Source: Minisyncoccota bacterium (GTDB lineage: Bacteria > Patescibacteriota > Minisyncoccia > Phycocordibacterales > CAJBRS01). Taken from it: a stretch of DNA of 38,717 nt. The position numbers and the translations under genes were made by a program. Location of the stretch: contig JADGRH010000005.1 in the NCBI GenBank assembly GCA_017881075.1, positions 1 through 38,717 on the forward strand, read 5' to 3'. The notes beneath the pieces are model-generated. The model did not search any database, was not told where the DNA came from, and saw only the letters and a list, made by a program, of their open reading frames with translations. Positions 1-38,717 of the stretch are shown here, one piece after another (the first letter of the stretch is position 1; each line of letters begins with the position of its first letter).

Positions 1-327
1 GGAACAGATGTTAATATCGCTTCCCACTTAATAAACGATGCACATAAAGAACTCTTTGAGAAGGCTGTAGTAATATCAAATGACTCAGATCTAGTGACAC
101 CTATTCAGATGGTTACAAAAGAAATAAAACTACCGATAACGGTAATTAGTCCATATGATAGAAACAATATTCAACTTAAGGAAGCTGCTAGCGATGTAAA
201 ACAAATAAGAAAGGGGGTGTTGAGGGTTAGCCAGTTTGATAATCATCTTACGGATACTGTTGGAGAATTTTTTATACCAGAAAAATGGCAGAATGTTTCA
301 GAAAGTAACAAGAAAATCTCGGGATGA
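1..327 (+). CDS. NYN-domain (PIN-like) nuclease family protein, C-terminal part, truncated by window edge
   Basis: Frame 1 is open from base 1: GTDVNIASHLINDAHKELFEKAVVISNDSDLVTPIQ..., matching the NYN 'GxDVxIAxHLL...ISNDSDL' signature. Confidence 0.75.
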   Translation, partial: GTDVNIASHLINDAHKELFEKAVVISNDSDLVTPIQMVTKEIKLPITVISPYDRNNIQLKEAASDVKQIRKGVLRVSQFDNHLTDTVGEFFIPEKWQNVSESNKKISG

Positions 328-368
328 AAAATAAAATCAAATATAGTTTGGGGTCAGATATAGTTCGC

Positions 369-390
369 GGTCAGGCACCATTTCATCTTC
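369..390 (+). repeat. GGTCAGGCACCATTTCATCTTC repeat copy 1
   Basis: Near-identical to 731-754; preceded by a partial 'GGGGTCAGATATAG' copy. Confidence 0.7.
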
Positions 391-512
391 ACACGGCATT
401 TTTTTATCTTTCCTTTAGCGAAATTTCATCTCAGATTTGTATAATTGCGGCAAATGATTGTCGATGTCATTTTGCCTTTGAGTTTAGGTCTTAAGAGGTG
501 TATATTAAACAC

Positions 513-713
513 ATGTCAAACGAATTTGAATATAAAGTTGAATATGAGACTGACAAAGAGACTGGGCAGGTGACAGCCACTATTCCGGAATTGAATTATC
601 TTTCCGATTATGGTGATACGTTCGCCGAAGCCGAAGCCAATATTAGAGAGGCTGCTATCGGTTATTTGGAAGTGCTCCAGATGGAGAAAAAAGAAATTCA
701 GAAAATTCAGTAA
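513..713 (+). CDS. HicB-like antitoxin-type protein (solo)
   Basis: EYKVEYETDKETGQVTATIPELNYLSDYGDTFAEAEANIREAAIGYLEVLQ resembles the HicB fold; ATG at 513 preferred over GTG at 498. Confidence 0.7.
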   Translation: MSNEFEYKVEYETDKETGQVTATIPELNYLSDYGDTFAEAEANIREAAIGYLEVLQMEKKEIQKIQ

Positions 714-730
714 ATTCAGAGTAAATTTGG

Positions 731-754
731 GGTCAGGCACCATTCCATCTTTTC
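731..754 (+). repeat. GGTCAGGCACCATTCCATCTTTTC repeat copy 2
   Basis: Direct repeat of 369-390. Confidence 0.7.
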
Positions 755-875
755 TTCAGAATTTCTTTCCCATTTCTTCATAGTAAAGGAGAAGAGGAAA
801 GAGGCAAGATAAAAAAATATATGAAATTGAAGATGAGAAATAATTGGTGTTTTTCTGAAAACATGCTAATATTGT

Positions 876-908
876 GACTGGAGTATACCTTTAAGGATAA
901 CTCCAGTC
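876..908. promoter_or_regulatory. Operator-like inverted repeat upstream of abiEi
   Basis: GACTGGAGT (876-884) and ACTCCAGTC (900-908), perfect 9-bp arms with an inner CCTT-t-AAGG; 5 bp before the abiEi ATG. Confidence 0.7.
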
Positions 909-913
909 TACAA

Positions 914-1516
914 ATGGATAAAAAGCCAACAAAAGGAGAATATTTAGAGACTTTGTTAAGGTCCAATAAAACCATCTTTTCAATACAAGATGTAGCTTTG
1001 ATGTGGGGCGAAGAGAATGAGAGAACCATAAGTAGCCGATTGAACAAATACGTGAAGGCTGGAAAGTTGATTAGGGTTCGCCGTGGCTTATATGTAAAAG
1101 ATCGGAATTATGATCGTTTTGAATTGGCTACTCGTATCTACACTCCCTCATACATCAGCTTTGAGACGGTATTGACTCGTGAAGGTGTCAATTTTCAATA
1201 TTATGGAAATATATTTGTGGCGTCATATATCAACCGAGAGATTATTGTTGGAGATCAGAAAATCAATATTGTTCGCACAAAAGACTATGTATTAAGCAAT
1301 ACTACCGGAATTGAACATAAGAGAAACTATGATATTGCCACTCGGGAGCGCGCTTTCTTAGATCGCATTTATGTAAGCAAAGATTATCATTTCGATAATT
1401 TAGATAATTTGAATTGGGATAAGGTGTTTGAAATCTTACCTATCTATCACAACAAGAGGTTAGATAAAAAAGTAAAAGAATATTTTGAATTCTATAAAAA
1501 CAACAAACCTATATGA
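914..1516 (+). CDS. abiEi: AbiEi-like type IV antitoxin / transcriptional regulator
   Basis: N-terminal winged-helix-like region, RVRRGLYVKD motif, followed by AbiEii nucleotidyltransferase in ATGA overlap. Confidence 0.8.
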   Translation: MDKKPTKGEYLETLLRSNKTIFSIQDVALMWGEENERTISSRLNKYVKAGKLIRVRRGLYVKDRNYDRFELATRIYTPSYISFETVLTREGVNFQYYGNIFVASYINREIIVGDQKINIVRTKDYVLSNTTGIEHKRNYDIATRERAFLDRIYVSKDYHFDNLDNLNWDKVFEILPIYHNKRLDKKVKEYFEFYKNNKPI

Positions 1517-2226
1517 CACTAGACTACTCAAAACATAAGAATATTTTACTCCAGATTTTGAAAGATATTTATTCAGATACCTCCATTGCACCCTATCTTG
1601 GTTTCAAGGGTGGTACTGCCGCATTGATGTTCTATGACTTGCCGAGAGACTCTTTTGATTTGGACTTTGACTTATTGGATGAAAGCAAAGAGACTGAGGT
1701 GTTTGAAAGAGTCCGGAAGATTGTAAGTGAGTATGGGATAATTACCGACTCTCACAAAAAAAGATTCAATCTTACTAATATTATTTCTTATGATCCAAAA
1801 GCCCAGAATATAAAGGTTGAGGTAAATCGTAGACAGTTCGGCTCTAAGTATGAGATGAAAACATTGCTGGGTATCTCGATGCTTGTAATGGTTCAAGAAG
1901 ATATGTTTGCGCACAAGCTTATGGCTATGTTTGAACGGATTGGTAAAACAAGCCGCGACATTTTCGATATTCAATACTTTGCCAAAAATAACTGGCCAAT
2001 TAATCGTCAGATTGTTGAAAAACGATCAGGCATGTCTTTCAAGGACACTATCATAAAATGCATCGATCTATTAGAAAAAATGGATAATCGGCACGTTTTG
2101 GATGGTCTTGGTGAGCAATTAACTGAACCACAAAAAGACTGGGCACGGATGAAGTTGAAATCAGACACGATCTTCTTGTTAAAACTAATGCTAAGAATGA
2201 ATCAGTATATTGGAGATGAAAAATAA
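1513..2226 (+). CDS. abiEii: AbiEii/AbiGii-family nucleotidyltransferase toxin
   Basis: FKGGTAALMFYDLPRDSFDLDFDLL matches the AbiEii NTase core (GGTAL..D..R.S.DLDF). Confidence 0.85.
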   Translation: MTLDYSKHKNILLQILKDIYSDTSIAPYLGFKGGTAALMFYDLPRDSFDLDFDLLDESKETEVFERVRKIVSEYGIITDSHKKRFNLTNIISYDPKAQNIKVEVNRRQFGSKYEMKTLLGISMLVMVQEDMFAHKLMAMFERIGKTSRDIFDIQYFAKNNWPINRQIVEKRSGMSFKDTIIKCIDLLEKMDNRHVLDGLGEQLTEPQKDWARMKLKSDTIFLLKLMLRMNQYIGDEK

Positions 2227-3838
2227 AGTAAAAAAATACTGGCCGTATTTTGTTGTTGTTTTGGCCATAATCCTGCCGTGGTTTTTCCATTCGGGCTACT
2301 TATTCTCCACCGACATGGCTTGGGGGCCGCATATTGACCTTGATTGGACAAATAGCTGGTTTCTGGTGAATCTGATCATTAAGATATTCTCCTTCGTTCT
2401 CCCGATGGCATTTCTGGAAAAGGTCTTTATCGGGCTAACAATATTTGCTGTTTTAGTCGGGGGTAGGAAAGTGGCTAACTATTTTATAAAAGATAAATTG
2501 GCTGCCCTGGTCATTTCCTTGTTTGTTTTATTTAATCCGTTTGTTTACGACAGATTTTTATACGGACAAACGGGAGTTGTTCTGGCATTTGGATTTTTCC
2601 TTTTAGCCATTGCTTACCTCCTGGAATATTTGGACAGTAGGGAAGATAAAAAGATAATTTTATTTGCTGTCTTTACGGCAATAACTCTCCAATTTTCTGT
2701 TCACTTCATCTTTTTTATCGGACTGATTTTCCTATTTTTTTTGGTTCTCTATTTCAAAAAATGGAAACTTAATGATTGGAAACATTTCCTCGGAAGACTT
2801 TTGATAGCTGGGGTGATATGTATTTTGTTAAATGCTAATTGGCTGATTGCTGTACCTCTCGGCAGAAATAATACGGCGAATTTCGTTAGCGGCCACAACA
2901 TCACCGGACAAGACTTGCAGGCATTCAAGACTTCAGGCTCTTCCGATTCGGCAGTTCTTCGTAATGTCACCATGATGAGCGGCTTTTGGGGCAAAGATCA
3001 GTACAGGTACACCGACCTCACAAAGGTAGAGAATAATTGGGGCAGAAGTTTTTTGTTTCTTTTACCGATAATCATTCTCGGTCTGATTTGGGGAATCAAA
3101 AAGAGAGATACAAGACTTTTATCCATTGGCCTACTGATAATATTTCTGGTATCGGTAATTTTGGCCTCTGGAGTAGCTCTTTCTGCCACTGCACCGTTTT
3201 CGTATTGGCTATTTGACCATTTTCCGCTATACAAAGGCCTGCGAGAAAGCCAGAAATGGGTTGCGGTAATTGTCCTGGTGTATGCAATCTTCTTATCAAT
3301 AGGAACGGCGGTTCTCTTGAAGACAAAAATTGTCTCGGATAACAGGCGAATCTCGCTCATCTTCTTATCTGCAGTAGTCATTATGCAAGCACCACTTCTC
3401 TTGTGGGGATTTGACAGACAAGTAATCCCCGTGCAGTATCCTGCTGATTGGGTTCAAGTTGATAAAAGTCTTGAATGTTCAAATAATAATAAGGCGCTCT
3501 TTTTACCGTGGCATTTGTATATGAGCTTCAGTTGGACCAACCAGATTATAGCCAATCCGGCCAAATTATTTTTCTCTTGCCCGATTATAAGTGGCACAGA
3601 TATGGAGTGGGGGGGGATATACGACAATAGTCAGAGTGCTGAAGGAGCGAAGGTTCTGAAGTGGCTGGATTCTAACGGACAAAATACCGATTTGTTTCAT
3701 GACAAAGAATTAGGTATTAAGTATATTATTCTAGCCAAGGAAATAGATTGGCAAAAGTACTCATGGATTGACGTCTTGCCGAGCGCGACTCTTTTCCAAG
3801 AGACAGAGACCTTGAGAATGTACAAGATCAATGAATAA
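2216..3838 (+). CDS. Multi-pass membrane protein, possible GT-C-like/YfhO-like
   Basis: About 12 hydrophobic segments; ATG at 2216 overlaps the end of abiEii. Confidence 0.7.
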   Translation: MKNKVKKYWPYFVVVLAIILPWFFHSGYLFSTDMAWGPHIDLDWTNSWFLVNLIIKIFSFVLPMAFLEKVFIGLTIFAVLVGGRKVANYFIKDKLAALVISLFVLFNPFVYDRFLYGQTGVVLAFGFFLLAIAYLLEYLDSREDKKIILFAVFTAITLQFSVHFIFFIGLIFLFFLVLYFKKWKLNDWKHFLGRLLIAGVICILLNANWLIAVPLGRNNTANFVSGHNITGQDLQAFKTSGSSDSAVLRNVTMMSGFWGKDQYRYTDLTKVENNWGRSFLFLLPIIILGLIWGIKKRDTRLLSIGLLIIFLVSVILASGVALSATAPFSYWLFDHFPLYKGLRESQKWVAVIVLVYAIFLSIGTAVLLKTKIVSDNRRISLIFLSAVVIMQAPLLLWGFDRQVIPVQYPADWVQVDKSLECSNNNKALFLPWHLYMSFSWTNQIIANPAKLFFSCPIISGTDMEWGGIYDNSQSAEGAKVLKWLDSNGQNTDLFHDKELGIKYIILAKEIDWQKYSWIDVLPSATLFQETETLRMYKINE

Positions 3839-4499
3839 AACACAGAGAATATTACAAAAACTTCTTGATGATATTGCTAGATTTTTTCCATATTTTCTGG
3901 GCTTTTATATTTTTTCATTGTTATTGTCGCTCATTTTTCATCCGTGGAAATCATTTTTTAATTGGAGACTATTCACTATAAGTGTCGTAGTCCTTGGAAT
4001 AGTCAGTTTATTCAGTAGTAAGGTACGACCTCTATTTAGGTTTAATTTACCAAAATGGAAAATTAATCAGCCAAAATGGAATTGGAATAATTTGTTGGCA
4101 GTAATTCGATTAGTGGGAGGGGTTTATAAAAAAATAATGTCTGTTATAAAGTTTTTCGTTGTGGTGTTGGTTGGAACGTGGAAAAGGTTGGGTAGGGGCG
4201 GTCAGATAAAGATAGTAGTGATTGTATTCGTTCTTGTTTTTGCTTTAATACGAAGCATCGGACCAATCGATTTTATCGTTCTTGCCTATGCTCTTGCCTC
4301 TGTACTTTTTATATTTGAAAGCAGGGTATCGGCAGTTTTAGCTATAGTGTTGTTGGCCAGTTGCCCGTTTTTCTTGATGTTTAAGAAAGATAATATTGCC
4401 GAGATTTCAGCTATTTACGCCTATTATTTTCTGGTGATAGCCGTTATTACTCAAATTGCGGAACATATCAAGGAAAATCGGGCCAAACTGCCTAATTAA
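3831..4499 (+). CDS. Hypothetical membrane protein
   Basis: Several hydrophobic segments; 8-nt overlap with previous gene. Confidence 0.7.
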   Translation: MNKTQRILQKLLDDIARFFPYFLGFYIFSLLLSLIFHPWKSFFNWRLFTISVVVLGIVSLFSSKVRPLFRFNLPKWKINQPKWNWNNLLAVIRLVGGVYKKIMSVIKFFVVVLVGTWKRLGRGGQIKIVVIVFVLVFALIRSIGPIDFIVLAYALASVLFIFESRVSAVLAIVLLASCPFFLMFKKDNIAEISAIYAYYFLVIAVITQIAEHIKENRAKLPN

Positions 4500-4553
4500 G
4501 TTATCCACAGACGCCTCGACAAGGTTTGTGAATTAGTATATGATATAAGTTAC

Positions 4554-5513
4554 ATGACAAGAGGGATCAAAAAGTATTTTTCATTTGAAGAGAACATATC
4601 CAAGTTTATTTTTACTTTGGTGATTGTTGTCGTTTTTAGCCTAGTCTTCGGGCAGGCTGTGTATGCCAATTTTATTGGTACCGGAGGTTCTTCTGGCACT
4701 TTTGGATATCAGTATGGTTATGGTGATAGTGGCTATGGTTATGGCTACGGCTATGGCGTTGGTGGGAATGCTGCTTATGGTTCCGGACCCGACGGAAAAG
4801 CCACAAGTGTTTCGGCAACCGCAGCAAAAACATCATTTACAGTAACCTATAGCACAAACTATCTTGCCGAGAACCGTATTAACTATGGAAAAACAGATAG
4901 CTATGGCAGTAACAGCTCCCAAACAAGCTTCCAAACTGGTAGTAATTCTATACAAGTTACTGGTTTGACCTGTAATACCACCTATCATTACCAAGTAGAA
5001 TCTACTGATGCGGGAAGTAATGTTTGGTACAGTGCCGATGCCACTGTTAAAACTACTGCTTGTTCTTCGGGCAATGGTGGCGGAAGCAGTGGGGGTAATA
5101 ACGGCTCAATTGATATTTCTGCTTGTACTGCTACAACATTATTCAGCCCTGTTACAGGAGCTCGCTGTCCTTCTCCAAATGTTAATCCTGCCGGTTGCCA
5201 ACCAGGTTTTCTCTTCAGCACAATTACTGGCCAAAGGTGTCCATTGATTGAACAAACAGCCACATTTTACTTCACTAGAAATCTGACCATTGGATCTAGA
5301 GGAGATGATATCCGACAACTACAGATCTACCTTAACACTCACGGTTTTCCGGTAGCTTTGACTGGCCCAGGCTCTTTAGGACATGAGACCAACTATTTCG
5401 GCCCTCTCACCCGAGCGGCTCTAGCCCGCTTCCAGGCGGCTCACGGTATTACTCCTTCTGTCGGCTACTTTGGACCAATCACTCGAGCCTACATAAATAC
5501 TCACCAATTCTAA
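4554..5513 (+). CDS. Secreted/anchored protein: Gly/Tyr-rich segment, fibronectin-III-like domain, C-terminal peptidoglycan-binding domain
   Basis: N-terminal hydrophobic segment; GYQYGYGDSGYGYGYGYGVGG; FN3-like 'TGLTCNTTYHYQVESTDAGSN'; PG_binding_1-like 'RGDDIRQLQIYLNTHGFPV...FGPLTRAALARFQAAHGITPSVGYFGPITRAYIN'. Confidence 0.85.
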   Translation: MTRGIKKYFSFEENISKFIFTLVIVVVFSLVFGQAVYANFIGTGGSSGTFGYQYGYGDSGYGYGYGYGVGGNAAYGSGPDGKATSVSATAAKTSFTVTYSTNYLAENRINYGKTDSYGSNSSQTSFQTGSNSIQVTGLTCNTTYHYQVESTDAGSNVWYSADATVKTTACSSGNGGGSSGGNNGSIDISACTATTLFSPVTGARCPSPNVNPAGCQPGFLFSTITGQRCPLIEQTATFYFTRNLTIGSRGDDIRQLQIYLNTHGFPVALTGPGSLGHETNYFGPLTRAALARFQAAHGITPSVGYFGPITRAYINTHQF

Positions 5514-5526
5514 TTTTCAAATAAAA

Positions 5527-5550
5527 ATGCAGAAGACCGTTCTTCTGCAT
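5527..5550 (-). terminator. Intrinsic terminator
   Basis: ATGCAGAAGA-CCGT-TCTTCTGCAT, T-rich on the minus side (ATTTTTATTTG). Confidence 0.75.
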
Positions 5551-5558
5551 GAGCTTGC

Positions 5559-5840
5559 TTACCAGCAAGGACAGTAAACTATTTGTTGATATGGGCATCC
5601 TTGCCAGTCATAGAACCAATATATACGGTAACAAGTACCGGATTCGTACGATCGGCGTGATGACCGATAGTCGAATCGAGGACCCTCACTGAAATGGCGG
5701 GCTCTGTGGTGACTAGGCTGATACAGACTTCCGTCATTCCGATTCCGCCCATTGCTGCGCCGCTGATCTCGGGCGCTGGTAGAATCGACCAGACTAACCA
5801 TGAACAAAGACACCAAACCAAACATTAAGAACTTCTTCAT
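5559..5840 (-). CDS. Small secreted Arg/Tyr/Cys-rich orphan protein
   Basis: AAAGGAGG Shine-Dalgarno, signal peptide MKKFLMFGLVSLFMVSLVDSTSA, terminator immediately downstream. Confidence 0.65.
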   Translation of the reverse strand: MKKFLMFGLVSLFMVSLVDSTSARDQRRSNGRNRNDGSLYQPSHHRARHFSEGPRFDYRSSRRSYESGTCYRIYWFYDWQGCPYQQIVYCPCW

Positions 5841-5940
5841 CTCCAACCTCCTTTTAAAGAACTCTAACGGAAGTCCATTAATTTTGCAATACGGACTAGG
5901 TATAGAAATTTAATACAAATATTGGGTATAATTTAAATAT

Positions 5941-6879
5941 ATGCAAGACGAAACTCATCATTCCATGGCTCTCTTCGGTCTTGGCCGAATGGGTGGCCAA
6001 ATTGCCCGCCGTCTTGGTGTAAATTGTTGGAAGGTATTTGCCTGGAATCGCTCCGAAGGGCCAGTTCTGGAGTATAAAAAAACTGGTGGTTTTGGATCGC
6101 AAGACATTAAGGAAGTTTTGGCAGAGCTAAAGGACGAGCCGAGGATTTTTTGGCTAATGCTTCCGCATGCAATCATAGATGAATTTTTATTTGGACCCGA
6201 ACATCTGTGTTCGCATCTAAAATCAGGGGACATTATTATTGACGGCGGAAATTCTTTTTATAAGGACAGTATTCGTCGGGCCGGGGAGTTAAAGAAGCTT
6301 GGCGTTATTTTTTACGATTGTGGCACTTCCGGCGGGGTCTGGGGTGAAGAGAATGGTTTTGCCCTTATGATTGGTGGGCCAAAAGAACATTGGGATAAAG
6401 TTGAACCAATCTTCAAAATTCTTTCAGGGGGCGATAACTATGCTTTAGTTGGTGAAAATGGAGCCGGGCACTTCGTAAAGATGATTCATAATGGTATTGA
6501 GTATGGAATGATGGAAGCCATCGCTGAGGGTTATGGAGTGCTTCACCAAAGTCAATTTAACCTCAATTTGTCTGATGTCACTCGGGTCTATCAAAAAGGC
6601 TCGGTTATTTGTAGCTGGCTCATAGATCTATGTCGCAATATTTTTGAGCAAGAAAACCTAGACAAGACAAGCGGCAAGATAGATTCTACAGGAGAAGGAG
6701 AATGGACGGTCAATGCGGCGAAAGAACTGGGTGTGGATGTTAGAGTTATTGAAGACGCCCTTACTGTTCGTAAAGAATCGGCTGACCCAAAGAATCAACA
6801 AAAATTTTCAAATAAAATCGTTGCTTTAATGAGAAAACAATTTGGGGGGCATGCGGTACATGATAAAAGCAAAGAATAA
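5941..6879 (+). CDS. gnd: 6-phosphogluconate dehydrogenase, decarboxylating (short type)
   Basis: GLGRMGGQIARRL, DGGNSFYKDSIRR, DCGTSGGVWGEENGFALMIGG, HNGIEYGMMEAIAEGYGVL. Confidence 0.93.
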   Translation: MQDETHHSMALFGLGRMGGQIARRLGVNCWKVFAWNRSEGPVLEYKKTGGFGSQDIKEVLAELKDEPRIFWLMLPHAIIDEFLFGPEHLCSHLKSGDIIIDGGNSFYKDSIRRAGELKKLGVIFYDCGTSGGVWGEENGFALMIGGPKEHWDKVEPIFKILSGGDNYALVGENGAGHFVKMIHNGIEYGMMEAIAEGYGVLHQSQFNLNLSDVTRVYQKGSVICSWLIDLCRNIFEQENLDKTSGKIDSTGEGEWTVNAAKELGVDVRVIEDALTVRKESADPKNQQKFSNKIVALMRKQFGGHAVHDKSKE

Positions 6880-6909
6880 GGTTTCTTTGGAAGGTGGAAT
6901 ATCAACAGA

Positions 6910-7305
6910 CTATTCGGTAGTCTTTCCGTCGAATTCGTCGGTAGTATCAGCTTCAGCATCAGCCTTTGTTGCATGGACGATTCCGTTCTTGTGGTGCGGT
7001 GGCATGTAGAGAGTATAGAGCTTCATTGGCTCTGATCCTGTATTGATAACATTGTGTTTGGTGCCTGCAGGAACTATGATAACACTGCCATCGGCGAGGT
7101 CATGAGAAATATCGCTCAAGATTGCCGTACCTGTGCCTTTTTCCACACGCAGGAACTGATCAACATCATGGACCTCTTCACCGATTTCTTCTCCTGCAAG
7201 AAGCGACATCAGGACAAGCTGACTGTTCTTGTCGGTGTAGAGAACCTTTCTGAAATTATTATTCTCGAGTGAGAGCTTTTCAATGTTTGTGACGTATCCT
7301 TTCAT
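6910..7305 (-). CDS. Cupin domain protein
   Basis: GEEIGEEVHDVDQFLRVEKGTGTAIL...VPAGTKHNVINTGSEPMKLYTLYMPPHH. Confidence 0.88.
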   Translation of the reverse strand: MKGYVTNIEKLSLENNNFRKVLYTDKNSQLVLMSLLAGEEIGEEVHDVDQFLRVEKGTGTAILSDISHDLADGSVIIVPAGTKHNVINTGSEPMKLYTLYMPPHHKNGIVHATKADAEADTTDEFDGKTTE

Positions 7306-7517
7306 GCCAACATTATATCACTTATTTATCTTTCTATGTAGAAGGGATATTTCTTGTGTTTATAAAATATAAATAAAATCAATACACCTGTCCCCATTTC
7401 TTTTGCCATTTCTTTAGGTGTATAAATACGAAACCGGCTGCATATGCAACCGGGTAAGCTATGTAAGTAGCTCGGCTTAGTAGAAGTACTACCATATAAT
7501 ATTTTATGCGTAGAAGA

Positions 7518-7838
7518 CTAGACCACTTTCTCTTTGATAGGGCAGTAGTAATACGATTCACGCTCGATATCATTCTTTGGGACGTTTTTTAGCGAACTTA
7601 GGATCATTGATATTTCGAAAATGTAATCTACCTTCTCATTGAGTTTGGCTTTTATCTCTTCGCGCAGATGCTTCTCCTCCTCGGGTAATAATTCCCCTTG
7701 AGCTTGAAGAAGTTTAATGTGAGTTATGGCTGTAAATTGAGAGAAAAATGGGAGAGATGGTTTATTTTCCGTCACAATCCATCCATGCTCTCCACAGTCA
7801 CACATTTTTAAAAAGGGACAACCTGTTGTCAAGGACAT
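7518..7838 (-). CDS. Hypothetical protein with Cys-rich N-terminus (CPFLKMCDCGEHG)
   Basis: ORF of 106 aa with plausible composition; antisense frames not better. Confidence 0.5.
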   Translation of the reverse strand: MSLTTGCPFLKMCDCGEHGWIVTENKPSLPFFSQFTAITHIKLLQAQGELLPEEEKHLREEIKAKLNEKVDYIFEISMILSSLKNVPKNDIERESYYYCPIKEKVV

Positions 7839-8041
7839 ATTCTTTTGTATCTTAACATACTATGCTAAAAATGTCAATTAAGCGTATTGAACCATTACGA
7901 CCCATTGACTGAATGCCATAATTGTGCTATTAGTTAATTAGCAACAGACGGAACAGTGAGTTCCGGTAATGGTCTTTAAAAATTATTACTGATATGTCGC
8001 ATTCTGCGACTAAGGTTTGTTCGGTTGCCAAGGAGAATAAT

Positions 8042-8959
8042 ATGCGATTAATTCTGTCAGTTTTTTCAGTACTGGTTCTGGCCCTAAGTTCTGCTCCGGC
8101 CATCGAGGTGCTGAAGCTGAATGCCAGGGTCAATGACTATGCCAATATCTTCAGCGAAGCCCAGCGAAAAGATCTCGAGAAACAGCTCGTCGACGAAGAG
8201 ACAGCCACAAGCAATCAGATCTTCATCCTGACGGTGGACAGTCTGCAGGGACTCGAAATGTCAGACTACGCTCAAAAAGTTTTCGAAGTCTGGAAACCCG
8301 GGGTTAAGAACAAGAACGAGACTAAGAACAATGGAGTTCTGATTGTTCACGACGTCAAGAATCGGGTGGTTAGGATTCAGACGGGCTATGGAATGGAAGG
8401 ACCTCTTCCGGACATAACCGCTTATCAGATAACCAAAAAGATGGGTATCTATTTCAAACGCGGGGAATTCTATCAGGGCTACAAGGTTGGCATTGCCGAG
8501 ATCATTGAGAAGGTAAAAGATGAATACAAGCCGACAGTTGCTACCACCGATTCCGATAATATGCCAATTATCATTGTCGTCATCTTGGGTATCTTGTTAC
8601 TCGCTGTGTCGGTTGTTGTCGTGATAAGTATTCTTAGCCCAGAAGAAGAGTCCGAATCAATGGACGTGCCCGAGATTTCGAGCGATGACCCCATTTTTCG
8701 GAAGGTTTACCCTGAAGGTCCGGCGCGTTCCAGCAGACTTTCACGGCCACAAAGAAAGAGTGAAAATTCGCGACCATCACGAAGTAGAGAAGATAAAGGA
8801 CCATCAATCCCTAGTGGTGCCTTCGGATCGGAAACTAGTTCGAGCTCAACAGACTGGTCTTCTTCCGATTCCTCAAGCAGTGAGAGTAGCGGCTCCTCAG
8901 ACTCCGTAAGTGGAGGTGGAGGAGAAAGTGGGGGCGGTGGAGGAGAAAGCAGTTATTGA
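8042..8959 (+). CDS. TPM domain (YgcG-like) membrane/secreted protein with Ser/Gly-rich tail
   Basis: AAGGAG SD before ATG 8042; NDYANIFSEAQRKDLEKQL...VRIQTGYGMEGPLPD; GGGGESGGGGGESSY tail. Confidence 0.88.
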   Translation: MRLILSVFSVLVLALSSAPAIEVLKLNARVNDYANIFSEAQRKDLEKQLVDEETATSNQIFILTVDSLQGLEMSDYAQKVFEVWKPGVKNKNETKNNGVLIVHDVKNRVVRIQTGYGMEGPLPDITAYQITKKMGIYFKRGEFYQGYKVGIAEIIEKVKDEYKPTVATTDSDNMPIIIVVILGILLLAVSVVVVISILSPEEESESMDVPEISSDDPIFRKVYPEGPARSSRLSRPQRKSENSRPSRSREDKGPSIPSGAFGSETSSSSTDWSSSDSSSSESSGSSDSVSGGGGESGGGGGESSY

Positions 8960-9010
8960 ACGAAAAGAGTCGTAAAGCAACGAGAGTCTGACTAGCTCTC
9001 TTTTTAATTA

Positions 9011-9043
9011 TTTGCTCCGTCCAGTAGAGGATGTTAGAACCTA
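9011..9043 (+). repeat. GCTCCGY-family intergenic repeat, copy A
   Basis: TTTGCTCCGTCCAGTAGAGGATGTTAGAACCTA. Confidence 0.75.
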
Positions 9044-9079
9044 TCAATAAACCAACCATACCCATTCAGGCAACTGATT

Positions 9080-9241
9080 TTATTTCAGGAATCTAAAGAA
9101 GAAAGTAGCAAACACCAGGACGATGCCGATGTTCACGATGAGCCGTTCCCAGAATCGATCCCTGAAGAACAGTAGATCGACGCCGACGACAATGGCTATC
9201 AAGGCCACAACACAAAATGCGATAAGTATAGGTCTTGTCAT
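9080..9241 (-). CDS. 53-aa small two-TM membrane protein (missed by the ORF track)
   Basis: MTRPILIAFCVVALIAIVVGVDLLFFRDRFWERLIVNIGIVLVFATFFFRFLK*. Confidence 0.55.
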   Translation of the reverse strand: MTRPILIAFCVVALIAIVVGVDLLFFRDRFWERLIVNIGIVLVFATFFFRFLK

Positions 9242-9284
9242 TACTTGAAAACACTACTACATTTTTATGGTAAAAGCCAAAACA

Positions 9285-9317
9285 AAGTGCCCCGTCTAGT
9301 AGAGGATATCAGAACCC
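9285..9317 (+). repeat. GCTCCGY-family intergenic repeat, copy B
   Basis: AAGTGCCCCGTCTAGTAGAGGATATCAGAACCC. Confidence 0.75.
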
Positions 9318-9338
9318 ACCTTATGATGATTTGAAAAT

Positions 9339-9632
9339 TTAATTATCTTGGGAATCCAAATGCAATTCAACGTTGGCCTTTACTGCTTCTTCTTTTGCAA
9401 CGTTTGGATCGAATATTTCGTTAAGAGGAAATCTTTTAATCGTATCCTCTCTTTGATGATACCAGCCAATTGCTTCATTACCCCTAATTTCTTTTAGATT
9501 ATAAACAATTTTATCGTTAGGATGAGCAATGACGTCTCCAATTTTGAAGACATGTTGTTTAGCTCTCTCTTGAGCTCTTCTTATCCCAACTTGAAGAGGT
9601 AATTCGGTTTCGTCTATAGGGCCTTTTTCCAT
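9339..9632 (-). CDS. Hypothetical protein, resembles YccV/HspQ-like small beta domain
   Basis: MEKGPIDETELPLQVGIRRAQERAKQHVFKIGDVIAHPNDKIVYNLKEIRGNEAIGWYH...; internal ATG preferred because the upstream extension covers repeat copy C. Confidence 0.55.
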   Translation of the reverse strand: MEKGPIDETELPLQVGIRRAQERAKQHVFKIGDVIAHPNDKIVYNLKEIRGNEAIGWYHQREDTIKRFPLNEIFDPNVAKEEAVKANVELHLDSQDN

Positions 9633-9650
9633 ATAAATAATTATATCAAA

Positions 9651-9735
9651 TTTGCTCCCTTGGTTGGATACGTTCAGAACTCTAGATTGGGTGAAGATAA
9701 AGAGGGAAGTGGAAAGTCTGAGATTTGTATAAACA
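9651..9735 (+). repeat. Long-form repeat copy C
   Basis: TTTGCTCCCTTGGTTGGATACGTTCAGAACTCTAGATTGGGTGAAGATAAAGAGGGAAGTGGAAAG..., matches 16621-16705. Confidence 0.8.
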
Positions 9736-9745
9736 AATTCAACAA

Positions 9746-9770
9746 TTTCGCTCCGCTTAGCAGAGGATGC
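9746..9770 (+). repeat. GCTCCGY-family repeat, degenerate copy D
   Basis: TTCGCTCCGCTTAGCAGAGGATGCT. Confidence 0.5.
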
Positions 9771-9847
9771 TCCCGATTCGTTCAAAAAGCCTTGTAATTG
9801 AATAAAAATCGCAGTCCGTTAGGATTAGGAAACTCTTTCCAAATTCC

Positions 9848-10555
9848 TTAATTTTTCCCCTTTTTGAGTGAGGTGGTATAGAAATGATGTTCGCGGAATG
9901 TAATTCCAATCACCAACCAGAGGCCTCCGATAAGGAATCCACCGAGAACGTCACTCAAGTAATGCACCCCAAGATATATTCGGGAAAATCCTATAAGAGC
10001 TATCAGAAAAAAGCCGAGTAATGTTAATAGTGTTCTGCCATTTTTCTTTACGGAATGCCTTACGAGGTAATAAATAATGAATCCAAAAAAAGCTACGGCG
10101 ATGGTGGCATGGCCGCTGGGGAAAGATTTTGAATTTTCAATATAGTAGGCAATATTGGCGCTGGGACGGTCTCTATTAATGAATATTTTGATAAAATAAA
10201 CGCTTGCTTCAGTTCCGATGAAATTAAGAATAAGAGCGTAAAGATAAGCCAATTCTTTTTTAAAATAAAAATAAGCAAGCGTAATAGCCAGAAGAACGCT
10301 TATGGTTATTTGATCAGCAAAGTTAGTAATGATGTAAAACATTTTTGCTAGAGTAGCACTACGGTAAAGAAAAATAAACTGTGAGAAACTTGCATCAAGC
10401 TTGACTATAGGTGCCGAGTTTACAATGGATTCTGTTAAACCAATAAGGGTAGCTAAAAGAATCAAGAAAAGAGAAACAAAAAGAGTTAAGGGAAGGCCTG
10501 TAAATACCTTCCGCTCCAATCGCTTTTTTAGAAATGACCTGAATCCAAAGCTCAT
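9848..10555 (-). CDS. PAP2-superfamily phosphatase
   Basis: KIFINRDRPSA...SFPSGHA...SRIYLGVHYLSDVLGG. Confidence 0.93.
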   Translation of the reverse strand: MSFGFRSFLKKRLERKVFTGLPLTLFVSLFLILLATLIGLTESIVNSAPIVKLDASFSQFIFLYRSATLAKMFYIITNFADQITISVLLAITLAYFYFKKELAYLYALILNFIGTEASVYFIKIFINRDRPSANIAYYIENSKSFPSGHATIAVAFFGFIIYYLVRHSVKKNGRTLLTLLGFFLIALIGFSRIYLGVHYLSDVLGGFLIGGLWLVIGITFREHHFYTTSLKKGKN

Positions 10556-10601
10556 GGAAATATAGTATCATTAGTTATCTTGACTTATAAGGCTCAAATA
10601 T

Positions 10602-11957
10602 ATGAAATATATAGCAAGAATAAAAAAAGCTTTTGAGACCTTACAGAAAAATTTTATGACATATACATGGTGGGAAATAGTCATTTTTATTATCGGATCT
10701 TTTTCAACTATCTCCTTACTGGCAGTGCTCTTTTTCCCACTTGGCAGTGGCCCCTCTAAATTCACCACTACCGGAGTGGCGCCGCCCGCCTCAAGTCCCC
10801 AGTTTGTCAGTATGCTTTCGAATTCATTGACTCTGCCACTTCGCACTGGAGATCCCATAACCATACTTAACAACGGAGATGCCTTTTTAAAGTCATTTCT
10901 CTCTGATATTGATAGTGCCCATTCTTCCATTGATATTATGGTTTATATTTGGACTGACGGTAAAATGAGCGACCAAGTTCTGGAGCATCTTGATCAAAAA
11001 TTGAAACAAGGCGTCCAAGTGAGAATTATGATTGACGCTTTTGGCAGCAAGACCGATACACCCAAAAAACAATTCAATACATTTAAGGATTTAGGTGGAA
11101 AAATATCAGTATTTCATTCATTTACGATTGCTCCGTGGGATCTTGCAAAAAATCGAGCCCGCAACCACCGGCGAGCAATAGTCATTGATGGGAACATTGG
11201 ATACACAGGAGGTATGACCGTGAATGATTCTTGGCTTGGTAATGCCGAGAATCCAAAAGAATACCGAGACATGATGTTTCGAACGACAGGCCCGATGGCG
11301 GAGGATATTCAAGGTATCTTCAGCGAACTCTGGACAAGTATGACTGGAGAACTTTTGGTGGGAGAAACTTTTTATCCTCAAATATCGCCCGCGGGAGAGA
11401 TGGGCCCCTTGACCTATATTCCACTATCAAGCGTCCCTTCCCCTGATAGTTTAGCATTACAAAAATTTGTTTTGCTCTCTCTTCTTGGGGCCCAGCAAAA
11501 AATATACATTACGAATCCATATTTTCTTCCAGATCCTTCACTTAGCAATGCATTGATTGAGAAAGCAAAAGCCGGTGTAGATGTGCGAGTTTTAGTGCCA
11601 AATAAATACAACGATGTTGCCTCACTCCGATATGCCAGTCAATATTCATATCAGGCTCTTTTAGAGAGTGGGGTGAAAATCTATGAATACCAACCAACCT
11701 TTATTCACACCAAAACAATGGTTATTGACGGCAACTGGTCAATCATTGGCTCCGCAAACACGGATAATAGAAGCAGGAAACTCAATGACGAAGATATTTT
11801 TGGAATTTCGGACAAGATGTTTGGGGCAACACTTGAAAAGGCCTTTCTTAAAGATTTGAGTAATGCTAAAGAAATTGACCTCAAAGAATGGAAGAAGCGA
11901 AGTATTTGGCAACGCATGCGGGAAATTTTTGACCGCAAGTTTGTCCAACAATATTAA
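10602..11957 (+). CDS. Phospholipase D-like / cardiolipin synthase family protein
   Basis: Two HKD-type motifs: NHRRAIVIDGNIGYTGG and IHTKTMVIDGNWSIIGSANTDNRS. Confidence 0.9.
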   Translation: MKYIARIKKAFETLQKNFMTYTWWEIVIFIIGSFSTISLLAVLFFPLGSGPSKFTTTGVAPPASSPQFVSMLSNSLTLPLRTGDPITILNNGDAFLKSFLSDIDSAHSSIDIMVYIWTDGKMSDQVLEHLDQKLKQGVQVRIMIDAFGSKTDTPKKQFNTFKDLGGKISVFHSFTIAPWDLAKNRARNHRRAIVIDGNIGYTGGMTVNDSWLGNAENPKEYRDMMFRTTGPMAEDIQGIFSELWTSMTGELLVGETFYPQISPAGEMGPLTYIPLSSVPSPDSLALQKFVLLSLLGAQQKIYITNPYFLPDPSLSNALIEKAKAGVDVRVLVPNKYNDVASLRYASQYSYQALLESGVKIYEYQPTFIHTKTMVIDGNWSIIGSANTDNRSRKLNDEDIFGISDKMFGATLEKAFLKDLSNAKEIDLKEWKKRSIWQRMREIFDRKFVQQY

Positions 11958-11982
11958 TTATTTCTCATTAAGGTAATTTTTC

Positions 11983-12585
11983 TTACCGGAACACTTTTTT
12001 TGTATATTTATTTGCGACCAAGACTGAGATTATAATAGTAACTAGAATAATCAACCAACTGAATACACCCACAGTGTTATAGAACACCTGCCAATTTTCA
12101 ACGAAAAAATAACCGATACTGGAATAAAAAATAATTTGCAATATGTCTCCAATTACCGCATATAATACAAAACGTTTGAATTTCATCTTTCCTAGCCCGG
12201 CAAAAACATTTACTATTACAGTAGCTTGGTCTTGAAAGCGACTCATGATGATTGCTACAGCCGAATAATTATTCTCTACCCTCTCCACAATTTTGAGTGA
12301 CTTTGATTCGACAAATTTTTTTAAATGAAACCAGTACAAGACTTTTTTGCCATACCTTTTAGATAGGGTGTACATAGTTATATCTCCTAAAATGTTACCA
12401 AGAACACCCGTAACGAGCACGGCATAGATGTTGAAGTACCCTTGGCTTGCAAAAGCTGCCGACGCCATGGTGCTTGATCCTGCGGGTAACGGGACACCAA
12501 GAGAAGAAAGAAAGCTAACTAAAAAGAACGCTACGTATTTGTAAACAAGCAGTAACCCAAGAATGTTTTGGAATAGTGAACTCAT
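11983..12585 (-). CDS. DedA-family membrane protein
   Basis: GVPLPAGSSTMASAAFASQGYFN...GNILGDITMYTLSKRYGKK...SRFQDQATVIVNVFAGLGKMKFKRF. Confidence 0.85.
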   Translation of the reverse strand: MSSLFQNILGLLLVYKYVAFFLVSFLSSLGVPLPAGSSTMASAAFASQGYFNIYAVLVTGVLGNILGDITMYTLSKRYGKKVLYWFHLKKFVESKSLKIVERVENNYSAVAIIMSRFQDQATVIVNVFAGLGKMKFKRFVLYAVIGDILQIIFYSSIGYFFVENWQVFYNTVGVFSWLIILVTIIISVLVANKYTKKVFR

Positions 12586-12981
12586 CTATTGAGTACTCTT
12601 AGTGTATTGAGCAATAGACTCTCGAACGTTTGTTAAGAAAATAGTCGTATTGAAGTTTTTCATTTTTGCATATTGGTTAATGCCTAAATTAAGGTAGTGG
12701 CTATCTTGGATATTCAAATTTCCTGACAGATAATCTGGAGGTAAATTAAAAATATAGTTGACGTAAGAAAAAGTCATCCAGCCTTGAATCTGGTCTGGGC
12801 TTGCCGTCTGTTTGTAAATATGATTTCTGTTAAGTCCCCTCGTCGGTCTCAGTTCGCCTGCTCGATATAAATCTCTCAGATTAACAATAAACCAAACCGA
12901 CAAACTTATTATAATGATCAATAAGATCGTGAAGAGGATTTTCCATAAATATTTATGTAGTTTCGTTTTAATTTTGCGCAT
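12586..12981 (-). CDS. Hypothetical single-TM protein
   Basis: N-terminal TM; overlaps upstream amidase gene by 14 nt. Confidence 0.65.
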   Translation of the reverse strand: MRKIKTKLHKYLWKILFTILLIIIISLSVWFIVNLRDLYRAGELRPTRGLNRNHIYKQTASPDQIQGWMTFSYVNYIFNLPPDYLSGNLNIQDSHYLNLGINQYAKMKNFNTTIFLTNVRESIAQYTKSTQ

Positions 12982-14188
12982 AGATTTTACTCAAAAGGTT
13001 AAAAGTCTTTAAGCCACCGACGCCTTCGCCAGTAATGCCATTTTTATTTTGAAACGTCAGTAGTGCCGCGCTTGTGCATGAGCCAAAAGTCCCGCTATGG
13101 GGACAATCATTTTTACTTTTGCCCTTAGGTGGATAATCACCATCCATCAGAAGAGCTGTCTGCAGTGCATATATATCTTCAGGGTTGGAGTTCTTTCCTG
13201 TCACCGGAGCCTTCCATGCATACAGCGATGTGGGATTATACGAGAAAGTTATGCTCACATTTGTGTTTTTAGTAAAAAAATCTTCTAGGCCGAGATACGT
13301 TTGATATGCAAGATCTTTCAAGGCTAAGTTGCGCACTTTTGGGTTCACAAACTGGGGCTGATACACATAATCGTACTCGATAAGCATGCTCGCGGCATCG
13401 GCGCTATTACCAACACCAACCGCAATAAGCTCTGGGTCGTCAATAATGCCGGCCGACTCTGCCGGAAGGTTGCTTATAGGATTATACAAAGAAAGCCGCT
13501 TAAACACAGCGTAGGCAATGGCTTTGGTTGTAGGGTTGTTCGCATATTGCTGTGCCGGAATATAGATGGCTAATCCTGAATATTTACCGGCGACCTTGCT
13601 TGAATGGCTCGGATAATCATTGAGGTGCAGGTGGATCATCAAATCTATACTATTTTCATTGGCCCATTTATTGATTCCGAAGAGCCTTAGCGCGACGTTG
13701 ATGGGAGCGCTGTTGTGATTTACCGGAGGAGCTGTTTGAGTACCAAGCGAAGCGAGTGCCGATTCATTTTGTCTTGATATTTTTTCCCATGCAATAATTG
13801 CATTCCAATTATTCTTGAAGTAATCCGTAAAAGTAGGATTCCACGATTGAGTATCTCGTGTGATAAATACCTGATCGTTACTATTTGTTTGCAGATATTG
13901 CTGCAAATCTTGACCTATTTCCACCACGAGATTTCGTTCGTATATAGAGCCAAATTGGGCTCCTCCATAGTTCGGTTCGTGGCCAGGAACTATAAGAATG
14001 CGAGCTTTTTCTGTTGAGGAGCTACTATTGTAGTCGGAATGTAAATCCGCAACGGATACAGTGCCATCGGTAGATGTAGCTACCGAGGCCGTGTTTATTT
14101 TGCCCACAGAAGGATGAGAATGATTGTATAAATATCCCAATCCGCCTAAAGCTATTATTCCAAAAAGGATAAAAAGTATTCGTCGCAT
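12968..14188 (-). CDS. N-acetylmuramoyl-L-alanine amidase-like protein with C-terminal peptidoglycan-binding domain
   Basis: ILIVPGHEPNYGGAQFGSIYERNLVVEIGQDLQQYL, MIHLHLNDY, LIEYDYVYQP; C-terminal LQTALLMDGDYPP...SAALLTFQNKNGI. Confidence 0.82.
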   Translation of the reverse strand: MRRILFILFGIIALGGLGYLYNHSHPSVGKINTASVATSTDGTVSVADLHSDYNSSSSTEKARILIVPGHEPNYGGAQFGSIYERNLVVEIGQDLQQYLQTNSNDQVFITRDTQSWNPTFTDYFKNNWNAIIAWEKISRQNESALASLGTQTAPPVNHNSAPINVALRLFGINKWANENSIDLMIHLHLNDYPSHSSKVAGKYSGLAIYIPAQQYANNPTTKAIAYAVFKRLSLYNPISNLPAESAGIIDDPELIAVGVGNSADAASMLIEYDYVYQPQFVNPKVRNLALKDLAYQTYLGLEDFFTKNTNVSITFSYNPTSLYAWKAPVTGKNSNPEDIYALQTALLMDGDYPPKGKSKNDCPHSGTFGSCTSAALLTFQNKNGITGEGVGGLKTFNLLSKIYAQN

Positions 14189-14190
14189 TT

Positions 14191-14955
14191 TTATATTCCT
14201 TGGGTTAAAGAAACAATTTTGTACCCTCGCGCTTCTATGGTCGTAAAGACATCATCGAGAATGTTGCCGGTTATAGTGTCACCTATATGCATCAGGTAGA
14301 TAGTGCCGGGAGTGACATGGGAAAGAATACGCTCCTTCACCTGCGCGGCCGTCTCTCCTTGTGGATTCTTCCAATCGAGAGCATCTATGGTCCAATACAC
14401 CGATTGGTATCCATCCTTTGCAGCCACCGAAAGTACTCGATTATTGCGTGCACCATAGGGAGCTCTAAAGTATGGTTTGGGTGAGGTACCGGTAAGGCTT
14501 TGTAGCGTACTTTCCATTTTTGTCAGCTCTTCGGTGATCTGATCGTTGGTGAGTTTGGTCAAGCTCGGATGATCAAAGGTATGGTTAAAAATCTCGTGGC
14601 CAGCCGCTGTAATATGTTTTACCAAATCAGGATGTGCTTCAACCATTTTGCCCGTTAGAAAAAATGTTCCCTTTAGGTGATGTTTTGCCAGCACATTTAA
14701 AATCGTATCCGCAGATTGAATGGTGCCACCACCATCAAAAGTAAATATTACCTCTTTCTTACTAGTATCACCACGAACAATTTCTTTAATACTAGTTCCC
14801 AATGTTGATGTCGAAATCGTTTTGACTGCCGATGACCTAAAAGAGGCTGCAGCTACTTGTTGTGACTGGGAGTGAGAGTGGGCTGCAATAGAAATAATCC
14901 CTGTCGCGCTGAGGACGACAACTGCGACGATAGTGATATAAGAGAGACGGCTCAT
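14191..14955 (-). CDS. Polysaccharide deacetylase (NodB/CE4)
   Basis: VIFTFDGGGT, GHEIFNHTFDHPSL, PYFRAPYGARN. Confidence 0.92.
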   Translation of the reverse strand: MSRLSYITIVAVVVLSATGIISIAAHSHSQSQQVAAASFRSSAVKTISTSTLGTSIKEIVRGDTSKKEVIFTFDGGGTIQSADTILNVLAKHHLKGTFFLTGKMVEAHPDLVKHITAAGHEIFNHTFDHPSLTKLTNDQITEELTKMESTLQSLTGTSPKPYFRAPYGARNNRVLSVAAKDGYQSVYWTIDALDWKNPQGETAAQVKERILSHVTPGTIYLMHIGDTITGNILDDVFTTIEARGYKIVSLTQGI

Positions 14956-15033
14956 TTTTCGATTTATCTGAATTGTATCAGATAGATCTTCAGCATGGAA
15001 CCTGTATTATGAGATAATGATGACTCATAATTA

Positions 15034-16014
15034 ATGTCGATGGTTAACCAAAAGACAATCCTGTATCTTAAAAAACAAAGCATTAAAATTATTCATGATG
15101 GTCAGGCATCATCAGGTGCTTATATTGCTGGTCCCACATTCACAATGTATCGATTCTCCTGGTTTCGAGATGGTTCATTTATCGCTGATGCCATGAGCCG
15201 AGTAGGAGAAATCAAAAGTGCGGAGGCATTTTTTGATTGGGCTGCTAAGGTAGTTCTCTCTCGACGGGATCGTCTTAAGAAAGGGGAGATTCTTCATGCT
15301 CGATATACAATAGAAGGTAATGAATCAAATGATGAGTGGCCAAATTTTCAACTCGATGGTTTCGGCACTTTTCTTTGGGCAATACACTGTCATGGTGCTC
15401 GACACAAGCGGCTGCTTGATCGATGGAATGAGGCGATGAATGTAATCGTGGAGTATTTGGTGGCACATTGGCGTGAACCCTCTCATGATTGGTGGGAAGA
15501 ATATGCGGCCATTCATCCTTCAACACTGGCATCTATTTATGGAGGATTAAAATCCCTAAATCATCCTGCAGCTCATAAGGTTCAAGCAGCCATTAATCTA
15601 AAGAATGCAAAGCTCGATGCCAGCCTCATAGTCTGTGCTACACCATTTGAAGCAGTAAGCCTTAAAGATTTTGCTCCCACTCTTCTAGATATTGAGCAAA
15701 GATTAGTAACGCCCGGAGGGGGCGTGCATCGGCATCAGACTGATATTTACTATGGTGGCGGTGAGTGGCTTCTCCTGACCTGCTTTTTAGGATGGCACTA
15801 CGTAAAACTTAATCGTCTAAAGGAAGCTCGAGCGAAACTTGAAAGAATAGTAGAACACATGGATAAAAACGGCTGGCTTCCGGAACAATCTTCGGAATAT
15901 ATGCTTGCTCCCGAGTATTACGAAGGTTGGGTTAAAAAGTGGGGTCCTTCAGCACGTCCACTCTTATGGTCACACGCTATGTTTTTGACTCTTGCTACTG
16001 AACTAGGTATTTAA
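15034..16014 (+). CDS. GH15-like glycoside hydrolase / glucoamylase-like protein
   Basis: YRFSWFRDGSFIADAMSRVGE, ARYTIEGNESNDEWPNFQLDGFGTFLWAI, GGGVHRHQTDIYYGGGEWLLLTCFLGWHY, LPEQSSEYM. Confidence 0.8.
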   Translation: MSMVNQKTILYLKKQSIKIIHDGQASSGAYIAGPTFTMYRFSWFRDGSFIADAMSRVGEIKSAEAFFDWAAKVVLSRRDRLKKGEILHARYTIEGNESNDEWPNFQLDGFGTFLWAIHCHGARHKRLLDRWNEAMNVIVEYLVAHWREPSHDWWEEYAAIHPSTLASIYGGLKSLNHPAAHKVQAAINLKNAKLDASLIVCATPFEAVSLKDFAPTLLDIEQRLVTPGGGVHRHQTDIYYGGGEWLLLTCFLGWHYVKLNRLKEARAKLERIVEHMDKNGWLPEQSSEYMLAPEYYEGWVKKWGPSARPLLWSHAMFLTLATELGI

Positions 16015-16062
16015 AAAAGTTCGACAAGTGAGTGGGTTGAAGTAATGAATTATAATAAGGTC

Positions 16063-16110
16063 AAGTGCTCCGCATGTTGAACGATGTTAGAACCTACATG
16101 TTAGAATCTA
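16063..16110 (+). repeat. GCTCCGY-family repeat, copy E, with partial tandem duplicate
   Basis: AAGTGCTCCGCATGTTGAACGATGTTAGAACCTAC then ATGTTAGAATCTA. Confidence 0.8.
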
Positions 16111-16116
16111 AATGAT

Positions 16117-16326
16117 ATGAAATTAACAAATGACAGCTATACAATTTTCATTGGCACTAAAAACTTCACCGAACGCTATTATCGTGATAAAAAGGGGTGG
16201 GTAAAGATGTCAGCCCGTGGCAAGACATTCCGAATGACTGCTGAACAAGTCCTGAATCATCTTTTACCAGCATTGTCTGGTATTAAACCAAACCTCGCAG
16301 TGAAAGTGGATTACAATAAAAAGTAA
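16117..16326 (+). CDS. Hypothetical 69-aa protein
   Basis: MKLTNDSYTIFIGTKNFTERYYRDKKGWVKMSARGKTFRMTAEQVLNHLLPALSGIKPNLAVKVDYNKK; bracketed by repeats E and F. Confidence 0.6.
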   Translation: MKLTNDSYTIFIGTKNFTERYYRDKKGWVKMSARGKTFRMTAEQVLNHLLPALSGIKPNLAVKVDYNKK

Positions 16327-16342
16327 TGGTAATCTTTGGGAA

Positions 16343-16375
16343 ATTTGCTCCGCATATTGAACGATGTTAGAACCC
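16343..16375 (+). repeat. GCTCCGY-family repeat, copy F
   Basis: ATTTGCTCCGCATATTGAACGATGTTAGAACCC. Confidence 0.8.
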
Positions 16376-16389
16376 GGGTGGTATAAAAA

Positions 16390-16590
16390 GAAAGACCGTC
16401 AAGTGCTGGGCATTACACTTAACGGTCTCGATCTAGGCGCACACCAAATGGTATTCTGGCTTGCGTCATCCCAGTGTCAGGAAGAACCGAACTGGGCACT
16501 TGTTCACTCTCGCATTACCTGATCAAAGTCGGGTCTTCAATGCGCCCTCCATAGGGTTTCAGTCTGCCCACCTATAAACAAGCCTCTAAT
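16390..16590 (-). ncRNA. Putative structured ncRNA ending in a strong intrinsic terminator; family not recognised
   Basis: No good ORF; minus-strand stems GGCGCA/TGCGCC, CGCATT/AATGCG, CCCAGT/ACTGGG, ATACC-ATTT-GGTGT; U-tailed terminator at the 3' end. Confidence 0.55.
16393..16428 (-). terminator. Intrinsic terminator of the putative ncRNA
   Basis: Minus strand AGACCGTTAAGTG-taatgcccag-CACTTGACGGTCT then TTCTTTTTAT; the single non-WC pair is U.G on the minus-strand RNA but C/A on the plus strand. Confidence 0.85.
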
Positions 16591-16620
16591 TGTACTTTAG
16601 CTTATTATTAAGAAAAGTAA

Positions 16621-16705
16621 AGAGCTCCCCTGGTTGGCTACGTTCAGAACTCTGGATTGGTTGAAAATAAAGAGGGAAGTGGAGAGTTTGGGGTTTATAT
16701 AAAAG
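16621..16705 (+). repeat. Long-form repeat copy G
   Basis: AGAGCTCCCCTGGTTGGCTACGTTCAGAACTCTGGATTGGTTGAAAATAAAGAGGGAAGTGGAGAG..., homologous to 9651-9735. Confidence 0.8.
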
Positions 16706-16707
16706 AA

Positions 16708-16755
16708 AAAGCCCCCAACGCGGAAGTCCTATTGAAGGCTCTTCCTGGGGGCTTT
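16708..16755 (-). terminator. Intrinsic terminator of the 16762-17208 gene
   Basis: AAAGCCCCCAACGCGGAAG ... CTTCCTGGGGGCTTT, T-rich run on minus strand. Confidence 0.8.
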
Positions 16756-16761
16756 GTTTAG

Positions 16762-17208
16762 CTATTGACTGGCGCTTTCGGGCTCCGAATTCAGGAGCTG
16801 GTCCAGAGTAAGTCCACGCACACTTGCGCAGTACTTGGCCTGATCGAGAAACAGTGGCTCCTCACGACGGTCTTGTGCCGAAGTTCCTATCCACCGCATG
16901 GTGAAGGTACCCGCGATAGTCTGACGCTCGTTGGGAACGCGATTGCGCGAGACCTTGATCTCTGTCCGCGCTTCGTTCAGCAGTCCTATGTGCCAGCCGT
17001 CGTTTAAAGAAAAGTGAATGCGATCATCGTTGCTCTCGCAAATCCAGAATTCTTTTTCTTCTTCACCCAGCTTGACCAGACCACGACCCGTGTTCAGGTC
17101 TATCCGCCGAAAGCGGGGACGATGTCCAGTTTGGACTTCCAGCGCCAAACGCAGATCTTCAAGGGTGTCGCAGACATTTGCAGTTATTACCGGTTTCTTT
17201 TTAAACAT
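16762..17208 (-). CDS. Hypothetical 148-aa protein
   Basis: AGGAG SD, own terminator, MFKKKPVITANVCDTLEDLRLALEVQTGHRPRF...; higher GC than neighbours. Confidence 0.65.
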   Translation of the reverse strand: MFKKKPVITANVCDTLEDLRLALEVQTGHRPRFRRIDLNTGRGLVKLGEEEKEFWICESNDDRIHFSLNDGWHIGLLNEARTEIKVSRNRVPNERQTIAGTFTMRWIGTSAQDRREEPLFLDQAKYCASVRGLTLDQLLNSEPESASQ

Positions 17209-17312
17209 TATTTTGCTCCTAGTTCAAGGTTCAAGTTGAAGAGATTACTCTCTTGAAACCACAGTTCAGTAGTTCTGAATACATTATATCATATATACAG
17301 AATATGTCAAAT

Positions 17313-17340
17313 TTTGCTCCGTGGGTAGGGATAGAACGGA
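17313..17340 (+). repeat. GCTCCGY-family repeat, shortened copy H
   Basis: TTTGCTCCGTGGGTAGGGATAGAACGGA. Confidence 0.5.
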
Positions 17341-17399
17341 AGTATTAAGTTGGTTAAACTTATTGATTTTTGGCCTGAAAAAAGGGATAGTTATGACCT

Positions 17400-18218
17400 A
17401 TGTCACTATCAATCGGAATTGTGGGGTTGCCGAATGTGGGGAAGTCCACGTTATTTAATGCCCTGACTAAAAAAAGTGTGCCGGCGGAGAATTATCCGTT
17501 TTGTACCATTGATCCGTCGGTGGGCATTGTGGCTGTGCCTGACGAACGATTGGATAAACTGGCGGCTATGTCGAAATCCAAGAAAGTTATTCCGGCCGTA
17601 GTGGAATTTGTGGATATTGCAGGATTGGTGAAAGGGGCGAGTGAAGGCGCCGGGCTCGGTAATAAATTTCTCTCACACATCCGTGAAGTCGACGCTGTTA
17701 TTGAGATGGTGCGGATTTTTGAAGATAAGAATGTTATCCACGTTCACGATAAAATTGATCCACTTTTTGATATTGAAATCATTAATATGGAACTGGAGGT
17801 CGCCGGCATTAAAAAGCCAACCCTTTATGTTTTAAATATTTCCGAAGCCAGCGAGACCAATAGGCGAGAAGTCATTCCAAAATTACCAGGTCCTTATATT
17901 GAAGTTGATCCGATCTTTGGCACCGGTTTGGGTAATCTAATTAAAGCCAGTTACGATTTACTTAATCTCATCACTTTTTTTACTACCGGAGAAAAGGAGA
18001 GTCGCGCCTGGACTACAGGGCGCGGCTCCACTGCGCCTGAAGCAGGGAAGTCCATTCATACCGACTTCCAGCAAAAATTCATCCGTGCCGAAATAATTCA
18101 CTACGACAAACTAATAGAAGCCGGCTCATACGCTACGGCGCGCGCTAAGGGGTGGGTGAGGACAGAGGGGAAGGAATACATTGTGCAGGATGGAGATGTG
18201 ATTGAGTTCTTGATATAG
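17400..18218 (+). CDS. ychF: YchF/Obg-like ATPase, short form lacking the helical domain
   Basis: [39 protein letters not shown]-terminal TGS-type [24 protein letters not shown]...[11 protein letters not shown]; 272 aa. Confidence 0.93.
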
Positions 18219-18236
18219 TCCTTGAGAACTCAATCA
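18199..18236 (+). terminator. Inverted repeat spanning the ychF stop codon
   Basis: TGATTGAGTTCT ... AGAACTCAATCA, 12-bp perfect arms; no clear U-tract, so terminator function is uncertain. Confidence 0.45.
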
Positions 18237-18272
18237 TACTGAGGAGCGTAGCGACGTAGTGTGATTAAATTC

Positions 18273-18302
18273 GATCCTTCGTCCGAAGCCCTCCTCAGGA
18301 TC
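18273..18302. repeat. Palindromic repeat element copy (GATCCTTCG...CTCAGGATC)
   Basis: GATCCTTCGTCCGAAGCCCTCCTCAGGATC, related to in-frame segments in leuS and mnmA. Confidence 0.6.
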
Positions 18303-18393
18303 CTCACTTTTGCATTTACTCGAAGACTCGCAGGCAAAAGTGGGATTTGACATTTAAATCGCTTTATACTAATTTCCAAGGAGGAGCTTAAAG

Positions 18394-18513
18394 ATGAATA
18401 TACCCGAAACAACTTCTCCGACTGTCACTAAAATCTGGTTTGGTTTGATAGTCGCTATTCCTGTCCTTATTGTGCTAGGCAGTTTCTTCGCTTCAAGGTT
18501 CTTTGCTCATTGA
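18394..18513 (+). CDS. 39-aa single-TM microprotein (missed by the ORF track)
   Basis: AAGGAGGAGC SD; MNIPETTSPTVTKIWFGLIVAIPVLIVLGSFFASRFFAH*; terminator directly downstream. Confidence 0.65.
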   Translation: MNIPETTSPTVTKIWFGLIVAIPVLIVLGSFFASRFFAH

Positions 18514-18514
18514 G

Positions 18515-18538
18515 CTCGGCTTTACTAGCCGGGTTTTT
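18515..18538 (+). terminator. Intrinsic terminator
   Basis: CTCGGCT-ttact-AGCCGGG followed by TTTTT. Confidence 0.8.
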
Positions 18539-18578
18539 AATTTTTAAATAGTAAGGGCTCATGATACAATTTTCAATT

Positions 18579-19160
18579 ATGGAATCAAATAAAAGCTCTC
18601 GAGTTTTGAAGTGGTCAGTCATTATTGGCATTGTTATCGTTCTCAATCTCTTTTTTAATTACGCCCTTTCTCTTGTATATAAATCTCCGGAATATGAAAA
18701 ATATTGTCCAAACGAACAGATAGTCGCTCCGCCGACAACCCAAGATAAATGTGTCGCCGCCGGTGGCCAGTGGACGGAGAATGTCTATCCGGTTCAGGCT
18801 CCGGTAGGGCCGGCCACTAAACCAGCACCAATATCAGTAACGGAAGTGAAAGGTTATTGTAATCCTACTTATACCTGTCAGAAGAATTACGACACCGACT
18901 ACAAGGTCTATCAGCGAAATGTTTTTATCGTTCTGGTCATCCTAGGAATTCTCTCTATGGTTGGTGGAATCTTTCTTCGGGGCTCCAGCGCCGTTGCCAC
19001 GGCACTTTCATTAGGTGGGGTACTTTCACTGATCATCGCCGCAGTCCGGTATTGGGAAGCGGCACAGAACTTACTGCGGGTAGTTATTCTCGGTCTGGCT
19101 CTTCTTGCTCTTATCTGGCTTGGCATTAAAAAATTCCGCGACGATGGAATACGATCATAA
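18579..19160 (+). CDS. Hypothetical multi-TM membrane protein with extracytoplasmic Cys-containing loop
   Basis: TM, then YCPNEQIVAPPTTQDKCVAAGGQW...GYCNPTYTCQKNY, then three hydrophobic segments. Confidence 0.7.
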   Translation: MESNKSSRVLKWSVIIGIVIVLNLFFNYALSLVYKSPEYEKYCPNEQIVAPPTTQDKCVAAGGQWTENVYPVQAPVGPATKPAPISVTEVKGYCNPTYTCQKNYDTDYKVYQRNVFIVLVILGILSMVGGIFLRGSSAVATALSLGGVLSLIIAAVRYWEAAQNLLRVVILGLALLALIWLGIKKFRDDGIRS

Positions 19161-21003
19161 AAAAATTGAGGAAAAATGGCAGAAAATTTGGGAAGACGAA
19201 AATTATTATCACGCGGAAGATCCTTCGACTTCGCTCAGGACAGGAAAACCAAAATTTTACGCCTTAATTGAATTTCCGTATCCATCCGGCGATGGTCTTC
19301 ACGTTGGTCACATCCGGAGTAATACGGCCATGGATATAATCGCCAGGAAGCGCCGAGCGGAAGGCTTTAATGTTTTGTATCCAATAGGATGGGATGCCTT
19401 TGGCTTGCCCACCGAAAATTATGCTCTTAAAACCGGTATTCATCCGTCCATTATTACTAAAGAAAATACCGATAAGTTCAGAAGACAGCTAAAGTCTTTG
19501 GGGTTTTCCTTTGATTGGTCACGAGAAATCAACACCACTGACCCAAAATATTATAAATGGACCCAATGGATTTTCCTTCAACTTTATAAACACAACTTGG
19601 CTTACAAGGCTAAAGCTTTTATTAATTGGTGTCCTAAAGACAAAATAGGTCTGGCAAACGAAGAGGTCATCGATGGTAAGTGCGAGCGTTGTGGCACGGC
19701 CGTAGAAAAGAAAGAGAAGGAACAGTGGATCCTGGCTATTACCAAATATGCCGACCGCCTTGACAAAGACCTTGACACGGTGGATTTTCTGTCACAAATC
19801 AAAGTTCAGCAGAGAAATTGGATTAAAAATCTCCATGACTGGATATTTTCCCGTCAACGATACTGGGGTGAGCCGATACCTCTTATTAATTGCCCAAAGT
19901 GTGGCATCGTAGCAGTTGCAGAAGAAGATCTGCCGGTGGAATTACCGCAAGTTGAAAATTATCAACCCACTGATACGGGGGAGTCGCCTTTGGCCGCTAT
20001 TACCGATTGGGTCAATGTTAAATGTCCAACGTGCGATGGCGAAGCAAAAAGAGAGACCGACACCATGCCAAACTGGGCCGGCTCCAGCTGGTATTTTCTG
20101 CGCTATATTGATCCACACAATGACAAAGTTCTCGCTTCGCCGGAGAAATTAAAATACTGGATGGGAGTAGATTGGTATAACGGCGGTACGGAGCACATTA
20201 CTCTCCACCTTTTATATTCCAGATTTTGGAATAAATTTTTGTTTGATATTGGCGTCGTACCGACAAGTGAACCTTACAAAAAACGAACTCTACACGGATT
20301 TATTTTAGCTCCTGATGGGGAGAAGATGTCAAAATCACGCGGAAACATCATTAATCCGGATGAGGTAATAGAGACATTCGGCGCGGACACCTTGCGACTA
20401 TACGAAATGTTTATGGGACCGTTTGATCAGGCGGTTAGCTGGAGCACCGAGGGCATTCTCGGTCCGCGCCGCTTTCTAGAAAAGGTTTGGCGATTGCAGG
20501 AGAGAGTGACCGAAGCGGAAAGTCATAAGCCGCTTCGGTCACTCATTCATCAGACCATTAAAAAAGTCAGCGATGATATCGAAGGGATGCGTTTCAATAC
20601 GGCAGTTTCGTCCATGATGATTCTGGTAAATGCTTGGGAGAAAGAAAAAGCAATCAATAAAGATGATTATCAAAATTTTCTTCTCCTTCTTCAACCATTC
20701 TGTCCACACATTAGTGCCGAGATTTGGCAGAATCTTGAGCCAAAAACCAACATCGAGACTGAAAGCTGGCCAACTTTTTTGGACACTTTAATTGTAAAAG
20801 AAGAAATAAATATAGTGGTGCAAATTAATGGCAAAGTTCGTAGTAGCATAAAAACTCCCCTAAACCTGTCGGAAAATGATGTGCTAGAAATGGCAAAAAG
20901 CGATCCGACTGTGAACAAGTGGCTCGCCGGCAAGGAGATCAAGAAGGTCATTTTTATTAAAGATCGTCTAATAAACCTAGTATTAGAGGCACAATCTCCA
21001 TAA
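19144..21003 (+). CDS. leuS: Leucyl-tRNA synthetase lacking the CP1 editing domain
   Basis: FPYPSGDGLHVGHIRSNTAMD, CERCGTAVEKKEKEQWILAITKYADRL, KMSKSRGNIINPDEV; about 619 aa; NWIKNLHDWIFSRQRYWGEP joins directly. Confidence 0.95.
   Translation: MEYDHKKIEEKWQKIWEDENYYHAEDPSTSLRTGKPKFYALIEFPYPSGDGLHVGHIRSNTAMDIIARKRRAEGFNVLYPIGWDAFGLPTENYALKTGIHPSIITKENTDKFRRQLKSLGFSFDWSREINTTDPKYYKWTQWIFLQLYKHNLAYKAKAFINWCPKDKIGLANEEVIDGKCERCGTAVEKKEKEQWILAITKYADRLDKDLDTVDFLSQIKVQQRNWIKNLHDWIFSRQRYWGEPIPLINCPKCGIVAVAEEDLPVELPQVENYQPTDTGESPLAAITDWVNVKCPTCDGEAKRETDTMPNWAGSSWYFLRYIDPHNDKVLASPEKLKYWMGVDWYNGGTEHITLHLLYSRFWNKFLFDIGVVPTSEPYKKRTLHGFILAPDGEKMSKSRGNIINPDEVIETFGADTLRLYEMFMGPFDQAVSWSTEGILGPRRFLEKVWRLQERVTEAESHKPLRSLIHQTIKKVSDDIEGMRFNTAVSSMMILVNAWEKEKAINKDDYQNFLLLLQPFCPHISAEIWQNLEPKTNIETESWPTFLDTLIVKEEINIVVQINGKVRSSIKTPLNLSENDVLEMAKSDPTVNKWLAGKEIKKVIFIKDRLINLVLEAQSP
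19221..19240. repeat. TCCTTCGACTTCGCTCAGGA palindromic element within leuS
   Basis: Encodes PSTSLRT between WEDENYYHAED and GKPKFYALIEFPYPSG. Confidence 0.7.
20504..20544. repeat. Perfect 15-bp inverted repeat, 11-nt spacer, inside leuS
   Basis: GAGTGACCGAAGCGG-aaagtcataag-CCGCTTCGGTCACTC. Confidence 0.95.
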
Positions 21004-21022
21004 TGGACAGAAATTCTTTATT

Positions 21023-22096
21023 ATGGGGTTGACTAAAATATACAATAATGCTAAAAATACAGCTTATATGAGCGTTTTAAAATTCAAGCCAAAACAAGTT
21101 ACTAAAAGACTTTTAAATAGTTTGCCCGAAAGAGCTCGAAATGTGCTGATTAAACGTTATGGTCTCGGTAAAGAGAATGAGAGAATGACTCTTGAGGCTA
21201 TTGGCTCTTTATATAACATTACTCGCGAACGAGTCCGTCAGATCGAAAATAGCGGGCTCATCAACATTAGAAAATCATCTATTCTTAAAGAAGAGAAGAC
21301 CGCTTTCGATGAATTAGAAAAACTTCTTGAATCTTTGGGTGGTATTGTAGCCGAAGAAGATCTTCTAAATCATATTTCCAAAGACCTGAGTATTCAAAAT
21401 CACATCAATTTTCTTTTAGTGATCGGTGAGGCTTTCAAGAGAAAGAAGGAAGACGAAGAATTCAGGCATCGCTGGTATATCGATGAGGAACATTCCAAAA
21501 AAGTTCACGATTCTCTGCGTCGTCTCTATAAAAATCTTTCAGACGAAGACATTATTCCAGAATCAGAATTGATTGCTTCTTTCCTGGAACATATTCGCGA
21601 CCTTTCCGAGAAATATAAAGACAATGAGATTTTAAAGAGATGGTTGGGCATTTCCAAGACCATCGGTAAAAATCCATTGGGAGAGTGGGGTATCGCTTCT
21701 TCGCCAAATATTCACACTAAGGGCATCCGGGATTACGCTTTTTTGGCCATGAGGAAGCATGGCTCACCAATTCATTTTCGAGAAATCGCTCAGATTGTAA
21801 CTGATCTTTTTCACAAGAAAGCTCATGTCGCCACTACTCATAATGAATTGATTAAAGATCCGCGCTTTGTGTTGGTAGGAAGAGGCCTTTATGCTCTCTC
21901 CGAATGGGGTTATTTAAGCGGGGTGGTAAAAGATGTTATCAAGAAGATTCTGGAAAAGAATGGGCCTCTAACTAAAGATCAGATTATTGAAAAAGTATTA
22001 AAAGAGAGATACGTCAAGGAAAACACCATCATGGTAAATCTCCAAGATTCAAAATCTTTCAAGAAGACTAAGGAAGGTAAATACACATTGGTCTAA
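21023..22096 (+). CDS. Sigma-70 region-4-like + HARE-HTH-like regulatory protein
   Basis: LPERARNVLIKRYGLGKENERMTLEAIGSLYNITRERVRQIENSGL (region 4) and C-terminal HFREIAQIVTDLFHKKAHVATTHNELIKDPRFVLVGRGLYALSEWGY (HARE-like); start may be 21068. Confidence 0.8.
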   Translation: MGLTKIYNNAKNTAYMSVLKFKPKQVTKRLLNSLPERARNVLIKRYGLGKENERMTLEAIGSLYNITRERVRQIENSGLINIRKSSILKEEKTAFDELEKLLESLGGIVAEEDLLNHISKDLSIQNHINFLLVIGEAFKRKKEDEEFRHRWYIDEEHSKKVHDSLRRLYKNLSDEDIIPESELIASFLEHIRDLSEKYKDNEILKRWLGISKTIGKNPLGEWGIASSPNIHTKGIRDYAFLAMRKHGSPIHFREIAQIVTDLFHKKAHVATTHNELIKDPRFVLVGRGLYALSEWGYLSGVVKDVIKKILEKNGPLTKDQIIEKVLKERYVKENTIMVNLQDSKSFKKTKEGKYTLV

Positions 22097-22123
22097 AACC
22101 TCAAGGTAGTTTAAAATATAGGT

Positions 22124-23404
22124 ATGAATCCCTTAGGTGATCTTTTCACTCACGTAATATATGCTCTTTATCTTTTGGCGGCCGTTTTTGTTCCGGTTAT
22201 TCTCTGTTATGCCTTTGTCCGAATCTGGCTCCGATATGTTCGGGCGGATTTCCGCAACCATAACAAAGGCATTCTTCTGGAATTGAAGTTGCCAAAAGAC
22301 ATCACTAAATCGCCTGCGGCCATGGAGCTTGTATTCACTGCCTTATATCAGACGGCGGCGACCTCTTTTCTTGAGACTTTTTGGCTAGGCAAAGTCAGAC
22401 CAATTTTTTCTTTTGAATTAGTTTCAATTGAGGGAAAGGTAAAATTTTTTATTTGGACCAGAGCTTCTTTTAAAAACATAGTTGAAAGTCAGATTTACGC
22501 CCAGTATCCAAATGTGGAAATCTACGAAGTACCAGACTATACCGATTTAATTGAACATAATCAAGACGACATGATTATGTGGGGAACCTACTTCAAAAAA
22601 AAGGTCGAAGGATTCTTTCCCATAAAGACATATATTGATTATGGTATGGATGAAGTGGTCAAGGAAGAATATCAGATTGATCCGATGACTTCTGTCTTGG
22701 AATATCTTGGTTCACTTGGTAAAGACGAATACGCCTGGATTCAGATATTGATTCAAGCTCACAAGTCTGAAGGTATCAATGAAGGAAATATTTTTCACAA
22801 GAGGAGACCAGACTGGAAAAAAGCAGCCAGAGAGACCATTCAAACATTTAGGGAAGAGGCGTCCGAGAAAGCTAATCCGGATAGCAGAGGTTTCCAGCAG
22901 TTGACTAGAGGTCAACAGGAGACCATTACTGCTATGGAAAGGAATCTATCCAAATTTCCTTTTGAATGTATGATTCGGGCATTCTATATTGCTAAAAAGG
23001 ATGGATTTAATAGCACTCTCGGTATCACTGGTTTAATTGGTAGTTTTCGTCAATACAGCTCTGCCCACATGAATAATCTTGGGCTTGGCTGGTTTACCGA
23101 CCATGATGATTTTGGCAAAGACATGGTTTTGCTTTTCGGATGGTTTCCGCCTTTTCGTAAGGCCATGCGACACCGACGGGACAGAATGGAACAGCGCATG
23201 CTTCAAGCTTATAGAGATCGAGGGGCCTTTGAATCCCAGTACGTAGAACATAATTTGATTTTCAAACGGACCACTCTTCCGTTTATCATGACCACGGAAG
23301 AACTAGCCACTGTCTATCATCTGCCTGGCAATGTCGCTACCACCCCGACCTTCGACCGCATTATGGCCAAGAAGGCGGAGGCTCCATCTAACCTGCCAAT
23401 TTAG
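22124..23404 (+). CDS. Membrane-anchored protein of unknown function, possibly secretion/conjugation related
   Basis: N-terminal TM then a long soluble domain. Confidence 0.65.
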   Translation: MNPLGDLFTHVIYALYLLAAVFVPVILCYAFVRIWLRYVRADFRNHNKGILLELKLPKDITKSPAAMELVFTALYQTAATSFLETFWLGKVRPIFSFELVSIEGKVKFFIWTRASFKNIVESQIYAQYPNVEIYEVPDYTDLIEHNQDDMIMWGTYFKKKVEGFFPIKTYIDYGMDEVVKEEYQIDPMTSVLEYLGSLGKDEYAWIQILIQAHKSEGINEGNIFHKRRPDWKKAARETIQTFREEASEKANPDSRGFQQLTRGQQETITAMERNLSKFPFECMIRAFYIAKKDGFNSTLGITGLIGSFRQYSSAHMNNLGLGWFTDHDDFGKDMVLLFGWFPPFRKAMRHRRDRMEQRMLQAYRDRGAFESQYVEHNLIFKRTTLPFIMTTEELATVYHLPGNVATTPTFDRIMAKKAEAPSNLPI

Positions 23405-23407
23405 TTT

Positions 23408-24364
23408 ATGCAGCAGACCCTTTTTCGTCGCTTGGTTTTATATGGAGTGTTGCTTCTGGTCTTTGTAGTTTTTTTTATTTATTACTTCTTCTTTCGCATA
23501 CCGCCTAATTTCAACGAGAACACAACCGTCCGTATTGAATCCGGTAAAAGTCTCATCGCTACGTCCGAATATTTAAAGAATCAAGGAATTATTAATTCTT
23601 CTTTCTGGTTGATCAATCTGGTCATTCTTTTTGGTGGAGAGCACAGGGTGGTGGCCGGCGACTATCTGTTCAAGTTGCCAGCCAATCTATTCACCGTTGC
23701 CAGTCGGATCACTCACGGCAATTACCAAATCACCCCAGTCAAGGTCACTATTCCGGAAGGGATGAATGTTTATGAGATAAGTGATCTTCTCTCTAAAAAA
23801 TTCAACCTCTTTGACTCTGTTGGTTTTCTGGAGTTAGCCAAAGATAAAGAAGGCTATCTTTTTCCGGATACTTATTTTTTCCTGCCGAATACCACGGCGG
23901 CAGAGATAATTGAGATGATGCAAAGGACTTTCACCAAGCGGTTAATTGGGGTGGAATCTGAACTGGCTAGCTCTAGTCACACCCAAAGTGACATCATAAC
24001 TATGGCCTCTATTTTAGAAGAAGAGGCTCGAACGACGGAAGACAGAAAGATTGTAGCGGGCATTCTCTGGCGACGCATACAATTAGGCATTGCTCTTCAA
24101 GTTGATTCTTCTTTTAAATACATAAATGGAAAAAGCTCCTCTGAACTGACTTTAACCGATTTGAAAATTAAATCTCCATACAATACTTACACTAATCGAG
24201 GTTTGCCGCCGACGCCGATCTCCAACCCCGGGCTCGACTCTATCAAAGCCGTCTTAGAGCCAACATCAACCGACTATCTTTATTTTCTCTCCGATAAGAA
24301 TGGTGAAATGCATTACGCCAAAACCCTCAAAGAGCATGCCATAAATCGCGCAAAGTATTTATAA
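23408..24364 (+). CDS. mltG: Endolytic murein transglycosylase MltG (YceG-like)
   Basis: IPEGMNVYEISDLL, MASILEEEARTTEDRKIVAGILWRRIQLGIALQVDSS, SPYNTYTNRGLPPTPISNPGLDSIKAVLEP. Confidence 0.95.
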   Translation: MQQTLFRRLVLYGVLLLVFVVFFIYYFFFRIPPNFNENTTVRIESGKSLIATSEYLKNQGIINSSFWLINLVILFGGEHRVVAGDYLFKLPANLFTVASRITHGNYQITPVKVTIPEGMNVYEISDLLSKKFNLFDSVGFLELAKDKEGYLFPDTYFFLPNTTAAEIIEMMQRTFTKRLIGVESELASSSHTQSDIITMASILEEEARTTEDRKIVAGILWRRIQLGIALQVDSSFKYINGKSSSELTLTDLKIKSPYNTYTNRGLPPTPISNPGLDSIKAVLEPTSTDYLYFLSDKNGEMHYAKTLKEHAINRAKYL

Positions 24365-24404
24365 GTTCGAGTCCTTGACTCCCAGCGTAGTACAATACTC
24401 ATAT

Positions 24405-25022
24405 ATGCCAGAAGATTCGGTGGATGGAAATTTGGAAATACCTACGGAGGATACTTCTATTCCGGCGATGAACTCGCCGGCTGTTGATGTATCGCCTGCG
24501 GTCCCAGAAAATCCGGAAAAAGTTTCAGAGTCAGCGCCAATCACGGATACAGCTCCTGATACTGTTCCTGCTGTTCCTCCGGAGCCGCCTCCGGATGTCG
24601 GTGCGGAGGCGGGTGGGGGCGCGCCGGATTTAGGCGCGCCTGTGCCTGCGCCATTGCCGGAAATGCAGAAAACTGAAGAGGGGGCAGACAATATAGCCAA
24701 TGATTCTGTTGATTCTGCAAAATCTCCTAACATAGAAGAGAAAGTGCCAGTGGCAGAAGTGTCACCTTTTGAACCTTACATAAAAAGAGCTCGAGAACTT
24801 CTAGTAATGGCACGCGAGGCAATTCAGAGAAAAAAGAGACAGAGAATAGAAAGAATTATGGGAATGTTTGACAAGAAGAAGCAGATTAAAACTATTGACG
24901 CGGCGATGCTTCTACACATCTCGGATAGAACGGTGAGGCATTATTTCTCTATTTTAGAAAAAGAAGGGAGATTACGGAAAGTTGGAACGGAAGGAAGAGG
25001 GGTTTGGTATGAGAAGATGTAA
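24405..25022 (+). CDS. Acidic Pro/Ala-rich protein with C-terminal helix-turn-helix
   Basis: Low-complexity N-terminus; IKTIDAAMLLHISDRTVRHYFSILEKEGRLRKVGTEGRGVWYEKM. Confidence 0.7.
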   Translation: MPEDSVDGNLEIPTEDTSIPAMNSPAVDVSPAVPENPEKVSESAPITDTAPDTVPAVPPEPPPDVGAEAGGGAPDLGAPVPAPLPEMQKTEEGADNIANDSVDSAKSPNIEEKVPVAEVSPFEPYIKRARELLVMAREAIQRKKRQRIERIMGMFDKKKQIKTIDAAMLLHISDRTVRHYFSILEKEGRLRKVGTEGRGVWYEKM

Positions 25023-25048
25023 TGACAATTACAAAATGATGGAATAAG

Positions 25049-26200
25049 ATGATGGGCATGACGAAAATAGGAAGCAAAAAGAAAGTGTTTGTGGCGATGT
25101 CTGGAGGAGTGGATTCTTCTGTGTCGGCAGCACTGCTAAAGAAGGCTGGATATGATGTCACAGGAGTGTTTATTAAAGTTTGGCAGCCTGAATTCAGCCT
25201 TTCGTCGCAAAGCTCCTCAGGGCATTCGCAATCCCATTGCGAATGGAAAGAAGATCGCCGCGACGCTATGCGTGTCGCGGCGGTATTGGGTATTCCCTTT
25301 TTAACTATAAATCTGGAGAAAGAATATAAAAAAGAAGTGGTGGATTATATGATCCGTGAATATAAAACGGGACGAACGCCAAATCCAGATGTTATGTGCA
25401 ACAAGGCTATTAAATTCGGCTCGTTCTTCAAAAAATCCAGAGCTCTGGGAGCGGATTTTATTGCGACGGGGCATTATGCGCAAAGAAAGGAATCAGGAAT
25501 TAGGAATCAGGAATTAGAAAAAAGACAATTCGAATTATGGGAAGGCAACGACAAAAACAAAGATCAAAGTTATTTTTTATACAATCTGACTCAAAAGGAA
25601 TTGAGCAGGACGCTTTTTCCGATAGGGCATTTGGAAAAAGCGTTCGTTCGAAAGTTGGCCAAAAAATTCAAATTGCCAAACGCCGATAAAAAGGACAGTC
25701 AGGGGTTGTGTTTTATTGGCAAAGTTGAGATGAAAGAATTTTTACAGAATTTCATTCGTTCAAAAAAAGGTCGGGTTTTAAATGAGAAAGGAGAAATAAT
25801 CGGCCATCACGACGGGGTGCCTTTCTTTACCATAGGCCAAAGACACGGCTTTGAGATCACTAAAAAAAGTAACAAGGAAGAACCGTATTATATTGTTCGC
25901 AAAGATTTAAAAAAGAATATATTAATTGCTTCCAATCGAACCGGAGCTATAAAAGATCATTTATTTAAATCTGAATGCAGTATTAGTCAAGTTAGTTGGA
26001 CAGATTCTACGCCTGATTTGAAGAAAAAATATCTCTGCCGTATCCGCTATCGCCAAGAAAAACAGAAATGTCGATTGGTTAAAGAAGGGAAAAAATTGAG
26101 AATCCGATTTGACCGGCCGCAGGAAGGCTTGGCGGCCGGTCAATCACTGGTCCTTTATGAGGGAGAGAAGTGTCTCGGAGGGGGAATAATTGAAGTATAA
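25049..26200 (+). CDS. mnmA: tRNA-specific 2-thiouridylase MnmA with two low-complexity insertions
   Basis: VAMSGGVDSSVSAALLKKAGYDVTGVFIKVW, GRTPNPDVMCNKAIKFG, GADFIATGHYAQ, KDSQGLCFIGKV, CLGGGII. Confidence 0.95.
   Translation: MMGMTKIGSKKKVFVAMSGGVDSSVSAALLKKAGYDVTGVFIKVWQPEFSLSSQSSSGHSQSHCEWKEDRRDAMRVAAVLGIPFLTINLEKEYKKEVVDYMIREYKTGRTPNPDVMCNKAIKFGSFFKKSRALGADFIATGHYAQRKESGIRNQELEKRQFELWEGNDKNKDQSYFLYNLTQKELSRTLFPIGHLEKAFVRKLAKKFKLPNADKKDSQGLCFIGKVEMKEFLQNFIRSKKGRVLNEKGEIIGHHDGVPFFTIGQRHGFEITKKSNKEEPYYIVRKDLKKNILIASNRTGAIKDHLFKSECSISQVSWTDSTPDLKKKYLCRIRYRQEKQKCRLVKEGKKLRIRFDRPQEGLAAGQSLVLYEGEKCLGGGIIEV
25198..25245. repeat. Palindromic element segment within mnmA
   Basis: CCTTTCGTCGCAAAGCTCCTCAGGG then CATTCGCAAT-CCC-ATTGCGAATG; encodes LSSQSSSGHSQSHCEW. 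Confidence 0.6.
25488..25517 (+). repeat. 14-bp tandem duplication within mnmA
   Basis: AGGAATCAGGAATT AGGAATCAGGAATT AG. Confidence 0.9.
26109..26143. repeat. Perfect 12-bp inverted repeat, 11-nt spacer, inside mnmA
   Basis: TTGACCGGCCGC-aggaaggcttg-GCGGCCGGTCAA. Confidence 0.95.
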
Positions 26201-26206
26201 TAAGAC

Positions 26207-27034
26207 ATGGTCCAGATTGTTAAGAATAATGGAGAAAGGGAAGCTTTTGACCCGGAAAAACTCATTTCTTCGCTTGAAGAAGCGGGCGCTAATAAGTTAT
26301 TGATAGACAAAATCTTAAAGCATATAGAAGAAGAGGTTCACGATGGTATGACTACCCATTCCATTTACGAACATGCCTTTTTACAACTGCGGAAATTAGA
26401 AAGACCTGTCGCCGCAAGGTATTCTCTGAAAAAAGCTATTGCCGAGCTCGGGCCGACAGGATTTCCTTTCGAAGAATACATAGCCGAAATATTGAAATCA
26501 CGAGGATTTCAGACTCTGACTGACCAAGTGGTCCTCGGAGGATGTGTTCCTCACGAAGTGGACGTCATTGCCTGGAACGACGAAAAATTGATAATGGCCG
26601 AAGTAAAATTTCATAACGAAACAACTCCTAAGACCGATCTGAAGGTGGCTTTGTATGTAAAGGCCAGGATAGATGATCTAAAAACAAATTTATTTGATTA
26701 TGGCAAGCCGCGCCATTTAGACGAAGGATGGCTCATTACTAACACTAAGTTCACAGAAACAGCCATTCATTATGGCGAATGCCAGGGTTTAAAGATGATT
26801 GGCTGGAATTACCCGAAAAAAGGCAATCTGCAGCAATTTATTGAGGATGGCGAACTTCATCCTTTGACCTGCCTGACCACCTTGACCGGAAACGAAAAAC
26901 AGCAATTACTATTGAAGAAAATTGTTCTCTGTCGCGACTTAAAAACCAGTCCGGCATATTTGAAAGAGTTAAATCTTGCCCCCGATCGGTTAAAGGAAAT
27001 ACTTGATGAAATAACCTCTCTCCCTGTGATATAA
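26207..27034 (+). CDS. ATP-cone domain fused to PD-(D/E)XK (Mrr-like) nuclease domain
   Basis: VKNNGEREAFDPEKLISSLEEAGA (ATP-cone); GFPFEEYIAEILKSRGF...CVPHEVDVIAWNDEKLIMAEVKFHN (D...ExK). Confidence 0.85.
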   Translation: MVQIVKNNGEREAFDPEKLISSLEEAGANKLLIDKILKHIEEEVHDGMTTHSIYEHAFLQLRKLERPVAARYSLKKAIAELGPTGFPFEEYIAEILKSRGFQTLTDQVVLGGCVPHEVDVIAWNDEKLIMAEVKFHNETTPKTDLKVALYVKARIDDLKTNLFDYGKPRHLDEGWLITNTKFTETAIHYGECQGLKMIGWNYPKKGNLQQFIEDGELHPLTCLTTLTGNEKQQLLLKKIVLCRDLKTSPAYLKELNLAPDRLKEILDEITSLPVI

Positions 27035-27041
27035 TCGAAAA

Positions 27042-27839
27042 ATGTCGCATTATAATCCAGCAAAACGGCGGACTATTTTCAATCCGGACTCAAAAGAACC
27101 ATTTAAAGTCAGTCGTTCTAAGATTGATCTGTTTATGGAATGCCCGCGCTGTTTTTATTTGGATCAACGCCTAGGTATTCCTCGACCAAGATCTTTTCCA
27201 TTTACTTTAAACTCCGCTGTGGACAAGTTATTGAAGAAGGAATTTGATATTCATCGAGAAAAAGGAAGTAAGCACCCGCTTTTGGATACCTATGGTCTTG
27301 ATGCTGTGCCTTTCAAAGATGAGCGAATGGAAGAATGGCGAGATGCTTTGAAACGAGGCATTGGATTTTTACATAAACCTACAAATTTATTTATTCGTGG
27401 GGGAATTGATGATGTCTGGGTCACGCCGGAGGAGGAGCTTCTGATTGTTGATTACAAAGCGACAGCAAAAGAGAGCGAGGTGAATCTGGATGCGGAGTGG
27501 CAGGAGGGATACAAGCGACAAGTGGAAGTCTACCAATGGCTTTTCAGAATGAATGGTTTTAAGGTTTCGGACACGGCCTACTTTGTTTATGTAAACGGGC
27601 AGACCGATCGTGAAGCCTTTGATGCAAAGCTAGAATTTGATGTGAAACTGATTCCATATAAAGGTTCCGATAAATGGATTGAAAAAACCTTGGAAGAACT
27701 AAAAACCTGCCTCATGAGCGAAAAGTCTCCACAACCCACTGACGACTGCGAATATTGTACTTATCGCAACAACGCCGCGGCGGCGTTTCAAATCAAGATT
27801 AAAGAAAAGAAGGAATCAGAAAAATCTACTTTATTTTAA
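27042..27839 (+). CDS. PD-(D/E)XK RecB/Cas4-like nuclease
   Basis: VSRSKIDLFMECPRCFYLDQRLGIPRP, LLIVDYKATAKE, KRQVEVYQWLF, CEYCTYRN. Confidence 0.85.
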   Translation: MSHYNPAKRRTIFNPDSKEPFKVSRSKIDLFMECPRCFYLDQRLGIPRPRSFPFTLNSAVDKLLKKEFDIHREKGSKHPLLDTYGLDAVPFKDERMEEWRDALKRGIGFLHKPTNLFIRGGIDDVWVTPEEELLIVDYKATAKESEVNLDAEWQEGYKRQVEVYQWLFRMNGFKVSDTAYFVYVNGQTDREAFDAKLEFDVKLIPYKGSDKWIEKTLEELKTCLMSEKSPQPTDDCEYCTYRNNAAAAFQIKIKEKKESEKSTLF

Positions 27840-28447
27840 TGAAGTTAGAAGAAAAAACAGAAGAATTACGCAAAATCAAAGAGGAGGTGGTTAATTTTAA
27901 GGACTCGCCACTTTATGCTGATAGGATTAAGAATAAAGTATATCCTGTGATTGGGGAGGGGAGTCACGATGCGGAAATTATGTTTATAGGGGAAGCGCCG
28001 GGGAAAAATGAAGCGGCGACCGGCCGCCCTTTCTTCGGGGCGGCCGGAAAGATTCTGACTAAAATGCTGGAGGAGGTAGGCATTTCACGTGAAGATGTTT
28101 ATATAACCAATATCGTTAAAGATCGCCCTCCCCAGAATCGAGATCCTTTGCCGGATGAAATTGAGGCCTACGGGCCATTTCTTGATCGTCAGATTGATAT
28201 AATCCAGCCAAAAGTGCTCGCCACCCTCGGGCGATTTTCAATGCAATATATTATGAGCAAGTTTGGTTTGGAATTTGAAATCCTACCAATCAGCCAAATG
28301 CACGGAAAAAGCTTTGAAGCAAAGGCTTCCTATGGCAAAATCACTATAATCCCTTTTTACCACCCCGCCGCCTCGATCTACAATCAACATCTTCGATCGG
28401 TATTACAGGAAGATTTTAAAATTTTGAGAGATTATGTCAAAAAATAA
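27839..28447 (+). CDS. Family 4 uracil-DNA glycosylase
   Basis: MFIGEAPGKNEAATGRPFFGAAGKILTKML...VYITNIVKDRPPQNRDPLPDEI...FYHPAA. Confidence 0.92.
   Translation: MKLEEKTEELRKIKEEVVNFKDSPLYADRIKNKVYPVIGEGSHDAEIMFIGEAPGKNEAATGRPFFGAAGKILTKMLEEVGISREDVYITNIVKDRPPQNRDPLPDEIEAYGPFLDRQIDIIQPKVLATLGRFSMQYIMSKFGLEFEILPISQMHGKSFEAKASYGKITIIPFYHPAASIYNQHLRSVLQEDFKILRDYVKK
28020..28047. repeat. Perfect 10-bp GC-rich inverted repeat inside the UDG gene
   Basis: CCGGCCGCCC-tttcttcg-GGGCGGCCGG. Confidence 0.9.
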
Positions 28448-30254
28448 ATCAGAAGCTTCCAGTTATTTAGATTTTCTAAATAAAACTTACTACAATCTCC
28501 ATAAAAAATATGAGGATTTATTTTGGATTTCATACATGGGAGACCGTTCGGTGGATAAAAGAATGAATCAAGCTCTGGGCGCCAGGGATAAATTTAGAGC
28601 CGATAATAAATTGCTTGAGAAAGTCAGAGGATTAAGAAAGGTCGCAACATTAGTTGAAAAAAAGAGATTGGGTTCTTGGGAAGAGTTTTTTAAACGTTAT
28701 CAGACCCCAAAACAATTATTAGTAATGAAAAATAGGATCGCTTTACTTGAAAGTAAGATCTTGAAAGAACGGTCAACTCGAAAAGAGGGGTATATCGAAC
28801 CTAAGACAGGCAAGTTCGTTCCTGCTTCAGAGGTGAAGATGAACATAATAATCCGTACCGATCCAAGAGAAGATGTTAGGAAATCTTGTTTCGAGGCTAC
28901 CGAAGAGTTGGCTACTCACCATATAAAAGATTACATTAAACTGGTTCAACTCAGAAATAAATACGCTAAAGTTTTAGGCTATCGAGATTTCTATGATTTT
29001 AAATTAGCGACTGAAGAGGGGTTGTCTAAGCGAGAATTATTTCCTCTTTTCGATTCAATATATAAGAAGACTAAATTTGCTTTTAAAAATATTCGTCAAT
29101 TAGAAAAAACCAATCCCGGTCTTAGAGAGCCGTGGAATTTTGGTTTTATGATGTCCGGCTCACTAACTAAAGAGGAAGATCCTTATTTTCAATTTGACGA
29201 GGCATTACTACGCTGGGGCAAGTCCTTTAGTCGATTAGGGGTTGATTTTAAGAAAGGTACTTTGACTTTAGATTTAGTAGATAGAAAAAATAAATGGAAT
29301 AACGGGTTTTGTCACTGGCCGAAATTGGTTAAATTTGAAAATGAAACAAAAGTGCCGGGAAGCTCCAATTTCACCTGCACGGTTGTACCAGGGCAGATTG
29401 GCTCTGGCACCGACGGCATGAATACTCTATTTCACGAAGGAGGACATGCCGCTCATATGTTGAATTCGGAGCAACTTGATGTCTGCCTAAATCATGAGTA
29501 CCCACCCATGTCCACGGCTTGGGCTGAAACTCAAAGTATGTTCATGGACAGGATTTTTAGTAGCGTTGAGTGGAGATCAAGATATGCAGAAAACAGCAGT
29601 GGTCGGAAATATCCTTTTGCTCTATTCAAGCGAAAAACAGAAAAAGTGCATGTCCTAAGACCCTTGGATATTCGAGGTATATTATTTGTATCTAATTTTG
29701 AAAAGGAGATCTATGAATCTCGAAATCTAAATATCGAGAAGGTCAAAAATATCGCCAGAAAGAATTATCAAAAATATTATGACCACTCAATTGCGACGCT
29801 AGATGCCCTTGGAGTACCGCATATATATTCTTGGGAAAGCGCCTGCGCCTATCATGGGTATGGTCTGGCAGTACTGGCTCTGTCACAATGGAGAAGATAT
29901 TTTTATAAAAAATATGGTTACATTGTAGATAATCCTCGGATTGGGAAGGAAATGCAGAAAGTTTGGGAATTAGGGGCTTCTAAATCTTTTAAAGATTTTG
30001 TAATATTGGCGACCGGCAAGCCGCTTTCATCAAATGCATTTTTGGAAAATGTTACCATGACTCTGGAAAAAACCTTAGATTTGGCCAAAAAAAGAATTAA
30101 TAAACTAAAGACAATCCCCAAGAAACAATTTAAAATAGACCTAAACGCAGACATACACATGGTTCACGGTAAAAAAGAGATTGCCAACAACAAAGAAAGT
30201 TTTGAAAAAATGGCTTTGGATTACAAAAAATGGTTAAGGAAATTAAAGAAATAG
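28434..30254 (+). CDS. M3-family metallopeptidase
   Basis: TLFHEGGHAAHML zinc motif; M3 architecture, 606 aa. Confidence 0.88.
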   Translation: MSKNKSEASSYLDFLNKTYYNLHKKYEDLFWISYMGDRSVDKRMNQALGARDKFRADNKLLEKVRGLRKVATLVEKKRLGSWEEFFKRYQTPKQLLVMKNRIALLESKILKERSTRKEGYIEPKTGKFVPASEVKMNIIIRTDPREDVRKSCFEATEELATHHIKDYIKLVQLRNKYAKVLGYRDFYDFKLATEEGLSKRELFPLFDSIYKKTKFAFKNIRQLEKTNPGLREPWNFGFMMSGSLTKEEDPYFQFDEALLRWGKSFSRLGVDFKKGTLTLDLVDRKNKWNNGFCHWPKLVKFENETKVPGSSNFTCTVVPGQIGSGTDGMNTLFHEGGHAAHMLNSEQLDVCLNHEYPPMSTAWAETQSMFMDRIFSSVEWRSRYAENSSGRKYPFALFKRKTEKVHVLRPLDIRGILFVSNFEKEIYESRNLNIEKVKNIARKNYQKYYDHSIATLDALGVPHIYSWESACAYHGYGLAVLALSQWRRYFYKKYGYIVDNPRIGKEMQKVWELGASKSFKDFVILATGKPLSSNAFLENVTMTLEKTLDLAKKRINKLKTIPKKQFKIDLNADIHMVHGKKEIANNKESFEKMALDYKKWLRKLKK

Positions 30255-30255
30255 T

Positions 30256-32019
30256 ATGAAATCTTCTGAAATTCGATCACGATTTCTAAAATTTTTTGAG
30301 AAGAGGGGACATAAGATAATTTCTTCGGCTCCTTTGGTACCGCAAAATGATCCTACGGTACTTTTTAATACTGCCGGTATGCAGCCGCTAGTACCATATC
30401 TATTGGGGGCAGATCATCCGGCCGGAAAGAGAATTGTGAATGTTCAAAAATGTGTCAGGACTCAAGATATTGATGAAGTGGGCGACAACACTCACGATAC
30501 TTTTTTTGAAATGCTTGGGAATTGGTCACTGGGCGACTATTTTAAAGAAGATGCTATTAAATGGAGCTATGAATTTTTAACTTCAAAAGAAGAAGGTCTC
30601 GGACTTGATCCTAAAAGGCTCTACATAACGGTTTTTGAAGGAGATGAAAATGCACCTAAGGATGTGGAATCGGCAGATATCTGGAAAAAATGCGGAATTC
30701 CGGAGAACCGGATCTATTTCATGGGAGCAGACACTAATTGGTGGAGCGTTGGAGATAATGGCCCCTGCGGACCGGATACAGAAATGTTTTACGATGTTAG
30801 TACAGAAGGTTTAAATCTTTCAAGTAAAGAGGAGTTCTTAAAATTGGAAGCAAATAAAGATCAGAGACTTATAGAGATATGGAATGATGTCTTTATGGAA
30901 TACATGAAACTGAACGGAAAAGTGTTTGGTAAATTGACCCAACAGAATGTTGATACTGGAGCGGGATTGGAAAGAATTGCCGCAGTTATGCAGAAGACCA
31001 ATAATATCTTTGCTACCGACCTATTTCAGCCAATCATAGATAAAATAAATGAATTCAGTACTAAGGATGATGAGAGAGCAAAAAGAATTGTAGCGGACCA
31101 TCTCCGAACCTCGGTCTTTATCATTGCCGATGGTGTAACTCCGTCAAATTCCGATCAGGGATATGTTTTGAGAAGACTAATCAGAAGAGCCGTGCTTCAT
31201 GCGGATAAATTAGGCATGAAGCACGGCTCACTATTCTGGATCGCAGAAACCGTCATTGAAATGTACAGAGATGTTTATCCGGAAGTGGAGCGATCCAGAG
31301 ATTTGATCAAGTCGGAGATTGATAATGAGGAACAGAAATTCAGAACAACTCTGCAAGAAGGAGTTAAGAAAGCAGCTAATATAACTGAACTCACAGGTCA
31401 GATAGCTTTTGATTTGTATCAATCACACGGCCTTCCTTTAGAAGTGACTAAAGAAATAACCATGAAACCGATAAAAGATGAGCAGGTCTTTTTTGAGCTT
31501 ATGGCAAAACATCGTGAACTCTCCCGCGCCGGTGCCGAACAAAAATTTAAAGGTGGTCTTGCCGATATCAGTGAAATGTCAGTGAAATATCACACTGCCA
31601 CACATTTGCTAAATGCCGCTTTACGACAAATTCTCGGAAACGATGTTATACAGAAAGGAAGCAACATTACTCCGGAAAGATTAAGATTTGATTTTACTTA
31701 CCCAAATAAATTGACTAACGAACAGAAAAAACAAGTGGAGGATTTGGTGAATCAGAAAATAAAAGAGGACTTACCCGTAGGTTTCAAAGAAATGTCCAAG
31801 AAAGAGGCTGAAAAAACGGGCGCAGTGCATGCTTTTGGGGAAAAATATGGCGAGATGGTCAAAGTTTATTCAATTGATGATAAGAAAGATGGTTTTTTTA
31901 GTCGGGAGTTTTGCGGCGGACCTCACGTAAGCCACACCGGTGAGCTCGGTCATTTCAAAATCGCTAAAGAAGAAGCCGTTTCAGCCGGGATTCGCCGCAT
32001 CAAGGCTATTTTAGAATAA
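30256..32019 (+). CDS. alaS: Alanyl-tRNA synthetase, short form lacking C-Ala
   Basis: FFEKRGHKIISSAPLVPQNDPTVLFNTAGMQPLVPYL, HTATHLLNAALRQ, SREFCGGPHVSHTGELG; 587 aa, stops just after the SAD/editing domain. Confidence 0.95.
   Translation: MKSSEIRSRFLKFFEKRGHKIISSAPLVPQNDPTVLFNTAGMQPLVPYLLGADHPAGKRIVNVQKCVRTQDIDEVGDNTHDTFFEMLGNWSLGDYFKEDAIKWSYEFLTSKEEGLGLDPKRLYITVFEGDENAPKDVESADIWKKCGIPENRIYFMGADTNWWSVGDNGPCGPDTEMFYDVSTEGLNLSSKEEFLKLEANKDQRLIEIWNDVFMEYMKLNGKVFGKLTQQNVDTGAGLERIAAVMQKTNNIFATDLFQPIIDKINEFSTKDDERAKRIVADHLRTSVFIIADGVTPSNSDQGYVLRRLIRRAVLHADKLGMKHGSLFWIAETVIEMYRDVYPEVERSRDLIKSEIDNEEQKFRTTLQEGVKKAANITELTGQIAFDLYQSHGLPLEVTKEITMKPIKDEQVFFELMAKHRELSRAGAEQKFKGGLADISEMSVKYHTATHLLNAALRQILGNDVIQKGSNITPERLRFDFTYPNKLTNEQKKQVEDLVNQKIKEDLPVGFKEMSKKEAEKTGAVHAFGEKYGEMVKVYSIDDKKDGFFSREFCGGPHVSHTGELGHFKIAKEEAVSAGIRRIKAILE
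31187..31229. repeat. Perfect 16-bp inverted repeat, 11-nt spacer, inside alaS
   Basis: GAGCCGTGCTTCATGC-ggataaattag-GCATGAAGCACGGCTC. Confidence 0.95.
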
Positions 32020-32036
32020 AGTTATATAATAGACTT

Positions 32037-33125
32037 ATGAATTCACTCCTGTTTTATATAGGAAATGGTCTACTTAAATGCGCAATGGTTCATAACCTAA
32101 AGGGAAGTTTACCGGAAGTGCTTTTTTGGCAGAAAATGGAAATTAGACATCCAGAAACTATTACCCAAGAAGAATTAAAAAAGACGACCATCCAGGCATT
32201 GGATCAATTATGCCAAACCAGTAAAAAACGTCTCTTCAGTCCCGAGATTAAGAACAAGAGAATTACTAAACTTTTTTGTATCTTTTCTTCTCCTTGGTAT
32301 ATTTCCGAAACTAAAGTGCTTAAGACACACAAGCTCGAACCATTTCTGATTAAAGATGATACGGTGATGGAGTTTATACAGGTGGCCAATACTGAAGCAG
32401 AAAAAGGTCAGGAGGTCTTAGAGAGAAAAATTATTAGAGTAAATCTAAATGGTTATGTCACCCAAAACCCCATTGGCAAAAGAGCCAATACTTTAGAAGT
32501 GTCTGTGGTTGAAAGCTTTACCGATAAAAATTTTCTCAACGATGTTCGTCAAATCATTGACAGATATTTTGGGGTAGAAGAAAAGCATTTTCATAGTCTG
32601 CCGCTGGCCTCCTTTGCTGTCATCAGAAATATTTTCAAGCATCAAGAAAATTTTTTAATGATAAACATCACCAGCCTATTAACAGAAGTTTCCTTGATTA
32701 AAGATGGGTTATTACACGAAACTGTCACTCTACCGATCGGTAGTCAGAAAATTATTGACATGGTCGTGAATCGTTTGAATGTTACTAACGCCGTTGCCGA
32801 GACGCTCTTTCAGCTTTATCAGGGAGATTATGTTGAAAACGCTGTAAATAAAAAGTTGACTGAAATAATAGATGAATTTAAAAAAGCTTGGACTGAAAAT
32901 TTAGACCAAGCCCTTAGCCACCTCTCTATCGGCCTCTCCTTGCCCCCAAACTGTTACCTTATTTGTCAGACCCCTCTACGGCATTTCTTTTCCGATTTCA
33001 CTAAAGAAAAATTTAAGGTAGAAACTATCTCGGAAACCTCTTTTTCGCCATTTGTTAGATTCAACAATCAAGGAACAGACTTTTCTGTTGCCATAATGGT
33101 TCTATTTGCTAATATTAACTTATGA
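32037..33125 (+). CDS. Putative actin-like ATPase-fold protein (FtsA/PilM-like)
   Basis: Two-lobed layout, FLMINITSLLTEVSLIKDGLLHETVTLPIGSQKIIDMV resembles the SHS2/actin-like core; weak similarity by eye. Confidence 0.5.
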   Translation: MNSLLFYIGNGLLKCAMVHNLKGSLPEVLFWQKMEIRHPETITQEELKKTTIQALDQLCQTSKKRLFSPEIKNKRITKLFCIFSSPWYISETKVLKTHKLEPFLIKDDTVMEFIQVANTEAEKGQEVLERKIIRVNLNGYVTQNPIGKRANTLEVSVVESFTDKNFLNDVRQIIDRYFGVEEKHFHSLPLASFAVIRNIFKHQENFLMINITSLLTEVSLIKDGLLHETVTLPIGSQKIIDMVVNRLNVTNAVAETLFQLYQGDYVENAVNKKLTEIIDEFKKAWTENLDQALSHLSIGLSLPPNCYLICQTPLRHFFSDFTKEKFKVETISETSFSPFVRFNNQGTDFSVAIMVLFANINL

Positions 33126-34423
33126 CATTTCAGGATATTGTTCCACCAGCCTCTCGCCGATCCATCAGGGATATCCCTGTGCCGGGAAATCGAAATTCAA
33201 AGCCCCCTACTCCTTCACCACGACCGACCTATTCTCCACCCCCTCCACCACCGTCGCCAGAGTGGTTAGAGCCCCGAGAAAAACGCCCAAGGTTTTGGTT
33301 GTGGATTATTGCTGTAATAGCTCTAGTCATCCTCTTCTTCGGGGTGTCATATTTTTTTGCTAAAGCGACTGTTAAAGTTACCCCCAAGATCCAGGAAGTA
33401 GATGTTAGCCAAACTATAAATGCCAATCAAAAAAGTTCCTCTCTGCCAGATGGAACTATTCCCTATGCCTTGATTACTCTTGAAAAAGAAGGGATGGCTG
33501 ATGCTCCAGGTACCGGAGAAATCGCCGTCTCCCAAAAAGCCTCTGGCCAAATCATTATTTACAACAATTACAGCACTGCCTCCCAGGATCTTATTGCCAC
33601 TACCCGTTTTGCAACACCGGAGGGGCTCATTTATAGAATTGATAAAAATATAATTGTGCCGGGGCAAACAACTGTTAGCGGTAAAGTTACACCGGGTAGT
33701 ATTGAAGCGACGGTTTATGCCGATCAACCGGGAGAAAAATATAATGTTGGGCTAAAAGACTTTAAAGTTCCGGGGTTTCAAGGAACTCCTAAGGCAGATG
33801 GTTTTTACGCTCGCTCCAAGACACCGCTCGCCGGCGGTTTTGTCGGCACCACTAAAAAAGTGAGCGACCAAGATTTAGCCGTCGCTCACGCCAAGATTGA
33901 AGGGGATTTGGGAAGAGATTTGTTACAACAAGCCCGAACTCAGAAACCGGATAATTTTGTTTTATTTGATAGCGCCTTAGTCACTCGCTTCTCGGCCCTA
34001 CCAAACGGTTCCTCTACCAGTAATGGCCTGGTGTCGGTGCGAGAGAAAGCCACTGGTTACGCCATTGTTTTTGATCGCGATGTTCTAAACTCGTATCTGG
34101 AAACCTCATTAGATCAAAATACTTCAACCAGTACTATAATGGGGTTAGATAGTTTAAATTTTAACTTACTTAATAAGGCCAATTTTCCATCAGCAAGCTC
34201 TACCGCTATCTCGTTCACCCTTGGAGGCAAGATTAAGCTGGTAGCCCAAATTGACCAACAAAAATTAAAGAATGATCTGGCTGGCCTCTACCGATCAAAG
34301 ATTTCCACAATTCTGACCAACTATCCCTCTATTGAAAAAGTGGACGTAGTCTATAGGCCCCTCTGGCTTTGGTCTTTTCCAAAAAAGATTAACAGTATAG
34401 ATATTGAAATACTCAACCCTTGA
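33122..34423 (+). CDS. Bitopic membrane protein with Pro-rich cytoplasmic tail and extracytoplasmic beta-rich (baseplate J-like) domain
   Basis: RPTYSPPPPPPSPEW, TM WLWIIAVIALVILFFGVSYFF, then ATVKVTPKIQEVDVSQTI...SGQIIIYNNYSTASQDLIATTRFATPEGLIYRI. Confidence 0.75.
   Translation: MTFQDIVPPASRRSIRDIPVPGNRNSKPPTPSPRPTYSPPPPPPSPEWLEPREKRPRFWLWIIAVIALVILFFGVSYFFAKATVKVTPKIQEVDVSQTINANQKSSSLPDGTIPYALITLEKEGMADAPGTGEIAVSQKASGQIIIYNNYSTASQDLIATTRFATPEGLIYRIDKNIIVPGQTTVSGKVTPGSIEATVYADQPGEKYNVGLKDFKVPGFQGTPKADGFYARSKTPLAGGFVGTTKKVSDQDLAVAHAKIEGDLGRDLLQQARTQKPDNFVLFDSALVTRFSALPNGSSTSNGLVSVREKATGYAIVFDRDVLNSYLETSLDQNTSTSTIMGLDSLNFNLLNKANFPSASSTAISFTLGGKIKLVAQIDQQKLKNDLAGLYRSKISTILTNYPSIEKVDVVYRPLWLWSFPKKINSIDIEILNP
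33860..33889. repeat. Perfect 9-bp inverted repeat, 12-nt spacer
   Basis: GTGAGCGAC-caagatttagcc-GTCGCTCAC. Confidence 0.85.
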
Positions 34424-34449
34424 CGAGTAAAGGGGCTTTCTGTTATGAT
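34420..34449 (+). promoter_or_regulatory. Sigma70-type promoter for the infA-ribosomal operon
   Basis: TTGACG - 18 nt - TATGAT, 22 nt upstream of infA ATG. Confidence 0.65.
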
Positions 34450-34470
34450 GATTTCCACTGATTTAATTTA

Positions 34471-34692
34471 ATGGATAAGGAAAAAAAGAGCCCATTAGCC
34501 GTATACGGAGTAGTTACAGAAGCCCTGCCCAACACGCTCTTTAAAGTGAAGCTGGACGGCGCTGAAGCAGAGATCTTGGCTTACCTAGGCGGGCGAATGA
34601 GATTAAATCGAATCAGAGTTTTAATTGGAGATAGGGTTCAGGTTGAACTTGATCCATATGGCGGCAGAGGCCGAATCGTCAAAAGACTATAG
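34471..34692 (+). CDS. infA: Translation initiation factor IF-1
   Basis: GVVTEALPNTLFKVKLDGAEAEILAYLGGRMRLNRIRVLIGDRVQVELDPY. Confidence 0.96.
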   Translation: MDKEKKSPLAVYGVVTEALPNTLFKVKLDGAEAEILAYLGGRMRLNRIRVLIGDRVQVELDPYGGRGRIVKRL

Positions 34693-34728
34693 GCCTGTTT
34701 TTTTAGTCTATAAATATAGAGAAGTTAA

Positions 34729-34845
34729 ATGAAAGTTAAAGCATCAGTAAAAAAGATGTGCGCTAAATGTAGCGTAGTCCGTCGAAAAGGCTACGTTTAT
34801 GTCGTATGCAAAGGCAATCCTCGTCATAAACAACGTCAAGGATAA
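34729..34845 (+). CDS. rpmJ: Ribosomal protein bL36 (missed by the ORF track)
   Basis: [38 protein letters not shown]. Confidence 0.96.
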
Positions 34846-34849
34846 AAAT

Positions 34850-35227
34850 ATGAGAATCTTAGGTATAACAATTCCAGAAGATAAAAGACTTGAGATCGGG
34901 CTCACCACTCTTTATGGTGTAGGACGTTCCCGAGCGCAAAAGATCTTGGAAGAGGCCAAAATTGATTTTGGCCAGAAACCGAAAGGTTTGAAAGTGGAGC
35001 AAGAAAATGAAATCCGTCGAATTATAGAGCAATACAAAATAGAAGGAGACTTGAAGCGTGAGACCGGCTCCAACATCAAACGCCTAAAGGATATCAAATC
35101 ATATCGCGGCAGTCGGCATACCAAACGACTCCCGGCGAGAGGTCAGAGAACTAAGACCAATGCCAGAACCCTAAAAGGGGTGAAGAAAACCATGGGAACC
35201 GGCAGAAAGAAAGAAGCCAAAAAATAA
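34850..35227 (+). CDS. rpsM: Ribosomal protein uS13
   Basis: MRILGITIPEDKRLEIGLTTLYGVGRSRAQKIL...RGSRHTKRLPARGQRTKTNARTLKG; true start is downstream of the track's 34799. Confidence 0.97.
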   Translation: MRILGITIPEDKRLEIGLTTLYGVGRSRAQKILEEAKIDFGQKPKGLKVEQENEIRRIIEQYKIEGDLKRETGSNIKRLKDIKSYRGSRHTKRLPARGQRTKTNARTLKGVKKTMGTGRKKEAKK

Positions 35228-35250
35228 TATAAAGCAATTAATAACGATCA

Positions 35251-35679
35251 ATGGGTAAGAAACGAATTGTAAAAAAAGAAGGAGAAGAAGGAGAGGCTAA
35301 AGCGCCAGCGGCCGCCGCTATTTCCAAGAAACGGATGGATAACGGTATCCTTTATGTTCAATCTACCTACAATAACACAAAAGTTCTTTTAACTGATCCA
35401 AAAGGAAATACTCTTTGTTGGTCTTCTAGCGGTAGTCTAGGATTTAAAGGAGCAAAAAAAGGCACTCCTTTTGCCGCTGCCAAAGTGGGAGAGACCTTGG
35501 GAACAAAGGCTCAAGCAATGGGTATGAAAGAGGTGGGAGTGATCGTAAATGGGGTTGGCTCAGGTCGCGAGTCGGCTATTCGAGGGTTTATTTCTAAAGG
35601 CACCAATATTACCTCCATTCAAGACGTAACACCGGTGCCACATAACGGTCCAAAACCAAAAAAGCCCCGCCGTGTTTAA
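35251..35679 (+). CDS. rpsK: Ribosomal protein uS11
   Basis: GILYVQSTYNNTKVLLTDPKGNTLCWSSSGSLGFKGAKKGTPFAA...VTPVPHNGPKPKKPRRV. Confidence 0.97.
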   Translation: MGKKRIVKKEGEEGEAKAPAAAAISKKRMDNGILYVQSTYNNTKVLLTDPKGNTLCWSSSGSLGFKGAKKGTPFAAAKVGETLGTKAQAMGMKEVGVIVNGVGSGRESAIRGFISKGTNITSIQDVTPVPHNGPKPKKPRRV

Positions 35680-35692
35680 ATAATTTTATATT

Positions 35693-36307
35693 ATGAAAAT
35701 AGGTCCAAAATTTAAAATTGCCCGACGTCTGCAAGCTCCGATCTTTGAGAAAACTCAAACAGCGAAGTTTAAGGCGAACTCGGAAAAGAAGGGGAAGCTC
35801 GGTGGCAGGCGTCCTCGGCCAAAAAGTGATTATGGTAATCAATTAATGGAAAAACAGAAAGCCAGATTTACTTATGGTATTTCCGAGCGACAGTTTAGCA
35901 ATTACGTTAATAAAGTTATCACCAGAAAGAGCACCATTACCCCGCAAGAGAAACTTTTTGAAGAGTTGGAAAGACGATTGGACAATGTTGTTTATAGACT
36001 GGGTTTGGCTAAGACCCGTCAAGCGGCGAGACAAATGGTCTCTCACGGACACATTATGGTGAACGGTAGGCGAGTAGATATACCGTCAATTCAAGTTTCG
36101 AAAGGAGATAAGATAAGTGTGCGAGAAGCCAGTTTAGCCAAGCTTTTGTTTGCCAATCTGGAAATAAATGAGAATAGCCCATTAAGTCCTACTTGGCTGA
36201 AGTTTGATTTCACAAAAAAAGCAGGAACAGTAGAAGCTATGCCTACCATTGGGGGACAAAGCCTACTTTTTGACCTTTCCGCGGTTTTGGAATTTTATAA
36301 ACGATAA
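35693..36307 (+). CDS. rpsD: Ribosomal protein uS4
   Basis: MKIGPKFKIARR...ERRLDNVVYRLGLAKTRQAARQMVSHGHIMVNGRRVDIPS. Confidence 0.97.
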   Translation: MKIGPKFKIARRLQAPIFEKTQTAKFKANSEKKGKLGGRRPRPKSDYGNQLMEKQKARFTYGISERQFSNYVNKVITRKSTITPQEKLFEELERRLDNVVYRLGLAKTRQAARQMVSHGHIMVNGRRVDIPSIQVSKGDKISVREASLAKLLFANLEINENSPLSPTWLKFDFTKKAGTVEAMPTIGGQSLLFDLSAVLEFYKR

Positions 36308-36330
36308 TTTTATTAAATTAATATTTATTT

Positions 36331-37308
36331 ATGGCTGACTATAACGTTTTACTTCCATCTAAACCACGTCTCATTGATGAAAATGAATTTCAAGGAAATT
36401 TTGAAATTGATGGTCTTTATCCCGGATACGGTCACACTCTTGGCAATTCACTGCGACGAATCATTCTGTCCTCATTGCCGGGCTCTGCCATTACCTCAAT
36501 CAAAATAGACGGTATCAATCACGAATTTTCCACCATGTCCGGACTGAAAGAGGATGTCATTAATATTATTTTGAATTTAAAGAAAGTGAGGATCCAACTT
36601 CTTTCCGATGAACCTCAAATTTTGACTCTAAAAATAAAGGGTATTAAAAAAATCACAGCCGCCGATATTAAGGCACCCGGCCAGGTTAAGATTATGAACC
36701 CCGACCAGCATATCGCCGAGCTCACCGACAAAGGGGCGGAGTTGAATATGGAAATGACCGTAGAGAAAGGTATTGGATACGTTTCCAAGGAACTCTTGCA
36801 AAAAGATAAGGTAGATATCGGCACTATTGCCCTTGACGCCCCATTTAGTCCAATAAAAAGAGTGAATTATGATGTTGAACATATGCGCGTAGGAAATAGA
36901 ACGGACTTCAATCGACTGAAAATCTTTATTGAAACTGATGGCACCATTGGCCCGAAAGAGGCGCTGGAAAAATCAATTGAAATAATGATCAATCAGCTTA
37001 AAGCTATTGTTGGTTTTAAAGAGGAAGAAGAGATTGCCATTTCAAACGCAGATGTCACAAATGAAGAAGGTCTTAAAGATGGCGGAAAAACCGGCGAGAA
37101 TTATGAAGATCTCTTGAAGACTCGGATTGAATCGCTTGATCTGTCTCAACGAACCATCAACGCTCTTACTAACGGCAATATTCGTACCCTCGGTGGCTTA
37201 GCCAAGAAAAGAGAGAAAGATATCCTGGAAATTGAAGGTCTTGGATCAAAGGGTTTGGAGGAAATTAAGAAAATACTAAATGATTTCGGAACTTCCTTAA
37301 AAGAATAG
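36331..37308 (+). CDS. rpoA: RNA polymerase alpha subunit
   Basis: GYGHTLGNSLRRIILSSLPGSAIT; intact alpha-CTD (ESLDLSQRTINALTNGNIRTLGGL). Confidence 0.97.
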   Translation: MADYNVLLPSKPRLIDENEFQGNFEIDGLYPGYGHTLGNSLRRIILSSLPGSAITSIKIDGINHEFSTMSGLKEDVINIILNLKKVRIQLLSDEPQILTLKIKGIKKITAADIKAPGQVKIMNPDQHIAELTDKGAELNMEMTVEKGIGYVSKELLQKDKVDIGTIALDAPFSPIKRVNYDVEHMRVGNRTDFNRLKIFIETDGTIGPKEALEKSIEIMINQLKAIVGFKEEEEIAISNADVTNEEGLKDGGKTGENYEDLLKTRIESLDLSQRTINALTNGNIRTLGGLAKKREKDILEIEGLGSKGLEEIKKILNDFGTSLKE

Positions 37309-37312
37309 ATTT

Positions 37313-37663
37313 ATGCGACACCATAATTCCAACCGAAAATTAGGCAGAAAAAGAAAGGGTAGAAGTGCCCTGTTGCGAACTATGGCTGTTTCCCTCATTC
37401 GGTATGAGAAGATATCTACCACGGAAGCTAAAGCAAAAGAATTACGCCCATATGTCGAGAAGTTGGTGACGAAAGGCAAGAAAGATACTCTCACCTCCAG
37501 ACGTTTGGTGGCAGAGAAGCTCGGAAAAAGCCTGGCAATACAGAAACTTTTTAAAAAAATCGGACCGAAATATCAGAGTCGGGCCGGAGGTTATACCAGA
37601 ATTATTAAACTACCGAACCGCCAATCTGATGGAAGTAAAATGGCTCAAATTGAATTTGTATAA
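37313..37663 (+). CDS. rplQ: Ribosomal protein bL17
   Basis: MRHHNSNRKLGRKRKGRSALLRTMAVSLI. Confidence 0.96.
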   Translation: MRHHNSNRKLGRKRKGRSALLRTMAVSLIRYEKISTTEAKAKELRPYVEKLVTKGKKDTLTSRRLVAEKLGKSLAIQKLFKKIGPKYQSRAGGYTRIIKLPNRQSDGSKMAQIEFV

Positions 37664-37665
37664 AC

Positions 37666-38013
37666 ATGACTAAACACACCATTGACGCAAAGAATAGAAA
37701 ATTGGGTAGGGTGGCATCCGAGGCTGCTCATATTCTGATGGGCAAGAATCGACCCGATTTCGCTCGAAATAAAATTCCGGTTCAGGTAGTAGAGATTATT
37801 AATGCAAAGGATGCGGATATTTCAGACAAGAAAAAGGCTACAAAAATTTATCAGCGATATTCAGGCTATCCAGGAGGTCAAACCAAAACTACTTTGGGCA
37901 AGATGATTGATAAGAAAGGTCACGGAGAGGCTTTCAGAAAGGCTGTCAAAGGAATGTTGCCTCCAAATAAATTGCGAGCTAAGATGCTAAAACAATTAAT
38001 TGTTACAGAATAA
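37666..38013 (+). CDS. rplM: Ribosomal protein uL13
   Basis: IDAKNRKLGRVASEAAHILMGKNRPDFARNKIPVQVVEIINA...KAVKGMLPPNKLRAKML. Confidence 0.96.
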   Translation: MTKHTIDAKNRKLGRVASEAAHILMGKNRPDFARNKIPVQVVEIINAKDADISDKKKATKIYQRYSGYPGGQTKTTLGKMIDKKGHGEAFRKAVKGMLPPNKLRAKMLKQLIVTE

Positions 38014-38014
38014 T

Positions 38015-38422
38015 ATGGCAGAGACTGCAACAAAAAAATACACGGAAGCGGTAGGACGAAGAAAGACTTCGGTAGCCCGAGTGCGTCTTTTCCCCGATAC
38101 CAAACAATCTTACTCTATCAATGATAGGGAATTTGAAGTTTATTTTCCGACTGCGGAACTGCGAATGACTGTTACCGATCCGATGACTAAGTCCAAGATA
38201 ACCGAAAAATTCCGAGTGAGTGCGAAACTCAATGGCGGAGGAATCCACTCTCAGGCTGAGGCTCTCCGACACGGCATTTCTAGAGCTTTGATTATTTTTG
38301 ATAAAGAGTTGAGAGGGGTGTTGAAGAAAGAAGGTTTTTTGAAGAGAGATCCTAGAGCAAAAGAAAGACGAAAGTTCGGTCTGAAGAAAGCCAGAAAGGC
38401 TCCACAGTGGAGTAAGAGATAG
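38015..38422 (+). CDS. rpsI: Ribosomal protein uS9
   Basis: YTEAVGRRKTSVARVRLFP...GGGIHSQAEALRHGISRALI...RRKFGLKKARKAPQWSKR. Confidence 0.97.
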   Translation: MAETATKKYTEAVGRRKTSVARVRLFPDTKQSYSINDREFEVYFPTAELRMTVTDPMTKSKITEKFRVSAKLNGGGIHSQAEALRHGISRALIIFDKELRGVLKKEGFLKRDPRAKERRKFGLKKARKAPQWSKR

Positions 38423-38439
38423 GTTCAAGATTAACTCAA

Positions 38440-38660
38440 CGGTCTGGTGTCCCCCGCATCGCTCCTGCCCGACTTTCCTTCTCTGCTGACTCGGAAGAGT
38501 CGTTCACGAGCTCTCCGGGAACAGTTGTGACCATTGGGTATTTCAATAAGGACTGTAGTGGTGCGGCTAGTCCTGGGTTCTAAATGGTTCGAAAAGTCCG
38601 GAAGCCGCATTGTTATTTCGCAGCCGAGGACATGTGAAAGCCGCACACAATACTCAGTTT
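38440..38660. other. GC-rich hairpin-dense region after rpsI; candidate structured RNA, strand and family unresolved
   Basis: GC rises relative to flanks; GACTC-GGAA-GAGTC, AGGACT/AGTCCT and TGCGGCT/AGCCGCA pairings on plus strand. Confidence 0.35.
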
Positions 38661-38717
38661 TAATATAGAGGGGTACGAATATACACGGTAGCTACTATTA
38701 CTAAAGTAGCATCGTTA

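Follow-up and report, generated by a model that had tools for sequence, protein, structure and literature searches.

Integrons and CALINs (attC clusters without integrase) consist of small cassettes in tandem, with one site each and all in one orientation, gathered at a fixed insertion point; their cargo is diverse and their arrays may be free of a recombinase, all of which applies to the locus reported here. Elements of the phiC31/Bxb1/TndX type carry large serine recombinases (LSRs) with Resolvase, Recombinase and Zn-ribbon domains; in their attP a short core is framed by mirror arms, and apart from the core attB differs from attP. These traits are also shared by our system. The SCCmec and pseudo-SCC elements are likened to it by description, since they depend on Ccr serine recombinases and, whether or not they encode the enzyme, lie one after another at the 3' end of a single host gene. 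In addition, tandem tRNA islands and CIME accretion (PMC4383910, PMC5704250) resemble it in the insertion at tRNA 3' ends, the displaced copies and, possibly, the decayed elements in tandem, whose stepwise accumulation has been described (PMC5704250). In the Islander survey, tyrosine integrases were the only known targeters of tRNA genes and no serine integrases were known there (PMC4383910), and the main text of a large LSR survey mentions neither tRNA nor Patescibacteria (PMC10083194). LSR elements, tRNA islands, integrons and tandem accretion are already known. Our literature search on integrons or serine recombinases in Patescibacteria and on LSRs at tRNA genes, the coverage of which was incomplete, returned nothing on the system described below.

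In this study, we report the analysis of a window (the whole stretch of DNA analysed) that corresponds to an entire contig (C4) of 38.7 kb from the 716-kb genome (G000), 97% complete and assembled in six contigs, of an uncultured bacterium. A preliminary description had noted eight copies of a short repeat around small genes and had suggested cassette capture by recombination at these repeats. Our results support capture by site-specific recombination and add what had been overlooked, namely the tRNA-Asn anchor, the LSR family and the origin of the repeat in an LSR tail. We consider it probable that the repeats are the P-left half of the attP of LSRs inserting at the 3' end of tRNA-Asn genes, and that cassettes lacking an LSR enter at the same place.

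Organization of the Window Array

A PWM constructed from 61 sites (29.7 bits) revealed six full 28-bp sites on the minus strand (29-37 bits) and none on the plus strand, the chance level being 0.05 per shuffled window; the single orientation previously noted was thus confirmed. The consensus first proposed was good but loose, the true unit on the minus strand being RGTTCTRAACTCRTCCA-N6-GGAGC, which reaches about 110 bp in some copies elsewhere. As regards the eight copies, their coordinates had to be shifted slightly, six of them are full sites, one is degenerate and the one placed at 17313 is not a member of the family. A repeat is present at that position (17316-17338, minus strand), but it is a 23-bp tRNA-Asn 3' end with two mismatches, CGTTCTATCCCTACCCACGGAGC, identical at 21 of 23 positions to that of the tRNA-Asn gene at 3876-3948 of contig C1. 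This array anchor is not accompanied by a tRNA gene, none having been found in the window by ARAGORN.

From the anchor down to 9014, the unit lengths are approximately 692, 277, 280, 6300, 96, 365 and 275 bp. The head of the first cassette (17280-17312, minus strand) has, by direct reading, a promoter-like TTGACA-N17-TATAAT directly past the junction, and is followed by an ORF of 148 aa (16765-17208, minus strand). The next site (16624-16651, minus strand, 29.9 bits) belongs to a long form (16624-16703) and encodes on the opposite strand the LSR-type tail LPWLATFRTLDWLKIKREVESLGFI, closed by a stop codon as are all tails given below. The minus-strand sites at 16347-16374 (36.5 bits, tail LRILNDVRTRVV) and 16067-16094 (37.4 bits, tail LRMLNDVRTYMLESK) enclose a plus-strand ORF of 69 aa (16117-16326). 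The 6.3-kb inter-site segment at 9778-16066, a candidate large cassette, contains the envelope gene block that had been reported, with seven genes: PAP2, PLD, DedA-like, a 131-aa protein, N-acetylmuramoyl-amidase, polysaccharide-deacetylase-like and GH15, the DedA-like and deacetylase-like assignments being made by reading and not by Pfam. Beyond it, the degenerate site (9750-9777, minus strand, tail LRLAEDAPDSFKKPCN) conserves the 3' part ATCCTCTGCTAAGCGGAGC, has lost the 5' arm and falls under the PWM threshold. It is followed by the second long form (9654-9733), with a site at 9654-9681 (minus strand, 33.3 bits, tail LPWLDTFRTLDWVKIKREVESLRFV), an ORF of 97 aa (9342-9632, minus strand), a site at 9289-9316 (minus strand, 29.5 bits, tail PRLVEDIRTHLMMI), an ORF of 53 aa (9083-9241, minus strand) and the last site of the array (9014-9041, minus strand, 34.0 bits, tail LRPVEDVRTYQ). 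The ORFs of 148, 69 and 97 aa belong to no Pfam family. The reported presence of small units between the copies was confirmed.

The two long forms (80 bp) are 88% identical, and what the alignment of long forms showed to be conserved is an opposite-strand reading frame and not a fold. A conserved secondary structure was rejected because the folds vary among members, and Rfam gave no match. Two tail types are present in the array, LRxVEDVRT/LRxLNDVRT and LPWLxTFRTLDW, which points to at least two LSR sources. The six full sites, with their LSR tail frames, represent LSR attachment half-sites at the ends of the units, and sequence searches found neither an LSR nor an LSR fragment in the window or in loci L006 and L007.

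Coding Character of the Site

Every site encodes on its opposite strand an LSR C-terminal tail of the LPxLDEFRTLDW type. A common opposite-strand frame is open through each of the 61 strong sites; it encodes the motif L-[PR]-x-[LVM]-[DN]-[ED]-[FV]-R-T or close variants and reaches a stop codon 11-46 codons past its entry into the site. The information content is highest at second codon positions and lowest at third ones. In Ca. Wolfebacteria (CP011209.1), an intact LSR gene (549 aa, with Resolvase and Recombinase domains) has such a site as its 3' end. As judged from sequence, the site is the tail of an LSR gene.

LSR Elements at tRNA-Asn Genes

Intact LSR genes were found at tRNA-Asn in G031 and Wolfebacteria, where the domains were identified by Pfam, and in G081, G069, G067, G061 and G073, where they were detected by a search for PF07508 (Recombinase family). 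The LSR adjoins the tRNA on the opposite strand and obtains its C-terminus from the antisense tRNA (LLRG, NWLRGLDSNQRPTL or NLLPGRDSNPRPSR, each followed by a stop), and wherever the sequence sufficed, the displaced tail was located kilobases from the LSR. Thus, the G031 gene ends in KASNHPTLLRG and a stop inside the antisense tRNA, with the site 9.46 kb away. When tail and head were rejoined in silico, a continuous open C-terminus resulted in both elements tested (G031 and Wolfebacteria). In Wolfebacteria, moreover, an older LSR located beyond the newer element has its frame completed by the displaced tail of that element, an example of a tail being handed to an earlier recombinase gene. Tail exchange, LSR elements and tRNA anchoring are all evident at the sequence level.

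The two ends of these elements, tRNA-Asn plus head and tail, respectively, have the short core GGAGC in common, and the attP arms GTCCA (left) and TGGAC (right) mirror each other around it. In eight of nine LSR heads, [AT]GGA[CT] or AGAAC occupies positions +6 to +10, the ninth having AGTAC. Because this right arm mirrors GTCCA, the symmetry centre falls within GGAGC, and GA would be the crossover dinucleotide. In G081, an intact LSR element is situated between tRNA-Asn and a cassette array. It must be noted that 27 of 58 LSR frames (26 of 55 when loci seen twice are subtracted) ran into an opposite-strand tRNA 3' end, involving nine isotypes and nearly all in Patescibacteria.

Distribution of the Sites

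Among 19 tRNA-Asn loci of the order, chosen by tRNA similarity alone and regardless of sites, 10 contained sites. Fifteen of the 17 sites were downstream on the tRNA strand, one was upstream of tRNA-Asn and one on the other strand, so that the copies are anchored at tRNA-Asn instead of being scattered at random. Near-consensus sites were detected in 32 of the 297 genomes of the order, and the reversed-pattern control in none (0/297). An exact scan of 84,980 species yielded 25 stretches, mostly in Patescibacteria (Kaiser-, Taylor-, Nomura-, Wolfe-, Colwell- and Uhrbacteria). A minority came from MAGs labelled Spirochaetales, Deltaproteobacteria, Bacteroidetes and Alphaproteobacteria, and binning errors may account for part of these labels, but the stretch labelled as deltaproteobacterial is a 131-kb contig. 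One array was found behind tRNA-Gln, the end of which is likewise GGAGC. A virus origin was rejected, as neither of two patterns gave a hit among 2.9 million viral contigs.

The tRNA-Asn Locus of the Same Genome

A second array of G000 ends at an intact tRNA-Asn gene (C1:3876-3948, minus strand). In G001, a relative of the same genus, a single tRNA-Asn is flanked by the genes that adjoin this array and, about 7 kb on, by those of contig C6, which indicates that the C6 end and the C1 start are two sides of one locus. When copies were mapped across the genome by pattern searches, as had been advised, further ones appeared only at these two contig ends. The array at this locus comprises at least 9 kb and about eleven sites (twelve counting one weak copy), and its genes include, among orphans, those for a serine hydrolase, a GNAT acetyltransferase, a GrpB/AAA kinase, a methyltransferase and an OmdA-domain protein. 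G001 differs in content at this locus, with a single unit of about 0.87 kb at its tRNA-Asn. The sharing of the same cassettes by all relatives, which the preliminary description had held to count against capture, is therefore not observed.

The window array is probably an orphan tRNA-Asn array of LSR-less cassettes, moved by rearrangement along with a 23-bp piece of the tRNA end. This is suggested by the lack of an LSR in the window and by the comparison with G001, in which no tRNA-Asn fragment is found upstream of the YchF gene that neighbours the locus and the PLD gene of 9778-16066 is unmatched. Partial tRNA-Asn 3' copies like the window anchor are also present in G012 and G011.

The recombinase search that had been recommended was successful in the relatives; in G000, the LSRs are unlinked to the arrays. 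This genome has two, one ending in tRNA-Ser and the other with no tRNA found nearby, and both share only about 24-28% identity with the tRNA-Asn type. They belong to another group, and hence no cognate enzyme was found in G000. Its only tyrosine recombinase is the housekeeping Xer, adjoining rpsO.

Cassettes and Their Heads

The 61 cassette units measured ranged from 129 to 3486 bp, the latter being a lower bound on the maximum because longer units were left out, and many were of 0.13-0.7 kb with one gene. Their heads were similar across genomes in register with the junction in 20 of 61 cases (16 cross-genome pairs), and interior segments in 0 of 54. Heads behind the tRNA matched, also in register, heads that follow sites in other genomes. 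In addition, two G000 cassettes are 92% alike over their first 84 bp and start exactly past GAGC, that of tRNA-Asn in one and that of a site in the other. These matches show that a tRNA end and a site can stand in for each other as junction partners. A terminator was present in 22 of 61 heads (1.2 expected) and a promoter resembling TTGACA-N17-TATAAT in seven (0.35 expected), which may reflect the needs of a cassette landing behind a tRNA gene. An IS200/IS605-like single-strand insertion was also considered and rejected, since the head hairpins resembling left ends are terminators and are not universal.

A Fic cassette that retains its full right arm was 90% identical over 1.22 kb in two genomes, with different sites before it; by this match, one cassette is common to both. 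The right arm of LSR elements is missing in most LSR-less heads, and it is therefore not certain that such cassettes are LSR substrates. In this regard, TTGACA near +6 was not counted as arm evidence, given that promoter and attP right-arm positions overlap. LSR C-terminal fragments are kept at four junctions (L076, L078, L074 and L108), which suits decay.

Proposed Mechanism and Alternatives

According to the mechanism that we propose, the half-site would be contained in the final codons of the LSR gene, whose direction is opposite to that of the tRNA, and the LSR would cross over at GGAGC, the short core common to attP and the tRNA 3' end. Integration would leave the tRNA intact and exchange the C-terminal tail of the LSR for antisense tRNA, and the original tail (that is, the repeat) would come to lie at the end of the insert away from the tRNA. 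Later inserts would enter beside the tRNA and displace the older ones outward, so that every repeat would have the same direction. Integration of this kind would account for the invariable insertion point and orientation, for the single repeat that goes with each insert and for a newest-first order. The LSR-less cassettes (approximately 0.1-3.5 kb, usually with one gene) would enter at the same place, most likely by means of an LSR acting in trans, with a terminator or promoter often as head and the LSR tail as end.

The main alternative is that the units are remnants of complete LSR elements that inserted at tRNA-Asn and later lost the recombinase by deletion, with stepwise accretion and decay as for CIMEs and nothing acting in trans. 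The LSR fragments at the four junctions, the right arm missing from most heads, the several tail types (i.e., several LSRs) in one array and the lack of a cognate LSR in G000 would agree with such a history. Random deletion ends would not give junction-registered heads with terminators or promoters, however, and the many one-gene units of 0.13-0.7 kb and the Fic cassette found in two genomes also argue against it, so we regard this alternative as rather unlikely. Insertion of the LSR-less cassettes in trans is favoured instead, in view of the heads in register and the cassette sizes.

The array logic, the cassette sizes and the cargo (methyltransferases, acetyltransferase, HipA, Fic) are integron-like and nearly every genome has one Xer, which could suggest an array made by an integron-like or Xer tyrosine recombinase. 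No tyrosine recombinase adjoins any array, though, the only one in G000 being the housekeeping Xer; attC-type pairing is absent, the site is an LSR gene end, and the LSR elements at tRNA-Asn strongly contradict this origin, which we consider highly improbable. The preliminary description had already doubted an attC fit, and rightly so: the sites have neither GTTRRRY nor a second half, and in the absence of IntI as well, the integron attC reading was rejected. An Xer/dif reading was considered because the sites are 28 bp long and loosely resemble dif, but arms and spacer mismatch and an LSR explains more. Still less credible are dispersed repeats or regulatory elements with no role in recombination: only the lack of a cognate enzyme in G000 would speak for them, and they are contradicted by the single orientation, the anchoring at tRNA-Asn, the rate in shuffles and the empty reversed-pattern control.

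Comparison with Known Systems

If confirmed, these results would make LSRs regular tRNA integrases in Patescibacteria, with attP hidden in their own C-terminal codons, and founders of cassette arrays that behave like integrons without IntI. They would also provide a route of single-gene gain for very small, host-dependent genomes (defence, restriction-modification, toxin-antitoxin and surface genes), a single 28-bp pattern by which such genes can be found, and a new set of compact LSR attachment sites. As far as the literature shows, LSRs at tRNA genes, an att half-site in the last codons of the recombinase with exchange of its tail, and the assembly of small LSR-less cassettes into integron-like arrays on such half-sites are new.

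The SCCmec and pseudo-SCC elements differ in that their target is rlmH and not a tRNA, and in that their units are of many kb. In contrast to the phiC31/Bxb1/TndX type, the target here is a tRNA 3' end, attP lies inside the last codons of the LSR, integration alters the LSR C-terminus, and small LSR-less cassettes stand in tandem. The tRNA islands described so far use tyrosine integrases and their displaced repeat is a tRNA fragment, whereas here it is the tail of an LSR gene; no tyrosine integrase gene was found near the arrays, and the far-end repeat encodes an LSR tail. Compared with integrons and CALINs, there is no IntI, no attI and no folded attC, the enzymes come from an unrelated family, insertion takes place at a tRNA gene, and the cassettes often carry their own terminator or promoter. 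In this respect, no PF00589 gene was located near any array (G000 having only Xer), and motif and fold reading showed the R''/L'' and L'/R' boxes of attC to be absent from the 28-bp sites and the long forms to fold inconsistently. We see about an even chance that the system is a serine-recombinase counterpart of the integron, in which non-autonomous cassettes with an LSR half-site of 28-110 bp are captured, stacked and exchanged at Patescibacteria tRNA genes, with adjacent elements or other replicons as the source of the LSR, and the tail of each new insert passing to the recombinase gene that precedes it. It seems to be a second route to integron-like gene arrays, unrelated to the first.

LSR reading frames and tRNA genes

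Among the large serine recombinase (LSR) loci sampled from 60 relatives and 23 named genomes (L113-L179), the end of the LSR reading frame was contained in the 3' end of a tRNA gene on the opposite strand in 27 of 58 cases, or in 26 of 55 after removal of duplicates. The tRNA isotypes entered in this way were Asn, Ser, Gln, Glu, His, Arg, Thr, Leu and Asp. Partial copies of the tRNA-Asn 3' end, 17-23 bp long, were found distant from the gene in the window (17316-17338) and in loci L062 (+136 from tRNA-Asn) and L063 (-657). In addition, the tRNA-Asn genes of some Patescibacteria were split by an intron-like insert in the anticodon loop (L014:7763-8105 and L151:170-813).

Elements, remnants and array loci

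In Ca. Wolfebacteria (CP011209.1, L179:2364-14122), two LSR elements were arranged in tandem, the older LSR frame being completed by the tail that the newer element displaced. The autonomous elements of L057, L177 and L179 carried genes for restriction-modification, among them type III Res/Mod as well as C5 and N6/N4 methylases, and encoded conserved proteins of about 380 and 519 aa without a Pfam family.

Two ORFs directly adjoined by a 28-bp site (L076:757-1806 and L078:2556-2873) retained solely the final ~100 LSR residues, with a different or absent N-terminus, and shared a break point at residue 399 of the LSR of relative G081. A 129-bp unit lacking any ORF was common to two genomes with 77% identity (L006:3052-3181 and L076:711-844).

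Several contigs ended at or near tRNA-Asn or within the array, namely at the ends of G036:C4, G033:C30 and G006:C2 in relatives and, in the genome holding the window (G000), at the C6 end and C1 start, the two sides of one locus. Such breaks are as expected if cells within a population differ at that place.

Follow-up and report, generated by a model that had tools for sequence, protein, structure and literature searches.

The attC sites of integrons consist of inverted outer boxes (RYYYAAC ... GTTRRRY) and can fold as a single strand, and the Xer sites of pdif modules stand in alternating inverted orientation. Integron gene cassettes, as well as the attC arrays without an integrase known as CALINs, include cassettes that have no ORF (PMC11014356, PMC8876359, PMC9668308). 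The pdif (Xer) modules of Acinetobacter are small gene modules lying between sites of ~28 bp (e.g. PMC6449649, PMC12907356), and an integron-encoded sRNA of Xanthomonas, sRNA-Xcc1, is cited in PMC8876359. In open-access papers, we found nothing relevant on integrons or tRNA-Asn cassettes in Patescibacteria.

We analyzed a stretch of 38,717 nt (hereafter the window) from a Minisyncoccota bacterium (CAJBRS01; assembly GCA_017881075.1, contig JADGRH010000005.1, positions 1-38,717 of the forward strand). The original prediction had placed there a novel structured ncRNA, on the minus strand of 16390-16590 and inside a repeat-bounded cassette. The cassette is borne out: the flanking repeats are 31-bp sites that occur in tandem and in one orientation around single small genes. 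Compared as 29-mers, the two bounding repeats are 97% identical and lie 280 bp apart, where none would be expected by chance. The left site, TTTGCTCCGCATATTGAACGATGTTAGAACC (16344..16374, plus strand), was identified by a site matrix that gives 0 matches in the reversed control, and the same matrix identified the right site, AGAGCTCCCCTGGTTGGCTACGTTCAGAACT (16621..16651, plus strand), which is a more divergent member of the family. From the site at 16344 to that at 16621, the unit measures 277 bp.

The matrix, built from the first examples, gives six sites in the window (9011, 9286, 9651, 16064, 16344 and 16621). Contigs C1 and C6 carry another six each; every one of these sites points the same way, and the reversed sequence has none. 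Those at 9011, 9286 and 9651 form a second group in the window (9011..9681, plus strand). The array that contains the 277-bp unit begins with the site at 16064..16094 (plus strand), followed by a cassette with a 69-aa ORF (16117-16326), and a neighbouring cassette carries a 148-aa gene on the minus strand (16762..17208). Between the sites of this genome lie mostly single small genes, coding for OmdA/YdeI, a GNAT acetyltransferase, a methyltransferase, a serine hydrolase, a GrpB-kinase and unknowns.

The array on contig C1 stops at an intact tRNA-Asn, the 3' end of which faces the array. A copy of that 3' end, identical at 22 of 23 bases, forms the right end of the window array (17315..17337, plus strand), where no tRNA is present. 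The sites have GCTCC(G) in common with the acceptor end of tRNA-Asn, and TTCGAACC or a variant of it in common with the T loop, with ~4 bp more between the two. That they are plain tRNA 3' ends is ruled out, as they resemble such ends but are ~4 bp longer. The arrays on C1 and C6 lie near contig ends, so that the assembly probably breaks there, possibly at the cost of some cassettes or a recombinase.

Three cassette arrays are listed for this one 716-kb genome (window 9011-9681; L048 1116-3208; L049 14256-18890). Behind sites of the GTTCAGAACT type, a longer segment is shared (CTGGATTGG...AAAGAGGGAAGTGGAGAGTTTGG..TTATATAAA), often ahead of a terminator, as seen at 16652-16700 and 9682-9730 of the window and at 16704-16750 and 17413-17460 of L049. 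A genome of the same genus (G001) possesses the tRNA-Asn and a single weak site-like sequence ~850 bp away from it, which indicates that the array is absent or decayed there; the segment upstream of ychF also differs in that genome. In this genus YchF itself (window 17400-18218) has 272 aa, compared with open frames of 366-390 aa in the other families of the order, and the match shows a gap at about residues 150-175.

Within the order, the site pattern was found in 9 of 297 genomes, and the backwards pattern gave no match; a lone site match in one genome (G026) seems to fall within a gene and probably reflects chance. A scan of 85,462 species genomes returned 50 stretches with 103 sites, and 0 in the reversed control; the matrix was trained partly on scan matches, which makes the site count dependent on the pattern, and this dependence does not extend to the reversed control or to the orientation result. 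Most of the 50 stretches are named as Patescibacteria lineages (Uhrbacteria, Magasanikbacteria, Nomurabacteria, Moraniibacteriota, Paceibacterota, Adlerbacteria, Andersenbacteria, Harrisonbacteria, Peregrinibacteria and others), the remainder being bacteria with no lineage name plus four records titled otherwise. The exact site was not found in IMG/VR. Two same-strand sites occur on a 130-kb contig titled Deltaproteobacteria (L109, MGRG01000006.1), reflecting either mis-binning or transfer outside Patescibacteria.

The sites share one orientation in 27 of the 28 multi-site loci. With introns allowed, 19 tRNAs are predicted at these loci, 15 of which are tRNA-Asn, and in all 15 cases the sites lie on the 3' side. 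The tRNA-Asn genes of three loci (L084, L105, L127) are predicted only when introns are allowed and possibly bear them, and a group I intron beyond the last site of another (L124:7058-7305) may likewise belong to an intron-bearing tRNA-Asn gene. Complete cassettes (n=63) have a median length of 761 bp, and 60 of them contain an ORF of 60 aa or more; short cassettes without a gene (129, 179 and 275 bp) also occur. The longest ORF opposes the site direction in 43 of 61 cassettes, and homology among cassettes is limited to two weak pairs. Because the sites form three arrays in the genome under study, in one orientation and with 0 in the control, and these 103 sites lie in 50 other stretches, the 277-bp unit represents a single cassette in an array of this Patescibacteria genome, one that is integron-like and associated with tRNA-Asn.

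Like integrons and CALINs, the arrays consist of tandem one-gene units between equally oriented sites, with very diverse cargo, occasional gene-less units and often no integrase nearby. However, the Patescibacteria site spans only 27-31 bp and has a core (GTTAGAAC/GTTCGAAC) that departs from GTTRRRY, the arrays are located at the tRNA-Asn 3' end and not next to intI/attI, and many cassette genes oppose the site direction and have their own terminators. In a simple test, distinct from an attC covariance model, we searched the 200 bp upstream of 18 sites and found no consistent inverted attC partner, on which ground a canonical attC is rejected. The array behaves like that of an integron, yet we do not classify it as one.

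The small gene modules, the site length of ~28 bp, the lack of an own recombinase and possible movement by host Xer proteins all recall pdif modules. Unlike these, the sites do not alternate in inverted orientation but point one way, are chromosomal, and resemble a tRNA 3' end. An attachment site that copies a tRNA 3' end is also a feature of tRNA-targeted integrative elements and genomic islands, from which the arrays differ by their mostly single-gene units in series and by having no integrase gene of their own.

What we observe is a site family, its orientation, its association with tRNA-Asn, the one-gene units and the terminators at their left ends. As to movement, we infer that cassettes may be gained and lost when the 27-31-bp sites, imitating the 3' end of tRNA-Asn, undergo site-specific recombination with one another, and that the recombinase would act from elsewhere instead of being encoded at the arrays. 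A search of 2715 open frames at the arrays, in loci that are short, recovered its positive control but no tyrosine recombinase flanking the arrays; neither an empty-site pair nor an excised circle was found. In this genome, which is 97% complete, the single detected tyrosine recombinase (C5:134551) passes the XerA model, is XerA/XerD-like, and reaches 131 bits against an integron integrase model with a cut-off of 265; no integron integrase (intI) with attI was found.

The cassette is laid out like the minus-oriented ones, with a terminator just inside the left site and at most a weak promoter next to the right one, but no protein gene can be recognised in it. The terminator (16392..16429, minus strand) is real, as originally predicted: a GC-rich stem of 15 pairs (16429-16392) with an 8-nt loop is followed by the T-run tail TCTTTTTATA, and the element folded alone gives a z of -4.4, with 0 of 200 shuffles equally stable. 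The minus-strand direction given for it is also right, because the plus strand has no T-run behind the stem. A similar stem occupies the same position in a minus-gene cassette of another genome (L014), where the site is followed by TATAAAAAAGAAAGACCG...GCGGTCTTTTT and then by the minus-strand gene, closely resembling TATAAAAAGAAAGACCG of the candidate cassette. More generally, a minus-strand terminator is found no more than 85 nt after 24 of 123 sites vs 2 of 123 shuffled ones, in a count whose stricter threshold the right site at 16621 does not reach. Since such terminators are common just inside sites, this one reads as common cassette anatomy and does not alone mark an RNA gene. In one locus (L113), the terminators that follow the site are nearly identical in several adjacent cassettes (CCCGACGGAGCCCCGGCTCCTGTCGGG), as if the end of the cassette were shared as a module.

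In the neighbouring 148-aa cassette, the terminator (16726-16712) lies toward the left site, and the right boundary is abutted by a perfect TTGACA/TATAAT promoter (17310-17283). The candidate RNA unit has a similar layout, but its promoter-like site (TTTACT-16-TAAAGT; 16594..16621, minus strand), adjoining the right site, matches at only 8 of 12 positions, and 35% of shuffles do as well. It is plausible that a minus-strand transcript of ~200 nt runs from about 16587 to 16385 and stops at the terminator. Its putative body (16430..16592, minus strand; ~200 nt including the terminator) is more GC-rich than its flanks, as had been noted, with 0.50 against 0.37 in the left flank, 0.40 at 16593-16660 and 0.47 at 16652-17400, the whole window being at 0.41.

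The body fold is ordinary. Without the terminator, 16430-16592 has a z of -1.02 (41 of 200 shuffles equally stable) and 16428-16575 a z of -0.58 (57 of 200), so the z of -3.6 of the whole unit stems mostly from the terminator, and outside the latter the fold is not stabler than that of shuffles. All four stems that had been named are present in the minus strand of 16390-16590. Perfect 6-bp stems number six vs a shuffle mean of 2.3, yet 7.7% of shuffles reach six, and the stems are not clearly beyond chance.

The statement that the stretch does not match tmRNA, RNase P, SRP or 6S held in an Rfam check, which gave no match at the gathering score and nothing convincing at E up to 5; tRNA and tmRNA prediction in the window found none. 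When we searched 60 and 397 genomes of the order at the DNA level, no match was longer than 41 bp, and the better of these short, chance-like matches fell within AT-rich sequence upstream of the RNA; a single-sequence covariance model run against 56 sources and 60 genomes recovered no relative. Nor could we find any relative in the related array contigs, or in plasmids and phages, including one viral pattern search. With an ordinary body fold and no relative in any collection searched, a novel structured ncRNA is not established, and the absence of relatives leaves neither a conserved structure nor a switch supportable.

Because of this ordinary fold and lack of relatives, the cassette is most likely a gene-less, captured or decayed unit, making at most a ~200-nt minus-strand RNA. 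To the joint reading, i.e. a gene-less array cassette that yields at most a short minus-strand RNA and would be moved by a recombinase from elsewhere, we assign a probability of about one half. Two features count against a gene-less or decayed unit: the terminator is both strong and intact, which a decayed unit would not require, and the codon usage of a plus-strand ORF is intermediate between coding and non-coding.

A possible but clearly weaker alternative is a functional cassette-borne sRNA, namely a minus-strand RNA of ~200 nt that would act by base pairing in trans, like the Xanthomonas integron RNA. It would resemble sRNA-Xcc1 in being encoded by a cassette that has no protein gene; unlike sRNA-Xcc1, it is putative, and the window has no Rfam match. 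ORF-less integron cassettes that encode regulatory RNAs are known (PMC8876359), and the self-contained layout, the strong terminator and the overall z speak for such a gene, whereas the ordinary body fold, the weak promoter and the absence of relatives speak against it. Complementarity to possible guide or antisense targets (the sites, tRNA-Asn and the gene starts of the window) did not rise above that of shuffles.

The description of the stretch as lacking an ORF was wrong as stated, since a 52-codon ORF (16364..16522, plus strand) crosses it, with its ATG in the left site. That the cassette carries a small plus-strand protein gene, whose product would be these 52 aa or a shorter form from a later start, is nevertheless unlikely. 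The ORF covers half of the cassette, and its codon score (z 2.2 vs shuffles) overlaps those of true genes, but 16-33% of shuffled sequences have an ORF as long, its start codon lies within the recombination site, and no ribosome-binding site is evident. Moreover, the product has no match in Pfam and, searched as a protein in 397 genomes, finds only itself. A disguised protein gene was rejected as well, since the six frames with stops masked match no Pfam family.

It is more doubtful still that the cassette acts as a promoter unit, driving or silencing neighbouring cassettes with no product of its own. The precedent comes from Vibrio, where most of 29 tested gene-less cassettes have promoter activity and antisense promoters of such cassettes can silence neighbours (PMC11014356). 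However, we could not find a strong outward-facing promoter match on either strand, and the minus-strand terminator would block transcription exiting to the left. A structured switch RNA with P1 and the CGCAUU stem as alternative states is very unlikely, for although GGCGCA/UGCGCC and CGCAUU/AAUGCG do share CGCA and are mutually exclusive as described, alternative 6-bp stems are expected by chance, the body has a z of only -1.0 and no relatives, and no minus-strand gene lies downstream within the cassette to be controlled.

The cassette array is the more novel part of this locus, and the candidate RNA would become important only once a transcript and a function had been demonstrated. To our knowledge, gene acquisition by the ultra-small, streamlined Patescibacteria is poorly understood. 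These bacteria probably share an undescribed integron-like capture system, with one-gene cassette arrays at the 3' end of tRNA-Asn, imitating sites of 27-31 bp, a recombinase that is possibly the lone Xer, and a cargo that includes gene-less and possibly RNA-only units. If so, another cassette system would stand beside integrons, and a fixed landing place at tRNA-Asn together with a recognisable site would make gene capture in Patescibacteria traceable and testable.
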